The position numbers and the translations under genes were made by a program. Below, piece after piece: positions 1-64,000 of a stretch of 64,000 nucleotides of DNA. Source of the stretch: Natronocalculus amylovorans (lineage in GTDB: Archaea > Halobacteriota > Halobacteria > Halobacteriales > Haloferacaceae). Positions within the stretch are counted from its first letter, which is position 1. Each line of letters opens with the position of its first letter. The stretch is from contig NZ_JAKRVX010000008.1 of assembly GCF_023638035.1 (NCBI RefSeq), positions 1 to 64,000 of the forward strand. The letters run 5' to 3'. A model generated the notes under the pieces. That model made no database searches and had not been told where the DNA came from. It saw only the letters and a program-made list of their open reading frames with translations.

Positions 1-128
1 TCTGGGAGCACTCCTACTACCACGACTACGGCCCAGCACGTGGCGACTTCGTTGACGCATTCTTCAACGTCGTCGACTGGAACGAACCAGCAGCACGCTA
101 CGAGCAAGCAGTCGAACTCTTCGAGTAG
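1..128 (+). CDS. sod: Superoxide dismutase (Fe/Mn type), C-terminal fragment
   Basis: Reading from base 3, the fragment gives about 41 residues ending at TAG 126-128. It contains the WEHSYYHDYG metal-site segment (usually WEHAYYLDY) and the FFNVVDW helix typical of the C-terminal domain of Fe/Mn superoxide dismutases. The Glu-His pair of WEHSYY is a metal-site and dimer-interface residue set in this family. The enzyme dismutates superoxide to peroxide and oxygen in the cytoplasm. The start lies outside the window, so length and metal preference cannot be judged. It is transcribed towards the ArsR-like gene on the other strand. Confidence 0.93.
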   Translation, partial: WEHSYYHDYGPARGDFVDAFFNVVDWNEPAARYEQAVELFE

Positions 129-154
129 ATAAGTAAAACGTAGCTATCGTGGGC

Positions 155-178
155 CCGTCAGGTGTCTTTTTTTACGTG
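155..178 (+). terminator. T-rich terminator after sod
   Basis: About 30 bases after the sod stop there is a seven-T run inside a pyrimidine-rich stretch. Archaeal intrinsic termination mainly needs a T-run, so this is a plausible end of the sod transcript. There is no strong stem-loop. Confidence 0.4.
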
Positions 179-226
179 ATAGATCGCAGGGCTACAGCAC
201 CAACAGACAAGTGAAAAGAGCGATTG

Positions 227-1183
227 TTACTGGGAGTCAGCGATCGGACTCGGAGTGGAGACGGTCACAACCGACACATCCGCATCAACGAGTACCTGAA
301 TCGACTCACCGTTGCATGGAAGTGTCAGTTTGACTTGCACTGGATCTGCAGAAACAAGTTCAGTATATCGATCGCTGACACACCAGTCGAAATGCCAGAA
401 CGGTGCGGTATTGAGATCGACACCGTTGTTTGCGAAGAATACAAGCACGCCTGCGTGGTCAAGGAGCGTGACACCCACAGCTGACTCAAGACGGTAGTTA
501 CAGCGTTGACAGAGATGTTCAACCGCAACATCCAGCGCGTCACTTTCAGGGCGGTGAATAAGACTGCTCTCAACAGCACCAGTACATTCAGGGCACACAC
601 CATCAGCCGCAAGGCAGTAATGGTGGCGGACATAGTGGTGAAAGGCTTGCAGGAGATCGTCTGTGCTACGGTCATCAATCCCCCCAGAAGGGAACGGGTA
701 GCTGACTTGGACCGTGCTACACTCAGTACAGCCGATCGTTAACGTGTCATCAACATACCACCCGTGGAGATTCCCGTCACATGCATAACAGTAACCAGAA
801 GCGGGGAAGAATCCAAGTTGGGTTCGCTCAGTGAGCGTGCCAGTGAAGATAGCGCTGACGACTTTGCGACCAGGATATCGAAAGGAGTAGCCAGCAGAGC
901 CGTGTTTAATAAAGTGGCCAGTAAGTTGGCGGAGGTGGTAGCTGAAGTTTGCGCTATCTTCCATCTCGACGTTATTGAATAGATCAGTAAATCGAACTGG
1001 CTTCTCGTCGGCACCAAGTTCAAGCAAAGCACGGAGAATAGCAACACGTGTATCGTTGCCAAGAATTCCAAATACTTCCGCAGGCAGTAGCTCTGCTTCA
1101 GTCCGAGCCTCTGGAAGCGACGGATGCTCTGCATCCGAAGATGCTTCTTTCGGGGGCTTTACAATGCGATCGTGCTGGCTCAT
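227..1183 (-). CDS. ArsR-like winged-helix regulator with Cys-rich C-terminal half
   Basis: 318 residues from ATG at 1183; the longer reading begins with GTG at 1189 two codons upstream. Residues about 35-105 form an ArsR-type winged helix (the GILGNDTRVAIL stretch, then SYHLRQL as recognition region). The C-terminal half has four Cys pairs or near pairs (CYAC, CTEC, CPEC, CQRC) suggesting two small zinc ribbons. This architecture is common in haloarchaea, often annotated as ArsR-family/DUF7351-type. It probably binds DNA and senses a ligand or metal through the ribbons; the signal is unknown. It is downstream of and co-oriented with the ABC exporter genes, with a gap of about 60 bases, so they could be co-transcribed. 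Confidence 0.75.
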   Translation of the reverse strand: MSQHDRIVKPPKEASSDAEHPSLPEARTEAELLPAEVFGILGNDTRVAILRALLELGADEKPVRFTDLFNNVEMEDSANFSYHLRQLTGHFIKHGSAGYSFRYPGRKVVSAIFTGTLTERTQLGFFPASGYCYACDGNLHGWYVDDTLTIGCTECSTVQVSYPFPSGGIDDRSTDDLLQAFHHYVRHHYCLAADGVCPECTGAVESSLIHRPESDALDVAVEHLCQRCNYRLESAVGVTLLDHAGVLVFFANNGVDLNTAPFWHFDWCVSDRYTELVSADPVQVKLTLPCNGESIQVLVDADVSVVTVSTPSPIADSQ

Positions 1184-1245
1184 TATCACAATATTCGAGG
1201 GAATTAGGTAAAGGATACCGAAGCGGTACAGTTGCCGATCAGCGT

Positions 1246-2037
1246 TCAGATGTCTCGGCGCACAAAAATCGACCGTGCAATGCCCAGCAACACGATAGTT
1301 ATTACAAGCAAAATAGCGGCATCACCGATCCCATATGTTCCGTGAACGAGAATCTCAGTTGGATTGTAGTAGTACGTCGGAGAGAGATACCGAATAAATC
1401 CAAGCCCATCAACGGTCGCTGCGATCGAGTCAAGCAGATATAACACAAATATAACAGCCAGCGCGAGCCGTTTCCCAACGTCTGCACGGGTGACCGTCAC
1501 AGAAAGAATCAGACCGATCGCCGCACACGCAAGCAGATATGGGACTGAGAGCAGGTGGACCATCACGAGGCGGGAGAGTGCAATGGATTCACCAATTGCA
1601 AGAATGCTCGCGTAGACGGCAACCGCGACACCGAGATTAATCAGAACGATCGGTGCAAGAAGCGAGCCAACTTTCTCGAACAGGAGCTGCGACCGAGAGA
1701 CAGGCAGCGAGAGAAGCAGATCCATCCGATCGCGTTCGATATCGTCAGCGATGACTGATGCCGCACTGTAGGCGAAATAGAGTCCAAGAACGATCACCCA
1801 CACAAAGTTGTAGAGTTCAACCGCCAGAAACCCCTCGATCGTTGCAAGCGTTTCAATGCCAAATGCCTCTTGGAGTGCTGGCGGCCATGCCTCAAGCATC
1901 TGGTCGATGTCGATACCAGAGCTGGAAAACGACGGAAACAGCGCCACAAAGAACGCAGCAACTGCCGCAATGCCGACCGTGAGTGCGATCGTCCCACGCT
2001 GTCGTCGCTGAACTTCGTACTGTACGGTCTCAAACAT
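1246..2037 (-). CDS. ABC-2 type transporter permease
   Basis: 263 residues from ATG at 2037. An upstream extension of the frame lies inside the ATPase gene and has no membrane character, so I rejected it. Six hydrophobic segments are visible, the first beginning near residue 17 (GTIALTVGIAAVAAFF) and the last at the C-terminus. A short cytoplasmic stretch, DDIERDRMDLLLSLPVSR, carries the coupling-helix-like sequence of ABC-2 permeases that contact the ATPase. The start overlaps the end of the ATPase gene by 8 bases, which implies translational coupling. Substrate unknown; such pairs usually export lipids, drugs or peptides. Confidence 0.85.
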   Translation of the reverse strand: MFETVQYEVQRRQRGTIALTVGIAAVAAFFVALFPSFSSSGIDIDQMLEAWPPALQEAFGIETLATIEGFLAVELYNFVWVIVLGLYFAYSAASVIADDIERDRMDLLLSLPVSRSQLLFEKVGSLLAPIVLINLGVAVAVYASILAIGESIALSRLVMVHLLSVPYLLACAAIGLILSVTVTRADVGKRLALAVIFVLYLLDSIAATVDGLGFIRYLSPTYYYNPTEILVHGTYGIGDAAILLVITIVLLGIARSIFVRRDI

Positions 2038-2944
2038 GTGCAGCCTCAGTTTCTGTATCCGGTTCCGTCTCGCTGCCGTAGTAGTGCATGAAAATATCTT
2101 CAAGCGGTGGTTCGCTAATATTGATATCCACGATATCGTACTGCTGCAGTTCGGAGATGAGATTGTTGTAGGTTCCCGTATAGGTGAATTGGACTGTCTC
2201 GCCAAACGAGATCACCGAAAAGACGCCATCGAGAGCTTCAATTTGTGATTCAATTGTGTCTGGAGTCTGTATCTGTACTCGCTTTCCGCCTTGGTTGAGC
2301 AGCGACTCGATCGTTTCGAGCCCAACAAGGGCTCCATCGCGGAGGATTCCAACCCGATCGCACACGCGTCGAACCTCACTCAAAACGTGTGACGAAAAGA
2401 AGATTGTCGTCCCACGATCGCGTTCGTTTGTGATAAACTGATTGAAGCGTTCCTGTTTGAGCGGATCAAGCCCAGATGTTGGCTCATCCATAATCACCAG
2501 ATCCGGGTCGTGCATGAACGCTTGCACAATGCCAAGCATCTGTTCGTTTCCGGTTGAGTACTCTCGAATCGGACGATCGATCGGTGGGGTGAATATCTCA
2601 AGCAGCTCTGCACGTCGAGAATCACCCTTAATTGAGGCGTGGTAGTCTAACACCCGTTTTCCGGAGACAGATTCATTGAACGCAAGATCCGATGGGAGAT
2701 AGCCAATTCGCGTTTTGGCTTCCAATAGTTCGGACTCATCTGTGATTGATGCGCCCAACACATGGGCTTTGCCGCTGGTTGGCGATTGCAATCCAAGAAG
2801 CGTTCGGATTGCCGTTGTTTTTCCGGCTCCATTTGGCCCAAGAAAGCCGAATACCTCACCAGGTTTAACACTGAACGTGAGCGAGTCGATGCCCACGACA
2901 TCACCGTATGATTTTGATAACGCTTTGACATCGATCGGATTCAT
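2030..2944 (-). CDS. ABC transporter ATP-binding protein
   Basis: 304 residues with Walker A GPNGAGKTT near residues 36-44, Walker B LVIMDEPTSGLDP and the switch histidine in FFSSHVLSE. The signature loop reads YSTGNEQ rather than LSGGQ, a degenerate form seen in other ABC-2 exporters. It powers the permease encoded by the overlapping downstream gene. It is divergent from a TetR gene 47 bases away. That spacing suggests a shared control region and that the TetR protein regulated the exporter before the transposon insertion. Substrate cannot be deduced. Confidence 0.92.
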   Translation of the reverse strand: MNPIDVKALSKSYGDVVGIDSLTFSVKPGEVFGFLGPNGAGKTTAIRTLLGLQSPTSGKAHVLGASITDESELLEAKTRIGYLPSDLAFNESVSGKRVLDYHASIKGDSRRAELLEIFTPPIDRPIREYSTGNEQMLGIVQAFMHDPDLVIMDEPTSGLDPLKQERFNQFITNERDRGTTIFFSSHVLSEVRRVCDRVGILRDGALVGLETIESLLNQGGKRVQIQTPDTIESQIEALDGVFSVISFGETVQFTYTGTYNNLISELQQYDIVDINISEPPLEDIFMHYYGSETEPDTETEAAHV

Positions 2945-2991
2945 AGCGAAGGTTAACTCGATGACTAAGTGAGTTTTCCGGTCATGAATAG

Positions 2992-3606
2992 ATGACTACT
3001 GAATTACTTCTTTATGAGTCAGCCCTAACAGAGTGTATGCGAGGGTTCTCCGATGAGCAGCGGAAAGAGATACATACTCAACTCATCGATACAGGCCGGG
3101 AGTTACTGATGACGTACGGCCCAAAAAAGACGAACGTTGCGGATATCACGGAGCCTGTTAGTATTGCAAAAAGTACGTTCTATCTGTTTTTTGACTCAAA
3201 GGCGGATCTCTATCTCGAGATCGTGCATAGAGAGCAGCAAGCATTTGAACAGAAACTCGCCACGGAACTTGCAGATATCGAGGAGCCAAAACAGGGCCTC
3301 AAGGTGCTATTTCAGCTCTATCGAGAGTTTGCAGAGACAAATCCGTTGATGCAGCAGCTCTTGCTTGATGATACTGCATTGCAATCAATCCGATCGGGTG
3401 CCTCCCAAGAACGATTTGAAGCGTTACAGCAACAGAGCCTCGAAGAGATTATCCCGTACATTGAGGCGTTTCAAGAGCAAAGCGGTGGGCTGATTGCAGA
3501 GCATGACCCAACGGCAATACTCGGCGTGATGTCGACAATTGGCCTCATGGTAGTGCGTGAATCACCCCGAGGTCAAGCCTCGGGGCTTCCTGTTTCGATG
3601 ACGTGA
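2992..3606 (+). pseudogene. TetR-family regulator with transposon-truncated C-terminus
   Basis: The first ~185 residues form a TetR-type regulator. The N-terminal HTH (about residues 27-75) includes NVADITEPVSIAKSTFYLFF, followed by helices of the ligand domain. The last ~14 codons, from about RESPRGQASG, derive from the right end of an inserted TnpB element: the terminal hairpin at 3564-3584 is translated in frame. The original end is lost or displaced beyond 4909, where two of three frames meet stops within a few codons, so little may be missing. The protein may still be made and bind DNA, but helices used for dimerisation may be altered. The divergent ABC operon is the obvious former target. 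Confidence 0.75.
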
Positions 3607-4909
3607 CTTGCAGACACGCGCTGGATATCAGCGGTGTCCGTAGCGGTCACAGTCTCCACAGGCGTGCTTTCGGGCCATCCCAGCCCTAATTCAGAAAAGC
3701 CGCGCTTCAAGACGTTCATCGCCGCGTTCGCATCTCGATCTGTCTCAAACCCACAGCTAGGACACGAGTGTTCCCTGACCCAAATGGGTTTCGCGGTCTC
3801 TACTCCACAACACGCGCACTCCTTCGTTGTTCCGCGAGAAGGCACTTGCACAACGTGTGTGCCGTACAGGTCGCCCTTGTATTCGAGCAGCGTGATGAAT
3901 TGTCGCCACGCTGCATCCTGGGTGTTTCGAGCGTTCCCGTCGCCCTGAAGCATCCCAGATACGTTGAGGTCTTCGACGAACACGGCGTCGTACTCTTTGA
4001 CGAGCCACGTTGTCAGTTTGTGCTGGTAGTCCAGTACGTTCCGCCGAATCTTTCGCTTCGCCTGAGCGACTTTCTGGCGTTGTTTCTCGTAGTTGTTCGA
4101 GCCGTGTTCTTTCCGAGAGAGGTTGCGTTGTTCTCGTTGGAGTCGCTCGTACTCGTCTTCGAGGACCAGCCAATCCACTGTTTTTCCGTCTGATGTATGG
4201 ATGTAATTGAGGATGCCAAGGTCAATTCCCACGCTGTTGCTCGCGTCAAGCGAATCCAGTTCGGGTTTAGTCCGAACGTGTTCGTCGTCAGTTTCGAGGC
4301 TGAACGAGACGAACCACTCTCCAGTCACTTCTTTTTTGAGCGTGACTTCTTTGATAGTGGCATTTTTGCAGAGTGGTCGGTGATAACGGATTTTCATCCA
4401 GCCGATTTTACTGAAGCGGACATACGCAACCCCGTCTCGGCCCCTCTTGTTATCGAGGTCGAAGCCTGACTGGTTGTACGTGACACTTCGGTAGTCGCTG
4501 GGTGCTTGCCGCTTGAGCCACCCGACTTTGTATCCGTTCTCTTTTTTCTTGCGAAGGTTCGAGAGGTTACGGTGAAAACGGGCGACGGTGGCTTGTGCTG
4601 CTTTCGAGTATAACTCGGCGAATACGGGCCACTGTCGCTTCCACTCTGGAAGTTTGTTGTTCTGCGTGTATTCTTTGGGTTTGTCGTCGTCGGGACTGTT
4701 CGTGTAGTCCCATTTGACGTGATTGTAGAGTTGGCGATGAACGTCGATGTGATGTTCGGCCGCCGCCGCTACTTCGTCGCTTGGGTAAGCGCGGTAACGG
4801 TGGCTGTGTTCCATCGCTGTCTGTTGACTAGATAATATACCTATTTAATGATTTGTACCCGCGCTGTCGGATTCATCCCCGACCTCAAGGGTCGGGGTAT
4901 TCTCCTTGA
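3556..4909 (-). mobile_element. IS200/IS605-type (IS1341-like) TnpB-only transposon inserted in TetR gene
   Basis: The element holds tnpB alone, with no tnpA. Its right-end hairpin (stem CCCCGAGG, loop TCAAG) is at 3564-3584 and its left-end hairpin (stem CCCCGACC, loop TCAAG) at 4877-4897. Outside the left hairpin, on the minus strand, is TCAAGGAGA (4901-4909), which the other two TnpB elements in this window also carry. Exact ends are approximate to a few bases. No CGATCG site occurs inside, unlike the surrounding DNA. With no TnpA, any mobility would need a transposase in trans. The 3' end of tnpB plus the right end is where a guide RNA would be expected. Confidence 0.8.
3573..4814 (-). 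CDS. tnpB: TnpB RNA-guided nuclease of IS1341-type element
   Basis: 413 residues, full length for the family. It has an N-terminal HTH-like transposase domain, then a RuvC fold with all three acidic residues visible: Asp198 in GIDLG, Glu281 in VFVEDLNV and Asp361 in DRDANAAMNV. A zinc ribbon lies between the last two (CACC at about 333-336, CPSC at 351-354). The catalytic set is complete, so nuclease activity is plausible. TnpB proteins are guide-RNA-directed DNA endonucleases that help the element persist. The stop lies in the right end next to the disrupted TetR gene. The start ATG at 4814 is followed by the usual family beginning (HRYRAYPSDE). Confidence 0.93.
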   Translation of the reverse strand: MEHSHRYRAYPSDEVAAAAEHHIDVHRQLYNHVKWDYTNSPDDDKPKEYTQNNKLPEWKRQWPVFAELYSKAAQATVARFHRNLSNLRKKKENGYKVGWLKRQAPSDYRSVTYNQSGFDLDNKRGRDGVAYVRFSKIGWMKIRYHRPLCKNATIKEVTLKKEVTGEWFVSFSLETDDEHVRTKPELDSLDASNSVGIDLGILNYIHTSDGKTVDWLVLEDEYERLQREQRNLSRKEHGSNNYEKQRQKVAQAKRKIRRNVLDYQHKLTTWLVKEYDAVFVEDLNVSGMLQGDGNARNTQDAAWRQFITLLEYKGDLYGTHVVQVPSRGTTKECACCGVETAKPIWVREHSCPSCGFETDRDANAAMNVLKRGFSELGLGWPESTPVETVTATDTADIQRVSASHVIETGSPEA

Positions 4910-4927
4910 CCGCCGATAAAAGACCAA

Positions 4928-5833
4928 TCAAAATGTTCCATAGCCAATTGAGAGCAACCATAGCCCCAGTATACTCCCAAAGAGACCGGCTACGAGGTAC
5001 GAAAGCGCTCGGTTTTTGTACTCCGATTGGAGCGAACGTCTCACCGCAGAAATAATGTATTGTGCCTCAACAGAACCATCAGCAGTGAGTTTCCCGATGA
5101 CTGTGAGTGTGGCACCCGGTTCAGCGATCGATTCAACAAATTTGTACTCATCGCCGGCTCTTGATGCAGGGATGTTCCGTCCGACGCGGCCGGGTTGCGT
5201 TGCAGTTGCGTCTACGATCTGTTCGGCTCGATCGGTCAGTTCCATCTGAGCACCCGCAGGGGCAATTTCAACGCAACCGTGATCATCACAGAGCTCGAAC
5301 GAAACACCCCCAGAGTCACCTTTTTTCGAGAGCCAGCGTGGGTTCTCACCTTGCCCGTTGACACCTCGAATATAGTAGCGCCAACTCCAACACACTGCAT
5401 CACGTGAGAGCGCCGGTGAGAGTGCAGTGTCGATTGGGACCACACGTCCGCGAACGTGGACTGGAGATCCAGGATCGACCGCTGCGGTGTCGGCGGGAGT
5501 TACAGCCGTTGCCGATCGGATATGAAGATACGTCTGTGCGTTTCCAGCGGCGATCGAGAGAGCAAAGCCACCGGCAACGAGTGGCGCTGCTCGAAGTGCC
5601 ACATCAATAATAAGTTGACGAGAAAATGGCTGTGAAGGCGGTGACCCGAAAGCGACGATAACGGCAGTACAAAACACCGGAAAAAAGACACCGATCGTTT
5701 GCCACATAACTGGTGTATTCCATTTTACTGCAGCATACCCTGCAGATTTTGAAGACACATGGGCACCGACAGCAAATGGAAGAAGGAACGCGAGGGTCAC
5801 AACAAGGAGGTACCAAGCGGGGATTTCGGCCAT
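4928..5833 (-). CDS. Membrane protein with GIDE-like domain
   Basis: 301 residues. Three hydrophobic segments lie in the first ~110 residues and one near the C-terminus (ALSYLVAGLFGSILGLWLL). The central soluble part (about 120-265) resembles the GIDE domain, known from the mitochondrial E3 ligase MUL1/MAPL and related bacterial and archaeal proteins. The visible pattern is VHVRGRVVP, a conserved Cys-Trp-Trp region after ALSRDAVCW, F-E-L-C-DDHGCVEI, then TVIGKL. There is no RING finger, so ubiquitin-ligase activity is not implied. Function unknown; the role is likely in the membrane. It is followed on the same strand (upstream) by the DUF4013-type gene. Confidence 0.55.
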   Translation of the reverse strand: MAEIPAWYLLVVTLAFLLPFAVGAHVSSKSAGYAAVKWNTPVMWQTIGVFFPVFCTAVIVAFGSPPSQPFSRQLIIDVALRAAPLVAGGFALSIAAGNAQTYLHIRSATAVTPADTAAVDPGSPVHVRGRVVPIDTALSPALSRDAVCWSWRYYIRGVNGQGENPRWLSKKGDSGGVSFELCDDHGCVEIAPAGAQMELTDRAEQIVDATATQPGRVGRNIPASRAGDEYKFVESIAEPGATLTVIGKLTADGSVEAQYIISAVRRSLQSEYKNRALSYLVAGLFGSILGLWLLSIGYGTF

Positions 5834-5894
5834 GAAAATAGTATTTTCCGAGATAATAAGTCAGTACTCCCAATCAGGTAACAGCCGGCTGGAG

Positions 5895-6518
5895 CTATGT
5901 CGTTGTAGTCGATCGGTCTGGAATCAGACTCATCAGCTTTGCGTAGATGATAAACTCGTATACCAATGTTGCAGGGAGTAACAGAATCCCGATAATTGTG
6001 AGTCCAATCAGGATCTGCAACACGGTGAATACAGTTGGTAGAATAACCCACACCAATACGACAACAAGGAGATATCGTAGACTAAGTGATGTCTGAACGA
6101 TCGATCTGAAATCAAAGGCAGCTCGCATATCCAGTTCTTGGCAGAAATGATACACGGCAGCGGTTGCAATATATAACAGTCCGAAATAGGTCGGAACTAA
6201 TAGAATAAACCCAACGGTACCGGCTCGCTCATCGATCGCGCCTAAAAACGCAACAACAAACAGGGCAATAAAAAAGAGGACAAAATATCCGAGCATAACA
6301 GCAGTCAGTTTCACTCCATCAATAAAGAGACCGATATAGTCCTCAAACTGTGGTGGAGACTCACCATTCGATGCGCGCTGGACAGTCCTCGCAAAGTATC
6401 CTACAAGGATAAATGCAGGGAGAATAAGCACGGACCCAATCAGTAACAGAGATCCAATCAATAACGTTCGAAGATATTCCTCATCTTCGAACGGATATTT
6501 GGCAATGTCAACAATCAC
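5895..6518 (-). CDS. DUF4013-like integral membrane protein
   Basis: 207 residues from a GTG codon at 6518; no in-frame ATG precedes the first membrane segment. The N-terminus (YPFEDEEYLRTLLIGSLLL) has the short acidic lead followed directly by a membrane helix that is typical of DUF4013 proteins in archaea. Five to six hydrophobic segments cover most of the protein. Function is unknown in the family. The co-oriented GIDE-like gene lies 61 bases downstream and could share a transcript. Confidence 0.65.
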   Translation of the reverse strand: MIVDIAKYPFEDEEYLRTLLIGSLLLIGSVLILPAFILVGYFARTVQRASNGESPPQFEDYIGLFIDGVKLTAVMLGYFVLFFIALFVVAFLGAIDERAGTVGFILLVPTYFGLLYIATAAVYHFCQELDMRAAFDFRSIVQTSLSLRYLLVVVLVWVILPTVFTVLQILIGLTIIGILLLPATLVYEFIIYAKLMSLIPDRSTTTT

Positions 6519-6577
6519 AAAATGATAACCACATGGTCAATATATAAATGTACATTATCTCAAAAAGACCGCTAGTA

Positions 6578-6991
6578 CTACACACGTACCGTTTCCAGGA
6601 ACCCAAGCCACCGTTTATGATCGTCCACAGATGAGCTTCGAGCCTCATCACCAAAGCTTGGCCGGCGAATAGTAGTTAGCGCATTGAGCGCCCGATCGAT
6701 GCCAATAATCTCATCGGCGATCGTTTCTGCAGTTTCGGTATCAAGTGGGCTATTCTTGAGTTGATCAATTCGTTCAAGTCGTTCGTCTCGAAGGACGTCG
6801 ATCGCTGCCGAAAGCGTTTCTTGTGCTGCTAGTGGAATGACGTCGATTTTTCTAGTTTCGATGACAAACTCTTGCAACTCAAGTGTATCACCGTGGACGG
6901 TGATCGTCTCCGGTGTTTGGGCGCCGATCGTTGCGCTTTGTCTATTCACTCGCCGAAGTATCTTTGTTCGTTCTGTTTTGGTCAATGTCAT
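6578..6991 (-). CDS. DUF5788-like haloarchaeal protein
   Basis: 137 residues, soluble and charged, with no known catalytic motif. The pattern of an N-terminal KILRRVNRQSATIG, a central LRDERLERIDQL helix and IVGIDRALNAL-type segment (IIGIDRALNAL here), ending with KRWLGFL, matches what I recall of the haloarchaeal DUF5788 family. It is probably helical. It sits between two membrane-protein genes on the same strand with short gaps. Function unknown. Confidence 0.55.
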   Translation of the reverse strand: MTLTKTERTKILRRVNRQSATIGAQTPETITVHGDTLELQEFVIETRKIDVIPLAAQETLSAAIDVLRDERLERIDQLKNSPLDTETAETIADEIIGIDRALNALTTIRRPSFGDEARSSSVDDHKRWLGFLETVRV

Positions 6992-7027
6992 GGAGAGCTG
7001 AAGAGATGTTGTAGTCAGGAGAGAGTG

Positions 7028-7243
7028 TTAGCCGTGTTGTTGCTGGTATCTAAGAATCCAAAGAGAGAGTGGGAGGCTTCCAGCGACAAGTCCGTATAAG
7101 ATCCCGATGAGCGGCTCAACTCCGAGGTATGGATGCAACAAATATCCCGTCGCTGCACCGATCGAATCAAATACAAGCGAAAGGAGGATTATTTGCGTTG
7201 CGAATGGCTTTCGATCGAGCCAATGGAATAATTGGAGGGACAT
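7028..7243 (-). CDS. Small two-helix membrane protein
   Basis: 71 residues with two hydrophobic segments (about 15-35 and 42-64) separated by a short loop (HPYLGVEP), and charged ends. I do not recognise the family. ATG at 7243. It is followed 37 bases later by the DUF5788-like gene on the same strand, so the two are probably co-transcribed. A function cannot be assigned. Confidence 0.5.
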   Translation of the reverse strand: MSLQLFHWLDRKPFATQIILLSLVFDSIGAATGYLLHPYLGVEPLIGILYGLVAGSLPLSLWILRYQQQHG

Positions 7244-7570
7244 AACGTATCAGATACGTTGATAGTGTATTATAAATCTTATTTCTAAACGCTAAATATC
7301 GAATATGTACACCACTATGTCCGCAGTTAATTAGACAGGATATCAGCTAACCAACGGCTGGGTCTTCAGCCGTTGATTAGGTTATGCCCGGTATGAATTC
7401 TCTCCAATCCGGTAAACGCCAACAGAAAGCAACACCGGAGTGCCCTGATTGCTGGCGTGCTGAGCGTGGTTGTACCCAGCGAGTCTTATAATTCACCCAA
7501 GAACATAACCTCAGCGGGGAGATAGTTATCTACTACTCACCGATCGATCAGCTAAGCAGGACGAAGATAG
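7244..7570. other. Gene-poor spacer with hairpin and Cys-containing mini-ORF
   Basis: This 327-base spacer holds the solitary ORB-like motif (7308-7330), an inverted repeat with 8-base arms CAACGGCT/AGCCGTTG around 7349-7372, and a 35-codon frame at 7384-7491. That frame's peptide contains CPDCWRAERGC. A hairpin next to a Cys-containing frame may be the decayed edge of a mobile element, but I could not match it to one. No convincing gene is present. Confidence 0.3.
7308..7330 (+). repeat. Solitary ORB-like motif
   Basis: The bases read ACACCACTATGTCCGCAGTT, the same motif found many times around orc1 at 26-28 kb (consensus ACACCAC-N2-TGTCCGCTGTT). It stands alone in the spacer upstream of the 71-aa membrane protein gene, roughly 19 kb from the origin. 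It could be a dispersed Orc1 binding site. Confidence 0.6.
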
Positions 7571-8071
7571 CTAGTCGTAGTAGCTAATTCGATCGACAAC
7601 ACGGGCAAACGCGACTGTTGGTGTTGCATTCTCGATTTCGATCTCGACACGTTCTCTGAGTTCTGTATCTGGAACGATCACAACGTATCCGCGATCAAGT
7701 TTGGCAACACCGTCACCCTGCTCGCCGATACTTTCAATCTCAACCGTTCGACGGTCGCCTTCAGCAACTGGTAGCCGCTCCCGATCGGCGTCATATCCAT
7801 GAGATGGCTGTGATTTGGTATTCGGTTGCGGCTGAGATGAAGAACGCGGTTGCGATTGAGGCTGAGAGTTATCCTTCGCAGATACGGCCGCAGTCGGTTT
7901 TACAGCCGTATCCGATCCTGTTTTGAAAAGACAAACTCGTTTCTGTTCCCCAGCAGATAGCTCATACCCCTCGACCAAGCGTTTTGGGAGTTCAACGACA
8001 TATGAGCCGTTGCGTTTACTAACCGTCCCGGAGAACACCAAAGGATTGTCGCAAGAATCACCAATAGTCAT
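7571..8071 (-). CDS. TRAM-domain protein with AbrB-like N-terminus
   Basis: 166 residues. The N-terminal ~45 residues (FSGTVSKRNGSYVVELPKRL) resemble a SpoVT/AbrB swapped-hairpin domain. A Gln/Ser/Pro-rich linker follows (residues ~65-95). The C-terminal ~65 residues form a TRAM domain (VEIESIGEQGDGVAKLDRGYVVIVPD and the closing FARVV). TRAM domains bind RNA, and stand-alone haloarchaeal TRAM proteins have been proposed as RNA chaperones. The AbrB-like half would suggest DNA or RNA binding as a dimer. Its target is unknown. It is monocistronic with spacers on both sides. Confidence 0.7.
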   Translation of the reverse strand: MTIGDSCDNPLVFSGTVSKRNGSYVVELPKRLVEGYELSAGEQKRVCLFKTGSDTAVKPTAAVSAKDNSQPQSQPRSSSQPQPNTKSQPSHGYDADRERLPVAEGDRRTVEIESIGEQGDGVAKLDRGYVVIVPDTELRERVEIEIENATPTVAFARVVDRISYYD

Positions 8072-8134
8072 TGATATCTGTCCGATACAACGAAAGACTA
8101 GCTGATAGATGCTGGGTTTCCGTATTGTGGGACC

Positions 8135-9307
8135 TCACAATCCGAGATTGAATAGCTTATTTGCAGTGAGCGCGGTTGCAAGAAATAACAAAAGCGCACA
8201 TAAAAATGCGAATGCAGCGGCCCATCCAAACAGATCAGCAAACACTCCGGTAACAACGGAGCCAAGCGCAGCAAAAATCATGTACACCGATCGAACAAGC
8301 CCAAATCCAGTCGCTTGCTCTTCATCAGACATTTCATCAAGAAATCGCGGAAGCAATGCCGCGCCAAAACTCATCCCAATCCCTAGAAATACACCACCCA
8401 AGATTGCACTCAAAAGGCCAGGTGTCAAAATCAGCAGTGCGATTCCGGCTGCACCAACGAGCATACAACCCGCAGTAGTCTGATCGCGACCGAATCGATC
8501 GGACGCGGCACCAACGACAACCTGACCAACCCCCTGCGCAATAAAGTAGACCGAGAACACCGTTCCAGCAAGTGTGGTAGACTGCCCACGATGTTCAATC
8601 AAAAATGTGGGGAGAAACGATGCAGTCCCTTGCCAGACAAACTCACCAATAATCGCCAATACGAGCGTAAACGCGATCGCAGGGCGAGACAGCAGTTCGA
8701 CTGCAGCACCAATATCTATCTGTGAAAGCATCGGTTGAGACGGCTTTCGTGGTGGAGTCTCTCGAATACGCCAAAAGAACAAGATAAACACTGGCGTTCC
8801 AAGCAGGACCGTCACACCGATCGCCGGACGCCACCCATACCGAACGGCAACCCATGCGACAATAACCGGTGTAAGCAAGCCAGCGAGTGTCGCACCAGTA
8901 TTGTGGATACCAACCGCACTTCCTATTCGATCGAATTTTCTTGCAAGAAGAGTTGTTGCAACGCTATAATGCAATCCTGCAACCGCACCTAAAAGAACCG
9001 TTGCAAGAATGAAGACACCAATGTTGGGTGCAATAATAAGCAAGAGCGACGCGACGATTGTCCCACCAATAGAGACAAGGATAATCCGGCGCTCACCGAA
9101 TCGGTCGGCGAGAATACCGCTTGGATACTGCGAGAGACCGTAGGTGAGCCACATCCCGCTGAGTGCAACACCAATGAGTGCATTCGAAACCTGAAACTCA
9201 GCAACGATATCAGTGACAACCGGGCTAATAGAGAGTCGCCCAACCATCGTGACAAAGAACGCAAGGGTACAAAGAACAAGAACGGTGTGCGGATATCGCC
9301 ACTTCAT
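8135..9307 (-). CDS. MFS transporter
   Basis: 390 residues from ATG at 9307; the codon before it is GTG. Twelve hydrophobic segments, with the MFS loop 2-3 signature as GILADRFGERR near residues 65-75 and a second-half counterpart GAASDRFGRDQ. The protein is a secondary carrier of the plasma membrane driven by ion gradients; its substrate cannot be told. It lies upstream of, and on the same strand as, the TRAM gene with a gap of about 60 bases. The closest subgroups by eye are sugar/drug or nitrate/anion carriers. Confidence 0.88.
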   Translation of the reverse strand: MKWRYPHTVLVLCTLAFFVTMVGRLSISPVVTDIVAEFQVSNALIGVALSGMWLTYGLSQYPSGILADRFGERRIILVSIGGTIVASLLLIIAPNIGVFILATVLLGAVAGLHYSVATTLLARKFDRIGSAVGIHNTGATLAGLLTPVIVAWVAVRYGWRPAIGVTVLLGTPVFILFFWRIRETPPRKPSQPMLSQIDIGAAVELLSRPAIAFTLVLAIIGEFVWQGTASFLPTFLIEHRGQSTTLAGTVFSVYFIAQGVGQVVVGAASDRFGRDQTTAGCMLVGAAGIALLILTPGLLSAILGGVFLGIGMSFGAALLPRFLDEMSDEEQATGFGLVRSVYMIFAALGSVVTGVFADLFGWAAAFAFLCALLLFLATALTANKLFNLGL

Positions 9308-9475
9308 CACCGTAGATACGTCACCATACCAGTACTTGCTGAGTGATCAAAAGAGGGTGTCGAATTGTGATCCACGAGTGAGTGTGTATTGGCTGCGATC
9401 GGTTCCCCCCGGGTGAGCGAACACGTTCATCCAAGCTTGAAAATTACTTTTGTACAATTCATGTATAGTGTTAAC

Positions 9476-10645
9476 ATGGATCGTCGAGCGTTCATTCGGT
9501 TGAGTCTATTGCCAGTGGGTGCAGTTGGGCTTGCAGGCTGTGCTGGTGAGGAATCTGCTAATAACGATGGTAGCTCGGTCGATGAGGATATAACTGAAAC
9601 CGAAACTGCAGAAACGGCAACAGAAAATGAAGAGAGTGAAGACAGTCCTGCTGGTGGTTTTCCGACATACGACCTACCAATGTATAGCAACTGGCCACCG
9701 GAAACGCCTCGAACAAACGATTTCGTTCTGTTCGGACATGCGAACATCCAGATTCTGCACGAAGCAGGTTCCGAAGAGGTAGAGGAAGAATCACCGGATA
9801 TTGAGGACGAAGAGAATCTGTTACTTGTATTGCCCGGATATGGATTCATAATCACCGCGTTATGGTTTCAAGTTGGGTTATGGGGATATCCGTGGCAAGG
9901 CACACTTGGGAACGATAGTGAACCGGATGGAATGGAAACCGAAGCGATCACCATGACGGAAGGAACGTTTGTATTTCATGGATCGTTTGATCCAGATCTA
10001 TTCGAAGAGACGTATGCTGATGGATTTGAAGTACAGACCAATGATAGATTCACCATTTTTGAGGGCGAACAAGGTACTGAAACCGATGGATTAGCATATG
10101 CAGTTGCGGAGAGCTCAGTCGTTGCTGGGTTACAGACTGGAGAGGGTGTTGAACATCAAGACGTGATTACGACTCTCAACGATGCAGTTGAAAACCTAAT
10201 AGCCGAAACGGGTCGTGTACGGGATACCGATGATGGTGAATTTCTCTTCGAGAGTACTGGAGACGCAGACCTAGTGACTGGGTTTTGGGATGTGAATGGA
10301 CTAGAGGAGGAAGATCTCCAGACTGGGGATGAACCACCAGATGGGTCATCAGAACTTGAAGAGAATCCAGTATTCAATACTGTTGACAGTTTTGTGAGTG
10401 TACTGACATTGCCCGCGTCTGAAGGTGGTGTTGGTGGTGACACAGTAGCGGCACGCTTTGCAGCAGTGTATCCAGAGGGCGAGGTCCCCTCAGAACAGGA
10501 GCTACGCGAGGAGTTGGTTCCAAGCGATACTGCCGAAGAAACAGCGATTACCCGATCGGATACCCGGGCACACGTTATGATTGAGGTGAGCGAAGACGAA
10601 CTGGAGCGAGAATCGGTTGCAGCCCCAAATATAACTGGTGAATAG
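9476..10645 (+). CDS. Tat-exported lipoprotein, hypothetical
   Basis: 389 residues from ATG at 9476. An ATG five codons upstream is possible, but this start gives the textbook signal: MDRRAFIRLSLLPVGAVGLAGC, a twin-arginine motif followed by a hydrophobic stretch and a lipobox ending in Cys. After the Cys comes an acidic Asn/Asp/Glu/Thr-rich linker, then a ~330-residue soluble domain. It is anchored on the outer face of the membrane. I do not recognise the folded domain. The very acidic composition fits a halophile. It is followed at 143 bases by an MFS gene on the same strand; a functional link is possible but unproved. Confidence 0.75.
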   Translation: MDRRAFIRLSLLPVGAVGLAGCAGEESANNDGSSVDEDITETETAETATENEESEDSPAGGFPTYDLPMYSNWPPETPRTNDFVLFGHANIQILHEAGSEEVEEESPDIEDEENLLLVLPGYGFIITALWFQVGLWGYPWQGTLGNDSEPDGMETEAITMTEGTFVFHGSFDPDLFEETYADGFEVQTNDRFTIFEGEQGTETDGLAYAVAESSVVAGLQTGEGVEHQDVITTLNDAVENLIAETGRVRDTDDGEFLFESTGDADLVTGFWDVNGLEEEDLQTGDEPPDGSSELEENPVFNTVDSFVSVLTLPASEGGVGGDTVAARFAAVYPEGEVPSEQELREELVPSDTAEETAITRSDTRAHVMIEVSEDELERESVAAPNITGE

Positions 10646-10787
10646 TAAGTTTATATTCGTAAGCCGGCAATTTCCGCTTACACCAATTGTACTTTGAGAA
10701 AGATATCGTAATACTGCCATCATATGGATGCCAGTACGAGGAATACAACCACACACCAGTCTGGATCTCTTATAGGTGGGCGTTTGC

Positions 10788-12056
10788 ATGAATCGTAGCG
10801 ATCGACAGATCGTATTCTTCACCGCAGGCTCACACGGACTTGTACACACGTATGAACTCGCCATCCCGATTCTCATGACTGTGTGGCTCATCGAGTTTTC
10901 AGTCACTGCAGCCCTGCTTGGAGCGGCAGTAACTGTTGGCTACGGCCTCTTTGGTGTAGGTGCACTCCCCGGAGGCATCCTCGTCGACCGGTATGGATCG
11001 AAACCACTGATTCTCGCCTCGCTGCTCGGGATGGCAGCTGCATTCCTTCTTGCAAGCCTCGCACCCTCGTTTGTAACGCTGGTTATTGCGATCGGTATCT
11101 GGGGCATTGCAGCATCCGTCTATCATCCAGCGGGGCTTGCGCTCATCTCGACATCGATCGAAAAACCAGGGGTTGCATACGGGTATCATGGGATGGGCGG
11201 AAATATCGGAATCGCACTCGGCCCGCTCGCAACAGCGGTGCTACTGACACAGTTCGACTGGCGAATCGTTGCTGCAGTGTTGACGATTCCGACAGCCATT
11301 ATCGTCGTGTATGGGCTTCTCGTCGATATCGATGATCAGACGGTCGCACCCAAAACGGAGGGGAACACAACAAACTCGGACACAAGTTCAACAAAAGGAA
11401 AACTCACAGTTGCGGCGATTCAGCGTGACACGCGCACACTATTTACACTTGGATTCTCTATTATTTTCGTCATCGTGCTGTTGAGTGGATTATACTACCG
11501 AGCGTTCCTCACATTTCTTCCGGACCTTCTTGGTGACCTTCTCGGCGGGCTCGTTGATATTTCATTGTTCGGGGAGGGCAGTGTCGTTGCCGAAGAGTTC
11601 GATATTGGACACTACTTATATGTTGGAATTCTTCTCTTTGGAATCGGGGGACAGTATCTGGGTGGATACTTAGCACAGCGGTTTGCACCAGAGCGAGCGC
11701 TCGGATATGTCTTGGCAGTCCTTGCTGGATTAGCGCTCTTGTTTGTGCCTGCTGTTGCGATCGGCGTCGTTCCATTCGTCGGGGTGGCGCTGCTGCTTGG
11801 AATTGCATTGTTTACAATCCAACCGCTCCAACAAGCAACTGTAGCTGCGTACTCACCAGAGGAGACGAGAGGGCTCTCATTTGGATACACATTCCTCGCA
11901 ATCTTTGGAATTGGTGCATTGGGGGCTGCAATTGCTGGAACAGTGCTCACAGTTGCATCGATTGATGCGCTCTTTGTAGTGCTTGCAGCGATCGCAGTGA
12001 CGGGTGCGCTTGTTGTGACAATTTTCAGACGGAACATTGTCTCATCTGGCCGATAG
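10788..12056 (+). CDS. MFS transporter
   Basis: 422 residues from ATG at 10788; an in-frame GTG lies four codons upstream. Twelve hydrophobic segments are visible. The loop 2-3 signature is GGILVDRYGSKP. A long hydrophilic linker, rich in Thr/Ser/Asn and Lys, sits between helices 6 and 7 at about residues 185-210. The segment SVYHPAGLALIS after helix 4 is typical of the fosmidomycin-resistance-like or sugar-type MFS branch. Substrate unknown. Its 3' end lies 12 bases from the convergent VOC gene. Confidence 0.88.
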   Translation: MNRSDRQIVFFTAGSHGLVHTYELAIPILMTVWLIEFSVTAALLGAAVTVGYGLFGVGALPGGILVDRYGSKPLILASLLGMAAAFLLASLAPSFVTLVIAIGIWGIAASVYHPAGLALISTSIEKPGVAYGYHGMGGNIGIALGPLATAVLLTQFDWRIVAAVLTIPTAIIVVYGLLVDIDDQTVAPKTEGNTTNSDTSSTKGKLTVAAIQRDTRTLFTLGFSIIFVIVLLSGLYYRAFLTFLPDLLGDLLGGLVDISLFGEGSVVAEEFDIGHYLYVGILLFGIGGQYLGGYLAQRFAPERALGYVLAVLAGLALLFVPAVAIGVVPFVGVALLLGIALFTIQPLQQATVAAYSPEETRGLSFGYTFLAIFGIGALGAAIAGTVLTVASIDALFVVLAAIAVTGALVVTIFRRNIVSSGR

Positions 12057-12068
12057 CTAATCAACGTG

Positions 12069-12926
12069 TTACTGCGATTGTTTCTGCGTTCGAACACGAA
12101 TCTTAATTTGATCTGGATCAGACAGTTCAAGATACGACCCGGTTGTTGTAACTGGTAAATTAGCTGTAAGACACTGCTCATGAACAGTCTCCAGTGATTC
12201 TCCATCGTTGAGATCAACGACGAACTCAAACCATGCTAACCCACACCCACCAGCAGGTTCTGCTCGGTTTTGCCATGTATTGAGACCGAGATGATGATGG
12301 TAGCCGCCAAATGCAACAAAAAGTGCGGACTCCATGGTAGTCTGGGGTGTCATTCCCAATTTGTCAACGTAGAACCCTCGGGCGCGATCGATCGACGAAA
12401 CCGCAAGATGAAGATGGCCAATAGTCGTCCCAGTAGGGGCTGTTTGGCTCCCATCAGATGATTGTGTGAGTCCATCAAGCGCAAGTGGAACCGTTCCGAT
12501 CTTGATAGTTCCGTTAGCTCTATATGGCCATGCGCCGCGTGGGCGATCAATATAGAGCTCAAGACCGTTGTTTTCGGGATCAGTGAGATACAGCGCTTCG
12601 CTAACAAGGTGGTCTGCAGCCCCATCCAAGTTCCACTCGGACTGAACTCGATCGAGTGCGGCCCCTAATGCAACATCTGTTGGGTATCTGAATGCGATAT
12701 GGAACAAGCCAGCCTGTTGTGGCGTTCGAGGCTGGGCTGATTTGTCTTCGATGAGGACAAGCAGTGGTTCTGGCCCTACACCGAGAGTTGTTGTATCCGC
12801 ACTGGTTTCAAGAACAGAGAGACCAACGATAGTGCAATAGAACGAAACCATCCGATCGAGATCTTGGACAGTTAGCGCAGCACGACCGATAGACGTTAAA
12901 TCAGAAAAAATTGATCGTGAATCCAT
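12069..12926 (-). CDS. VOC-superfamily protein (extradiol dioxygenase-like, CatE type)
   Basis: 285 residues from ATG at 12926; the longer frame upstream lacks domain character. Two vicinal-oxygen-chelate modules are present. The first starts at about residue 10 (GRAALTVQDLDRMVSFYCTIVGL) with FHIAFR and NGLELYIDRP. The second starts at about 150 (GHLHLAVSSIDRARGFYVDKLGM) with GGYHHHLGLNTW and a terminal DPDQIKIRV. The His and Glu residues that would form a metal site are visible. Proteins of this layout are called catechol 2,3-dioxygenase-like or glyoxalase; the substrate is undetermined. The adjacent catabolic island hints at an aromatic or hydroxy-acid role. Confidence 0.78.
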   Translation of the reverse strand: MDSRSIFSDLTSIGRAALTVQDLDRMVSFYCTIVGLSVLETSADTTTLGVGPEPLLVLIEDKSAQPRTPQQAGLFHIAFRYPTDVALGAALDRVQSEWNLDGAADHLVSEALYLTDPENNGLELYIDRPRGAWPYRANGTIKIGTVPLALDGLTQSSDGSQTAPTGTTIGHLHLAVSSIDRARGFYVDKLGMTPQTTMESALFVAFGGYHHHLGLNTWQNRAEPAGGCGLAWFEFVVDLNDGESLETVHEQCLTANLPVTTTGSYLELSDPDQIKIRVRTQKQSQ

Positions 12927-13293
12927 AGTCAACGATGAGTTTCTGCCCAAACAAGAAATAGTTGCGGAGCGCTCAGAGTGAACAGCATATGATCTAAGAG
13001 ACACATGGCAAAAAGGTATAATTTTTAAATTCATGTAAGGTAATTTTACTACATATATGTGTGCTTCTTTTAGGATGAAATTTATGGACTCTTTGGGTGA
13101 AATAAGTTTATCTATCGTATTTTATTGTAGATACTAAAAGAAGTATATACAATAAAATATTTTTTTGAACAGTAGATAATGTATGTTATTTGTTGTAATC
13201 TGTCTTTTGGAGATTTAGTATAATTTATAATATATATTTGAGAAGCTAGTAGACTCTCACTATTTTTAATACAGCAGCAGTCTTGGTTCAGGT
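12927..13293. other. AT-rich spacer before lhgO-like gene
   Basis: No gene is evident in these 367 bases. The stretch from about 13030 to 13270 is very A/T-rich, with many TATA-like runs. It separates two divergent genes, so it probably carries both promoters. Confidence 0.5.
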
Positions 13294-14499
13294 ATGAGTG
13301 TATATGACGTCGCCATCGTCGGCGGTGGCTGTGTCGGCAGTTCGGCTGCGATGCATCTGGCATCACAGTCGGAGCTGGATATCTGTCTAATTGAAAAAGA
13401 ACACCAGTTTGCAGCGCATCAGAGTGGGCGGAACTCAGGGGTGCTTCACCCTGGGTTCAATTACGAACCAGGTTCAACGAAAGCTAAATTTAGCACTGAG
13501 GGCACCCAGCGAATGAAAACATATGCAGCGCAGAATGATATTCCGTTGCGAGAGCTAGGTGTACTTGTCGTTGCACAGTCGCAGAAAGACTACAAAGAGC
13601 TTCGTCGACTTCACAATCAAGCCGCTGCAAATGGTGTTACAACCGAAATGTTGAACGATCGAGCCGCAATTCAGGAGATTGAACCACATGCCAGTGGGAT
13701 TGCAGCCCTTCACTGTCCAGAAGCTGCGTCGATCGATTCACAACAGTATGTCTACTCGCTCGTTCGTGATGCTGCAAACTTGGGTGTCGATCTATTTACT
13801 GGCACACAAGTCACGTCAGTGGAGTCTACAGCCACCGGAAATGTTCTTCGGACCTCGACAGGGGCGATTACAGCAGCGTTTGTCATCAATGCAGCAGGGT
13901 TGCACGCGGATACGATCGCCTCTGAGTTTGGTGTTGCAAACGAGTATCAAATTGTTCCATTCCGTGGCGAGTATTATGAACTTCGTGCGAATAAGCGTGA
14001 CCTGGTGAATACAATGGTGTATCCTGCACCCGATCCAGAGCTACCGTTCTTAGGGGTTCATTTCACGCGTCGGAGTGACGACAAAGTGATTGTCGGCCCG
14101 AATGCGGTGCTGGCATTCGGGAGAGAGGCATACAAAAACACAGACTATAATCTCGGTGACCTCCGTCAAACAGCCACATTTGGTGGTTTTTGGAAACTCC
14201 TTGCAAGCAGAAAGATGCTCTCGGTTGCGGCTGATGAACTTAACAAATCGTATCGGAAAGAAGCGTTTGTAAGCGCTGCACAGTCGCTCATCCCCGAAGT
14301 ACGGGCAGCTGACTTTACAAAAAGCTACGCAGGGATTCGAGCACAACTAGTCGGTCCCGATGGATCCCTGGTTAAACAACCACTCGTCGAGCACGGACCA
14401 CGATCGCTACACGTGCTAAATGCGGTCTCGCCTGGGCTTACGTCTTCGCTTCCGTTTGGCGAACACCTTGCAGAGGAGACGCTACAAGCGTATCCCTAG
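13294..14499 (+). CDS. lhgO: FAD-dependent oxidoreductase, L-2-hydroxyglutarate oxidase-like
   Basis: 401 residues. An N-terminal Rossmann FAD motif (VAIVGGGCVGSSAAMHLA) is followed by the family motif QSGRNSGVLHPGFNY, where LhgO/DAO-type enzymes contact FAD and substrate. Further segments (ELGVLVVAQ, GVHFTRR, and the C-terminal SPGLTSSLPFGEHLAEE) match LhgO proteins, which oxidise L-2-hydroxyglutarate to 2-oxoglutarate and pass electrons to the membrane. The length is usual. It is the first gene of the catabolic island and convergent with the iron alcohol dehydrogenase gene. The true substrate may be another 2-hydroxy acid. Confidence 0.85.
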   Translation: MSVYDVAIVGGGCVGSSAAMHLASQSELDICLIEKEHQFAAHQSGRNSGVLHPGFNYEPGSTKAKFSTEGTQRMKTYAAQNDIPLRELGVLVVAQSQKDYKELRRLHNQAAANGVTTEMLNDRAAIQEIEPHASGIAALHCPEAASIDSQQYVYSLVRDAANLGVDLFTGTQVTSVESTATGNVLRTSTGAITAAFVINAAGLHADTIASEFGVANEYQIVPFRGEYYELRANKRDLVNTMVYPAPDPELPFLGVHFTRRSDDKVIVGPNAVLAFGREAYKNTDYNLGDLRQTATFGGFWKLLASRKMLSVAADELNKSYRKEAFVSAAQSLIPEVRAADFTKSYAGIRAQLVGPDGSLVKQPLVEHGPRSLHVLNAVSPGLTSSLPFGEHLAEETLQAYP

Positions 14500-14523
14500 T
14501 CGTTACTCCCGAATACATAATAC

Positions 14524-15741
14524 TCACCACGCAGCCTTCAGTACAGTACTGATCTCTTCAACAGTTGGATCATATCCGACAGGCCCATGTTCCAGTTTCG
14601 AATTTGATTTGATAATGGCAGCAATCGAGTCAAGATCCGATTTCGTGAGTGAGTCGATCTCTCGAAGTTGTGTCGGTAGTTCGAGTGTCTCGCGAATCTG
14701 TGTTACAAGATCCACAACAGCATCAGCAACATCCTCAGTCGATCGGGCTGTGACATCAATTCCAAGTGCGGTGGCAAGCGTCTCTCGCTGACCGTCTACA
14801 TGTTCAAAAATCGATGTTAAAACATGAGGGGCAACGATCGCATGAACAATACCCTGTTGGACTGAATACTGTGATGAGATGCCGTTCCCGAACGCATGGA
14901 TCGTATTTGACCGCTTTCCGTACTGAACTTGAATTGCGCCAACGACGGCCAGATCAATGGCATCGAGATACTCCTCGGAATCTGGTGTGCCAAACGCTAG
15001 GGCACCCTGTGAAAAATACCGTAGCCCATTAAATGCATGCGCCTCTGCAATCGGGTTTGACGATCGAGAGTAGAGCGTCTCGATTCCTTTGTCAATGCCA
15101 TTCATTGCAGATGATGCAAGGACGCTCTTTGGTGTTGAGGCAAAGAGTAAGGGATCATAATACGCTGCTGTTGCTCGGAGGCGAGCATCAGAGATATTCA
15201 CACGCTTCGTCGAAACCGCACTATCCGTTTGAAGAGTCGATTTGTAGTAGATACTCCCCCCTGGTGAGAGATCAGCTCCAGCAAGCGTGGTTGGAACAAC
15301 AATAGATGGAAGTGGATCTGTATGCTCATCAGGAGATGGGATAACGCCAGTCTCGGCGACCGTTCCTTCGATCGCTTCGCGGCTACTGTCCAACGGTGCA
15401 ATCGAACAGATTGCTCGGGCGACGTTGAGCGAACTTCCCCCGCCAACAGCAATAAGAACATCAATGTCTTGCTCATGAACGGTCTCAACTCCAGCAAAAA
15501 CAGTTTCAAGTCGTTTATCTGGAGTTGTTTGGTCGAAGATCGTCTCAAGAGTGCTCCCAAGCCCCTCTGTAATCGGGCCCACAACAGCAGAGTTGGCAGC
15601 CACATTCGATCCACAAACGACCATTGCGCGTGTCCAGCCATGCTCATCCAGCGTCTTCGAAAGCGATTCCACACAGCCACGTCCATAGTTGATATCCACA
15701 GGTGCGTATGTGAACGTAAATGGAGGTATAGTCATATTCAT
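14524..15741 (-). CDS. Iron-containing alcohol dehydrogenase family protein
   Basis: 405 residues from ATG at 15741 (MNMTIPP); the long upstream frame overlaps the SDR gene and was dropped. The NAD-binding GGGSSLNVAR motif lies near residue 100. The metal-site region shows the family pattern of Asp (GIDKGIE), His (EAHAFNG) and two later His (IHAFGNG and GIVHAIVAPHV). It reduces or oxidises an alcohol or carbonyl with NAD(P). By eye it could be an ADH, a maleylacetate-reductase-like or a transhydrogenase-like enzyme. It lies 13 bases after the SDR gene on the same strand, so they form an operon. Confidence 0.85.
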   Translation of the reverse strand: MNMTIPPFTFTYAPVDINYGRGCVESLSKTLDEHGWTRAMVVCGSNVAANSAVVGPITEGLGSTLETIFDQTTPDKRLETVFAGVETVHEQDIDVLIAVGGGSSLNVARAICSIAPLDSSREAIEGTVAETGVIPSPDEHTDPLPSIVVPTTLAGADLSPGGSIYYKSTLQTDSAVSTKRVNISDARLRATAAYYDPLLFASTPKSVLASSAMNGIDKGIETLYSRSSNPIAEAHAFNGLRYFSQGALAFGTPDSEEYLDAIDLAVVGAIQVQYGKRSNTIHAFGNGISSQYSVQQGIVHAIVAPHVLTSIFEHVDGQRETLATALGIDVTARSTEDVADAVVDLVTQIRETLELPTQLREIDSLTKSDLDSIAAIIKSNSKLEHGPVGYDPTVEEISTVLKAAW

Positions 15742-15754
15742 GGACAATCCAGTA

Positions 15755-16552
15755 TTAGAATGCAAAGCCTGACCATCCTCCATCGACGTGAAGGATCGAT
15801 CCAGTTGTGTATGCTGCGACAGGCGATGAAATATATGCGGTTGCCTTTGCGAAATCCTCCGGTGTTCCAAGCCGTGGAAGTGGGAGCTCGTCGATTCGCT
15901 GCTCATATGCGTCCTCAACAGAGATTCCTTGTCTCTCTGCGCGTGCTTGTACTTTCTGTTCAATTCGGTCGCTCATAACGCCACGTGGGGCGACACAGTT
16001 GACACGAATGCCATACTCGCCATACTCATTGGCTAACGTTTTTGAAAGCCCGTATATTCCCGGACGGATCACGTTTGAAACAGCACTGTTAACGTTTGGC
16101 TCGAGGGTTGAAGCGCCAATCAGGTGGGTTATGGCACCACCGTTCTCTTTGAGCGCCGGAAGTGCACGTTTACACGCGTGAACCGTGCTTCGAAGGACAT
16201 TATTGTAGACCGTATCAAAATCCTCCAGCGTGGATTCCTCGAACGGGTTATTTTTTGGACCGCCGTGGTTTGTGACAAGAATATCGAGTCCACCCAACTG
16301 TTCTAACGCCGTACTCATTCCGGTGTCGATCGAGTCAGGATCGGAGAGGTCGATGCAAACCGAATCAACGCTTCCCGAATCATCGCCAACAGCCCCCTCA
16401 ATCAATGCAGTTGCAGTGTCGAGATTTGCTTGATTGCTGGAAGAGATAATGACATCTGCACCTTCCAAAACGAGTTCTTGAGCGACTGCTCGACCAAGAC
16501 CGCTACTACTTGCTAGTACGATTGCAGTTTTGTCTGCGAGTTGCAGATCCAT
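15755..16552 (-). CDS. Short-chain dehydrogenase/reductase
   Basis: 265 residues from ATG at 16552. The cofactor motif reads ASSSGLGRA, the NNAG-like element is NHGG, and the catalytic residues are Ser in GAST and YGLSK. The end HVDGGWSG is typical of SDRs. The enzyme is an NAD(P)-dependent oxidoreductase in the cytoplasm. It forms a two-gene operon with the downstream iron ADH. It is divergent from a second SDR 123 bases away, so the pair likely shares control. Substrate unknown, probably a hydroxy acid or sugar acid of the island's pathway. Confidence 0.88.
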   Translation of the reverse strand: MDLQLADKTAIVLASSSGLGRAVAQELVLEGADVIISSSNQANLDTATALIEGAVGDDSGSVDSVCIDLSDPDSIDTGMSTALEQLGGLDILVTNHGGPKNNPFEESTLEDFDTVYNNVLRSTVHACKRALPALKENGGAITHLIGASTLEPNVNSAVSNVIRPGIYGLSKTLANEYGEYGIRVNCVAPRGVMSDRIEQKVQARAERQGISVEDAYEQRIDELPLPRLGTPEDFAKATAYISSPVAAYTTGSILHVDGGWSGFAF

Positions 16553-16675
16553 AATGAACATTGGTAGAGATAATATATAAATACAGAGATACCACCAGTT
16601 CTCACCGGCAACTGTCCAGAGCTGCAAAACTGCAGGGTCCAAAACAGCTATTTGAGCGGTTGTCCGTGTATATGT

Positions 16676-17437
16676 ATGGATCTAACTGGAAAGACAGCAC
16701 TCGTCACTGGTGCAAGCCGAAATATCGGACAACAGATCGCAGTAACGCTCGCCGCAGCCGGTGCTGATGTTGGAATTACTGCGCGATCGAATGAAAAAGG
16801 GTGCGAAGAAACCGCTCGTCGGATTGCCGAGACTGGCGTCGACACTACGACAATCCTTGGTGATTTGGGGGTAGATGAAGACATTGACAAGATCGCATCT
16901 CATGTCCAATCTGAGTTGGGAGACATTGATATACTAATAAATAATGCGACAGTGCGCCCCAAAAAACCGTTTTTGGACGTAACTGCAGAAGATCTCTCCT
17001 ACGTTATGGATGTGAATATTAAAGGAACGTATCGGCTGACACAGAAAGTGGCTCCAGCAATGATTGAAAATGGTGGTGGAGCAGTTCTCAATCTTATCGG
17101 GGCATTCGTATATTTAGGGCGTAGTGGAAAATCTCACTCATATACCACCAAAATGGCTATTGAAGGGCAGGTTCGACAGCTTGCATCCGAACTTGGACCA
17201 AAGGGAATCAGAGTAAATGCAATCTCTCCAGGCCATATTGATACAGTGCGTGATGGAGAGTATCATGCTGAAGAGCAACTTATTCAAGCGATTCCGTTAC
17301 AACGGGCAGGAACTGTTTCTGAGGTTGCCGACACCTGTTGTTTCTTGGTGTCAGATCATGCCTCGTTCATCACTGGACAAGTGGTTCATGTTAACGGTGG
17401 TGCCTATCCGACGCCAAACATTGTTCCGACCGAGTGA
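16676..17437 (+). CDS. Short-chain dehydrogenase/reductase (FabG-like)
   Basis: 253 residues from ATG at 16676. Cofactor motif TGASRNIGQQ, then the NNA motif, and catalytic YTTKMA. The end is HVNGGAYP. Compared with the other SDR it has a complete TGxxxxIG motif and looks closer to the 3-oxoacyl-ACP reductase/glucose dehydrogenase group. It is divergent from the SDR-ADH pair and convergent with the tctA gene 75 bases away. Likely an oxidoreductase of the same catabolic pathway. Confidence 0.87.
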   Translation: MDLTGKTALVTGASRNIGQQIAVTLAAAGADVGITARSNEKGCEETARRIAETGVDTTTILGDLGVDEDIDKIASHVQSELGDIDILINNATVRPKKPFLDVTAEDLSYVMDVNIKGTYRLTQKVAPAMIENGGGAVLNLIGAFVYLGRSGKSHSYTTKMAIEGQVRQLASELGPKGIRVNAISPGHIDTVRDGEYHAEEQLIQAIPLQRAGTVSEVADTCCFLVSDHASFITGQVVHVNGGAYPTPNIVPTE

Positions 17438-17512
17438 GCATCGTCAGACGCATATCCGACCAACATTCATTTCGATCGAAGAAACAAATAAAAACAGAGT
17501 CTAAATTCGTTG

Positions 17513-19003
17513 TTAGTCAATCAGCTGTTTGACTTTTGGGCCGATGAACGGTCCAAATACCACCAACAGCGTAATGATCACAAGTGCGAGCGAAAGCGGC
17601 TGTGTAATAAATATCAGATAGGATCCATCAGATATCTGTAACGATCGCATTAAATTCTCCTCTGCAATTGGACCCAAGATAACGCCGAGGAGGAACGCGA
17701 TAATCGAGTAGTCATACTTCACCATAAAGAAACCAACAATACCGAGAACCATGAGCGTCCAGATGTCGATCCAGTTATTACTCAGCGTAAAGCCGCCGAT
17801 AATTGCAAGGACGAAGACGATCGGAATGATATAGTCCGTATTGATTCGTGTGACGATTCCCAATCGGCTAACCATCGAGATCCCCGCGGTGAAGATAACA
17901 ACATTTCCAATCAAGAGTGCGAGCAAAAACGTGTAGGTCGTTGCAAGTTCGGCGTCAAAGAGATCTGGACCGGGGCGAATCCCGTGAAGCAATAATCCAC
18001 CGAGCAGCACTGCAGTCGCAGCACTTCCAGGGATACCGAATGACAGTGTTGGGACAAGCGATCCGCCAATCATCCCATTGTTAGAGGCCTCCGCAGCGAG
18101 AACCCCACGCGGGTCGCCAGTCCCGAATGACTCCGCATCCTTTGACGATCGGACTGCCTCACCGTACGCAAAGAAGTTCGCTACCGTGGCACCAGCCCCT
18201 GGAATCGCGCCAATAAGCATCCCAATGTATCCTGATTTGAGCAACAGTACTGGTTTATTTAATGTTTGTTTCACACCAGAAAGTGCACTGCCGCTCATAT
18301 CGAACCGATCGTCCGCAATTCCACCCTCCTTGCTGGAAAGTTTAATCATCTCTGCAATGGCAAATACACCGATCAGTGCTGCAATGAAATCGATACCATC
18401 AAACAGCCCAAGATTACCGAACGTGTATCGGAGTTCAGGACTATTCGGTGCAATACCAACGGTCGTTAGCATAAGCCCAAATGCACCAGCGGTGAGCCCT
18501 TTGATCATTGAGCCTCGAACAACCAGCGTGATCATCGAGAGCCCAAGGATTGCCATCAAAAAGTACTGTGGCGATCCGAATGCAAGGACGATCTCAATGA
18601 GTACTGGAGAGAACAAAATCAACGTTGTCACAGTGAACAATCCAGCAATCGCGGATGCAGTTGCAGATATTGTTAATGCCTGCACTGCTTCGCCTTTTTT
18701 CGCCATCGGGTATCCGTCAATAGTCGTTGCGGCAGCACCACCAGTTCCAGGGACGTTTACCAAGATTGCAGAGATCGATCCACCGTACATAGAACCGCTG
18801 TACATTCCAATAAGAATGATAATCGCATTGATCGGGTCTAGCGGCAGTGTGAGTGGGAGCACAATTGCCATTCCAAGCGCTGCCCCTACCCCTGGCAATG
18901 CACCAACAACGATTCCTAAAAGTACCCCAAAGACGACATAGCCCATTGTAGGCCACGTAAAGAGCAATGCAACGGCCTCAAGAAGCGCTTGAATGACGCT
19001 CAT
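17513..19003 (-). CDS. tctA: Tripartite tricarboxylate transporter, large permease TctA
   Basis: 496 residues, usual for TctA, with about 11-12 hydrophobic segments. Family motifs are visible: GALPGVGAALGMAIVLPLT near residue 35, MYSGSMYGGSISAILVNVPGT, and the second-half repeat IGAIPGAGATVANFFAYGEA plus SFGIPGSAATAVLLGGLLLHGI. It forms the membrane channel with TctB and takes substrate from TctC. The start overlaps the tctB stop by 4 bases. Gene order on the minus strand is tctC, tctB, tctA. Substrates of the family are carboxylates such as citrate, tartrate or aromatic acids. Confidence 0.95.
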   Translation of the reverse strand: MSVIQALLEAVALLFTWPTMGYVVFGVLLGIVVGALPGVGAALGMAIVLPLTLPLDPINAIIILIGMYSGSMYGGSISAILVNVPGTGGAAATTIDGYPMAKKGEAVQALTISATASAIAGLFTVTTLILFSPVLIEIVLAFGSPQYFLMAILGLSMITLVVRGSMIKGLTAGAFGLMLTTVGIAPNSPELRYTFGNLGLFDGIDFIAALIGVFAIAEMIKLSSKEGGIADDRFDMSGSALSGVKQTLNKPVLLLKSGYIGMLIGAIPGAGATVANFFAYGEAVRSSKDAESFGTGDPRGVLAAEASNNGMIGGSLVPTLSFGIPGSAATAVLLGGLLLHGIRPGPDLFDAELATTYTFLLALLIGNVVIFTAGISMVSRLGIVTRINTDYIIPIVFVLAIIGGFTLSNNWIDIWTLMVLGIVGFFMVKYDYSIIAFLLGVILGPIAEENLMRSLQISDGSYLIFITQPLSLALVIITLLVVFGPFIGPKVKQLID

Positions 19004-19575
19004 AGTAACCCACCTGTAAAGAGAAACTCACCTTCGTCGATTGAGACATTGAGAACGGTCAAGAACGCATACGCGATCGCAACCGAAATAGCGACGAGGA
19101 CACCACGTACCCAGAGTTCCACTCGGAACCATGATGTGTAGACCGCAACAAATATTGGAGTCATAATAAAAAGCCCAGCAACATACCCACCGATGACATA
19201 TCCAATTGCTGCAAGTGTAGTAAAGACTGCATCGGGAAGTGGACGGTCAACAGTCGAGAGTGAAGTAACCTCATCGGGCTCTATGTCTTCTTCTTCACGT
19301 GTTTGTTCCTCGAAATCTTCACTCACGTCCAATGCCCGTGCATCTTTTGCAACAAACGAGTAGATTGGTTCCGGTAGAATTGGCCGCAACAACAGGAGGA
19401 TAGTTCCAATCACAACAAATCCCGCAGTAAGTCGGGGGAACGTTGCAGCTTGCCCGATCCTAAAATTAAATGACTCCCAGATCATGTATGATGCGGAGAT
19501 CAACATCAAGAAGAGTAGTCCGTACTCCATGTTGACCCGATCATATAACGTCCGGAAGACAGACTCAATGGACAT
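19000..19575 (-). CDS. tctB: Tripartite tricarboxylate transporter, small subunit TctB
   Basis: 191 residues with four hydrophobic segments: MEYGLLFLMLISASYMIWES, FPRLTAGFVVIGTILLLL, FTTLAAIGYVIGGYVAGLF and a C-terminal one. An acidic cytoplasmic loop of about 50 residues lies between the second and third helices. This matches the 4-TM TctB family. It pairs with TctA. The 4-base ATGA overlap with tctA indicates coupled translation. Confidence 0.87.
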   Translation of the reverse strand: MSIESVFRTLYDRVNMEYGLLFLMLISASYMIWESFNFRIGQAATFPRLTAGFVVIGTILLLLRPILPEPIYSFVAKDARALDVSEDFEEQTREEEDIEPDEVTSLSTVDRPLPDAVFTTLAAIGYVIGGYVAGLFIMTPIFVAVYTSWFRVELWVRGVLVAISVAIAYAFLTVLNVSIDEGEFLFTGGLL

Positions 19576-19691
19576 ACATCTCCCTTCCCGTCCTTAATAA
19601 TAAATATTGTTGTTTAGTGTAATTCAAAATTAGTCCACAGATTTGTCTATATCGTCTAAAAAAGTTGAAATAGATTACATTTCAACAGTTA

Positions 19692-20765
19692 CTAGTTTGA
19701 TGCGTCACGAATGTCGTCGAGGTCGACAACCTCAGGGATTGTCTCGTACGCAGCCTGTATACGGTTTTCGACCTCTTGACCATCTTCAAACATAATAACG
19801 TTACCCGTATCTTCCGCCCACTCAGCCATCTCATCGGATTCCATGGCAACACGGAGCGCATCTTCAAGCACTTGCTGTGCCTCGTCTGGGATGCCCGGTG
19901 GACCTGCCACAACACGTCCCAAGCTTACGAGGAAGTCAAGTTCATCATAGCCGAGTTCAGTTACTGGGTCAGTATCAGCGAACACCTGTGACCCACCGCT
20001 CGGAAGAACTGCAACAAGATCTACAGCACCGTCTTCAACAGCGGCATTCGCTGCCGTGTCAGTACTGAGTGCAACTGGGACTTCCCCAGAAATCGCAGCC
20101 TGGACAGATGCCGCAGTTCCACCGTATCCAACGTATGAATCCCACTGGAGATCATGTTCTGCCTGCATAACCAATGCCATAACGTGATAGAGACCACCGC
20201 GCTCGAGACCGCCGAAGAGCTCTAAGTCACCAGATTCGTATCTGTTGAACAAGTCATCATAGTCTTCGATATCATACTCAGGGTTACCGACAAGTACAAC
20301 AGCGTCTTCTGCGTAAAGCCCGATTCCGGTTGCATCTTCAAGCGGCCAATCTTGTGGGTTAACCATCTCAGAAACGGGTGTCGATGGTGGGTTAAATGCA
20401 CCAAGGGTATATCCATCCGCTTCTGAAAGCATCATTTCACCAGTTCCGCGGAGCGACGCTGCCCCCTCAACATTGTCAATCGGGACGTTTACACCCAACT
20501 CATCAGCCATGAGTGGTGCAAACTCGCGAACATATACATCGGTCCCACCACCAGCACCGAATGGGACAATAATCTCTACATCGTCTTCTGGGAAACCATC
20601 CCCACCATTTCCGCCGTTACCGCCATTACCACCATTTCCGCCGTTTCCATCATCGCCGGTACATCCTGCTAATCCGATCATACCTGCTGCAGAAACTGCA
20701 CCAGCGGCTTTCAAAAACTGTCTACGCTTACGACTATTCGATCCACTATCGTTCACCATGTTCAT
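19692..20765 (-). CDS. tctC: Tripartite tricarboxylate transporter substrate-binding lipoprotein TctC
   Basis: 357 residues. The Tat signal (RKRRQFLKAAGAVSAAGMIGLAGC) ends in a lipobox Cys. It is followed by a Gly-Gly-Asn repeat linker (GNGG units, residues ~40-56) and then a periplasmic-binding-type domain starting VEIIVPFGAGGGTDVYVREFAPLM, the TctC/Bug family hallmark. It captures the substrate outside the cell and delivers it to TctAB. The two starts (codons 1 and 3) cannot be distinguished. A gap of 116 bases precedes tctB, which allows a separate downstream promoter or partial termination so that the binding protein is made in excess. Confidence 0.92.
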   Translation of the reverse strand: MNMVNDSGSNSRKRRQFLKAAGAVSAAGMIGLAGCTGDDGNGGNGGNGGNGGNGGDGFPEDDVEIIVPFGAGGGTDVYVREFAPLMADELGVNVPIDNVEGAASLRGTGEMMLSEADGYTLGAFNPPSTPVSEMVNPQDWPLEDATGIGLYAEDAVVLVGNPEYDIEDYDDLFNRYESGDLELFGGLERGGLYHVMALVMQAEHDLQWDSYVGYGGTAASVQAAISGEVPVALSTDTAANAAVEDGAVDLVAVLPSGGSQVFADTDPVTELGYDELDFLVSLGRVVAGPPGIPDEAQQVLEDALRVAMESDEMAEWAEDTGNVIMFEDGQEVENRIQAAYETIPEVVDLDDIRDASN

Positions 20766-20834
20766 TCGTTATACTTCATCAATAATAGATAAATCTTCCG
20801 GGTTTGTAAATAAAGTGTTTACAATCTATCTGAT

Positions 20835-21821
20835 TTAGGGCCACTCAAAGAAGGTGAACTCACCGTCTTTAATTACTATTTCATCATCTAGGCGCAGTGT
20901 CGGCTCCCCCATCATCGCATCAAAATGTACTGGTGCACGTGTTTCACCACCCAGATTACTGCTCGTTCCAATGCCGAAGTGGACGTTTCCGTATCGGCCG
21001 TGGTCATTAGAGAACCAACCGTTGAAGCTACGACACTCTGGGTTCATCCCCACCGCAAGTTGGGCGATATTATATACGGCCGGGTCATCGTGTGCTTCCC
21101 ATACACGGGTGATCGTCTCCGCCTCGATCCCACCAGAGACGTCTGTAACTACCCCATCCTCAATCTCCATAACAACATCATTTTCTAAGACGCCGATGTC
21201 GAGATTGGGGATTGCACCGTCAAATACCACTGTCCCGGTTGTCGTTCCTTCTACGGGCGCAATGTTGGCTTCAATATGAACGAGCGAGGTAAACGAGCCT
21301 GGCTCATCTGCAATTCCAGGGTGAGAGTTCCCACTTCGACCCTCCAAGCCGACGACGACATCAGTTCCCTGTGGAGAGGTGATATGGGCTTTGCTTGCAG
21401 CAGTAAATTTTGTAGCAAGCTCGTCACAATATGGTCGCATCCGATCGTAATCTGCATACAACCCACCTGTTTTGAGCTGTTGTGGCGTGAATTTCACCAT
21501 ACTGATCCCTCGTGCGCCGGCTGCAAGCGCTGATTTCATTTCGGAGCTGTGAGTGATCGACCGATGAACAGGCGTAATGATAACATCCACTTCGTGCATT
21601 GCGGCGGCAACCGACGGTTCAGGCTCGTTTCCATCATACTCACGTGGATCCATGAGCGTCATCGTGACGGTTGCGCCACGCTCTGTTGCTGCTGCTGCAA
21701 CTCGCTCTGCGACAGTCGCGGTCTCCCAATCTGAAACAACGAGTACATCTTCACCTGCGTTGACATCAGCACAAATCTCCACAACTCTGTTGGCACCAGC
21801 CATCTCTTGAACTGAATCCAT
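20835..21821 (-). CDS. Peptidase M29 / NicX-like protein
   Basis: 328 residues from ATG at 21821. The fold signature is that of the M29 aminopeptidase family, which also contains 2,5-dihydroxypyridine 5,6-dioxygenase (NicX). Visible are the N-terminal ADVNAGEDVLVVSDWET, the middle TDVVVGLEGRSG, then NIAQLAVGMNP and the metal-site region GNVHFGIGTSSNLGG with VHFDAMM. The His residues and Asp that bind metal are retained. Annotated homologues are called leucyl aminopeptidase, but the absence of peptide context and the nearby carboxylate transporter make a ring-cleaving dioxygenase role possible. It lies downstream of nothing obvious and upstream of tctC on the same strand. Confidence 0.72.
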   Translation of the reverse strand: MDSVQEMAGANRVVEICADVNAGEDVLVVSDWETATVAERVAAAATERGATVTMTLMDPREYDGNEPEPSVAAAMHEVDVIITPVHRSITHSSEMKSALAAGARGISMVKFTPQQLKTGGLYADYDRMRPYCDELATKFTAASKAHITSPQGTDVVVGLEGRSGNSHPGIADEPGSFTSLVHIEANIAPVEGTTTGTVVFDGAIPNLDIGVLENDVVMEIEDGVVTDVSGGIEAETITRVWEAHDDPAVYNIAQLAVGMNPECRSFNGWFSNDHGRYGNVHFGIGTSSNLGGETRAPVHFDAMMGEPTLRLDDEIVIKDGEFTFFEWP

Positions 21822-22052
21822 ACACCCAGATTTCAGTGAGACAATAATTGTGTTCCGAATTAGGTATCGGTAATCGAAAATCCACGCTCTCGCACACACG
21901 TAAAGAAACAACGGCTGAGGATTCAATAATTACAGGGCTAATTCATACTCAGCCGTTCACCAATTAGGCGATATGGTTAGTGTATCATAAATAATCAGCC
22001 GGGACATCGGTATGTTTATTTTCACAGAGGCGAACGGGAAGATGTACGAGAT

Positions 22053-23027
22053 ATGTTAGAAGTAGAAATGGCTGATGCTGCAACTGGTATTGTTAACGAA
22101 TGTCTCGATGTTCAACCAGGTGAGGAAGTACTTGTATTGGGTGATGCAAAAAAGAAAACGGTCGCACAGAGTATCGCAACTGCGGTCAGTGCTGCAGGGG
22201 CAGAATCAATTACGATGATTATGCCACTGTTGGAGAGCCACGGTAACGAACCACCGAGAACCGTTGCAGACGCAATGAAATCTGCGGATGTCGTGTTTAC
22301 GTGTACCACACATGCGATCACACACACCCGTTCAAGACTCGAAGCTGCTGAAACCGGAACGCGGTTCGGTATTCTCCGAAGTGTCACTGACGATATGATG
22401 ATCGAAGGTGCAATGAGCGTCGATTTCGAAGAGCTTCGACGCCGAACTGAAGCAGTTCGTGACGTTCTTGACGCTGCAAGCGATGTGCACGTCACCAGCG
22501 ACAAAGGGACCGATATTACATTCAGTGTTGAAGGGTGCTCTGCGTTCTCATTGGACGGGTACTTCCACGAAAACTATGGCTTCGCAACACTCCCACCGGG
22601 AGAATCACCAACTCATCCAAAAGAAGGGACTGCAAACGGAAAGATCGTAATCGACGTATCGATGGACAATATCGGGCAACTCGATGAACCGATTACGCTG
22701 CATGTTGGAGACGGCTTCGTGACTGATGTAACAGGCGGTTCACAAGCAGATGAGCTTCAACAAATCATCGATGAAAACGATGAAAACGCAGGAAACATTG
22801 CCGAGTTTGCGATCGGAACAAATCCAAAAGCAAAACTGATCGGAAACCTTGCTGAGGATAAGAAACTCGCCGGAACAGTTCATTTTGCAGTCGGAGATAA
22901 TGAGTCGCTTGGAGGCACCCTAAAAAGCTCAATCCACCTTGATGGTGTTGTACGAACGCCGACAGTCGAGCTCGACGGTGTTGTCGTCGTAGACAACGGG
23001 CAGATCGTCGAAGACGCATTAAACTAG
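22053..23027 (+). CDS. Peptidase M29 / NicX-like protein (second copy)
   Basis: 324 residues, clearly related to the neighbour on the other strand but diverged. It opens MADAATGIVNECLDVQPGEEVLVLGDAKKKT, and later has NIAEFAIGTNPKAKL and GTVHFAVGDNESLGG followed by SIHLDGVV, the metal-site segments of the M29/NicX family. The divergent pair is separated by about 230 bases. Two paralogues may form a hetero-oligomer or act on successive compounds. Exact reaction unknown. Confidence 0.72.
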   Translation: MLEVEMADAATGIVNECLDVQPGEEVLVLGDAKKKTVAQSIATAVSAAGAESITMIMPLLESHGNEPPRTVADAMKSADVVFTCTTHAITHTRSRLEAAETGTRFGILRSVTDDMMIEGAMSVDFEELRRRTEAVRDVLDAASDVHVTSDKGTDITFSVEGCSAFSLDGYFHENYGFATLPPGESPTHPKEGTANGKIVIDVSMDNIGQLDEPITLHVGDGFVTDVTGGSQADELQQIIDENDENAGNIAEFAIGTNPKAKLIGNLAEDKKLAGTVHFAVGDNESLGGTLKSSIHLDGVVRTPTVELDGVVVVDNGQIVEDALN

Positions 23028-23072
23028 TACAACCAGAGTTTATATTATCTTTTAGCGTCTACTGCAGTACGC

Positions 23073-23504
23073 ATGGTTATTATTGCCGCAGTGGACCGTG
23101 AAGGGCCACACAACAAGCTACTGCATGAAGCTGAGAAACTAGCGCAAGCATTCGATGAAGAGTTGCATATCGTACACGTTCTTAGTCAGAAAGAGTTCCG
23201 CCAAATAGAGACAGATCATGTCGATTCAAAAGGTGAAGCAGTGTCACCGAAAGAGATCAAAGCATATGCCGAATCAAAAGTTGCAGAAATTGCAGACGGT
23301 GTCGTAGAAGAGTATGTTGCTGTTGGTCGAATTGGTATTGTTGATGAAGAAGTACTGGAATACGCTGAAGAGATTGATGCGTCCTACATTGTGATCGGTG
23401 GTCGCCAACGCTCACCAATCGGGAAGGCGCTCTTTGGAAGTGAGGCACAGTCGATCCTACTCTCAGCGCCGTGTCCTGTTGTGTTTTCAGAAAGCGGAAA
23501 CTGA
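23073..23504 (+). CDS. Universal stress protein (UspA family)
   Basis: 143 residues with the USP fold: MVIIAAVDREGPHNKLLHEA at the start, a second strand HIVHVL, YIVIGGRQRSPIGKALFGSEAQ with the nucleotide-binding G-2x-G-9x-G type motif, and the closing CPVVF. Such proteins bind ATP or AMP and modulate stress or transporter activity. It lies 45 bases after the M29-like gene, likely co-transcribed. Haloarchaeal catabolic operons often carry a USP gene. Confidence 0.88.
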   Translation: MVIIAAVDREGPHNKLLHEAEKLAQAFDEELHIVHVLSQKEFRQIETDHVDSKGEAVSPKEIKAYAESKVAEIADGVVEEYVAVGRIGIVDEEVLEYAEEIDASYIVIGGRQRSPIGKALFGSEAQSILLSAPCPVVFSESGN

Positions 23505-23774
23505 GGGATTTTCAGTTTAGTGCTGATTTTTGGTATAGTATCAGAAATTTTCGATCGTCATCCGCAGGTAATTCAAGCAATATCGCAGACACCAACTACT
23601 ATCGACACCAACCAATATAATGTACGATCATTATATATTCCGTATTGAGGAATTTTAAATGTAGCACCTCAGATCGAATATTATTTACAACCATTTAAGG
23701 CTGTAATATATCCATTGTGTGAAGGATATTCCGTAATAGGGAATGTTTTATTGATTGGTCCCATACCAAAATTT

Positions 23775-24542
23775 ATGAACGATAACACCTCAAATCGCGT
23801 CAAGTCGATCGAAACAACGATCGCAATTATCGAAGCACTCCAACCGAAAGAAGGAGCACGAGTGACAGAGATCGCTACAGAGTTAGATATTGCTCCAAGT
23901 ACGGTACATAGACACCTCTCGACGTTGCACGATCATAATTTTGTAAAAAAGAGCGGTGATCAATATGCCCTCGGTATGCGGTTTTTATCGATCGGTGGGT
24001 ATCTCCAGCATAAGAAGTTCGAATATCGAATGGCGAAAACAAAAATCGAAGATCTGGCGATGGAAACGAGCGAGCGAGTACAGTTCGTCATCGAAGAGAA
24101 CGGGCGGCGGATCTATGTTCACACTGCAGTTGGCGAGAATGCAGTCGAAACGGACAGCCATATCGGGAAACAAGGCCCTCTTCATTGTAGTGCAGCAGGG
24201 AAAGCGATTCTTGCCAATCTTCCAGAACCAGAGCGTGAGGAGATTCTAACCGGAGGAGGGCTAGAACAGATTACACCCCAGACAATTACGGATCCAGATA
24301 TGCTACGAAAAGAACTTACAGAGATACGAAACACACAGATCGCATTCAACAAAGAAGAGTCAACACCAGGCCTTCACGCAGTTGGAACTGCAGTTACTGG
24401 TAAAAATGATGAGCTAATTGGTGGTATCAGTGTGTCAGGGCCAGCCCACCGAATGATGGGCGATCGGTTTACCAAAGAGATACCAAAACTACTGCTTGGG
24501 GTTGCAAATGAGTTGGAACTCAATATCAAATACAATCAGTAG
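23775..24542 (+). CDS. IclR-family transcriptional regulator
   Basis: 255 residues from ATG at 23775. The N-terminal winged helix (VKSIETTIAIIEALQ, then ATELDIAPSTVHRHLSTLHDHNFV) and the C-terminal effector domain (YVHTAVGENAVETDSHIGKQGPLHCSAAGKAILANL) match IclR. The family usually represses or activates genes for catabolism of acids, sugars or aromatics, with the substrate as ligand. Its place at the end of the island suggests it controls the tct/M29/dehydrogenase genes. Confidence 0.92.
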   Translation: MNDNTSNRVKSIETTIAIIEALQPKEGARVTEIATELDIAPSTVHRHLSTLHDHNFVKKSGDQYALGMRFLSIGGYLQHKKFEYRMAKTKIEDLAMETSERVQFVIEENGRRIYVHTAVGENAVETDSHIGKQGPLHCSAAGKAILANLPEPEREEILTGGGLEQITPQTITDPDMLRKELTEIRNTQIAFNKEESTPGLHAVGTAVTGKNDELIGGISVSGPAHRMMGDRFTKEIPKLLLGVANELELNIKYNQ

Positions 24543-25198
24543 GTAGGAAACAAAACATTACACCAATATGTGTGTAATGCCCTACACGACGGGGCAGTTA
24601 CCTTTTTTCCTGTTTACCGTAGCAGAACATACAGACCGATCTTCTGCGAATGTCGTGTTCTAACATAAGTATATTTATTTTGTCATAGTAAATATAAAGA
24701 TTCATATATGAATGAAACCTACGAATAGAGAGTCGCAGTAGTTGAGGATATGTATAATCCAATTTTGTTAGGACGTGTCATTTTATATTCAGAAGCACTC
24801 TGATCGATCGGTGCAGATCGTGTAGCGGCACACGCTCATAATTTTCGAAAAACGTAATGCGCCTCCAATCGGTGGAATTTGATATAATAAATTATTATTT
24901 TCATAAAATATAGGGATTTTTAAAAATTATGCTTATTTCAGTTGTCGTTATTAATTGTGTACTTGTAGAACCGTATCACGAAATAATGAAGCAACAACTG
25001 AAAGAGATTATGTAGATCAGATTTGGTTCACTGTCAATTCATATATTATTTCTAACACTACTAATGTCAGTATATTGTATTACTATTTGTGTGGTGTATT
25101 TGGAATATTTTGCTAATCTAGCATATTCTCAGGTATAAAGAATCTGCTTGTGACTATTCATGGGTAGCATTTGAACTACCAATTGAGGTTAGATTACA
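24543..25198. other. Long AT-rich spacer without a gene
   Basis: These 656 bases hold no open frame with coding character. A perfect 8-base inverted repeat (CATTACAC/GTGTAATG, 24556-24579) follows the IclR stop and, with the T-run near 24602, could end that transcript. The rest is very A/T-rich with scattered stop codons. I see no RNA gene. Confidence 0.45.
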
Positions 25199-25780
25199 AT
25201 GTCAAATCAACCAGCAGAACGAACGCTTCAGTCCGAGCTACTAGGACGAGAGGTACATTTCAACTATTCGGAAACGTGGCTTGCATACTCCATGCTTGGG
25301 TTACGTGTAGTGATCGCATGGGTCTTTCTTCAAGCAGGGTTAGAAAAACTTCTTACAGGGGGGATCAGTGATCCGCTAGCGTGGTCCTCGGCCGGATTCT
25401 TACAGAATGCGATCGCCGATGCAAACCCATTACAAGGCCTCTTTTTGTTCTTTGCAGAGTATGGGGCGATCGTTGATCCACTCGTCATTTTTGGCCAGAT
25501 ACTTATCGGTCTAGCATTGCTCTTTGGTGCGTTCTTCCGATTTGCCGCAATGATGGGTGGACTACAAATGCTGTTTTTCTGGACCGCTGCATGGCAAGGT
25601 GGACTCATGGCTGGGTTCCCTGTTGAAAACGGTTACTTCATTGATAGCTCATTTGTCTACTTGCTGCTCCTCTTCGGACTCGGTGCATGGGGTGCTGGTC
25701 GTATTCTCGGTGTCGATCGCTATCTCGAAGAGACTCAAGTGGTAAAACAAAACCCGTGGCTTCGCTACTTCCTCGGGTAA
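25199..25780 (+). CDS. DoxX-family membrane protein
   Basis: 193 residues with four hydrophobic segments. The pattern ALRVVIAWVFLQAGLEKLLTGG (here LGLRVVIAW) and the helix FGQILIGLALLFGAFFRFAA are typical of DoxX/DoxD-type proteins, related to the small subunit of thiosulfate:quinone oxidoreductase. The N-terminal ~35 residues are hydrophilic. Likely an integral membrane redox-linked protein; the actual electron donor is unknown. It stands alone between two long spacers. Confidence 0.82.
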   Translation: MSNQPAERTLQSELLGREVHFNYSETWLAYSMLGLRVVIAWVFLQAGLEKLLTGGISDPLAWSSAGFLQNAIADANPLQGLFLFFAEYGAIVDPLVIFGQILIGLALLFGAFFRFAAMMGGLQMLFFWTAAWQGGLMAGFPVENGYFIDSSFVYLLLLFGLGAWGAGRILGVDRYLEETQVVKQNPWLRYFLG

Positions 25781-26176
25781 CAGAACATCATCGCTGTTAA
25801 AACCCAATCTTTCAGATGGACATAATGTTGGTAAAGATTGTCAATGAGTGCTGCGGCTGATTTGTCACTGGTGGCTCAAATACAGGCGTGTCCAAAAATC
25901 AACTCATCTATGAGCTAATCGATATAATCCGAACACCATTCGAATCACCAGCTGAATCCCGATCCAACCGATCGAGTGCGCTGTAGTGGAAGGGATTGTT
26001 GAGCTCAAGGGGATGGGTACTGACGGACGCAAAAATATTGACTGATTTACACATTACATATTACGAAATCAGTGTGTAAACACCACCATGTCCGGAGTAA
26101 CTCAACGTTGAAAACAATGCGTAATCAGGTGATGATAGAATTACGATCGTGCAAAAAACCCTGTAGTCCGTTACCC
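25781..26176. other. Spacer between doxX-like gene and orc1, with one ORB-like repeat
   Basis: 396 bases without a convincing gene. The only structure I recognise is the ORB-like motif at 26080-26100. A short in-frame stretch around 25890-25985 could be a decayed protein but I could not assign it. Confidence 0.4.
26080..26100 (+). repeat. ORB-like repeat downstream of orc1
   Basis: ACACCACCATGTCCGGAGTA matches the origin repeats but carries GGAGT in place of GCTGT, like the copies at 28018 and 28121. It lies beyond the 3' end of orc1, so Orc1-type sites flank the gene on both sides. Confidence 0.65.
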
Positions 26177-27430
26177 TCAGTAGTCCGCGAGCGTGCCGGT
26201 TATTTGCGGTTCGTTTGCTGTGTCGAGATATGATGAGAGCGAATCATGGACACCAACTTCAGTGATAATATCATCAAGCGCAGAAATAATCAATGAGAGA
26301 TCCATATCGATCGCATACTCACGATAGGTTCCGCCGCGACGTCCCTCGTTTCGTTCAGTAACAGAAACGATTCCAAGCATCGCAAGTTCAGAGAGGTGAT
26401 CGCGCATTCGACGTGGCACAAGTGGATCTCGCTGTGCAAGTCGGGTAAATCGGGTATAACGAGGGCGAACGTCTCGCGATCGGACTGGCGTCTCATTCTC
26501 AAGATCCAGCGTTAAGAGCGCGTATAAAACAAGATGGCCGTGCTGGGTAAGGCCGCTAATACCTTCTTCAATACGGCCACGCTCAAGCGCTCGACGTCCG
26601 CGTTCAACCTGATCTTCGGTCACAGTTGAGGTGTCTTCTTCTCGTGCTAAATCGCCTGCTTTCATTAGAAGATCGATCGACTGTCGTGCATCACCAGCAT
26701 CCTTCGCGCCGTACGCTGCACACAATGGGATAACCCCATCCGATAATACACCTTCATGAAACGCGACAGTTGCGCGCTGTTCTAATATTTGTTTCAGGTT
26801 GCTTGCATCGTATGCTGGAAAGTGAATTTCTTGTTCACAGAGCGAGCTTTTTACTTTTGGAGAGAGATCATCACGGAAGGAGAAATCGTTTGAGATCCCA
26901 ATAATTCCGATTTTTGCCTCAGTAAGGTTTTCGTTTGCTCGCGCACGCGGGAGTTGGTAGAGTATAGAATCATCCTTAACATGGTCAACTTCATCAAGAA
27001 CAATAATCACAGTTCCCCCAAGATTATCGAGATCTGACCAAAGCATCTCATACACTGTCGCACGAGGATACCCGGTTGTACTAATTTGGTTTGCCTCGTC
27101 TCGTAGCTCATTAACAAGTCGTGTGGCGATTTGGTAGGATGATGTCAACCCATCACAGTTGAGAAAAATAAGATTGAGATCAATGTCATCATACTGTTCT
27201 GCATCATCTTCTAAGTGTGAAAGTAGATACTTCGTAGCAGCAGTCTTTCCAACACCAGTTTTGCCGTACAGGAAGATATTGTTCGGCTGTTCGCTGTTGA
27301 TGACGGGTTGGAGGGCGGCTTGATACATTTGGATCTCTTCATCACGACCAACAAGCTTCTCGGGTTGGTAGTCTTCCCGGAGCGCGTCCCGGTCTTTGTA
27401 GACCTCTGTATCGCGTTCGAATAGTCCCAT
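26177..27430 (-). CDS. orc1: Orc1/Cdc6 replication initiator
   Basis: 417 residues with the AAA+ layout of archaeal Orc1/Cdc6. Walker A is GKTGVGKTAATK near residue 58, Walker B is VIIVLDEVDHV, sensor 1 is GISNDF, and sensor 2 is GDARQSIDLL. A C-terminal winged helix follows (SRDVRPRYTRFTRLAQRDPL... and ELAMLGIVS). It binds ORB repeats, remodels origin DNA and recruits MCM. The start ATG at 27430 fits the opening MGLFERDTEVYKDRDALREDYQPE. The origin array lies directly upstream, and further ORB-like copies lie downstream. Haloarchaea often carry several orc paralogues; which one this is cannot be told. Confidence 0.95.
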   Translation of the reverse strand: MGLFERDTEVYKDRDALREDYQPEKLVGRDEEIQMYQAALQPVINSEQPNNIFLYGKTGVGKTAATKYLLSHLEDDAEQYDDIDLNLIFLNCDGLTSSYQIATRLVNELRDEANQISTTGYPRATVYEMLWSDLDNLGGTVIIVLDEVDHVKDDSILYQLPRARANENLTEAKIGIIGISNDFSFRDDLSPKVKSSLCEQEIHFPAYDASNLKQILEQRATVAFHEGVLSDGVIPLCAAYGAKDAGDARQSIDLLMKAGDLAREEDTSTVTEDQVERGRRALERGRIEEGISGLTQHGHLVLYALLTLDLENETPVRSRDVRPRYTRFTRLAQRDPLVPRRMRDHLSELAMLGIVSVTERNEGRRGGTYREYAIDMDLSLIISALDDIITEVGVHDSLSSYLDTANEPQITGTLADY

Positions 27431-28317
27431 TATCGATCGTACATGTAGTATCTACGACGTGTGTGATAAAACCACCGTGTCCGCAGTGTCCGCTGTTCTG
27501 TTTGTTTATAAACAAACGGCAAACACACCCCCTCCACTTTGTCCGCTGTTAACCCGAACAAGTGTAGGTAGCTGAAAAGTTGCACGGATATTTAGTACAA
27601 GCATAATCTTTTTATTGATAGCGTTTGAGTTAGTCCGTATGGCAGTTACCGAATTAATTCAACTACTATTGTTGAGTTAATTCATACTCAAGCCATCAGT
27701 ATTTACAGTGTGTATCCCAAACTTCCGGAAAATATCTCCGAGAGTTTTTTGACCGTTACACTCTCGACGAAGAACAGCGGACAAAGTGGGGGGAGTGTGT
27801 TGGTATACATATTTGTGTGTATTTTCACGAATATAATCGATCAAGAACGTAAGGGTGACAGCTTAGTCAATACTATAATGTCTCTTAGTCCGTTGGTTCA
27901 CCCGTTATATTCCTCGATCTGAGCTACGGTCTGTTTAGAGCTCTTCGTCTCAACAGTGTTTTATTATACTTCTCAACACACCACTCTGTCCGCTGTTCTT
28001 GGAAATCTCGGCCCAACAACTCCGGACGTCGTGGTGTGTTATATTTAATCTATCTTATACTACATGAAATAAATAGTCGGCTATTCTAAATCCATTATTT
28101 GAGGTCTAAAACGCCATTTTACTCCGGACGCGGCGGTGTTATCTCTTTTGTCAACTCGAACCCACCCCACTTTGTCCGCAGTTCCCCGGCAAATCCCTCC
28201 GGTAACAGCGGACATGGTGGTGTCCTACACAATTGAGGTGGTTCCTGTCTAATTCACTTACTGCGTTTCCTTCCGCAGGCAGTACGTATATTTGTCGTAC
28301 CGTCGAATATATTCTGT
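27431..28317. other. Probable replication origin with ORB-like repeats
   Basis: This 887-base gene-free stretch next to orc1 carries many copies of a motif near ACACCAC-N2-TGTCCGCTGTT. Copies: 27470-27488 (+), 27523-27552 (+, extended with CACCCCCTCC), 27773-27802 (-), 27974-28000 (+), 28018-28040 (-), 28121-28140 (-), 28159-28185 (+), 28203-28226 (-). A ninth partial copy overlaps the first (27485-27499). AT-rich segments at about 27560-27700, 27815-27970 and 28040-28115 could be the unwinding element. Inverted ORBs around AT-rich DNA next to orc1 are the standard archaeal origin layout. Function is inferred. Confidence 0.8.
27500..27517. repeat. Perfect 18-bp palindrome in the origin
   Basis: GTTTGTTTATAAACAAAC is its own reverse complement over all 18 bases. 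It lies between the two ORB-like copies closest to the orc1 start, with a TATA core. It could be an operator for orc1 or part of the origin structure. Confidence 0.7.
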
Positions 28318-29073
28318 ATGGTAACAATCGACATTAATTGTGATATGGGGGAGAGTTTCGGCAACTGGACGATGGGCCGCGACGCGGAGGTGATGCCGTA
28401 TATTACGTCCGCAAACATCGCTGGTGGATATCATGCTGGTGACCCACACGTTCTTCGCGAAACCGTTGACCTAGCAAATGAACACGACGTTGCATTGGGT
28501 ATTCATCCTGGGTTCCCGGACAAAATCGGATTCGGGCGCCGACAGATAGATGTCACTCCACAGGAGGTTGCCGATTACGTCACCTATCAGCTTGGAGCGC
28601 TGATCGGCTTTGCAAAAGCTACCGATCTTGACGTCCAACACGTCAAGCCCCACGGTGCGATGTACTCGCTTTTGTCACAGAGCCCGGAGCATGCACGAGC
28701 AGTGATGGAAGCGGTCCTCGATGTTGATCCATCGTTGATATATCTTGCCACAGACATGCATATTTACGAGGTTACTGAGGAGTATGATGAGCTTACCGCA
28801 GTGTTCGAAGGGTATGTTGACCTCCGATACAACCCCGATCGAAGCCTAATCGTCGAAAAGCAGCTCACACCGAAGCCAACGGATGAAGTCACAGACCGGT
28901 TTGTCCAGATTGCGACAGAAGGAACAGTAGAAGCAGCAAATGGCGACACCATCGATGTTCCAGCAGAATCGATCTGTATTCATGGAGACGGTCCAAATGC
29001 AGTTGAGCTGCTAGAGGCAATCCACGACGCAGCAGATGAACACGGTATAAATATCGCTGCACCATCAGCATAA
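28318..29073 (+). CDS. pxpA: 5-oxoprolinase subunit A (LamB/YcsF family)
   Basis: 251 residues, normal length. The N-terminal IDINCDMGESFGNWTMG, then SANIAGGYHAGDP, HPGFPDKIGFGRR, VKPHGAMYS and the C-terminal SICIHGDGPNAVELL are the family signatures. With PxpB and PxpC the family forms an ATP-dependent 5-oxoprolinase that opens 5-oxoproline to glutamate. In this cluster it may instead handle a carboxylated intermediate, because a biotin carboxylase and a biotin carrier are also encoded. It is the first gene after the origin, convergent with accC. Confidence 0.93.
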   Translation: MVTIDINCDMGESFGNWTMGRDAEVMPYITSANIAGGYHAGDPHVLRETVDLANEHDVALGIHPGFPDKIGFGRRQIDVTPQEVADYVTYQLGALIGFAKATDLDVQHVKPHGAMYSLLSQSPEHARAVMEAVLDVDPSLIYLATDMHIYEVTEEYDELTAVFEGYVDLRYNPDRSLIVEKQLTPKPTDEVTDRFVQIATEGTVEAANGDTIDVPAESICIHGDGPNAVELLEAIHDAADEHGINIAAPSA

Positions 29074-29094
29074 CAACGAGTTACGTTACGTAGG

Positions 29095-30444
29095 TTACTC
29101 AGTCGTGAGTGTAAATGAGTCGTCAACGAACGTCGTCGTGTGCTCGTTCTGTACAAACGTCTCATTTTGAATCATCGCCAGATGGAATGGGATCGTCGTC
29201 GGAATACCTTCAATCTCCATTCCAGAGAGCGCACGCGCTGCTCTCTGTAACACTTCTTCACGCGATCGACCGTGTACAATTACTTTCCCAAACATGGAGT
29301 CATAGAACGGACTGATTGCATCACCTTGATCGACGCCGTCATCCACACGAACACCGATTCCAGTTGGTGGACGGTACACCGAAAGCGTCCCTGGCATTGG
29401 GGTAAAATCATTCGTTGGGTCCTCTGCATTCAATCGGAACTCGATCGCATGACCTCGTGGCTCAATATCCGCTTGTTCGAAACTCAGTTCTTTTCCAGCA
29501 GCGACGCGGAGCTGTTCTTTGACTAAATCAACACCCGTGACGATCTCAGAAATTGGGTGCTCAACTTGGATACGGGTATTTACCTCTAGGAAATAGAACT
29601 CACCATCAGCAAAGAGAAACTCGACTGTTCCGGCGTTCACATACCCCGCCTCTTTCAGCCCATCGCGAGCGGCCGTACGAATCTCTGTCTGGAGCTGTGG
29701 ATCTAACGCAGGACTTGGTGTTTCTTCGATCAGCTTCTGCTGCCGTCGCTGGATCGTACAGTCCCGCTCTCCAATATGACAGACGTTACCATGAGTGTCT
29801 GCGATTACTTGGACTTCAATATGCTTTGGATTCTCCAGATATTTCTCTACGTATACGGCACTGTTGTCAAAGTAGGCTTCACCCTCTCGTTTTGCAGTCT
29901 CGAACTTCGATTCGATATCGTCGTCTTCCTCAACAACATACAATCCCTTTCCACCGCCGCCACCGTCTGCTTTGATTGCGATCGGATAGCCGTATTCTTC
30001 AGCGAAGTCAACGGCTTCTGAAACATCTGCAATCGGCTCCTTCGTTCCTGGAACTACGGGAACTCCGGCTTCTTGCATGACTGCACGCGCATTTGTTTTC
30101 TCACCAAGCTCCCGCATTGAGTCGCTTGATGGACCAATCCATGTAAATTCACTTTCCTCGACACGTTTTGCAAACCGTGCGTTCTCTGCAAAGAACCCAT
30201 AGCCGGGATGGATCGCATCTACATCTGCTTCCCGTGCAACCTCAAACACCGCATCTGCATCCAAATAGCTTTTTTTTGGGACTGGCGACCCAACAGTATA
30301 CGCCTCATCAGCATGACGAACGTGCTTTGCGTCTTCGTCAGCATCACTGTAGATTGCGACCGATCGAACACCGAGCTCCCGTGCAGCGTGGGCAACTCTA
30401 ACTGCGATCTCACCACGGTTTGCGATCAGCACTGATTCAAACAT
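29095..30444 (-). CDS. accC: Biotin carboxylase (AccC-like)
   Basis: 449 residues, full length. N-terminal [26 protein letters not shown], the ATP-grasp glycine loop [25 protein letters not shown] and the catalytic [14 protein letters not shown] are all present. The enzyme carboxylates biotin on a carrier protein using ATP and bicarbonate. It lies between pxpA and pxpB but on the opposite strand. Divergent from pxpB, it shares a ~134-base control region. No acetyl-CoA or propionyl-CoA carboxyltransferase gene is nearby, so its partner is probably the PxpBC pair. Confidence 0.93.
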
Positions 30445-30578
30445 ACTGTACTGTATTCGATTCTATTTAATAAAGTGGCATGTCTGATGATGAAGTACCG
30501 TCAAATTGGATGGTATCCTATATCTCAAATACTATCCGGCAGTTATACATCACTTCATGTTGATTGTCCACATAACCC

Positions 30579-31478
30579 ATGAGTACAATTGAACGAGTGA
30601 CACTTCCGGACCCACGGTATGAGTTTGGCGGTGATGATCACGTCTTTGTTGAGTTAGACGAAGCGATGAGCTTTGATGCGAATTTTGAAGCAATGGCGAT
30701 CACCCAACAGCTTCGAAAAAAGGATATTGATGGAATCTTCGAAATCTGTCCTGCAAACGCGTCGTACATGGTTCGATTTGAGCCCGAAACAATTGATCCA
30801 CACACAGTTGTTGAGACGCTGAAATCAGTTGCAGAAGAGACCGACCTCTCAGAGTACCAGTGGGATACACGTATTGTTGATTTCCCAGTGCTCTACGAGG
30901 ATGAATGGACGCATGAGACACTCATGCGCTTTCGAGATAATCACCAAGACCCGGATGCAACAGATCTTGAGTACTCTGCACAGCTCAATGGATTTGACTC
31001 GGTTGATGAGTTTATTGACGCGCACGCGGGCGCACCACATATGGTAACCATGGTTGGGTTTGTTCCCGGGTTGCCATGGTGTTTCCAGATGGTCCCGAAA
31101 GATGAGCAGATCGAGGTCCCAAAATACGTCCAACCACGGACTGATACGCCATCTCGTGCCGTTGGATACGGTGGGGCATTCACTGCAATCTATCCTGTGC
31201 AAGGCGCTGGTGGGTATCAACTCTACGGTCGAACTCCGCTTGAGGTCTTAGATACTGATCAGAACCTCGCTGACTTTGCTGAATCTATGGTATTCCCACA
31301 GCCAGGAGACATTCTCGATTTCCGTCGAATCGATCGAACCGAGTACGATGAGATACGTGAACAGATTGAGGCGGGAACCTACGAATATACAATTGAGTCC
31401 GTTTCGTTCTCTCCAGAGGAGTTCTTTGCAGATCCACATGGCTACAATGAGATGTTAACGGAGGTGCTGCGCGGATGA
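30579..31478 (+). CDS. pxpB: 5-oxoprolinase subunit B / KipI-type carboxyltransferase-like protein
   Basis: 299 residues, longer than classical KipI/PxpB proteins (about 220-240). The core motif is present as MVGFVPGLPWCF, then VPKYVQPRTDTPSRAVGYGGAFTAIYPVQGAGGYQLYGRTPLEVLD, split here only for naming. The same fold forms half of the carboxyltransferase domain of urea carboxylase. The extra length lies in the N-terminal ~60 residues and in the charged C-terminal tail. The stop overlaps the pxpC start (ATGA). It works as a complex with PxpC; whether with ATP alone or with a biotin carrier is open. Confidence 0.85.
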   Translation: MSTIERVTLPDPRYEFGGDDHVFVELDEAMSFDANFEAMAITQQLRKKDIDGIFEICPANASYMVRFEPETIDPHTVVETLKSVAEETDLSEYQWDTRIVDFPVLYEDEWTHETLMRFRDNHQDPDATDLEYSAQLNGFDSVDEFIDAHAGAPHMVTMVGFVPGLPWCFQMVPKDEQIEVPKYVQPRTDTPSRAVGYGGAFTAIYPVQGAGGYQLYGRTPLEVLDTDQNLADFAESMVFPQPGDILDFRRIDRTEYDEIREQIEAGTYEYTIESVSFSPEEFFADPHGYNEMLTEVLRG

Positions 31479-32443
31479 TTACCGTCTCACGACCTGGTGT
31501 TCTTTCGACCGTCCAAGATTTGGGTCGCTTTGGACAGTACCATATTGGAATGCCGCCATCCGGTGCGATGGATCCATTTGCACATCGTGTTGGAAACTAT
31601 CTCGTCGGTAATGACGAAGACGCGGCAACGATCGAAATGACCTACCAAGGCGGTGCATTTGAGTTCGATGAGGATCGTGTCGTTGCTCTCTGTGGTGCGA
31701 CAATGGCTGCAACGATCGACGACGAACCAATCAACATGTGGGAAGCCGTTTCAGTCGAAGCGGGTCAAACACTGGATATTCAGTACGCAAGCAACGGTGC
31801 ACGATCGTATCTTGCCGTTGCTGGCGGTATTGATGTTGAGCCGCTGATGGACAGCCGATCGACGTACACGCTCATTGGACTCGGTGGATACGAAGGTCGT
31901 TCGCTCGAAGAAGGCGATGAGCTGGCACTTGGAGCACCACCGGAGGGAGCAACTGATCGCATCGGCAGTGCTGTCGATGACGAGTATATCCCAGACTACG
32001 ATTCGATCGATTCAATCCGTGTTGTATTTGGTCTCTGTGATTACCGACTCACGGATGCTTGTAAGGAACGAATGACGACTGAGCCATGGACGGTCACACC
32101 TGATGCCGACCGTGTTGGCTACCGTCTTGAGGGGCCCGAACTGGAGTTTGTCGAACGCGAACAGCCATTCGGTGCCGGAACTGACCAATCAAATGTGGTT
32201 GATCTTGGCTATCCCGTTGGATCGATACAAGTGCCACAGCAGCCGATCGTCCTCATGCAAGATGCCGTTACCGGAGGTGGCTACGCAACTGTTGGGACCG
32301 TTATTAGCGTCGATCGCGGCTATCTAGCACAGAAACGAACTCACCAAGAACTCTATTTCGAGTCTGTCAATGTAGATGATGCAGTCGCCGCTCGGAAAGC
32401 CCAACAAGAAACGCTCGCCGCGATTCGTAAATCGCTGGAATAA
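31475..32443 (+). CDS. pxpC: 5-oxoprolinase subunit C / KipA-type protein
   Basis: 322 residues. Motifs: MITVSRPGVLSTVQDLGRFG, then GMPPSGAMDPFAHRVGN, LAVAGGIDVEPLMDSRSTY and GSIQVPQQPIVLMQDAVTGGGYATVGTV, all KipA/PxpC signatures. It forms the second half of the urea-carboxylase-type carboxyltransferase fold together with PxpB. It overlaps pxpB by 4 bases and is followed 40 bases later by the biotin-carrier gene, which argues for a joint function. Confidence 0.92.
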   Translation: MITVSRPGVLSTVQDLGRFGQYHIGMPPSGAMDPFAHRVGNYLVGNDEDAATIEMTYQGGAFEFDEDRVVALCGATMAATIDDEPINMWEAVSVEAGQTLDIQYASNGARSYLAVAGGIDVEPLMDSRSTYTLIGLGGYEGRSLEEGDELALGAPPEGATDRIGSAVDDEYIPDYDSIDSIRVVFGLCDYRLTDACKERMTTEPWTVTPDADRVGYRLEGPELEFVEREQPFGAGTDQSNVVDLGYPVGSIQVPQQPIVLMQDAVTGGGYATVGTVISVDRGYLAQKRTHQELYFESVNVDDAVAARKAQQETLAAIRKSLE

Positions 32444-32483
32444 GTACCATTAACATACTCCCAAACCCATTACACACCATCCA

Positions 32484-32735
32484 ATGTCTACTGAACATAC
32501 AATCACCGCACCGATGCCAGGCGTATTCTACCGACAATCAGACCCAACTGACGACCCATTTGTCGAGGTTGGAGATGACGTTTCAAAAGGAGAGACGGTC
32601 TGTCTTGTCGGTGTAATGAAAAATTTCCACGATGTAACGAGCGATGCTGATGGTACGGTCTCGGAAATCCTTGTCGAAAATGAAGATGCGATCGATGTTG
32701 GAGACGCGCTGATTGTCTTAGAAACTGAAGAATAG
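32484..32735 (+). CDS. Biotin carboxyl carrier-like protein
   Basis: 83 residues forming a single biotinyl/lipoyl domain with no Ala/Pro-rich linker. The opening TITAPMPGVFYRQSDPTDDPFVEVGDDV is the standard BCCP face. The attachment site reads VMKN (Lys46) instead of the usual AMKM. This VMK form is familiar to me from BCCP genes that travel with pxp/kip genes, but I cannot check it. The carrier would be charged by the AccC-like protein and would deliver CO2 to PxpBC. It is the last gene of the pxpBC operon. Confidence 0.87.
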   Translation: MSTEHTITAPMPGVFYRQSDPTDDPFVEVGDDVSKGETVCLVGVMKNFHDVTSDADGTVSEILVENEDAIDVGDALIVLETEE

Positions 32736-32744
32736 CTACCTATT

Positions 32745-35225
32745 TCAGCTACTTTTTCTATTACTACTATTTTGTATATTACGAATTTTTCCAACAAGCA
32801 GCAGCTCCCAGCGTTGATCAACGATCGCCACCCATACAATGAGTGCTGCGGGGAGTACAACGAGTGCAGCGATATACGCGAGAATAATGCTTGCTGCAGT
32901 AAGCAGTCCAAACTGGCCTAAAAGCGGCGTGATCGCAAGCACCAACACACCGGTTCCGAGTGCAGTTGTCGCCATCGTCCCTGTGAGTGCGCCACCGGTC
33001 CCTCTCAGTGTTGTTGTCACTGCGTGATCAACATTACCTGTCTCTTCATATTCATCGTGGAATCGATGAGTCACGTGGACGGTATAATCAACACCGAGCC
33101 CGATCGTAATTGCAAGAATCGTGGCTGTAAGCGCATTGAACGGAATCCCTGCAAAGCGCATCGTTGCAGTGAGTGTTGCAATTGCGACGGTTACAGGAAT
33201 CAGTGTGACAATCCCGAGCGACGGGCGTCCCAAGAAGAGTCCAAATAGTACAATCAAAAAGACCGCAGACAGCCCAATTGCAGCCGCGAGCGAGACAATT
33301 GCGGATTCAAAAATCTCGTCTGCAACTGCCTGAAAGACGATTATCTGTCCGGTTGCAATTGCATTTCCTCGATACCGATCGGCTACCGCTCGTGCATCTG
33401 CTGTGATCTCTTCATCACTGGCATCGGACCGTACCTCATATACGACTCTGGTTGCCCTGTTGTCCTCTGTTAGATACTCATTGGTGAAGCCTGCAAAGTT
33501 TGAGTCTCGAAGTTCCTCATAAATCCGATCGAGATTTCGATTTGGCTGTCCACCGTCGAGTGCGGAATCCGAGACAAGCTGTGCAAACGCCGGATTCTCC
33601 GCTTCGTATGCCTCGATCGGGTCGATTATGCTATCGGTCCGCGCACGCCCATCCTCTTCAATAAATGTCGATGGTGGATCAACCGTTGCTCGTTCAAGCG
33701 ACCGAAGTGCAGTGTTGTCGATCATCCGGGTCTCAATATAGATCGTTATTGTATCATCTTCTGCCGTCTCAAAATTTTCCGAGAGGAAATCAATTGTCTC
33801 AGTAACGGTGTACTCATCCGGCTGTAGTGGGCCAGGGAAGTACTGAATGTATGCTGGTTCTTCTGATGGTGGAAGGAAGTCTTCATCGTCGAATGTCGTG
33901 TCGACTCCTGATCCGTATACTGCTGCTCCACCAGTCAACACCAGTATAATGACAATAAACACTGCTGGTGCAGGTCTGGAAATTGCGGTTACGCTTGGAA
34001 GAATCTGACCGAGTACAGAGCCTTCTGCACCGATCGGCTGCGTACCAAACGCTGGGATCCCACGCTTTTTTCGCCACTCATCAACGATGAGCTTCGCGGC
34101 TGGAAGGAAGCCGACAAAAATAACCAGGGTGAATGTAATACCAATCCCTGCGACGATTCCAAACTCACGAAGCGGCTCAAGATCGCTTGTTAGGTTAGCA
34201 AGGAATCCAATAATTGTCGTTCCAGCAATGATCGTATATGCAACCGAGAGCTGTTGGAGCGACGTTCGCATTGCTGCCTCCGGCTCAACTCCTTGCATTC
34301 GTTCTTCGCGATACCGATTCACTGTGTGGATCCCAAAATCAATCCCGATCGCCAAGAGCAACACTGGAACTGCAATCAGCATGTCCGAAAACGGGATGCC
34401 TGCATAGCCAGTGAAGCCAAACGTCCAGACAACCGTCATCAAGAGCGCAACGCCACCAAGTACAAAATCAAATGGGTCGCGGTATGCGTATGCTAGCAGG
34501 CCTAAGATTGTAACCAGTGCTGCTGGAACAACGATCGCAAGCGAGTCAAAAATCACGCTCTCAAATTCATTGTCGACGATGCCACCTCCAAAGACGGTGA
34601 TTTCACCGGGTGAGCGATCAGCAACAGTTTGTGCTTCCGTTTGAATCTCTGCAAGATCGGCTTCCGCGGGGAAACTATGTGTTACGACACCGAGCGCAGC
34701 GGAGGCAGTTCCTGATTCGCTATTATAATCATTTGAGAGAAGACTCCCGAACGTTGGATCGTCACCGGCAGCCTGCACGGCTCGTTCAATATCACCGTTG
34801 CTTGCCCGTTCAACTGCTTCGCGTTGCTGTTCAATCGTTTCCGCATCCGGGTCAAGTTCCAGAGCTACTTGTGAGGCCGGTGACGTAACGGACTCAACTC
34901 GTAATCCGTCTCGGTCTTCAAGCCGTTCTGCGGTCTCAAGCATGGATAAGAGCCCACGCCGATCGAGAACATTTTGATCCTGTTGGATCAGCTGTGTTGT
35001 CGGTTCGTTGTTTCCAAACGCTGGGTCAAACTGTTGGTTTACACGATCAAGCGCATCGGACTCTGGAATATCATCAACAAACTGATCACTGCCCGCTTCC
35101 GATTCAAGCAACGCCATTCCTGGTGCGAACACAACTGTCAGGAGAATACAAATGAGTGCAACCTGTCGTCGCCGATCGACGACGACGTTTGTTGTCTTTG
35201 CAAACAGCTGCGTTGTACGACGCAT
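32745..35225 (-). CDS. RND superfamily (MMPL-type) exporter
   Basis: 826 residues in two similar halves. Each half has one N-terminal membrane helix (residues ~20-45 and ~425-445), a large extracellular domain, and a block of about five helices (e.g. ILAITIGLGVDYTVHVTHRFHDE in half two, and LLLAIGIDFGIHTVNRYREE in half one). The Asp in the G-[IL]-DFG/DYT motif is the proton-relay position of MMPL proteins. Substrate is likely a lipid or other hydrophobic compound. It directly abuts the upstream COG1361 gene, and the two likely work together at the cell surface. Confidence 0.9.
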   Translation of the reverse strand: MRRTTQLFAKTTNVVVDRRRQVALICILLTVVFAPGMALLESEAGSDQFVDDIPESDALDRVNQQFDPAFGNNEPTTQLIQQDQNVLDRRGLLSMLETAERLEDRDGLRVESVTSPASQVALELDPDAETIEQQREAVERASNGDIERAVQAAGDDPTFGSLLSNDYNSESGTASAALGVVTHSFPAEADLAEIQTEAQTVADRSPGEITVFGGGIVDNEFESVIFDSLAIVVPAALVTILGLLAYAYRDPFDFVLGGVALLMTVVWTFGFTGYAGIPFSDMLIAVPVLLLAIGIDFGIHTVNRYREERMQGVEPEAAMRTSLQQLSVAYTIIAGTTIIGFLANLTSDLEPLREFGIVAGIGITFTLVIFVGFLPAAKLIVDEWRKKRGIPAFGTQPIGAEGSVLGQILPSVTAISRPAPAVFIVIILVLTGGAAVYGSGVDTTFDDEDFLPPSEEPAYIQYFPGPLQPDEYTVTETIDFLSENFETAEDDTITIYIETRMIDNTALRSLERATVDPPSTFIEEDGRARTDSIIDPIEAYEAENPAFAQLVSDSALDGGQPNRNLDRIYEELRDSNFAGFTNEYLTEDNRATRVVYEVRSDASDEEITADARAVADRYRGNAIATGQIIVFQAVADEIFESAIVSLAAAIGLSAVFLIVLFGLFLGRPSLGIVTLIPVTVAIATLTATMRFAGIPFNALTATILAITIGLGVDYTVHVTHRFHDEYEETGNVDHAVTTTLRGTGGALTGTMATTALGTGVLVLAITPLLGQFGLLTAASIILAYIAALVVLPAALIVWVAIVDQRWELLLVGKIRNIQNSSNRKSS

Positions 35226-36974
35226 CTATTTATTCCAGGATTCGATTTTTGTACGGAGTGTCTGCATTCTCTCGGTGAGACGTCCACGTTTATACACTGC
35301 CGTCATAAGTCCAACTGCGATCCCGATCAGACTGATTGGGTGTGTGAGGAGCGCGATCGGATCGGACAAGAGCGCGAGGAAACCCTCCTCATCACTACTG
35401 ACGACATCGACTGGGAGCCGGTACGTATCCGAGAGCTGTTCATCTCCGTTGTGATCTGTGTATCTAAAGTCGATACTTGCAGCATAGGATTTGATCGATG
35501 CGCTATCATCAATCTCAATCGCAAAGCTCACTGTCGTCTCTTCGCCCGGTTCCAACCCGGTGACGAAGGCTTCATCATCATCTGTATCCAGTGGATCATC
35601 AACAAAGAGCTTCGCTTGGATGTCTTCGATCGGCTCGTCCCCATCATTTCGCACGACGACATCATATCGAACTGTCTCACCTGGCGTGGCATTTGCTGGC
35701 TCTGTTGCATTCGGTGTTGCTGGTGATACTGCAAAGACATCCTGCTCTTCTGCAACCGGTGTCACCACATCAAGTACCTCTGAGACGGCGAGGTCGCCCT
35801 CGACAGTCCGATATCGCGTCGCGATATTTAATACTCGATCGCCCGGTGCAGCATCGGTTCGAATTCCTGCTTCAAACGTTACCGTTGCATTCTCACCAAC
35901 GCCGAGCGTTCCAACTGCTGCTTGTGTCTCACGTGGGACCACATTAGGATCTGCTGGGAGCGGCTGATCAACAACGCCCTCGATCGCCGGCGCCTCATTG
36001 TCAAAGACAACTACTACGTCATCAACTGCACGGGGCCCGTCGTTCTCAATCAGGACCTCAAATGTTCCATCCTCTCCAACACGAAGCGAACTGTTTAGCG
36101 ACGCTGCACTGAACGATTGCTCTGGAAGCGGGGTAATCCCTGTCCGAACAGTCCGTGCAGACGTGTCTGCCCCCTCTACATCCCGGTACGAAACATCCAA
36201 TTCAAATGTTGATGGTCGCTGTGTTGCTTCACCATCTGCATCTATTCTGTATGTAAACGTTCTATTTTCGCCAGATTCCCACTCCTCAACGTATGTGTTT
36301 GTGGCCCCCGTTCCGGATGTAAATGAGATATCCCCATCAACCGGGTTTGCGGTGACGGATGCCTCACGAGCAGGCTGTTCTGCAACGTTCCGCATCGTTA
36401 CGTCAACTGTGCCCGGAACACCAGCCTGTATGTCTCCATCAATATTGACGACTGCAAATTGGGCATCATCAGTGATCTCCACTTCAACGTGGACTACCTC
36501 GGTTTCATCTCGCTCGCTTCGGATCACTGCCCCATCATCGAGCTCTGCACGGTATGCGTGGCGATACTCCAGTTCGATCGGAACTTCATAGACTCCAGGC
36601 TCCGCGTCTGCATCCGGAACAACAGTAAACGAAATCGGCCCTGTCACCCCTTCCCCGATATCTCCGATCGGCTGGGTTCCAGTCCGCACGTCAAACGGAA
36701 CATCGTCTTCATCCGCGAGCAGCGTTGCTGTTGCAGATTGTGCTGTTATGACGTCATTCTCCAAGTTATCTTGTCCTCGATCGCGAAGATGCCCACGATT
36801 GTTAAACGTCACATCAAGCGAGGCCTCCTCCCCCGGAACAAACGCTGTTTCGGGTGCATACGCCTCAATATCCGGCTCGCCTCTTGCTGTGTCATTTGCA
36901 CTAACGATCGCAGCACCCGCTGTGAGACAGAAGACCGCAATAAAAAGCACTGCAACCACCCGATTCGTATTCAT
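35226..36974 (-). CDS. COG1361-type secreted S-layer-domain protein
   Basis: 582 residues. It has an N-terminal signal peptide (VVAVLFIAVFCLTAGAAIVSA) and one C-terminal membrane helix (ISLIGIAVGLMTAVYKRG) with a basic tail. In between are about four Ig-like CARDB/NEW3 repeats, recognised by recurring patterns such as GEEASLDVTFNNRG, GVPGTVDVTMRNVA, GEDGTFEVLIENDGP and GETVRYDVVVRNDGDEPI. It is anchored outside the cell and very acidic. The stop is immediately next to the RND start. In haloarchaea this protein and an RND exporter commonly occur together, so it may be a periplasmic-adaptor-like partner. Confidence 0.87.
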   Translation of the reverse strand: MNTNRVVAVLFIAVFCLTAGAAIVSANDTARGEPDIEAYAPETAFVPGEEASLDVTFNNRGHLRDRGQDNLENDVITAQSATATLLADEDDVPFDVRTGTQPIGDIGEGVTGPISFTVVPDADAEPGVYEVPIELEYRHAYRAELDDGAVIRSERDETEVVHVEVEITDDAQFAVVNIDGDIQAGVPGTVDVTMRNVAEQPAREASVTANPVDGDISFTSGTGATNTYVEEWESGENRTFTYRIDADGEATQRPSTFELDVSYRDVEGADTSARTVRTGITPLPEQSFSAASLNSSLRVGEDGTFEVLIENDGPRAVDDVVVVFDNEAPAIEGVVDQPLPADPNVVPRETQAAVGTLGVGENATVTFEAGIRTDAAPGDRVLNIATRYRTVEGDLAVSEVLDVVTPVAEEQDVFAVSPATPNATEPANATPGETVRYDVVVRNDGDEPIEDIQAKLFVDDPLDTDDDEAFVTGLEPGEETTVSFAIEIDDSASIKSYAASIDFRYTDHNGDEQLSDTYRLPVDVVSSDEEGFLALLSDPIALLTHPISLIGIAVGLMTAVYKRGRLTERMQTLRTKIESWNK

Positions 36975-37187
36975 TAGCTACTTTCGGCTATGATCTCTGT
37001 AAATAATACCTTTCTCAAACATAGAAAAACATACAATCAGTTTTCAGACAGTTATAATTTTAGATTACCGCTCATAAAATAGTCTTTTACAGCGTAATAA
37101 TGACTACCTCTTGTCCTATATCACCGCTGAGAGAAACTTCCACCAGTTTTCACTGTTGATTTATGCTTTCGTTACCTGCACTCCCGT

Positions 37188-38006
37188 ATGGATTCTCTCT
37201 GTGATCTTGGACTCTCAAGTTACGAGGATCGTGCGTATCGAGGGCTGCTCGCGATCGGGAGCGGGACGGCTGCTGAAATTTCCGCAGAAAGCGAGGTTCC
37301 GAAAGGACGAATCTATGATGCATTAGGTGGACTTGAGTCACGAGGAATTGTTCGTGTGCATACTGCTCGTGAACCAAAACGGTATGTTCCTGTTGAGCCG
37401 GATATTGCAGTCACCAAACTCGTCACCGCTCGTCAGTCCGAACTCCAAAATCGGATGGAGCAACTTGACGCGAACAAGAGTACACTTGTTGAACAGCTCG
37501 CAGATCCAACACGGCCTCAAGAAGACTTTTGGACTGCTGCGGTCGGCGCCGAAGATTCGCTTGAACTGCTTTTTGAACGAATTGAGACTGCCGAGGAGTC
37601 GATCGTCATTGCTGCCGATAGCATTTCTGCACAGTTTGACGTCGATCGTGAGGGGCCCGCACTGCTCGATCAACTGCTGGGTGCGATCGATCGTGGTGTT
37701 GAAGTGAAAGTGCTTCTTTCACCTCGGATGTTTTCGGACGCACTTGGTGCTGTGGATGATGAACGAGCCGCATTTACACTCGCTCAAGCGCCGTTTGAAC
37801 TTCGAACAACGGAGGATATGTACGGTACGTTCCACTTAATTGATAATACGGAGGTCTGCCTTGAGGTTCCAGACCCTCTATTGGCAAACCATCTGTTTGG
37901 TATGTTGAACCTCCGCGATAGAAGCTTTGCTGGCCGTGTTGCAGAAGGGTTCCGGACAACGTGGGACAACGCGACACCGATCGGTGACCTCTCTGGACCG
38001 AAGTAA
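37188..38006 (+). CDS. TrmB-family transcriptional regulator
   Basis: 272 residues. The N-terminal winged helix (LGLSSYEDRAYRGLL, AAEISAESEVPKGRIYDALGGLESRGIV) is the TrmB type. The C-terminal half (from FWTAAVGAEDSLELLFERIETAEESIVIAADS) is the TrmB effector domain with a phospholipase-D-like fold. It is divergent from the COG1361/RND operon with a gap of about 210 bases, so the likely target is that operon. Ligand unknown. Confidence 0.9.
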   Translation: MDSLCDLGLSSYEDRAYRGLLAIGSGTAAEISAESEVPKGRIYDALGGLESRGIVRVHTAREPKRYVPVEPDIAVTKLVTARQSELQNRMEQLDANKSTLVEQLADPTRPQEDFWTAAVGAEDSLELLFERIETAEESIVIAADSISAQFDVDREGPALLDQLLGAIDRGVEVKVLLSPRMFSDALGAVDDERAAFTLAQAPFELRTTEDMYGTFHLIDNTEVCLEVPDPLLANHLFGMLNLRDRSFAGRVAEGFRTTWDNATPIGDLSGPK

Positions 38007-38084
38007 CTGTAATATGTGGTTGATATCCGGTCGGTCATCCATCAACATGCCAATCTATTTTATCGTCGGTTCTGAGCGTTTGGT

Positions 38085-38489
38085 ATGAAAGATCCAATAC
38101 AGCCCTCGTTGGATTTTGAACTCCGACCTGCACTGGAGGGTTCAATTGCCCTGCTCATAGTTGGTGTTCCGCTCTTTTTGTACACTGCTGATTGGATTAC
38201 CATCCTCTTTGCTGCAACAATGGCAGGAGCCATTGTCGGTCTTCGAACCGATCGGTACGCACAAACTGCAATCAATGGGTTAGTTGGCTCGATGATTGGG
38301 TTTCTCTTTTTCATTCCGGTCATCATTGGAAGACAGCTCTATCTGTTTCAATTTGTCCAGATGGATGGTAGTGACTCCATCCTATATGCATCTGTCTTTG
38401 CATCCAGTGAAATAATCGCGCTCGCACCGGCAACTGCAATCCTTGCGTTTACTGCTGCGGCGATCGTTGACTTTCTGCGATTTAAATAG
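38085..38489 (+). CDS. Small integral membrane protein, four helices
   Basis: 134 residues with four hydrophobic segments. A hydrophilic amphipathic start (MKDPIQPSLDFELRPALEG) is followed by helices at about 20-36, 39-50, 62-82 and 100-130. The glycine-rich AGAIVGLRTDRYAQTAINGLVGSMIG segment joins helix two to three. It may belong to the haloarchaeal DUF5518 group, but I am not sure. It stands 20 bases upstream of cbiA on the same strand. Confidence 0.55.
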   Translation: MKDPIQPSLDFELRPALEGSIALLIVGVPLFLYTADWITILFAATMAGAIVGLRTDRYAQTAINGLVGSMIGFLFFIPVIIGRQLYLFQFVQMDGSDSILYASVFASSEIIALAPATAILAFTAAAIVDFLRFK

Positions 38490-38509
38490 CATCACCGCGT
38501 CTACGTGGT

Positions 38510-39826
38510 ATGAAGGGTGTTGTAATCGCAGGAACAAGCTCGAGTGTTGGAAAGACCGTCGCGACACTCGCTGTCCTGCGTGGGCTACAAACTGCAGGGT
38601 ATGCTGTACAGCCAGCAAAAGGTGGGCCTGATTTCATTGACCCAAGCCATCATGAGGCGATTGCCGGCAAACCATCCAGAACGCTTGATCCGTGGCTTCA
38701 AGATCGGGATGGAATGCTCCACAACTATCATCGAGGAACGGGCGATATCTGTGTGATTGAAGGGATGATGGGTCTTTATGACGGAACAAAAGCAAGCACA
38801 GCACTCATTGCAGACCAACTGAATCTCCCAGTTATTCTCGTTATTGATGCAAGCGCAGGTATGGAGAGTGTTGCTGCAACCGCGCTTGGGTTCCAACGCT
38901 ATGCCGAGCATGCGAACCGGGATATCACCGTTGCTGGGATCATCGCCCAACGAGCACACGGGGGCAGACACGAAGCGGGTATCCGGGACGCACTCCCGGA
39001 CGATATCGCTTATATTGGACGAATCGGTCCAGATACGGCCCTCGAAATTCCTGATCGACACCTTGGCCTCCATCTCGGGTCGGAGAATCCGGTTCCAACC
39101 GATGCGATTGACAACGCTGCAGAAACTATTGATATTGATTCAATTGCAGAAATTGCAGCTACTGCACCTATTACACCTATTTCAAAATCTTCGAAAGAAC
39201 ATACACAGCGAACCAACACCAGCATCGCTGTTGCGTCGGATCAGGCGTTCTGCTTTCGCTACCCAGCGACGATCGAGAAAATCAAAGATCAGGCAGAAAT
39301 TATACCTATTTCACCTATTGCAAGCGATCCGCTTCCGGATTGTGATGGTATCTATCTCCCAGGAGGCTACCCTGAGCGGTTCGGCGCTGAGTTACAAGCG
39401 AGCGATACACTCGCTGAGATTTCCGATCGAGCAGCCGATGGTATCCCTGTGTATGGGGAATGTGGCGGCTTGATGGCACTCGCTGAGAGCCTCACGACTG
39501 CTGACAATGAAACATATTCGATGGCCGGTGTACTCCCGGCAACCGTCACAATGCACGATCGGTATCAGGCGCTTGACCATATCGAGGTTACTGCTGCTGT
39601 AGATGGGCCAACTGCAACGACAGGAACGACCTACCGCGGTCACGAGTTTCACTACTCAAGCGCAGACACTGCATCCGATGCAACCTTTGGATTTAGCATG
39701 GACCGCGGCACCGGAATTGATGGGACGCATGATGGCCTTCTTGAATACAACTCGGTCGGCACGTACGCGCATCTCCATCCGGAAACTGGTGCGTTCGATC
39801 GCTTCCTGTCGTACTGCACGCAGTGA
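38510..39826 (+). CDS. cbiA: Cobyrinate a,c-diamide synthase
   Basis: 438 residues. The P-loop is GTSSSVGKTVAT near the N-terminus, with the substrate-binding KGGPDFIDPSHH and VIEGMMGLYDG typical of CbiA. The C-terminal glutamine amidotransferase domain has the LPGGYPE start and the catalytic Cys in GECGGLM. The enzyme amidates cobyrinate at positions a and c using ATP and glutamine. A ~45-residue segment around 205-245, rich in Ala/Ile/Ser, links the two domains. No other cobalamin gene is in the window. Confidence 0.93.
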   Translation: MKGVVIAGTSSSVGKTVATLAVLRGLQTAGYAVQPAKGGPDFIDPSHHEAIAGKPSRTLDPWLQDRDGMLHNYHRGTGDICVIEGMMGLYDGTKASTALIADQLNLPVILVIDASAGMESVAATALGFQRYAEHANRDITVAGIIAQRAHGGRHEAGIRDALPDDIAYIGRIGPDTALEIPDRHLGLHLGSENPVPTDAIDNAAETIDIDSIAEIAATAPITPISKSSKEHTQRTNTSIAVASDQAFCFRYPATIEKIKDQAEIIPISPIASDPLPDCDGIYLPGGYPERFGAELQASDTLAEISDRAADGIPVYGECGGLMALAESLTTADNETYSMAGVLPATVTMHDRYQALDHIEVTAAVDGPTATTGTTYRGHEFHYSSADTASDATFGFSMDRGTGIDGTHDGLLEYNSVGTYAHLHPETGAFDRFLSYCTQ

Positions 39827-39891
39827 TATTCTATACTCATTACCAATTTTAAATACCGGTGGGACCAATCATTGCTGTGACTCGGGATCAT

Positions 39892-42054
39892 ATGCCAACA
39901 CTCTCAGGGAAGCTCCGAATTGATCCGTTCTCCGCAGTCCCACTTGCTGAACGAGTGGCGAGTGCGTATGACTCCCTTCGGTCAGAGGGCTATTCATCTA
40001 CAGATATTTTGGTACTAAAACGGTTTCCAAGCGGAACACGACAGTTTGAAAATGAACTCGCGCACGCGTTGACACTCGAAACCCGCCCAAACGTCGAGTC
40101 GGTTCTCGATCATGCTGCCGCAATACATGCGTACGCTGCACCTGATACCCGGGTACTTTCAGATTATGAGCGATTTGAACTCCTCCGCACAGTCATTGAT
40201 GGCTGGAATTGGTCGCATCCGTATCTCCAACAGGCAGCAGAGACCGAATCGTTTCACCGTGATGTTGGCCGTGTTCTCTTGATCTCCAGTTGGGGTGGGT
40301 TTGGTGATAGTAGCAGTGATGACCCAGCACTTGACGCGATGCTGCAGGAACTACGAGCGGTTGCGTCACAGTTTCGAACTGCACTGAAAGATCGTTCTAC
40401 AGTTGACCAAGCGGCTCTCATCGAGAGCGGCACACAAGCACTTTCGGAGCCGTCCGTCCGATCGTTTGTCTCTGAACTGTTTGATGCCGTCTTGGTTGTC
40501 GATTTTGAGGAGTTTGGTGAACTCGAACGTGCGTATCTTTCAGCACTAACTGTTGATGCGGAACTCTACTGTATTGGAGAGCGTGATGCAAGCATCCAAC
40601 GAATTTGGAACGAGGCTGGGTCGGTTGTTGCGCTCGGCGAGGCCGCGGGGTTAGACTGTTTTGAGAATCCTGCGCTTGACCGATCGGAGTTCAGTGTTAC
40701 AGACCCGGAACTAGTGAGCCAGTTCCTCGCGATAGGCCATTTTCCAAACGGGTATCTCCGTGAGCAACCGGCTGCAACTACCAATCCAACTGTAACAGCA
40801 TACACGCTCTCGGCAGCTACCTATACGGAACAGCTTGAGGCGATCGCAAACGAGATCGAAATTCTCAGAGACGAGTATGGGCTCGCATACGATGACTTTG
40901 CTGTACTGTGCAGAGATAGCAACCAACCAATCCACGAATCCCGTTCGCTCCTTCGGAGAGCAGGCATTCCAACCGCATCTGCAACGGTGACAGGACTTAA
41001 TGACGATCCAGCTGTCCGTGAATTAGTTGCTCTTATTGACGTATTGGCAACCGATGCAGAAACCGCATGGGATATCTTAGATGCTCGAGTTGGTGGTGTT
41101 TCTCAATCGGATCTCGATCGTATTGCTAATGAACCGACAATGAGCGGGACGATTGATCGCTGGATCGTAGATACAAACCTCAAAGATAGAGTCGCAAGAG
41201 CGCCTGAAATTGAGGCATATACATCCTATCGTAATATTCGAGAAGTCCGCAAAATTGCAACGTTCTTCGACACTGCTGATTTTCTTCCGGGTGGATACGA
41301 TTCGTTCCGATCGACACTGTCGCGGGCCATAGAGTACGTTGCACCTGATCAGTACACAACCGATCTATCAGTCGAGGAAAACGGTGTTCTTGTCGATGCG
41401 ATTCGTGTTGCAAAGTACGATACCCGGCCAATCGTCTTCTTAGTCGATGTTGTTGAAGGTGTGTATCCCCCTGCAACGCAGAACCTCACCCGACTGTTCC
41501 CCACAGATTGGGTCAAACGATCGAGCGGTTATCCGGGTGTCACAACACCAACGGCCGACACGGTCACTGAATCATTCTCTTCGGTTTCGGATGCCATTTC
41601 TGATCCATACGACCGTTACTACACTGCGCTTGCAAGAAGGCAACTTGCAGTTGGCTCCCGTGTTGCAACAACACGGGTGTACTTTTGTACGGCTGAAACC
41701 GGGAACCGATCGTTCGGCCAGCATAGACATCCATCGCGATTTTTGGCTGCCCTCGAAGAGCATCCTGCGGTCACGATTGAACAGGGATACTCCGACCCTG
41801 AACGTGGCGATGAATCAACTGCACTCCATACTGAGACTGGCGTTGCACGCGACATTCTCAAAGAGCCATGGCGATCGTTTGCCGAGATTGAGCGTGCAGC
41901 AAGCTTGGGTGAATCTGCGGATATGCGATCGATCCGCTCAACGCTCGAAGCAGTTACAACCGTCCTTCGTGATGAGGATGTCGACCCACGGTTTGTCGAT
42001 GCAGTTCACACACAGATTTCGTATGCAAATGGGGAGATCGGAACAGATGAGTGA
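39892..42054 (+). CDS. AddB-like helicase-fold protein without Walker A
   Basis: 720 residues from ATG at 39892; a GTG 11 codons earlier is too close to the TATA-like AATTTTAAATACC box. The domain order follows UvrD/AddB. A 1A-like start lacks any GKT loop. A degenerate motif II follows (LVVDFEEFGELERAYL in place of DEFQD), a degenerate motif III (CIGERDASIQRIWNEAG), and then a recognisable 2A domain (YGLAYDDFAVLCRDSNQPIHESRSLLRRAGIPT) and motif V-like KYDTRPIVFLVDVVEGVYPP. It is probably a structural, DNA-scanning subunit as AddB is. It overlaps the next gene by 8 bases. No nuclease domain is fused here; it is a separate gene. Confidence 0.72.
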   Translation: MPTLSGKLRIDPFSAVPLAERVASAYDSLRSEGYSSTDILVLKRFPSGTRQFENELAHALTLETRPNVESVLDHAAAIHAYAAPDTRVLSDYERFELLRTVIDGWNWSHPYLQQAAETESFHRDVGRVLLISSWGGFGDSSSDDPALDAMLQELRAVASQFRTALKDRSTVDQAALIESGTQALSEPSVRSFVSELFDAVLVVDFEEFGELERAYLSALTVDAELYCIGERDASIQRIWNEAGSVVALGEAAGLDCFENPALDRSEFSVTDPELVSQFLAIGHFPNGYLREQPAATTNPTVTAYTLSAATYTEQLEAIANEIEILRDEYGLAYDDFAVLCRDSNQPIHESRSLLRRAGIPTASATVTGLNDDPAVRELVALIDVLATDAETAWDILDARVGGVSQSDLDRIANEPTMSGTIDRWIVDTNLKDRVARAPEIEAYTSYRNIREVRKIATFFDTADFLPGGYDSFRSTLSRAIEYVAPDQYTTDLSVEENGVLVDAIRVAKYDTRPIVFLVDVVEGVYPPATQNLTRLFPTDWVKRSSGYPGVTTPTADTVTESFSSVSDAISDPYDRYYTALARRQLAVGSRVATTRVYFCTAETGNRSFGQHRHPSRFLAALEEHPAVTIEQGYSDPERGDESTALHTETGVARDILKEPWRSFAEIERAASLGESADMRSIRSTLEAVTTVLRDEDVDPRFVDAVHTQISYANGEIGTDE

Positions 42055-42928
42055 AGCACAAGTGATCCCAATTGACCATATCGCAACATATCTTTCCTGC
42101 CCGCGAAGATATGAGTACGAACACGAGTTGTCGATCCAGCCTGATTCTGCCCAACAACGAGATGAACTGGCAGTATCGCTTGCCCGTGAAGCGATCATTC
42201 GTGGACTTACGGCAGGTGACGACACTGAAGAGATGATCGCCGCAGCACGATCACACCTTCGCACAACGGATTCACGCACCACAAAAAGGAGCCGAAAGCA
42301 GCAGTATCTACAGGAGATGAGAGTTCGCGCAATTGAATCATATCTTCAACAGTTTGGAACCGCCCACGGCGATTCGATTATTGATACTGATCTCACGCTT
42401 CGATATGGGCTCTCGGGTGTTACACTGTCCTGTCCAATCGATGCTCTTGTTCGGATCGGTGACAAGCCAGTCGCAATTCGGTATCGTTGGTCGCTTGATT
42501 CGGTTGCGTTTGCAAACTCCTATACGACGATCGATCGCCATACAAGCGGTCGCAGCTACATTCCATGGGCTGCAGGGAGCGTGATAACTGCCACTGCGAC
42601 GATCGAAGCCCTCATTCACAACGATCGATTTGCATTCTCGGAGACGCCCGGATTTGCCTTTGTTGGCCTCACAGAGGAAACGACTGCTGGCGGTGATTCC
42701 AACTCATCAGTTCCGGTTGTCTCCGCAGCAGTACGGCGGCTTGATGAACACTACCAATCCGAGCACCGAAAAGCGCTTTCAGTGCTTGATAACACGTTAA
42801 CGTGGATCACAAATCGTGCGTTCAATCCACAGGATCGGATTGATCAAATCCTCGACTCGGAGTGTGAGAGCTGTCCATATGCCGAATTTTGTTCGGAGTG
42901 GATCAACAATGAGGTGATGTTTCGATGA
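42047..42928 (+). CDS. Cas4/AddB-type Fe-S nuclease-like protein, catalytic motif degenerate
   Basis: 293 residues from ATG at 42047; a much longer upstream frame overlaps the AddB-like gene and was dropped. Near the N-terminus is YLSCPRRYEYEHEL, and at the C-terminus CESCPYAEFC. These four Cys match the 4Fe-4S cluster that staples RecB/Cas4/AddB nuclease domains. The core resembles PD-(D/E)XK (LSCPIDALVRIGDKPVAIRYRW), but where (D/E)-X-K is expected the sequence reads RYR. So the fold and cluster seem kept while the active site seems lost. It overlaps the neighbours by 8 and 4 bases and is clearly part of their complex. Confidence 0.72.
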   Translation: MSEAQVIPIDHIATYLSCPRRYEYEHELSIQPDSAQQRDELAVSLAREAIIRGLTAGDDTEEMIAAARSHLRTTDSRTTKRSRKQQYLQEMRVRAIESYLQQFGTAHGDSIIDTDLTLRYGLSGVTLSCPIDALVRIGDKPVAIRYRWSLDSVAFANSYTTIDRHTSGRSYIPWAAGSVITATATIEALIHNDRFAFSETPGFAFVGLTEETTAGGDSNSSVPVVSAAVRRLDEHYQSEHRKALSVLDNTLTWITNRAFNPQDRIDQILDSECESCPYAEFCSEWINNEVMFR

Positions 42929-45900
42929 CTACAGAACGCTCTGAAGAGACGACCAATTCCGACCTCGATGAAGAGTTTATCCTCAAAGGGAATCAGCCTG
43001 CAGTAGCAACTACAACGGCCGATCGAATTGTCGTTGACGCGGGTGCTGGAACGGGCAAGACAACGACGATGGTCGCTCGGATTGAGGCGCTTTTGGAGGC
43101 TGAGACCGTTACTCCCGACGAGATTCTTGTGTTAACGTTCGCAAATAAGGCGGCACATGGTGCGATTGATCGGCTCACCGATTCGCTCTCTGGAACAGAC
43201 GCCTTCGATATTGATGCGTACACCTATCACTCGTTCTGTTACGGTATTCTTAGAGAGTACGCGTATGCCGTTGGTATGTCCCCTGACTTCGAACTGTTAA
43301 CCGATGATAGACAGCGAGCGATAATCGGCTCAATTCATGATTCGCTCACATTCACTCATACAACTCCCGAGCGGGCAACCGCGGCTGACCTAACAAAGTT
43401 CATTGAGACATTCAGAAACGCAGGCATTGGACCGGATACGATCGAAGAGACGCTTCCGGATCCTGCGTTGGTGTCTCAACTTGCAACAATCGTTCGAGAA
43501 CTCAAACAAACAGCGGATCAACAGTTTGGTGCCGACAGCGAGGGAAGCCTCGCATTCCGATCAAAAAACGGCCACCCAAGACTTGTGAAACGGCTGGAAA
43601 GATTCAAAAATGTGCTGTCCTACCAACGATCGTTGATTGACACCAGCGACCCGTTTGGTGAACACGTTCAGACGTATCTCTCACACTGTTTGTCGATCGT
43701 CGAGACGCTTATCACTGTACTTCCAGATAAGAATGATGATTGGTCACGGGTTCCATCTGGGCTGTTTGGAACGTGGAGCGGCGTTCATGGGGCTTCACTC
43801 AAAGACACCAAACAAACACCGATCAGCCGACTGGATTCGTTGTTGGAGCTGTTTGCAAGAGCACATACATTCTGTGCGGGCTACCGCCAGTATGAGCAGG
43901 TGCTCACGGAGCGTGATGCGATCGACTACGCTGGCTTAATTCGCCGTACAACCGAGTTATTGGAGAGCGATCTTGGAACGGATATCTGCGACCGGTACAC
44001 ACATATCTTCTGCGACGAGTTCCAGGATACCGATAGTGCGCAACTGTCACTCGTTGCGGCGCTTTCAGCCGACCAATCCGTCTTTGTGATCGGTGATGCT
44101 GACCAAGCAATATACGAATGGCGTGGTGCAGATCCAACAAACATCACTGATATTGCGTCTGTCTTTCCAACGATTGAGCCGATGGAACTGGATTTAAACT
44201 TCCGATCATACCAGCCGATCCTCGACCTCTCAAATGCACTTCCTGGAAGTACGAAAACGTTGCAGTCCACACGTGGTACGGCTCCAAACAGCGTCCTGAC
44301 TGTCAGTGCAGACCGTGAGAAACCTATCCAAGCATCGCAAGTAAGCAGCACCGTCTCCAACCTGCTCACTGGGGGTTTTGAGGATATTGAGACGCATAAC
44401 CTTGGTGACATTGCAATCTTAGTTCGGCAGAATTACGAGGCTGATCTCATCTGCGCCGCGCTCGCTGACGATAGTATTCCATATACTCGCTCCGGTGGGA
44501 CACACGATTCAATGCCTGTTGGAATCACAACATTGCTTGCCTACCTTCGTGTGCTTGTTGACCCTACTGACGATCGGTCTCTCATTCGTGTGCTCAAACT
44601 TGTCTACCGGATTCCTGATTCAGATATTCGAATTCTAGCCCGACAGGGAGAGACTGTTATTGCTGGCCTTCGAGAAGCGGTTGATTCGCTCGCACATCCC
44701 GATCGAGCGACGCGTGCACTCAACGATATCACGGAACTTACTGAGCTACGGCGGAGTAGCTCTCTTTCGGCATTATATGGAACACTCTGTACGCAGACGA
44801 AAATCAAATGGACGTTCACCGATCGTGACAGAGCGCTGATTCCTGCGCTCGAATCTCGGATCGATGCGTTTTCCGAGACTGCAACCGATGGTCGTCTCAC
44901 TGCTGGATTCATTCGATATTTGGATGATCCTGCTGCACTGGAGTCCGCTCGAACGCTGGATTCGGATGCTGGTGAAAAAAGCGAAAATGCGGTGGATGTT
45001 ATGACTGTCCACCAGGCGAAGGGGCTTGATTTCCCAGTCGTGCTGCTCCCATTTTTAGGCCCCTCATGGGCACCGCCACCCAGCTTCAATCTCTGGCGTG
45101 ATACGTCAGATTGGTCTGTGCTTGAACAGTTTTGTACGGGATCGCTTGCATCACCACTTATGGAATCACTTTCTGATACCGCCGCGGCAGAACAGTGGCG
45201 AGTGCTTCACGTTGCGATCACTCGTGCCCGCGATCGGCTTGTGCTCTTTGGAAACAGTGAGACGCACGCAACTGTGCACGCATCAGCGCTTGATCCGTTG
45301 CTCCCTACCGGCATTGGGTGGTCGCATGGTGGGGCGAGCGTTGATACGTGGGCTGCTGTCTCTGACGCGATCGAGTCCCTCACTCAAACCGAAGCAGTTG
45401 GGGCGGAAGCTGACACCGATCACCGTATCGCCACAGCAAAAACGGACCAAGAGGATCACAAACGTGCAGTCACCGATATCACTACTGCTGTCGAAGTAGC
45501 TCGAAAGCAGACGCCTGAACAAATAACATGGTATGATGGGTCAACCGTCTCCGCTGATCGAGCAATCAGCGAGATCCGATCGCTCACCCGATCGATCAAA
45601 GATGGAACGATCTCAATACACGACTCACAGACGGAAACCCGGTACAATGCTGTCCCATCACAAGTAACACGAAGCGATTCGCTTCCTCGAATCCACAGCC
45701 ATACAGCTCTTGAAACGTTCGGTGACTGTTCACGAAAGCATTATCTCGACCATGTTGTGTATGGAATTTCGGATCCTGTTGCCACTGATTCAGAAACAGA
45801 CGATTCGGTGCCGTGGCAGGAGGTCGGAACCCTCTTTCACCACGTCGCAGAGGATGCCTACTGGCGTTCGCTCACGACACAACCCCAATGGAACGATGCT

Positions 45901-46425
45901 TGTGATCGGCTCGCACGAGAACATGGGCTTCAATCGGCCGTTCCACACGCCAAGCAGTGTATCGAGCGATATTTCCAGAGTGAAGTCACGGAGTGGGAGC
46001 TAAAAGCCGTTGAAGTTCCATTCTCTCTTGACCATCTTGCAGAGAGATCAGGGGCGGATGCGGTTACTGGATACATTGATGCAGTTTACAAAAATATCGA
46101 TGATGAATTGGTTGTACTTGATTACAAATCGACAGACGGTGATCGATCACTTGAAACGAGCTACCAGCTCGTACTGTATCTGTTAGCCGCCGATGCCAGG
46201 TTCTCAGAGCAGGTTGCTGGCGCTGGCTATCTCTCACTTGGAGCGTCCGGTCCAACATGTACTGTGTTCGACCGCCAGTCGCTCTTAGCACAAATCCCAT
46301 CGCTGATGGAGCAGCTCTCGAAAGCGACCAATTCGACGTACTATTCGACGACACCTGGCACACACTGTCGGTACTGCCCACATCGATCGCTAGGTTGTGG
46401 ACCGGCTGATGATGAACCGCTGTAA
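42925..46425 (+). CDS. UvrD/AddA-like helicase with C-terminal PD-(D/E)XK Fe-S nuclease
   Basis: 1166 residues. Superfamily 1 helicase motifs are intact: Walker A DAGAGTGKTTT (about 38-48), Walker B FCDEFQDTD (about 360), motif III VIGDADQAIYEWRGA, motif IV LDLNFRSYQPI, motif V TVHQAKGLDFPVV, motif VI LHVAITRARDRLVLFG. The C-terminal ~250 residues form an intact RecB-type nuclease: LFHHVAEDAYW, GYIDAVY, LDYKS and the QLVLY helix. The 4Fe-4S Cys set is FGDCSRKHY plus HCRYCPHRSLGC. It would be the motor and nuclease of a DNA end-processing complex. The start overlaps the previous stop (ATGA). Confidence 0.9.
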   Translation: MTTERSEETTNSDLDEEFILKGNQPAVATTTADRIVVDAGAGTGKTTTMVARIEALLEAETVTPDEILVLTFANKAAHGAIDRLTDSLSGTDAFDIDAYTYHSFCYGILREYAYAVGMSPDFELLTDDRQRAIIGSIHDSLTFTHTTPERATAADLTKFIETFRNAGIGPDTIEETLPDPALVSQLATIVRELKQTADQQFGADSEGSLAFRSKNGHPRLVKRLERFKNVLSYQRSLIDTSDPFGEHVQTYLSHCLSIVETLITVLPDKNDDWSRVPSGLFGTWSGVHGASLKDTKQTPISRLDSLLELFARAHTFCAGYRQYEQVLTERDAIDYAGLIRRTTELLESDLGTDICDRYTHIFCDEFQDTDSAQLSLVAALSADQSVFVIGDADQAIYEWRGADPTNITDIASVFPTIEPMELDLNFRSYQPILDLSNALPGSTKTLQSTRGTAPNSVLTVSADREKPIQASQVSSTVSNLLTGGFEDIETHNLGDIAILVRQNYEADLICAALADDSIPYTRSGGTHDSMPVGITTLLAYLRVLVDPTDDRSLIRVLKLVYRIPDSDIRILARQGETVIAGLREAVDSLAHPDRATRALNDITELTELRRSSSLSALYGTLCTQTKIKWTFTDRDRALIPALESRIDAFSETATDGRLTAGFIRYLDDPAALESARTLDSDAGEKSENAVDVMTVHQAKGLDFPVVLLPFLGPSWAPPPSFNLWRDTSDWSVLEQFCTGSLASPLMESLSDTAAAEQWRVLHVAITRARDRLVLFGNSETHATVHASALDPLLPTGIGWSHGGASVDTWAAVSDAIESLTQTEAVGAEADTDHRIATAKTDQEDHKRAVTDITTAVEVARKQTPEQITWYDGSTVSADRAISEIRSLTRSIKDGTISIHDSQTETRYNAVPSQVTRSDSLPRIHSHTALETFGDCSRKHYLDHVVYGISDPVATDSETDDSVPWQEVGTLFHHVAEDAYWRSLTTQPQWNDACDRLAREHGLQSAVPHAKQCIERYFQSEVTEWELKAVEVPFSLDHLAERSGADAVTGYIDAVYKNIDDELVVLDYKSTDGDRSLETSYQLVLYLLAADARFSEQVAGAGYLSLGASGPTCTVFDRQSLLAQIPSLMEQLSKATNSTYYSTTPGTHCRYCPHRSLGCGPADDEPL

Positions 46426-46439
46426 TGCTTCCTTAACCC

Positions 46440-47447
46440 CTATTTGTTGTCAGAAAGTGTGGCATACACACTCCAAGATGCGTCTTCTGTGGGACGATCA
46501 CTGGCTTTTCCATCAATGAGTACCCCAGTACCAGACGCGACAGTACCAACTACCGCTGCATCAGTTCCTGCCTCGGATAATTTCGCTGCTACCTTCTCCC
46601 CATCACCTGCTTCAGTTGTTATCAGCAGCGTCCCTGAACTAGTTGCAGTCCACGGATCCATATCCAGTGCCGTACAGACCTGTTTGACTGCAGGCTGCAT
46701 TGGAATCGCCTCACGATCGACCCGAAACTGGACGCCTGCACTGGATGCCATTTCGTGAAACGCTCCGATAACCCCTCCTTCTGTTGCATCGTGCATCGCA
46801 GTTACGTTGCCGGCATCCCTCGCTACTGCTGTATCAGAGACGGTTTGGGTCCGCTCGAGCAGTGTTGACGCAGCGTTAATCATCTCCGCTGACAGTGGTA
46901 TTTTTGATGGATACAGCGACGCAAACAGCCCAGTTGCTTCGACTGCAGGGCCTTTTGTAAGGACGATCTCATTTCCTGGTTTTGCACCGTCTGGCCGAAT
47001 AATATCCGCATGTGCACCAACTGCCATTGCAGTTGCCGACCCAATCCATGGATACGTTGCACCAGGGTATCTCGCAGTGTGACCAGTGACAACTGCAATA
47101 TCAAGCCGCTCACACTCTGCATGGATTGCGCTCCAGAATGTTGCAAACTCGGCATCTGTAATCTTGGTTGGTAACGCAAATGCGATCGAGAGATGCGACG
47201 GCGGTAATCCTGACACTGCAACATCAGAGAGCACAATATGTACGGCAAATCGCCCTGCACGATCGAAGCCAAGCTCCGGAAGCAACGAAATTGGATCTGT
47301 TGCAGTAACTACTGCAGCGCCATTGACATCAAAGACGCCGAAATCAACGCCGTGTGTTGGGCCGAGCGCGACGTCCGATCGCTCAGCACCTAATTGCGGC
47401 GCAATATGGGTGTGAAAGAATTGATCCGAGATTTTTCCGAGTGTCAT
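46440..47447 (-). CDS. AIR synthase-related protein (HypE/ThiL-like)
   Basis: 335 residues from ATG at 47447. The PurM-like fold is seen in VVTATDPISLLPELGFDRAGRFAVHIVLSDVAVSG, GHTARYPG and the glycine-rich AMHDATEGGVIGAFHEMA, where the ATP-binding aspartates and the DATEGG loop lie. These match HypE/AIR synthase-related archaeal proteins. The HypE C-terminal Cys is absent, so it is not a hydrogenase maturation enzyme. It likely binds ATP and phosphorylates or activates an unknown substrate. It is convergent with the helicase-nuclease operon, 14 bases away. Confidence 0.82.
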   Translation of the reverse strand: MTLGKISDQFFHTHIAPQLGAERSDVALGPTHGVDFGVFDVNGAAVVTATDPISLLPELGFDRAGRFAVHIVLSDVAVSGLPPSHLSIAFALPTKITDAEFATFWSAIHAECERLDIAVVTGHTARYPGATYPWIGSATAMAVGAHADIIRPDGAKPGNEIVLTKGPAVEATGLFASLYPSKIPLSAEMINAASTLLERTQTVSDTAVARDAGNVTAMHDATEGGVIGAFHEMASSAGVQFRVDREAIPMQPAVKQVCTALDMDPWTATSSGTLLITTEAGDGEKVAAKLSEAGTDAAVVGTVASGTGVLIDGKASDRPTEDASWSVYATLSDNK

Positions 47448-47591
47448 TGGTGGCCGATATTTTCTCACACACGTGAAAATACCCTCTGGTTAGTGTCTGA
47501 AGATGGTAATCTCTTGTTCCGATGAGTAATGTCTCCTGAAATTTGTTCAATAGTGGCTAACAATAATGGTTCACGCCAGCCGTTAGGTTGG

Positions 47592-47891
47592 ATGACTCGT
47601 ATGTTTGAACTGACTGGATTCCAGCGTGACCTATTGTACGTAATCGCCGGCCTTGGTCGGCCATCCGGTCAAATGGTACGCAGAGAGATTGAAAAGCACG
47701 TTGATAATGTTAATCACGGACGGCTGTATCCGAATTTAGATACACTTGTTGAGTACGGACTCGTCGAGAAGGGCCGCCATGATCAGCGAACCAACTACTA
47801 CGAGATCGCACCAGAGGGACGAGAGCTGATCTCAAAACGTCGTCGATGGGAAGATACGTACGTTTCACAGCCGATCGAAGAAACGCACTGA
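47592..47891 (+). CDS. PadR-family transcriptional regulator
   Basis: 99 residues from ATG at 47592 (MTRMFELTGF); an ATG three codons on is equally possible. It is a compact winged helix: LTGFQRDLLYVIAGLGRPSGQ, then HGRLYPNLDTLVEYGLVEKG and the wing RTNYYEIAPEGREL. This is the common small haloarchaeal PadR type. It is divergent from the AIR-synthase-like gene (gap about 145 bases) and convergent with glmM. Target unknown. Confidence 0.88.
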   Translation: MTRMFELTGFQRDLLYVIAGLGRPSGQMVRREIEKHVDNVNHGRLYPNLDTLVEYGLVEKGRHDQRTNYYEIAPEGRELISKRRRWEDTYVSQPIEETH

Positions 47892-47989
47892 TCGACACAC
47901 CCCATCAATTTCCAATTTATTATACCGTAGACTCTCTGTGAGTGTCTACAAACCCAGACTATACTTTGAAGTTTAGCTGCGACGCCTGT

Positions 47990-49330
47990 TCACGAGGGTA
48001 TTGATCGGATTCCTTCTACTGACTCCGTCACAACCGTATCAAATTTGTCACTCAGTGATTGGGTCATCGCTGCTGATTTTGATTCCACGGTGAGACGAAC
48101 AACGGGCTCGGTTCGGCTTGGGCGAATAAGTGCCCATCCGGTACCGTTTTTTGTCCAGATCTTGATCCCATCGATCATCTCGATCGTTTCGTACGTATCT
48201 ATAATTCTGTTCCGCACACGATCGAGGGCCAACTCTGCATCTTGTGTTGGATACTTATATCGTTTCAGCACATGGGTGTTGAATGGCTCAGTGAGCGTCG
48301 ATAATCGCCCTTCTGAAGCTACTAGTGAGACAATATTACAGGCTGCAAAATGTGCATCAGAGCAGTTGATCTCAGTTGACCACATCATTGTTCCAGAGCT
48401 TTCTCCACCAAAGGCAGGTGTTTCGGTCTCCGTGAGTGCACTTGCAACAAATGAATCCCCAACTGGTGTGCGAATAACTTCTTGACCATATTTATTGGCG
48501 ATTGTCTCAACCTGTGTACTTGCATTCACTGGAACGACAAGATCGTGTCCGGACGCAGCTGCTCGATCGCACAACAACGCAAGCAGTGTGTCACCAGAGA
48601 CGTATGCTCCTGTTTCATCTACTACTGCGAGTCGATCCGCATCAGCATCATGTGCGATACCGATATCTGCGCCAATTGAAGGAACGACTTCTCTAAGCAT
48701 CTTGCAATTCGCTTCAGTGGGCTCAATTTCACGTCCTGGGAACGTTCCGTCCGGCTGCCCATGAATCGTTGTAACACGACAACCAAGTGACGACAGGACG
48801 TCTGCTGTTACACGCCCTGCCCCGTTCCCGAGGTCGACGACAACAGAGAGATCGAAGTGTGGAAATTGTGATTGGAGATAATTGACATGCCGATCGCCAA
48901 ACGTGGTAATCATGTTCTCGGTTCCTGGTGTGATCGGCCGATCAAGTGGTACACTTTGTCCATTAGCTCGGCGAAGGATTGAGCGATGCTCTGTCCTATC
49001 AAAAGGACGCCCTGTTGCTGTAAAAAACTTCAACCCGTTCTCCTCTTGGGGATTGTGTGACCCTGTTATCATTACCCCGACATCGGCATCAGTCCACTCA
49101 ACAGCCCGTGCAAGTGTTGGCGAGGATTCAATACCAAGATAAATAACGTCAACACCTCGTTCGAGAAGTCCTGCAGCTAATCCATGCTCCAGTAGTATCC
49201 CTGTTCTTCGAGTATCTCGCCCTACGACTACTTTGTTGGAATCTGTCCCAACTGCTCGACCAAGGCGTAGTGCTGTCTGTGCAGTAATTGTTTCTCCGAC
49301 TGGCCCTCGGACGCCATTCGTCCCGAACAT
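47990..49330 (-). CDS. glmM: Phosphoglucosamine mutase
   Basis: 446 residues. It opens MFGTNGVRGPVGETIT. The catalytic serine loop is MITGSHNPQEENGLKF, the metal-binding loop is AHDADADRLAV, the sugar loop region GGESSGTMMW, and the phosphate-binding tail is RPSRTEPVVRLTVE. All features of the alpha-D-phosphohexomutase family in its archaeal GlmM form are visible. It converts glucosamine-6-phosphate to glucosamine-1-phosphate, the step after GlmS, which is encoded 0.9 kb away on the same strand. Sugar specificity could also be mannose/glucose phosphate. Confidence 0.92.
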   Translation of the reverse strand: MFGTNGVRGPVGETITAQTALRLGRAVGTDSNKVVVGRDTRRTGILLEHGLAAGLLERGVDVIYLGIESSPTLARAVEWTDADVGVMITGSHNPQEENGLKFFTATGRPFDRTEHRSILRRANGQSVPLDRPITPGTENMITTFGDRHVNYLQSQFPHFDLSVVVDLGNGAGRVTADVLSSLGCRVTTIHGQPDGTFPGREIEPTEANCKMLREVVPSIGADIGIAHDADADRLAVVDETGAYVSGDTLLALLCDRAAASGHDLVVPVNASTQVETIANKYGQEVIRTPVGDSFVASALTETETPAFGGESSGTMMWSTEINCSDAHFAACNIVSLVASEGRLSTLTEPFNTHVLKRYKYPTQDAELALDRVRNRIIDTYETIEMIDGIKIWTKNGTGWALIRPSRTEPVVRLTVESKSAAMTQSLSDKFDTVVTESVEGIRSIPS

Positions 49331-49489
49331 ACTGTACTCGCTCGTACTGGCCGGTTTAGTATTTACAACATACTGCTGTCTCCAGTGCTAACGCGACCTG
49401 TACTAAAAATAGGGACCTAGAACAGACAAACGAGCGAGGTACGTGCCGTTGATGTTCCGGTATGAACTCGCTACTGCAAATGTAGTCCG

Positions 49490-49840
49490 CTACTCACTAT
49501 TTGTAATTATCCTGATCTCCTTGTCATTTGTCACTGTGATATCACATGATGCATACCCAAATGTGACTTGTGCATCTCCATCACCGTTCGTAATAATGGA
49601 ATCAAGTGCATCGGGGTCGATCGTTCCTGCAAGCTGTGGCAATGCGAGTGGATCCGTCCCTATTATCTTAGCCACTGCAAGCACCACTGCTGTACTCGGT
49701 TTTTCTGTGCCACAGGATGTCTGATATCCTCCAACATGTGTTCGTTGTATCTGTGCAGCTACCCGTCCATCTCGTACTTTACTGTTCGTCACTGTTTCCC
49801 TCTTTGCTTGTTGTATCGTCTGAGTGTTGTCATTTCGCAA
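49490..49840 (-). CDS. HalOD1-domain protein
   Basis: 116 residues. The start reads TTG at 49840, with no nearer in-frame ATG, so the 5' end is uncertain. Residues ~45-115 (STAVVLAVAKIIGTDPLALPQLAGTIDPDALDSII, then VTFGYASCDITVTNDKEIRI) match the haloarchaeal HalOD1 output domain. The N-terminal ~45 residues are basic and disordered-looking. HalOD1 often follows sensor domains in signalling proteins; here it stands alone between glmM and glmS. Function unknown. Confidence 0.65.
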   Translation of the reverse strand: MRNDNTQTIQQAKRETVTNSKVRDGRVAAQIQRTHVGGYQTSCGTEKPSTAVVLAVAKIIGTDPLALPQLAGTIDPDALDSIITNGDGDAQVTFGYASCDITVTNDKEIRIITNSE

Positions 49841-50216
49841 GCTGACAATACACCTGCTTTGGGCAACATATCCTTATTAATTTGATACTAATTAATACTA
49901 CCGGTCATTGACCAATTTCTCCGATAAAAAGCGCTACGAGAGCAGTATACGCCACTTATGCTGCGGTTATTTTTAGTGATTTGTTAGAGAAATAACGGAT
50001 CACGGACGTACGGGGCGTAAGCCCACGAGTTCAGTCGTTCACGAGACACAACACGTCTCGTTAGCCAACCAGAACTCGACACGTTCTGATGACCCTGGAT
50101 GCATCCGCCCATGTCGAATCAACGAAACAAGCGGTGAAATGGTCCTTACGAACGCTCCAACCAACGTGGGGCTATTCCTCAGTGAGGGACACCCACAACT
50201 TTAATCGTAAAAGGAG
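49841..50216. other. Spacer with transposon relic upstream of HalOD1 gene
   Basis: This spacer holds mostly the TnpB relic listed separately (49995-50215) and about 150 bases of promoter-like AT-rich DNA (TATTAATTTGATACTAATTA near 49870). No intact gene. Confidence 0.5.
49995..50215 (-). mobile_element. Degraded TnpB-element 3' remnant
   Basis: Read on the minus strand, bases ~50100 to ~50040 give CAGAAC...GAGTTCTGGTTGGC followed by ACGAGACG...CGTCTCGTGAAC. These are close to the tnpB 3' end at 59152-59202 (CAGAACTC...GAGTTCTGGTTGGC, ACGAGACG...CGTCTCGTCAAC). Several gaps and stop codons show decay. It lies directly against the 3' end of glmS. Confidence 0.55.
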
Positions 50217-52025
50217 TTACTCTACTGTAACGCTTTTTGCAAGATTTCGTGGTCGATCGATTGAGCGTCCAAGTGCAGACGCACAATGATATGCGATTAG
50301 TTGAAGTTGTACGTTGGTGAGAACTCCAGAGAGCTCAGGAGTGAGCGATGGAACGCCAATGTATTCATCACACACTCGGCGTGGGCCGTCCGCTTGGTCT
50401 GGTCCGATACCAATCACCGTCGCTCCACGAGATCGAACCTCATGTGCGTTACTCACTGTCTTTTCATCATGATCTCCAGTAAATACGACTAACACTGCAC
50501 TTTCCGGGGTAATTAACGCAAGCGGGCCATGTTTTAGTTGTCCAGCAGCAAATCCTTCAGCATGCTCATACGTTATTTCCTTAAATTTTAACGCCCCTTC
50601 AAGTGCTACTGGATATCCGACACCCCGGCCGATGAAGAATCGGTTCGGGCGATTCACCAGCGTCTGTGCGACATACTCGCTGTCGGCTGTTGATAACACC
50701 GTATCGACTGCTGTTGGGAGCTCCGCGATCGAACTGAGCAGTGCCGAATTTGACGCTGTTTTTGAGCCAAGCGTTGGTGTTAGATATGCTGCAAGTAGTG
50801 ATAGTGTCGCAACCTGTGACGAAAATGTCTTGGTTGCTGCAACGCCAATCTCCGGTCCTGCGTGAATATACACCGTCTTGTCGGCAATACGTTCAATTGA
50901 CGATCCGACAACATTTGTCACTGCCAACGACCGTGCATCGGTCTCGTTTACACGGTGGATTGATTCGATTGTATCCGCAGTCTCACCGCTTTGTGTTATT
51001 GCAACGACAAGCGTTCGCTCATCGATCGCAGCAGGATACGACGAGAACTCGCCTGCTCTGTGCACGTGTGCTGGAATTCCTCGTGCGTTGAGAAGCTGAC
51101 ACCCATACAGTGCTGCATGATATGATGTCCCACACGCAACAAATTCAATCCGATCAATGTTTGCAAAGAATGACTGGTCGAGTTCTTCGAATACCACCGC
51201 ATTCTCACTCGTTAGCCGTGGTTTAATAGCACTCGCAAGCGCGTCAGGCTGCTCGTGTATCTCTTTCAGCATATAATGGTCATAACCCTGTTTTTCTGCA
51301 GCCTCTGTTGACCATGTAATTGTGGTTGGTTCGAGACTCACACTCTTTCCGTCTCGGAACACTGTGTGTGTTTCCGGTTCAAGCACAGCAACATCTCCGT
51401 CTTCGAGATGAATGACCTCTTTTGTGTGTTCGAGGAACGCGGGTACATCGCTTGCAACGTATCTTGCAGAATCGTCAACCCCAATAACGAGTGGAGAGCC
51501 GTTCCGAGCAACATAGATCGCGTCGCGATGTGTCGTTACCATTGCAAGCGCATACTTGCCGTCGATTCGTTCAGTTACCTTCTGTAGTGCTGTGAGTGGA
51601 TCAACGCCATCCTTGAGATGTTGTTCAACGAGATGGGGCACTACCTCTGTATCGGTCTCGCTCGTGAATTCATGCCCATTGTTTTGGAGCTCGGACTTTA
51701 TTCCGTCGTAGTTTTCAATAATACCATTGTGTACGACGGCAACAGTTCCGGTACAGTCTGTGTGCGGGTGAGCGTTCTCATCCGTTGGCGCACCATGCGT
51801 ACTCCATCGAGTATGACCAATACCCAACATCCCAACCGGTTCGTTTGCAGTAATCGATTGGCGAAGCCCATCGGTTTCTCCTGCTTGCTTTGCGACTGTC
51901 AATCCGTTTCCAGTCGCAACTGCAATACCTGCAGAGTCATATCCCCGATATTCGAGTTTACTGAGACTGTTCATCAACGTAGATGTGATATCTGCATTCG
52001 AAATACACCCTGTAATTCCACACAT
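50217..52025 (-). CDS. glmS: Glutamine--fructose-6-phosphate aminotransferase (isomerizing)
   Basis: 602 residues, standard length. It starts MCGITGCI with the Cys2 nucleophile of the glutaminase domain, then EYRGYDSAGIAV, GHTRWSTHGAPTDENAHPH and VHNGIIENY. The C-terminal half has two SIS domains (FVACGTSYHAA, ITQSGETADT, and GRGVGYPVALEGALKFKEITYEHAEGFAAGQLKHGPLALI). The tail LAKSVTVE is the family's conserved end. It makes glucosamine-6-phosphate, the first step to UDP-GlcNAc for glycosylation, and feeds GlmM. The stop sits right at a transposon relic. Confidence 0.97.
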   Translation of the reverse strand: MCGITGCISNADITSTLMNSLSKLEYRGYDSAGIAVATGNGLTVAKQAGETDGLRQSITANEPVGMLGIGHTRWSTHGAPTDENAHPHTDCTGTVAVVHNGIIENYDGIKSELQNNGHEFTSETDTEVVPHLVEQHLKDGVDPLTALQKVTERIDGKYALAMVTTHRDAIYVARNGSPLVIGVDDSARYVASDVPAFLEHTKEVIHLEDGDVAVLEPETHTVFRDGKSVSLEPTTITWSTEAAEKQGYDHYMLKEIHEQPDALASAIKPRLTSENAVVFEELDQSFFANIDRIEFVACGTSYHAALYGCQLLNARGIPAHVHRAGEFSSYPAAIDERTLVVAITQSGETADTIESIHRVNETDARSLAVTNVVGSSIERIADKTVYIHAGPEIGVAATKTFSSQVATLSLLAAYLTPTLGSKTASNSALLSSIAELPTAVDTVLSTADSEYVAQTLVNRPNRFFIGRGVGYPVALEGALKFKEITYEHAEGFAAGQLKHGPLALITPESAVLVVFTGDHDEKTVSNAHEVRSRGATVIGIGPDQADGPRRVCDEYIGVPSLTPELSGVLTNVQLQLIAYHCASALGRSIDRPRNLAKSVTVE

Positions 52026-52314
52026 CCTAGGATCCTCCTGTTACCTTTGGGAGGCGTGTGCTACTCCCTGTGAGCGAAATAATAGATACGATTGATACTG
52101 TTGTTGTGCTGCATTTCACATGTCGTCTCATTGGAACATCACCGTCGCAGCTTTGCCTATTGTGGCGTGAGTGTGCGACAGGGTTATCTAAGCGACTGTA
52201 ACAGGCTTTGTTATTCTTCGATTTGCTTGTCGCTCAACATGAATTGCTCAGCCTACTTAGCAGTATCCAGTTATATAAATAATGAGTACAGCAGTGAATG
52301 AACGTATCCAGTGC
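52026..52314. other. Spacer between glmS and DUF7344-like gene
   Basis: 289 bases between the glmS start and the DUF7344-like stop. I see no gene, RNA or repeat in it. Confidence 0.5.
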
Positions 52315-52890
52315 CTACGTATCTGCAACAGTCTGTACAACTGCTAGCGTACTTACTGCGATAATTGTCGCAGTAAACGCAATTGTCAACTGTACTGCAG
52401 CGGTTACAATCGAGACCGCAAAGAGTCCTCCTCCAATGATCGACGCACCAAGATAGTAGTACGGCCACCGAGACTGTTCAGTTGATTCAACGTCGAGGAA
52501 CTTATACAGTTGTTCTGCATTCGGTCCGACATTTACTGTCCCTCTGTTATCATCAAAATCAATCACATCCGTGTCATTCATCTTTGGGAGATGACACTGG
52601 TAGAGACCGACATACACGCGTTTGCGCTCTTGTGATGTCAACGCAGTAATTGGCTTATCGTTTTCAATCGCCGCAATGTGCTCCGCAAGGTCGCTCAGTG
52701 TTGTTTGTCCGGGGTTTTCCTGTAAATACCGAAGTACGTGTCGCCGCCGCTCGTTCTTGAGAACCTCAAAAACGAGGTCAAGCGACAGTGTTGTAGCAAC
52801 TTGTTCTGGCTCTGGTTGTGGTTCTGCAGTTGGGTTGCTGGGCGAATCGGCGCTCTCTTTCGATTTGGTTGGTGATATTTGTGTCGTCAT
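52315..52890 (-). CDS. DUF7344-like winged-helix protein with two C-terminal membrane helices
   Basis: 191 residues from ATG at 52890. After a Pro/Glu/Ser-rich N-terminal ~30 residues comes a winged helix: LDLVFEVLKNERRRHVLRYLQENPGQTTLSDLAEHIAA, then RKRVYVGLYQCHLPKMNDTDVIDFDDNRGTVNVG, the usual DUF7344 pattern in haloarchaea. Two membrane segments follow (YYYLGASIIGGGLFAVSIVTA and TIAFTATIIAVSTLAVVQT). It is probably a membrane-tethered regulator. Target genes are unknown. Confidence 0.75.
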   Translation of the reverse strand: MTTQISPTKSKESADSPSNPTAEPQPEPEQVATTLSLDLVFEVLKNERRRHVLRYLQENPGQTTLSDLAEHIAAIENDKPITALTSQERKRVYVGLYQCHLPKMNDTDVIDFDDNRGTVNVGPNAEQLYKFLDVESTEQSRWPYYYLGASIIGGGLFAVSIVTAAVQLTIAFTATIIAVSTLAVVQTVADT

Positions 52891-53511
52891 AATCCAGTTA
52901 CCTATGTTATTAAGTTCGGATATACGCCAGCGGGTGCCGATTCCAACAACGAACATCTCGACACAACTTGCCCACAGCTGTGAAGGTGACGTTTCCATGT
53001 ACGTTGTTGTCGGTCGACATAATGTGTAATGAATATCACGAAGTAATAAATGTTGGCTTTTTTGCAATCAGTGACTATGCCGGTCTTCTGATCATTTGAT
53101 TTCCAAAATTCCAACACATGCGTGTAGGATAGTATTAGATCGGCTATCGTCCGGCGATCATGAGCGTCCGTACCCATGCTGTGTGCCGAAGGTAGCCAAC
53201 GCCATGCGACCCGTAATAGCTGCGTACACGCATCTAGAATGTGATAGTTTCTGACTTGCATTGGCATCTCGTGGCGTGACCAACCCTACCATGAGGAGAC
53301 ATATAAATATCCAGTATCGTTTACCACTCTTTTCTCTCGAAGCCTCTACTTACTAACTAGTAGCATTGATATTCTACCCATACTATATCAGCCTATTCTC
53401 AGCATGTTTTCACTGTGTTCTCGACAATAACCACCGTGAGGGCCCATTTTGGTACCGTCGCAGCCGTAATACTAGTATAACAAAGACCATTGCTCTACTG
53501 TTCTCTCGAAG
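52891..53511. other. Gene-free spacer
   Basis: 621 bases with no convincing reading frame, tRNA or repeat. A TATA-like ACATATAAATATC is at 53299-53312. Part of 53150-53240 is less AT-rich and could be a decayed gene, but I recognise nothing. Confidence 0.4.
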
Positions 53512-53742
53512 ATGACGTGCCCGTACTTAGCGTATCTCCGAGAAGGCGATAACAAGTCCTTTGATCACGAACGCCCGTTTTGTGGCGCAACTGAGAGTTT
53601 TGTCTCGCCAATGCAAGCTGACCTTTGTAATGACCGGTTCGATTTCCACCATACCACCCACTGTAGTATATATCAGGAGTATGAACGAAATACAGAGCTT
53701 GAAACACCGATTGATAGAATGGTTTCACCGATCGATGAATAG
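53512..53742 (+). CDS. Small Cys-rich haloarchaeal protein
   Basis: 76 residues with four Cys: [26 protein letters not shown] and [12 protein letters not shown]. The layout C-x20-C-x14-C-x11-C with a central [16 protein letters not shown] block resembles a common conserved hypothetical of haloarchaea. The Cys set could bind zinc or an iron-sulfur cluster. It lies 90 bases upstream of the BKACE gene on the same strand and may be part of the same transcript. Function unknown. Confidence 0.6.
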
Positions 53743-53832
53743 TATAATAGCCGTGCTACCATTTGCGAATCCATCGATGCTTGTTCATACTGAAAGCCCC
53801 CCACCTAGTACATTCTAATGAGAGCAAATACT

Positions 53833-54669
53833 ATGGCATATACAGATTATCTCAACCGCGATAAGCTCATGCTCACCGTCGCGACAACTGGCGGAGTCCA
53901 TGGAAAAGATGCTAACCCAAACCTCCCTGAACAGCCCGAAGAGATCGCAGAGCAGGTCCGAGAGTGTGAAAAGCTCGGTGCTGCAATCGTCCATGTCCAC
54001 GGTCGAAGTGAGACTGGAGAGAACAACTCGGCCCGCCTGCAAGAGGTGAACGATGCGATCAGAGAGCGGTGTGACGACATTATTATCCAAAACACCACTG
54101 GTGGGCAGGCTGTCCTTGAAGAGAGAATAAAAGGGATACGGACCGATCCACTCCCTGAAATGGCATCACTTGATATGGGGCCGTTCAATCGTGATCGCCA
54201 TATTATCACCGAGCACAATCGTCACAATATTGATCTCCTTGCCGAAGAGATGCAATCAAAAGGGATCAAACCAGAGCTTGAAGTATTCAATAACGGCCAC
54301 CTGAACGAGGTATATCGGCTTATTGAGACTGGCTTGCTCGATGAACCATATTATATCAATATCATCTTCGGTGGCGGGACCTTTTCGATACCATCACCGA
54401 AGAATGTGCTTAATCTCGTTCAAAACCTTCCTGACAATTCGAAATTTAATCTCCTCGCAACCGGTCCACACCAGCTCCCACTAACCACAATGGGTATGAT
54501 CCTTGGTGGTCACGTTCGTGTTGGAATGGAGGATAATCTTTACTTTAGACGTGGTGAACCTGTCAAAAGTAATGCTCAACTCGTCGAACGAGCTGCAAAT
54601 ATTGCATCAAATCTTGACCGAGAGCTGGCGACGCCTGACGAGGCACGAGAGATACTCGGCATGAAATAA
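53833..54669 (+). CDS. BKACE-family (3-keto-5-aminohexanoate cleavage enzyme-like) protein
   Basis: 278 residues from ATG at 53833; an ATG five codons upstream (53818) is possible. Motifs: LMLTVATTGGVHGKDANPNLPEQPEEIAEQV, the metal-ligand His pair in IVHVHGR, LEVFNNGHL, and the late GGHVRVGMEDNLYFRRGE. This family (formerly DUF849) condenses or cleaves beta-keto acids with acetyl-CoA using a zinc. The exact beta-keto acid is variable and cannot be read from sequence by eye. It is followed 32 bases on by the ParB-like gene. Confidence 0.88.
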   Translation: MAYTDYLNRDKLMLTVATTGGVHGKDANPNLPEQPEEIAEQVRECEKLGAAIVHVHGRSETGENNSARLQEVNDAIRERCDDIIIQNTTGGQAVLEERIKGIRTDPLPEMASLDMGPFNRDRHIITEHNRHNIDLLAEEMQSKGIKPELEVFNNGHLNEVYRLIETGLLDEPYYINIIFGGGTFSIPSPKNVLNLVQNLPDNSKFNLLATGPHQLPLTTMGMILGGHVRVGMEDNLYFRRGEPVKSNAQLVERAANIASNLDRELATPDEAREILGMK

Positions 54670-54701
54670 CCCACCGTTCATAACAGGACTGCTAACTGCT
54701 G

Positions 54702-55517
54702 ATGTTGAAGTTGCTTGATTCACAAGCGCGTGCGATTGGTCGCCGAACGATCTCTACGTTCCCGATAGTCGAATCTTTGTTCCGAAACGTTCGGAGCGAA
54801 TATTTGCGAACACACATCCACCTTCGAACAGCCTCTCGGAACTGCTTTCGAGCCGCGCCGATCGATCCGTTTGCGATCTATTGGGTCGACCCTGAGGAAA
54901 TCAACTATGTCGCAACAGCCATCGAGTGGCCCCGATACGAACGCTTAGGTGTTGTCCTTGATGGAGACTGGGATGAGCCAGATATCAAGTTTACAGAAAC
55001 AGATATCTACCAATCATTTAAGCGGCACTTCCAAGATGGAGTCCCGTGGGAAGACACCGAGTTCTTTGATCGCGTTGCATCATCGATCGCTCGTGGAAAA
55101 ACTCCCTGGGGGTGTGACTCACAATCTGCGATCCACGACCGATGTGAACAGCTTGACGCACTGTACGCAAATATAGAGGCACATGGCTTCAAAACGCAAG
55201 CACAACTCATGGCTGATGAATCAGTTGACACTGCTGCAACAAATCGTACAACTGAATTTGAACGCTTTCTCTACGATGAGATCGCGATCGATATCGGCCG
55301 TGATGGATCGCTTCTATTCTCCGATGGTCGAAACCGACTGGCGATCGCAAAAATACTTGACGTTGATGAGATTCCGGTGGTTGTATTGCTCCGTCATGAA
55401 GGATGGCAATCGTTCCGAGACCAGATTGCGGTACACATTCATATGCACGGGAGTATGCCATCGATCGCCAACTCACACCCAGACTTAGCTTCGATCCACG
55501 ATGAGCTTTCAGATTAA
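54702..55517 (+). CDS. ParB/sulfiredoxin-fold-like hypothetical protein
   Basis: 271 residues, soluble. The C-terminal third has the pattern LLFSDGRNRLAIAKILDVDEIPVVVLLRH, which resembles the ParB/Srx nucleotide-binding motif (DGHHRLAA...IPVVV). The N-terminal part has IDPFAIYWVDPEEINY. Related proteins occur in haloarchaeal surface-glycan and sulfotransferase gene clusters; the role there is unknown. It overlaps the convergent DegT-like gene by 4 bases at the 3' ends. It follows the BKACE gene by 32 bases and may be in its operon. Confidence 0.55.
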   Translation: MLKLLDSQARAIGRRTISTFPIVESLFRNVRSEYLRTHIHLRTASRNCFRAAPIDPFAIYWVDPEEINYVATAIEWPRYERLGVVLDGDWDEPDIKFTETDIYQSFKRHFQDGVPWEDTEFFDRVASSIARGKTPWGCDSQSAIHDRCEQLDALYANIEAHGFKTQAQLMADESVDTAATNRTTEFERFLYDEIAIDIGRDGSLLFSDGRNRLAIAKILDVDEIPVVVLLRHEGWQSFRDQIAVHIHMHGSMPSIANSHPDLASIHDELSD

Positions 55518-56665
55518 CCGCTGATTTGGCTACTTGTAGGTACATCAACGCTCTCCCTGACCGCCTTTGCAACCGTTTCGATCGATCCAAATGGAATATC
55601 TTGATGGGTCGGCAGTACGAGCACCCGGTTTCGGAGCTCCCTTGTCCCTCTGATCGAAAATGCACGTTCAGCAGCGTAGACTATCGGCCAACTGAATACA
55701 TCTGCTGGTAATCCCGTTTTTCGAACCGCGACGTATGCGTTATTCCGATCGGTGACGGTATTAAATTGCACCGCAACACCATACGGAGCGCAGCCATCGT
55801 ACAGTTTTGGAGTCAATAGTATTGGATATCCATTCTCCGCCAGCAGCGCCCGAAGGCGGTCATACCGGCGACATCGCGCTGCAACTGTTTCCTTTGGGTC
55901 GGTTTGTGCAAGTCCGAGCTTTGAGATCACACCCGGGCCTGCGTTCTGCATTTGATCTGCCGGTGCGACTGCATCCACATCTCGAGTAAGCAGCTCTGTT
56001 GGTGGATGAGGGAATGATGGGATAACTCCTGTTTTTGAGATAACACCTCGTGCAGCTGCTCGAAGGACCCCACCTAGCTCGCTTGGCTCCGCAGTTGGTT
56101 GTGAAACATCATACGTTTGACTTACTACCAATCCCCCACTTGGAACACGCAATGTTTTGTGGAGTGAAAAAATCGCGAGATCTCCTCGCGACCCGAGCAA
56201 TTGTCCATTACGATCGCGCCCAAACAACCCACGAGCACAGTCTTCGATTACGATTGTATCATGGGATTCCGCGAGTTCGAATAGGTGATCGACGTTCGGA
56301 TCGCTAAAGCCAAAGTAGTGGACAACTACTATCACATCCGGTGGCGATTCAGCGAACTGCTCAGCAAGTTTCCCTGCTGGGAGCCGAAGGTCTTGATTGA
56401 GCGGATAGTACTCAACATCGAACCCCGCTGCTAGCGCCGCCCACACAACGCCACCAGGAATAAACGATGGTACGTACAGCACTGGTGCACTCTGTGTTGA
56501 CTCCTCTGTGAGGTCACTGTATGCTTCGGTGAGAAATTGGTGGAGGCCAACGATCGACCGTGAAAATACTCTGCGCTTTCCCGCTGGTGTCCACGCATCG
56601 TCGAACAGCCATTCGGGATATCCTGGCGATCGAAACCGAAGCCAGCGGAGCTGGAACTGCGGCAT
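55514..56665 (-). CDS. DegT/DnrJ/EryC1-like PLP-dependent aminotransferase
   Basis: 383 residues from ATG at 56665 (MPQFQLRW); an ATG five codons upstream exists. Fold type I features: VIVVVHYFGF, the cofactor Asp in VIEDCARGLFG and the Schiff-base Lys in SLHKTLRVPSGG. The family makes amino or keto sugars on nucleotide carriers, using glutamate. The substrate-binding part is diverged, so an enzyme acting on another ketone is possible. It is 21 bases downstream of the epimerase stop and co-oriented, so they form one operon for modified sugars. Confidence 0.82.
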   Translation of the reverse strand: MPQFQLRWLRFRSPGYPEWLFDDAWTPAGKRRVFSRSIVGLHQFLTEAYSDLTEESTQSAPVLYVPSFIPGGVVWAALAAGFDVEYYPLNQDLRLPAGKLAEQFAESPPDVIVVVHYFGFSDPNVDHLFELAESHDTIVIEDCARGLFGRDRNGQLLGSRGDLAIFSLHKTLRVPSGGLVVSQTYDVSQPTAEPSELGGVLRAAARGVISKTGVIPSFPHPPTELLTRDVDAVAPADQMQNAGPGVISKLGLAQTDPKETVAARCRRYDRLRALLAENGYPILLTPKLYDGCAPYGVAVQFNTVTDRNNAYVAVRKTGLPADVFSWPIVYAAERAFSIRGTRELRNRVLVLPTHQDIPFGSIETVAKAVRESVDVPTSSQISG

Positions 56666-56686
56666 TGACGTATAATACATATATTA

Positions 56687-57670
56687 TTACGTGGATTCTG
56701 TAGCTCCAAGCAGCGACTGTAATCCTGTTTGAAGTTCAATTTGAGGCGTGTATCCGAGACCGTTTTCTGATCGGTGTAGATCAGCAACACTTTGTTGGAT
56801 ATCACCTGGACGAGGCTCTGTATAGACAATCTCTGATGACGATCCAACCAACGAAATAATCTCCTCTGCGAGATCTGCGATCGTTACTGATGTCCCAGTT
56901 CCAACATTGTATGCGCGACCGACTTCTTTGGTAAGTGCGGCAGCTGCGTTTGCCTGCACGACATCTGAAACATGGACGAAATCACGGCTTTGGCTTCCAT
57001 CCCCATGGACTGTTATCGGCTCATTATTGACCGCTTGTCGTCTAAACACATCAATGACGCCGCTATATTCCGTACTCTGCCGTGGGCCATACACGTTGAA
57101 ATATCGAAGCACAACAACTGGAATATCGTAACAGTCACCGAATACTCTGACATAGTGATCGGCCGCGAGCTTGTCAACACCATAGGGTGAGGATGGATTT
57201 GTCGGGTGCGATTCACTAATTGGGACGGTTTCTGCAGAACCATACACCGCACAGCTCGAAGCGAATACAAGTCGTGCATCGACTCTTTGGGCATATGAAA
57301 GGAGCGACAACGTTGCATCAACGTTTACATCATGGCTCACTTGCGGCGATCGATACGACTGTTCAACGCTTACAATGCCTGCTTGATGAAAAATAATGTC
57401 AACATCAGTTGGGAGAGCATTAATTGTATCCGCATCTCTCAAATCCCCGTGAATGAACGTTGCTTCTGTCGGAATGTTCGCAGTTGTCCCTGATGAACAG
57501 TTATCCACGACCGTGACATCGTTTGCATCAACAAACGCATCAGCAAGGTGACTGCCAATGAATCCTGCACCGCCAGTGATTACGATCTGTTTCCCCTGTA
57601 CTGCAGCGACTGCATCTGACGAACCGGATTCAACAGCCCATGCTGGCTGCTGATCTTTTGACTCACTCAT
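56687..57670 (-). CDS. NAD-dependent nucleotide-sugar epimerase
   Basis: 327 residues from ATG at 57670; TTG two codons upstream begins the longer frame. The Rossmann motif TGGAGFIGSHLADAF lies near residue 30. Other features are DLRD, FHQAGIVSVEQSY, the catalytic region SSCAVYGSA and YGVDKLAADHY (YxxxK), RYFNVYGPRQ and RDFVHVSDVV. This is the UDP-glucose 4-epimerase/dTDP-glucose dehydratase-like extended SDR family. About 25 hydrophilic residues precede the fold. It probably interconverts a UDP- or dTDP-sugar for cell-surface glycosylation together with the DegT-like enzyme downstream. Confidence 0.9.
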   Translation of the reverse strand: MSESKDQQPAWAVESGSSDAVAAVQGKQIVITGGAGFIGSHLADAFVDANDVTVVDNCSSGTTANIPTEATFIHGDLRDADTINALPTDVDIIFHQAGIVSVEQSYRSPQVSHDVNVDATLSLLSYAQRVDARLVFASSCAVYGSAETVPISESHPTNPSSPYGVDKLAADHYVRVFGDCYDIPVVVLRYFNVYGPRQSTEYSGVIDVFRRQAVNNEPITVHGDGSQSRDFVHVSDVVQANAAAALTKEVGRAYNVGTGTSVTIADLAEEIISLVGSSSEIVYTEPRPGDIQQSVADLHRSENGLGYTPQIELQTGLQSLLGATEST

Positions 57671-57810
57671 TGTCAACTATTCGGACAATGGCGGCTTTGT
57701 AATGGGATGCGTTCAGTTTACAGTGGCTGCCTACCTGAATCAAGGAGAGAGTCCCAGCCTTTAGGCTGGGCGTGAATCCGACACTCCATTTCATGAGCCA
57801 CGTTCGATGC

Positions 57811-57948
57811 TTACTTTGGGGTATCCTCTCTCACTTTCTGTTCTCCTTCGAGGAGTAAGCCCTTCCACGTCAATCCACGGCGCTTCTTCAACTTTTTCAG
57901 TCGGTCGTACTGTTCGTCGTCGTCAAACTCGATGCGAATTGCGACCAT
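57811..57948 (-). CDS. 45-aa ribbon-helix-helix-like protein of the TnpB element
   Basis: It runs from ATG 57948 to TAA at 57811. The protein starts MVAIRIEFDDDEQYDRLK, then a turn and RGLTWKGLLLEGEQKVRED. A short beta strand followed by two helices is the RHH layout of small transcriptional repressors and antitoxins. It is divergent from tnpB with a gap of about 50 bases, so it could repress tnpB or the element's own promoter. It is too short for routine gene callers. Inside the element, next to the left hairpin. Confidence 0.6.
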   Translation of the reverse strand: MVAIRIEFDDDEQYDRLKKLKKRRGLTWKGLLLEGEQKVREDTPK

Positions 57949-58001
57949 ATAGTATCACACGAACGGAATACTTATGTGCGTTACGGTACGACCAGTAGGT
58001 G

Positions 58002-59342
58002 ATGAAGCGTGCCAATACGTTCGAGGTGGTTCCTCAGTCCGACGAGGACGAGGAGCTGCTACGTCGCCTGTTGGATGCTTCTGCTGCTCTCTGGAACGAG
58101 ATCAACTACGAACGTCGACAGAACTACACCGACCCTACCGGCGACGTGTGGGGCATTAGTGAGTATCGTGGTCGCTATGGTGGTATTCTTGGTTCTTCAA
58201 CAGTTCAACAGATTGACCGTAAGAACCGCGAATCGTGGAAGTCGTTCTTCGCACTTCAAAAGAAGGGTGAAGCCAACGGCAAACCCGGTTTCTGGGGGAA
58301 CTCCGAAGATGGACGAGAACTCCGAACGTACATCCGAAACACGTCGTACTCTGTTGAGTGGGGCGAATACTCCCGACTCGAAATTCTGGTCGGTAAAGAC
58401 CTGAAAGACGAGTACGGGCTGGGCCACCGTGAACGCTTCCGGCTCGAAGTCCGGGGCGAACCTAACTGGAAAGAATACGAGAAACAAGGTCGGTTAGAGT
58501 TGTACTATGACGAACAATCGGGCCAATTCAGGGCCTTTCAGCCAGTCACAATCAGCGAAGACCATTCTCGACTGGCACACCCACTGGCTTCCGAAGAAGC
58601 CGCCCTAGATATTGGTGCAAACAACCTTGTCGCCTGCACAACCACAACCGGCCAGCAATTCCTTTATGAAGGACGCGACCTGTTCAAGCGATTCCATGAA
58701 ACCACACGAGAGATCGCCCGTCTGCAATCGCTGTTGGAAGATAGTCGATACAGTAGTCACCGTATCCGACAGCTGTACGACCGCCGGACGAAACGACGCG
58801 ATCACGCCCAAGACGCGCTCGCACGCGACCTGATTGAACGATTGTACGATGAAGGTGTTTCGACAGTGTACGTGGGCGATTTGACCGATGTGTTGGAAAC
58901 TCACTGGTCGGTCAAAACAAACGAGAAGACGCACAGCTTCTGGGCATTTCGAGCGTTCGTGAAACGATTGATGTATACTGCCGAAGAATACGGTATGTCA
59001 GTGGAGGTGCGATCTGAAGCATGGACGAGTCAGGAGTGTCCGAATTGTGGTTCGACAGAGGATACGACGCGGCACCGTGATACGTTGACGTGTCCGTGTG
59101 GCTTCGAGGGGCACGCTGACCTCACAGCGTCGGAGACGTTCCTTCGACGTCACCAGAACTCAAAGAGTTCTGGTTGGCGAACGAGACGCTTCGCGTCTCG
59201 TCAACGGCAGACGACAGTAACACGGTCGATGGCACGACCTGTATGCCTCAAGTGGGACGACCACAACTGGTCGGAGTTACCACGCTCTTTCCGTCTCAAC
59301 GAGGAGCATACGAACCCGCAAGTTGCCTCCGTGGGTCGGTAA
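58002..59342 (+). CDS. tnpB: TnpB-family protein with rearranged RuvC catalytic residues
   Basis: 446 residues from ATG at 58002. Asp203 in ALDIGANN is RuvC-I. At the RuvC-II position the sequence reads VYVGDLTDV, with Gly292 where Glu is expected. A Glu at 339 ([11 protein letters not shown]), 47 residues on, may replace it. The zinc ribbon is SQECPNCG and TCPCG, and Asp373 in GHADLTASE is RuvC-III. The N-terminus [16 protein letters not shown] is shared with the TnpB at the right edge of the window. Probably a guide-RNA-directed nuclease with an alternative active site, or a nuclease-dead regulator. Confidence 0.9.
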
Positions 59343-59393
59343 GCGATACCCCCAGCGTGAGGAAACCTCGCCGTTCACGGCGAGGAGGATGTC

Positions 59394-59645
59394 ATTTGAG
59401 CTCTGTAGAGCATCGTTGACATTCTCCCACCCTGAAGGTCGTCAACGGAACGCATAGTACTCGTCTGATCGGTGTGTTTTCGTGTTCGACTGACGAATCT
59501 AACACCTGTACTCGAAGCGCGATCGAAAAAGCGTAATAGAACGCGTCTACGACCACTCTGTAGGTTATATTGCTGTCTCTCTCCGTTGCATCTTTGTATG
59601 TTAAATAGCTAGCATATTATTACATCTGATGACAAAAATATAACA
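59394..59645. other. Spacer after the transposon, with a second possible element end
   Basis: Bases 59420-59450 read GTTGACATTCTCCCACCCTG, which on the opposite strand resembles a TnpB-element end (CAGGGTGGGAGAATGTCAAC). It could be a remnant of an older insertion next to the current one. The rest of the spacer has nothing recognisable. Confidence 0.35.
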
Positions 59646-60287
59646 ATGGCACCTACGCCGAGAGTTGGACCGCACGAGAATGCAATCTCATCGCAGATTA
59701 CAGTTCCAGACACGCTTTTGATTGCGTCACAGTTTGATTCCCTCCGTACTCCTGCCATCGTTGACCTATGCACTCCACACGACCCTGCGTCACTTGATAT
59801 AATGTATGTAGCACTGACACAGTCACCAACTTCAGTTGTTAATTTATGGGAGACACATGTGGGAAAACAACCACGATCGTTTACCATTATTACGGCAAAT
59901 CAGTATTTAAACGATCTCGATTCTACGGTGACCGCAGGAGAAATTCAGGCATCTGTTACGTATATCCGCTCTCCTGCTGACTTGACTGCGCTTGGAATCC
60001 AACTTACAAATGGGACACACAAGTGGAATACAGATAACACAAACGGCGTATTTTGTATTGATTCTATCACGCCCATTAAGGAGTTTTCAGGGCTTGTCGA
60101 GACGTTTGATTTCCTTCAAACTGTTGCCACAAAAGCAGCGATCCAGGAGTTCACAGTCATTTGTTTAATTGACCCTAATACAACGGACGTACCGACAATA
60201 GATACGCTCAAAGAACTATTTGACAGCGTTGTCAATATCGGAACCGCTGAAACAGATTGTATCGGCATACACCAACGACTACCTTGA
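59646..60287 (+). CDS. DUF7504-like KaiC/RecA-fold protein without Walker A
   Basis: 213 residues. Alternating strands and helices of a RecA-like core are visible (TPAIVDLCTPHDPASLDIMYVALTQSP, SFTIITANQYL, FCIDSITPI with a strand-end Asp, VICLIDPNT). The first strand is not followed by a GKT loop, so nucleotide binding is doubtful. This matches what I remember of the haloarchaeal DUF7504 family near signalling genes. The neighbour downstream is TBP. Function unknown. Confidence 0.55.
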   Translation: MAPTPRVGPHENAISSQITVPDTLLIASQFDSLRTPAIVDLCTPHDPASLDIMYVALTQSPTSVVNLWETHVGKQPRSFTIITANQYLNDLDSTVTAGEIQASVTYIRSPADLTALGIQLTNGTHKWNTDNTNGVFCIDSITPIKEFSGLVETFDFLQTVATKAAIQEFTVICLIDPNTTDVPTIDTLKELFDSVVNIGTAETDCIGIHQRLP

Positions 60288-60549
60288 GTATCGGAGCAGA
60301 GGGTGTTAAGATACTCTTGAATCTTTTCGATCGCTGGCTACTCCCACACCAAGGACTACAATCATAATTTTAGAAAAGAACAACTATCGCTTAATTTCTA
60401 ACATATATTTTGAAATAATCTTATTCAAATTTCTTTAGTACTATCGCACGTCTAAATAGTTTAAAAACAGATATAAATGAACGATGCTACACTTCGGATC
60501 TCAAAGATGTAGGGTATATAAACCAGTAGTATAAATATAGATGTAGTAG
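60288..60549 (+). promoter_or_regulatory. Upstream region of tbp with TATA-like box
   Basis: An AT-rich run ends with GGGTATATAAACC about 35 bases before the tbp ATG at 60550. The TATATAAA core is the usual archaeal TATA box and is the likely tbp promoter. No gene is visible in the rest of the spacer. Confidence 0.5.
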
Positions 60550-61113
60550 ATGTCGTTTGGTGATACACTCGAAATTCAGAACGTGGTTGGATCGACTGGA
60601 ATTGGGTTTGAGCTCGCACTAGAGGAGCTCTCAACAGACCTCCCGGGATCAGATTATGATCCTGACAACTTCCCCGGACTTGTTTACCGGATGAACGACC
60701 CAAAAGCAACAACGCTTATCTTCCGATCGGGGAAGATTGTCTGCACGGGTTCAAAAAGCGCAGAATCACTCACCGAGTCTATCAACATTGTCTTTGATAA
60801 ACTCGAAGCACTTGGCATCCCAGTCCCCGATGAACCGGATATTACAATCCAGAACATCGTCTCTTCGGCTGACCTTGGCGAGAGTCTTAACCTGAATGCG
60901 ATGGCGATCGGCCTTGGGTTGGAAGATGTCGAGTACGAGCCTGAGCAGTTCCCAGGACTCGTCTACCGCCTCGATGACCCTGAAGTAGTTATTCTCTTGT
61001 TCGGATCCGGAAAAATTGTCGTCACCGGCGCTAAATCCCGAGAGAAGGCAATTGAAGGCGTCGAAGTCGTTGCAAGTCGAATCGCTGATCTTGGACTGCT
61101 CTCGATCGACTAA
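60550..61113 (+). CDS. tbp: TATA-box-binding protein
   Basis: 187 residues in two similar halves of about 90. Each half has the IQN(V/I)V start, FPGLVYR and SGKIV(C/V)TG(S/A)KS signatures. The full TBP core is present with a short acidic C-terminal end. It recognises the TATA element and recruits TFB and RNA polymerase. Haloarchaea usually have several TBP paralogues; which one this is cannot be told, but the location next to a transducer gene suggests an accessory rather than the main TBP. Confidence 0.97.
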   Translation: MSFGDTLEIQNVVGSTGIGFELALEELSTDLPGSDYDPDNFPGLVYRMNDPKATTLIFRSGKIVCTGSKSAESLTESINIVFDKLEALGIPVPDEPDITIQNIVSSADLGESLNLNAMAIGLGLEDVEYEPEQFPGLVYRLDDPEVVILLFGSGKIVVTGAKSREKAIEGVEVVASRIADLGLLSID

Positions 61114-61307
61114 CGAGAAACGGCCACTTACCGGATATTTCATGTGGAATACAATTCCCCTGTAGCGTGTCTCAGTAGACATACAAATACGTCTACAACA
61201 TAATTGTAATATATTGACATTTTGTACACTTCACTGTGTCAAATTTTACACTTTGATATTTTGTACCGAATCTATATGAACCGATCTTGTATATTATATA
61301 CAAGCCA
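61114..61307. other. Spacer between tbp and transducer gene
   Basis: 194 bases, AT-rich in the second half, with several short inverted sequences (GTGTCTCAGTAGACATAC near 61170). It probably holds the transducer promoter. Confidence 0.4.
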
Positions 61308-63191
61308 ATGAAAGATACTGGGTCGTGGGGTAGGAGGGGCAGACACACGTTATTTGAATTCATTACCAAAACACCCGATGGGACACGAGTGACAGATGGC
61401 TCTTTTGAGAAGCGTCATCGTATCGTACTATTTTCGATCGCTATTCAACTGCCAATTTTGTTCGCCATTAGCCGGTTTACTGGACTTGGGGCACTAACCG
61501 GCGTTGAATTTCCATCCATTCCGTTCTCACACTCCTTTGCTGGTGTTGGAGGTATCGCCGCTATTGCGACACTCGCCGCGGTTCCTTCGCTTTCTCGACG
61601 CACACGCTCGTTGCTTGCCTCATTTGGTTTTATGACTTGTGCTGCGGTGTTAGCATACTTTTGGGGCGGATTCATTGAAGCCCACTTTCTGTATTTTGTT
61701 GGTGTCGGGATCGTTGCTCTGTATGAAGATTGGGTTCCGTTTGCGGTCTCGATCCTCTATGTCGTTTTTCAACACAGCATCTTTGGTGTTGTCGGCGGCA
61801 TTCACGTGTACAATCACCCCGCTGCGATGCAGCACCCGGTTGCGTGGGGAGTTATTCACGGTATCTTCGTTGCTGGACTCGCAATCGCCATCTTACTCCA
61901 TTGGCAATCGCTCGAATCGACGCATTTAGATCTCGATGAGAGGGTTGCAGACATAGAAGCGCTTGAACAGAAACAAAAAGAGGTCGATGCCGCACGACAA
62001 GAAGCCGAAACACAACGAGCAAATGCTGCCCAACTGAACCAATCGCTCAGAGAAGAGGCAGCAATCATGGGTACCGCATTAACTGCAGTTGCGGATCGTG
62101 ATCTAAGCAAAAACCCACCGACTGATAGTAATATCACTGCGATGCAGGAGGTTAGCAGTGCATATTTCCGAATGACTCGCGACCTCTCCGCTGTTGTAAC
62201 TGATCTCCGATCGTTTGCTCAGAATGTCGAACAGACAACAGAAACAACGTACTCACGTGCGGATGCGCTTCAACACACGCAACACGAACACGCAGAAGAT
62301 GTCCGATCGCTTTCTAATCAGCTTCGAACGCAAGCTGAGAAACTCGAAACAGCAAGTGATGAGATGAACAACCTCTCAGCCGTGATTGAGGAGATCGCTT
62401 CAAGTACCGAAGAAGTCTCTGTCGAGTCCACACGCGTTGCAGAGAACTCACAGGAAGCCAACAAACAGATTCAGACTGCAGTTACCGTTATGGATGACGT
62501 TGAACGCCGTGTTTCGACCGTAACTGAACTCATTGAAACAATGAGCGATCGGATGGACTCGGTTGAGAGCGCAACATCACTCATTGATGAGATTGCAGAC
62601 CGTACGAATATCCTCGCTCTTAATGCATCTATTGAGGCTGCACGCGCAGGTGGTAATGGGAACAACGCAGGAGATGGATTTACCGTTGTTGCTGACGAGG
62701 TCAAAAATCTTGCAACTCAAACGCAACAGCACTCCGCAACAATCCAATCAGATATTGAGACCACTCTCTCGGATGTGTCTACCGTTCAGACGAATATCCA
62801 AACGCTGAGCAGCTCTATCACTGATAGTCGAAATACGGTCGTTGACACCGGTTCAATCTTTGAGGATGTTAACCGATCGATGTCAAACCTTGAAGCATCA
62901 ACAAATGAAGTCTCGCGCGCAATTGACGAAGGTGCTGCAACGACTGAGGAAGTAACACAAGCCATTATGTCGGTTGCGGAGGGTGCCCGAACACTTGCAA
63001 CAACTGGCGATCGCGTTGCTAATTCTTCCGAAGAGACTGCGATCGAAATTGGTAATATAAAGTCTGATCTGTCTGCCCTAGGTGAACAGACGACGACACT
63101 CCGGAAAGAACTGGATCAGTTTATTATTCGAGATTTAGCGGAGCTCAATCAGGTAAGCGATGACTCTAGTGCAACGATATCTCCCAAATAA
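61308..63191 (+). CDS. Methyl-accepting-type transducer with six membrane helices
   Basis: 627 residues from ATG at 61308. About six hydrophobic segments lie between residues ~40 and ~205. Within them is a histidine-rich set: HFLYFVGVGIVALYEDW, FQHSIFG, HVYNHPAAMQHPVAWGVIHG. The rest is a coiled coil with the chemoreceptor tip (IDEIADRTNILALNASIEAARAGG, then GFTVVADEVKNLA). A second-half coiled coil returns. There is no clear HAMP domain. It would signal to CheA/CheW, or to an unknown partner if the organism lacks them. No che gene is in the window. Confidence 0.88.
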   Translation: MKDTGSWGRRGRHTLFEFITKTPDGTRVTDGSFEKRHRIVLFSIAIQLPILFAISRFTGLGALTGVEFPSIPFSHSFAGVGGIAAIATLAAVPSLSRRTRSLLASFGFMTCAAVLAYFWGGFIEAHFLYFVGVGIVALYEDWVPFAVSILYVVFQHSIFGVVGGIHVYNHPAAMQHPVAWGVIHGIFVAGLAIAILLHWQSLESTHLDLDERVADIEALEQKQKEVDAARQEAETQRANAAQLNQSLREEAAIMGTALTAVADRDLSKNPPTDSNITAMQEVSSAYFRMTRDLSAVVTDLRSFAQNVEQTTETTYSRADALQHTQHEHAEDVRSLSNQLRTQAEKLETASDEMNNLSAVIEEIASSTEEVSVESTRVAENSQEANKQIQTAVTVMDDVERRVSTVTELIETMSDRMDSVESATSLIDEIADRTNILALNASIEAARAGGNGNNAGDGFTVVADEVKNLATQTQQHSATIQSDIETTLSDVSTVQTNIQTLSSSITDSRNTVVDTGSIFEDVNRSMSNLEASTNEVSRAIDEGAATTEEVTQAIMSVAEGARTLATTGDRVANSSEETAIEIGNIKSDLSALGEQTTTLRKELDQFIIRDLAELNQVSDDSSATISPK

Positions 63192-63266
63192 CAGAGTTTA
63201 AGAGATATTCACGGTATTTATTTGAAAAAAACGTACATACTACGGTGGTACTCAGTAGGTACTGCG

Positions 63267-63731
63267 ATGATTCATAGACGTACTATACTATCTTCATATC
63301 CCTTCGCTGAGCTCGTTATCACCACGTTGGGTAGTATTCTCTTTCTTACTGCAATCTTCACCTCGCTTATTTATTCTGATCCTCTCATTCACTGGCTCTC
63401 ACAACTATTCGTTAGCATTGGTATCCCAACAATACTCATCATAATTGGGTTCAAGATTGAACACCTAGAGTTTACAGCCTCTGAGCAGATTGAAGTGCTC
63501 AAGTGGACCGTTAGTGGGGTGTGTGTCTCAGGTTTGTTATCCTCTTTTATTATTATTCACCAAACTGTTGAGGGGACTATTCTCTCAGAGCCAGGGTATA
63601 TTGTACTCGTCTGTGGATCTGTTGGAGCTGTTGCAGGTACTACCGCCGGAGTTACAGAGAATCAAGGAGAAAGCCCACGACTTGAGTCGTGGATGAATCC
63701 GACAACACACGACGCGAACCGTGAGCGATAG
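63267..63731 (+). pseudogene. Membrane sensor-like gene truncated by TnpB element
   Basis: 154 residues from ATG at 63267; a TTG 15 codons upstream opens a longer frame. Four hydrophobic segments lie in the first ~125 residues (ELVITTLGSILFLTAIFTSLIY, FVSIGIPTILIIIGF, TVSGVCVSGLLSSFIIIH, YIVLVCGSVGAVAGTTAG). After about residue 132 the frame enters the left end of a TnpB element (TCAAGGAGA at 63662-63670), so the last ~23 codons are transposon DNA. The helix GSVGAVAGTTAGVTEN resembles the end of membrane regions in haloarchaeal histidine kinases, where a kinase would follow. What was lost cannot be seen. Confidence 0.6.
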
Positions 63732-64000
63732 CCAGTTCGAGTCTCCCACGTTGATCCATACCTTTACAGACCAACATTTCGTACTACTGATTGATGAAGC
63801 GAGCCAACCAGTTCGATGTTCACCCGCGCTCTACGAACGGGCGTGAGGTGTTCGTTCGTTGGTTGGATGCTTCTGCGAGTCTCTGGAACGAGACAAACTA
63901 CGCTCGCCGCCAAGCCTTCCTCGAAGACAACGAAACCGTCTGGGATGCTGATACCGGCAGTCTTGAAGGCAAATACAAAGCCGTCCTCAGCAGTTCGGTT
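63662..64000 (+). mobile_element. TnpB-type transposon, left part (runs off window)
   Basis: TCAAGGAGA at 63662-63670, hairpin CCACGAC-TTGA-GTCGTGG at 63675-63692, then tnpB from 63794. The left end matches the other two elements in layout. The right end lies outside the window. Confidence 0.8.
63794..64000 (+). CDS. tnpB: TnpB N-terminal fragment (continues past window edge)
   Basis: 69 codons, open to the window edge. MKRANQFDVHPRS, then WLDASASLWNETNYARRQAFLED, closely related to the N-terminus of the TnpB at 58002. The catalytic residues are beyond the edge, so activity cannot be judged. Confidence 0.85.
   Translation, partial: MKRANQFDVHPRSTNGREVFVRWLDASASLWNETNYARRQAFLEDNETVWDADTGSLEGKYKAVLSSSV

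Follow-up and report, generated by a model that had tools for sequence, protein, structure and literature searches.

We identified in the haloarchaeon Natronocalculus amylovorans three overlapping genes, A, B and C, whose products probably assemble as subunits into a helicase-nuclease of the AddAB/RecBCD type that acts in the processing of DNA ends, with C as its sole motor and nuclease. Homologous loci fall into two types, in which the catalytic motifs of B are either complete (type I) or lost (type II), and the copy studied here, of type II, would most likely be a one-motor, one-nuclease end-processing complex of this kind. We infer complex formation, polarity, end processing and a role in repair from the genes, their folds and motifs, and their clustering.

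In archaea, the resection of DNA ends is attributed to Mre11-Rad50 together with HerA-NurA. RecBCD, AddAB and AdnAB are considered pathways of bacteria (PMC6452273). With a conserved AddAB/RecBCD-like trio, roughly one haloarchaeal genome in three would have a second end-resection route, which can be tested in laboratory haloarchaea, and the two types offer a natural comparison between otherwise equal gene sets with one nuclease or two. No published description of the three-gene set was found in the open literature; most subscription papers fall outside that search, and an earlier description is possible.

The window, i.e. the whole stretch of 64,000 nucleotides that was analysed, spans positions 1 to 64,000 of contig NZ_JAKRVX010000008.1 (C19:1-64000), has a G+C content of 49% and belongs to a 3.26-Mb genome that is 99% complete. 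The three ORFs lie head to tail on the plus strand, with A at 39892..42054 (720 aa), B at 42047..42928 (293 aa) and C at 42925..46425 (1166 aa), and these coordinates bear out the overlaps given in the preliminary description: 8 bases between A and B (A ending at 42054, B starting at 42047) and 4 bases, ATGA, between B and C (B ending at 42928, C starting at 42925). A TATA-like TTTTAAATA spotted by eye at 39847..39855 on the plus strand is a possible promoter element of the operon, and because of its position we favour the ATG at 39892 as the start of A over an alternative GTG at 39859, which would make the protein 11 codons longer. The operon is preceded on its 5' side by a CobB/CobQ-CbiA-type gene and followed on its 3' side by an AIR-synthase-related gene on the opposite strand. 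No repair gene of known kind flanks this copy, and none of the six flanking genes had a match within the other fetched loci in a shared-synteny check.

Gene A encodes a UvrD/AddB-like helicase-fold protein that is predicted to be inactive. Searched as a single sequence against Pfam, its sole notable match was a weak one to UvrD_C (1.1e-4, below cut-off), and the profile of its family retrieved Bacillus subtilis AddB as the top match among PDB sequences (1.7e-9). The structure model (mean pLDDT 84) matched UvrD/PcrA and AddB in Foldseek at about 1e-21 to 1e-22, AddB having the highest query-normalised TM-score among the matches listed (0.62). The Walker A motif of a motor is absent from A in the window and from 86/86 non-redundant homologues, and Pfam revealed no nuclease domain in A.

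Gene C encodes an SF1 helicase fused to an Fe-S RecB-type nuclease, with Pfam matches to the UvrD N- and C-terminal domains and to PDDEXK_1 (9.7e-24). Inspection located the Walker A motif (GAGTGKTT) at 43042..43065 and motif II, Asp364-Glu365, at 44014..44019 as part of a full set of SF1 motifs, and the nuclease domain at 45697..46389, all on the plus strand. The latter is accompanied by the residues D1052, D1066-Y-K1068 and Q1081/Y1085 and by the cysteines Cys935, Cys1148, Cys1151 and Cys1158. C is the sole member of the trio in the window with complete helicase and nuclease motifs; its residues for both functions are kept in nearly all loci, and the H/D/D/K/Q/Y set of the nuclease in 85/85 alignment rows reaching that domain. 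PADLOC lists GajB models of the Gabija system for C, matches that we attribute to the shared UvrD helicase part; the flanking proteins gave no Gabija partner in PADLOC, and this assignment was rejected.

Gene B matches PDDEXK_1 in Pfam (2.3e-7), and its family profile yielded chance-like matches only against PDB sequences. Its model (mean pLDDT 90) adopts a PD-(D/E)XK fold, whose nearest structures are the Fe-S nuclease of AdnA, ACE1 (an Argonaute-associated Cas4-family protein) and AddB. Given this resemblance, four cysteines of B probably bind an Fe-S cluster, namely Cys18 (42098..42100, plus strand), which is invariant in 41 aligned loci, and Cys273, Cys276 and Cys282 (42863..42892, plus strand); all four are invariant in 86/86 non-redundant loci. 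Asp132 is kept, and the D-x-K motif is degenerate, R145-Y146-R147 standing in its place (42440..42487 from Asp132 onwards, plus strand), while the His and Q-x-x-x-Y are gone. Judged from these residues, B of the window is a PD-(D/E)XK protein by fold only and is predicted to be catalytically dead.

Profile searches of the three proteins, as the preliminary description had proposed, thus led from A to AddB, from B to PDDEXK_1 and from C to UvrD plus PDDEXK_1. Its view of A as a UvrD/AddB fold lacking Walker A and of C as a helicase with all SF1 motifs and an intact Fe-S nuclease agrees with our results. For B, described there as a stand-alone Fe-S PD-(D/E)XK-like protein and as a second nuclease split off into its own gene, the fold, the four cysteines and the separate gene stand, but active catalytic motifs do not. 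Moreover, a tree of nuclease domains, with long branches and little support at its deep nodes, sets B apart as a lineage of its own, and neither an origin of B as a copy of the nuclease of C nor its descent from a piece of methanogen AddB was adopted. Cas4 models gave weak scores with B, and no cas gene was seen among those recurrent neighbours that carry an annotation; a Cas4/CRISPR assignment was therefore set aside.

The trio is conserved as a unit and patchily distributed in haloarchaea. Homologues of A were found in 79 of the 243 sampled genomes of the order (about one third), representing 38/78 genera, and 16 plasmid records carry one; no phage record matched A. Each of the 40 loci retrieved at the outset had the complete A-B-C set, as did 117 of 121 in total (the window, 40 loci from the survey and 80 named haloarchaeal loci), numbers that argue for clustering beyond chance. 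In the four remaining loci, whose contigs measure 6.3 to 25 kb, a complete C was not found, and one of the 117 complete loci has a 1-kb gap ahead of the C ORF. A and B are separate genes in every locus with the set. The expectation that the genes would be clustered in other haloarchaea was therefore borne out, but only in the third of genomes that have them. In a wider survey of the phylum, genomes beyond the order gave weak matches, and those retrieved proved to be other helicase-nucleases.

The catalytic motifs of B are all-or-none among the 86 non-redundant loci. In type I (38/86), the His, the Asp, D-x-K and Q-x-x-x-Y are all complete; in type II (48/86, window included), each of the 48 loci has lost D-x-K and Q-x-x-x-Y, has another residue in place of the His (Arg in 46) and keeps the first Asp. 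From C sequences a tree was built by a quick method, leaving B out and with long branches flagged; in it one branch (SH-aLRT 100) separates type I from type II. Active motifs being usual in the superfamily, loss of catalysis in B is the most likely origin of type II. The strict retention of the four Fe-S cysteines after that loss is what a structural subunit predicts, and since every type II B (48/48) keeps these cysteines and the first Asp, we rejected the reading of B as a pseudogene in decay. The two types also differ in where they are found: type I occurs in several families, with some loci on plasmids, and type II mostly on Natrialbaceae contigs, many of its loci lying near uvrA, CBS-domain or NUDIX-like genes (uvrA upstream in 13).

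A parallel in gene order comes from several other genomes of the phylum, in which an unsplit AddB-like protein (about 1020-1050 aa) is encoded ahead of an AddA-like one. In hhalign comparisons, A aligns to the N-terminal part of the methanogen AddB (98%, 2.5e-14), and the C-terminal nuclease of that AddB, with its cysteines, aligns to B (96%, 6.5e-9); because A and B match its two parts in order, together they are equivalent to AddB in layout. The methanogen AddB differs in being one protein with an intact D-Y-K. Such fused AddB-like genes, directly before an AddA-like gene in an archaeal two-gene AddAB, were seen in methanogen-type genomes at loci L175, L176, L178, L179, L180 and L182. Further candidates for fused A-B relatives (L169-L174, L177, L181) were rejected, their profiles showing solo active UvrD-Cas4-type fusions.

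Similar correspondences hold with bacterial AddAB (B. subtilis, PDB 3u44 and 4cej), in which A resembles the inactive helicase-fold N-terminus of AddB, B its C-terminal Fe-S nuclease fold, and C the active helicase-nuclease partner. The haloarchaeal set differs from it in the splitting of the AddB equivalent into two genes, in the predicted loss of its nuclease activity in type II and in the Fe-S cysteines that the nuclease of C has of its own. The NCBIfam cut-offs were not reached, C scoring 151 bits vs 707.65 for addA_Gpos and A far below the addB cut-off. The second active nuclease of AddAB is missing from B of the window and present in type I only. Like Escherichia coli RecBCD, type II has one active nuclease by its motifs, in the RecB-like subunit, and RecC also combines inactive helicase and nuclease folds, the counterpart here of A plus B; the RecC-like part is nevertheless made of two proteins and keeps its Fe-S cysteines. 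No RecD-like (5'-3' helicase) gene was found among the genes of the cluster. On this comparison of motifs, the catalytic make-up of type II is nearer to RecB plus RecC than to AddAB. The RecBCD-type set proposed in the preliminary description thus survives as an AddAB/RecBCD-like architecture, without its second nuclease: with B predicted to be dead in the genome of the window and in 48/86 loci, we regard type II as a one-nuclease system. Mycobacterial AdnAB provides, in the Fe-S nuclease domain of AdnA, the fold closest to B, but both of its subunits combine motor and nuclease, whereas A has neither motor motifs nor nuclease and the haloarchaeal set comprises three genes.

A plausible working model follows the bacterial enzymes. 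Loaded on a double-strand end, the complex would unwind the DNA by means of C, probably with 3'-5' polarity because C is of SF1A type, and cut it with the nuclease of C. A and B together would replace AddB/RecC, holding and scanning the DNA as C pulls and cuts. A, as an inactivated helicase fold, would probably guide or scan the strand that C displaces, and B, as a dead nuclease fold, may use its Fe-S cluster for structure or for binding DNA ends. The Fe-S cluster matters for DNA-end binding in AddAB-type enzymes. The inactive helicase domain of AddB/RecC is the Chi scanner and includes an ionic latch (PMC4824097). The role of the complex would be break resection and possibly destruction of linear foreign DNA. 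For type II we lean towards repair end processing over defence, given its mostly Natrialbaceae distribution, the 13 loci near uvrA and the defence neighbours found at type I loci and missing from its own. Several points count against this model: the patchy distribution, unusual for a core repair enzyme; the defence context of type I; the window copy's lack of a flanking repair gene of known kind; the resemblance of C to AddA, which is surpassed by that to solo UvrD-Cas4 fusions; and the presence in haloarchaea of NurA-family proteins and, in this genome, of a second AddAB-like pair.

The neighbours of type I open other readings. In the fetched flanks, type I loci adjoin genes for a prokaryotic Argonaute (pAgo; 14/38), a PLD protein (15/38) and an AAA_14/DUF4143 ATPase (17/38), as well as Mrr-type and methylase genes, whereas none of these was found at the 48 type II loci. 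A recurrent order, exemplified by L058, L059, L062, L067, L141 and L146, is the AAA_14/DUF4143 ATPase on the opposite strand, pAgo, PLD, A, B and C, then an ATPase, Mrr or methylase gene. Together, pAgo and PLD make up the APAP (pAgo-AgaP) immune system already known from haloarchaea, and the authors who described it mention a helicase-encoding gene adjoining some operons (PMC11442185). The direct adjacency of type I trios to pAgo-PLD operons identifies the kind of helicase noted there (PMC11442185). The window trio differs in having neither pAgo nor PLD beside it. Piwi matches occurred in 22 of 243 genomes surveyed, that of the window not among them, and for 8 of the 22 Piwi genes the distance to an A gene was about 10 kb or less. 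A transposase-like ORF lies beside six loci of both types (e.g. L063:18241-19485).

We tentatively consider that these loci form a haloarchaeal split-AddB lineage of its own in two forms, type I partnering APAP by feeding fragments to Argonaute or clearing its targets, and type II turned to RecBC-like chromosomal repair; this possibility falls short of even odds. Less likely still, the trio would be primarily an anti-plasmid and anti-virus DNA degrader rather than a repair enzyme, type II being a chromosomal derivative of the Argonaute-linked type I. The neighbours of type I, the proximity of Piwi and A genes, the plasmid-borne homologues and the patchy distribution fit such a degrader, but the type II loci, with none of these neighbours and many near uvrA, CBS-domain or NUDIX-like genes, and the genome of the window, devoid of a Piwi match, speak against it.

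UvrD-Cas4 fusion proteins have been described (PMC5704561), and they share the architecture of C (SF1 helicase plus Cas4-like Fe-S nuclease) and are its closest profile match: solo methanogen fusions score about 1e-100 vs about 1e-72 for methanogen AddA. Those found here stand without A and B, so that C might act alone as such a helicase-nuclease with A and B as regulators or accessory proteins and no AddAB-like complex; this we consider improbable, as the three genes stay together in 117/121 loci and the folds of A and B are those of the two halves of AddB.

The AddAB/RecBCD-type complex that we favour should also be set beside the other end-processing candidates of these genomes. A review reports HerA-NurA as missing in Haloferax volcanii (PMC7776575). 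Pfam NurA matches were present in 89/99 haloarchaeal genomes, H. volcanii included, and at two places in the genome of the window (G000:C20:7051-7899 and G000:C12:456467-457396); for this reason, the idea that the trio fills a gap left by absent HerA-NurA was dropped. The second AddAB-like pair lies on the same contig as the trio, at about 107.8-113.4 kb (G000:C19; L075:7834-10614 and 10589-13426), where a gene for a 926-aa PDDEXK_1 protein overlaps that of a 945-aa UvrD/RecB-like helicase-nuclease. The 926-aa protein has matches in 41/99 sampled genomes of the order.
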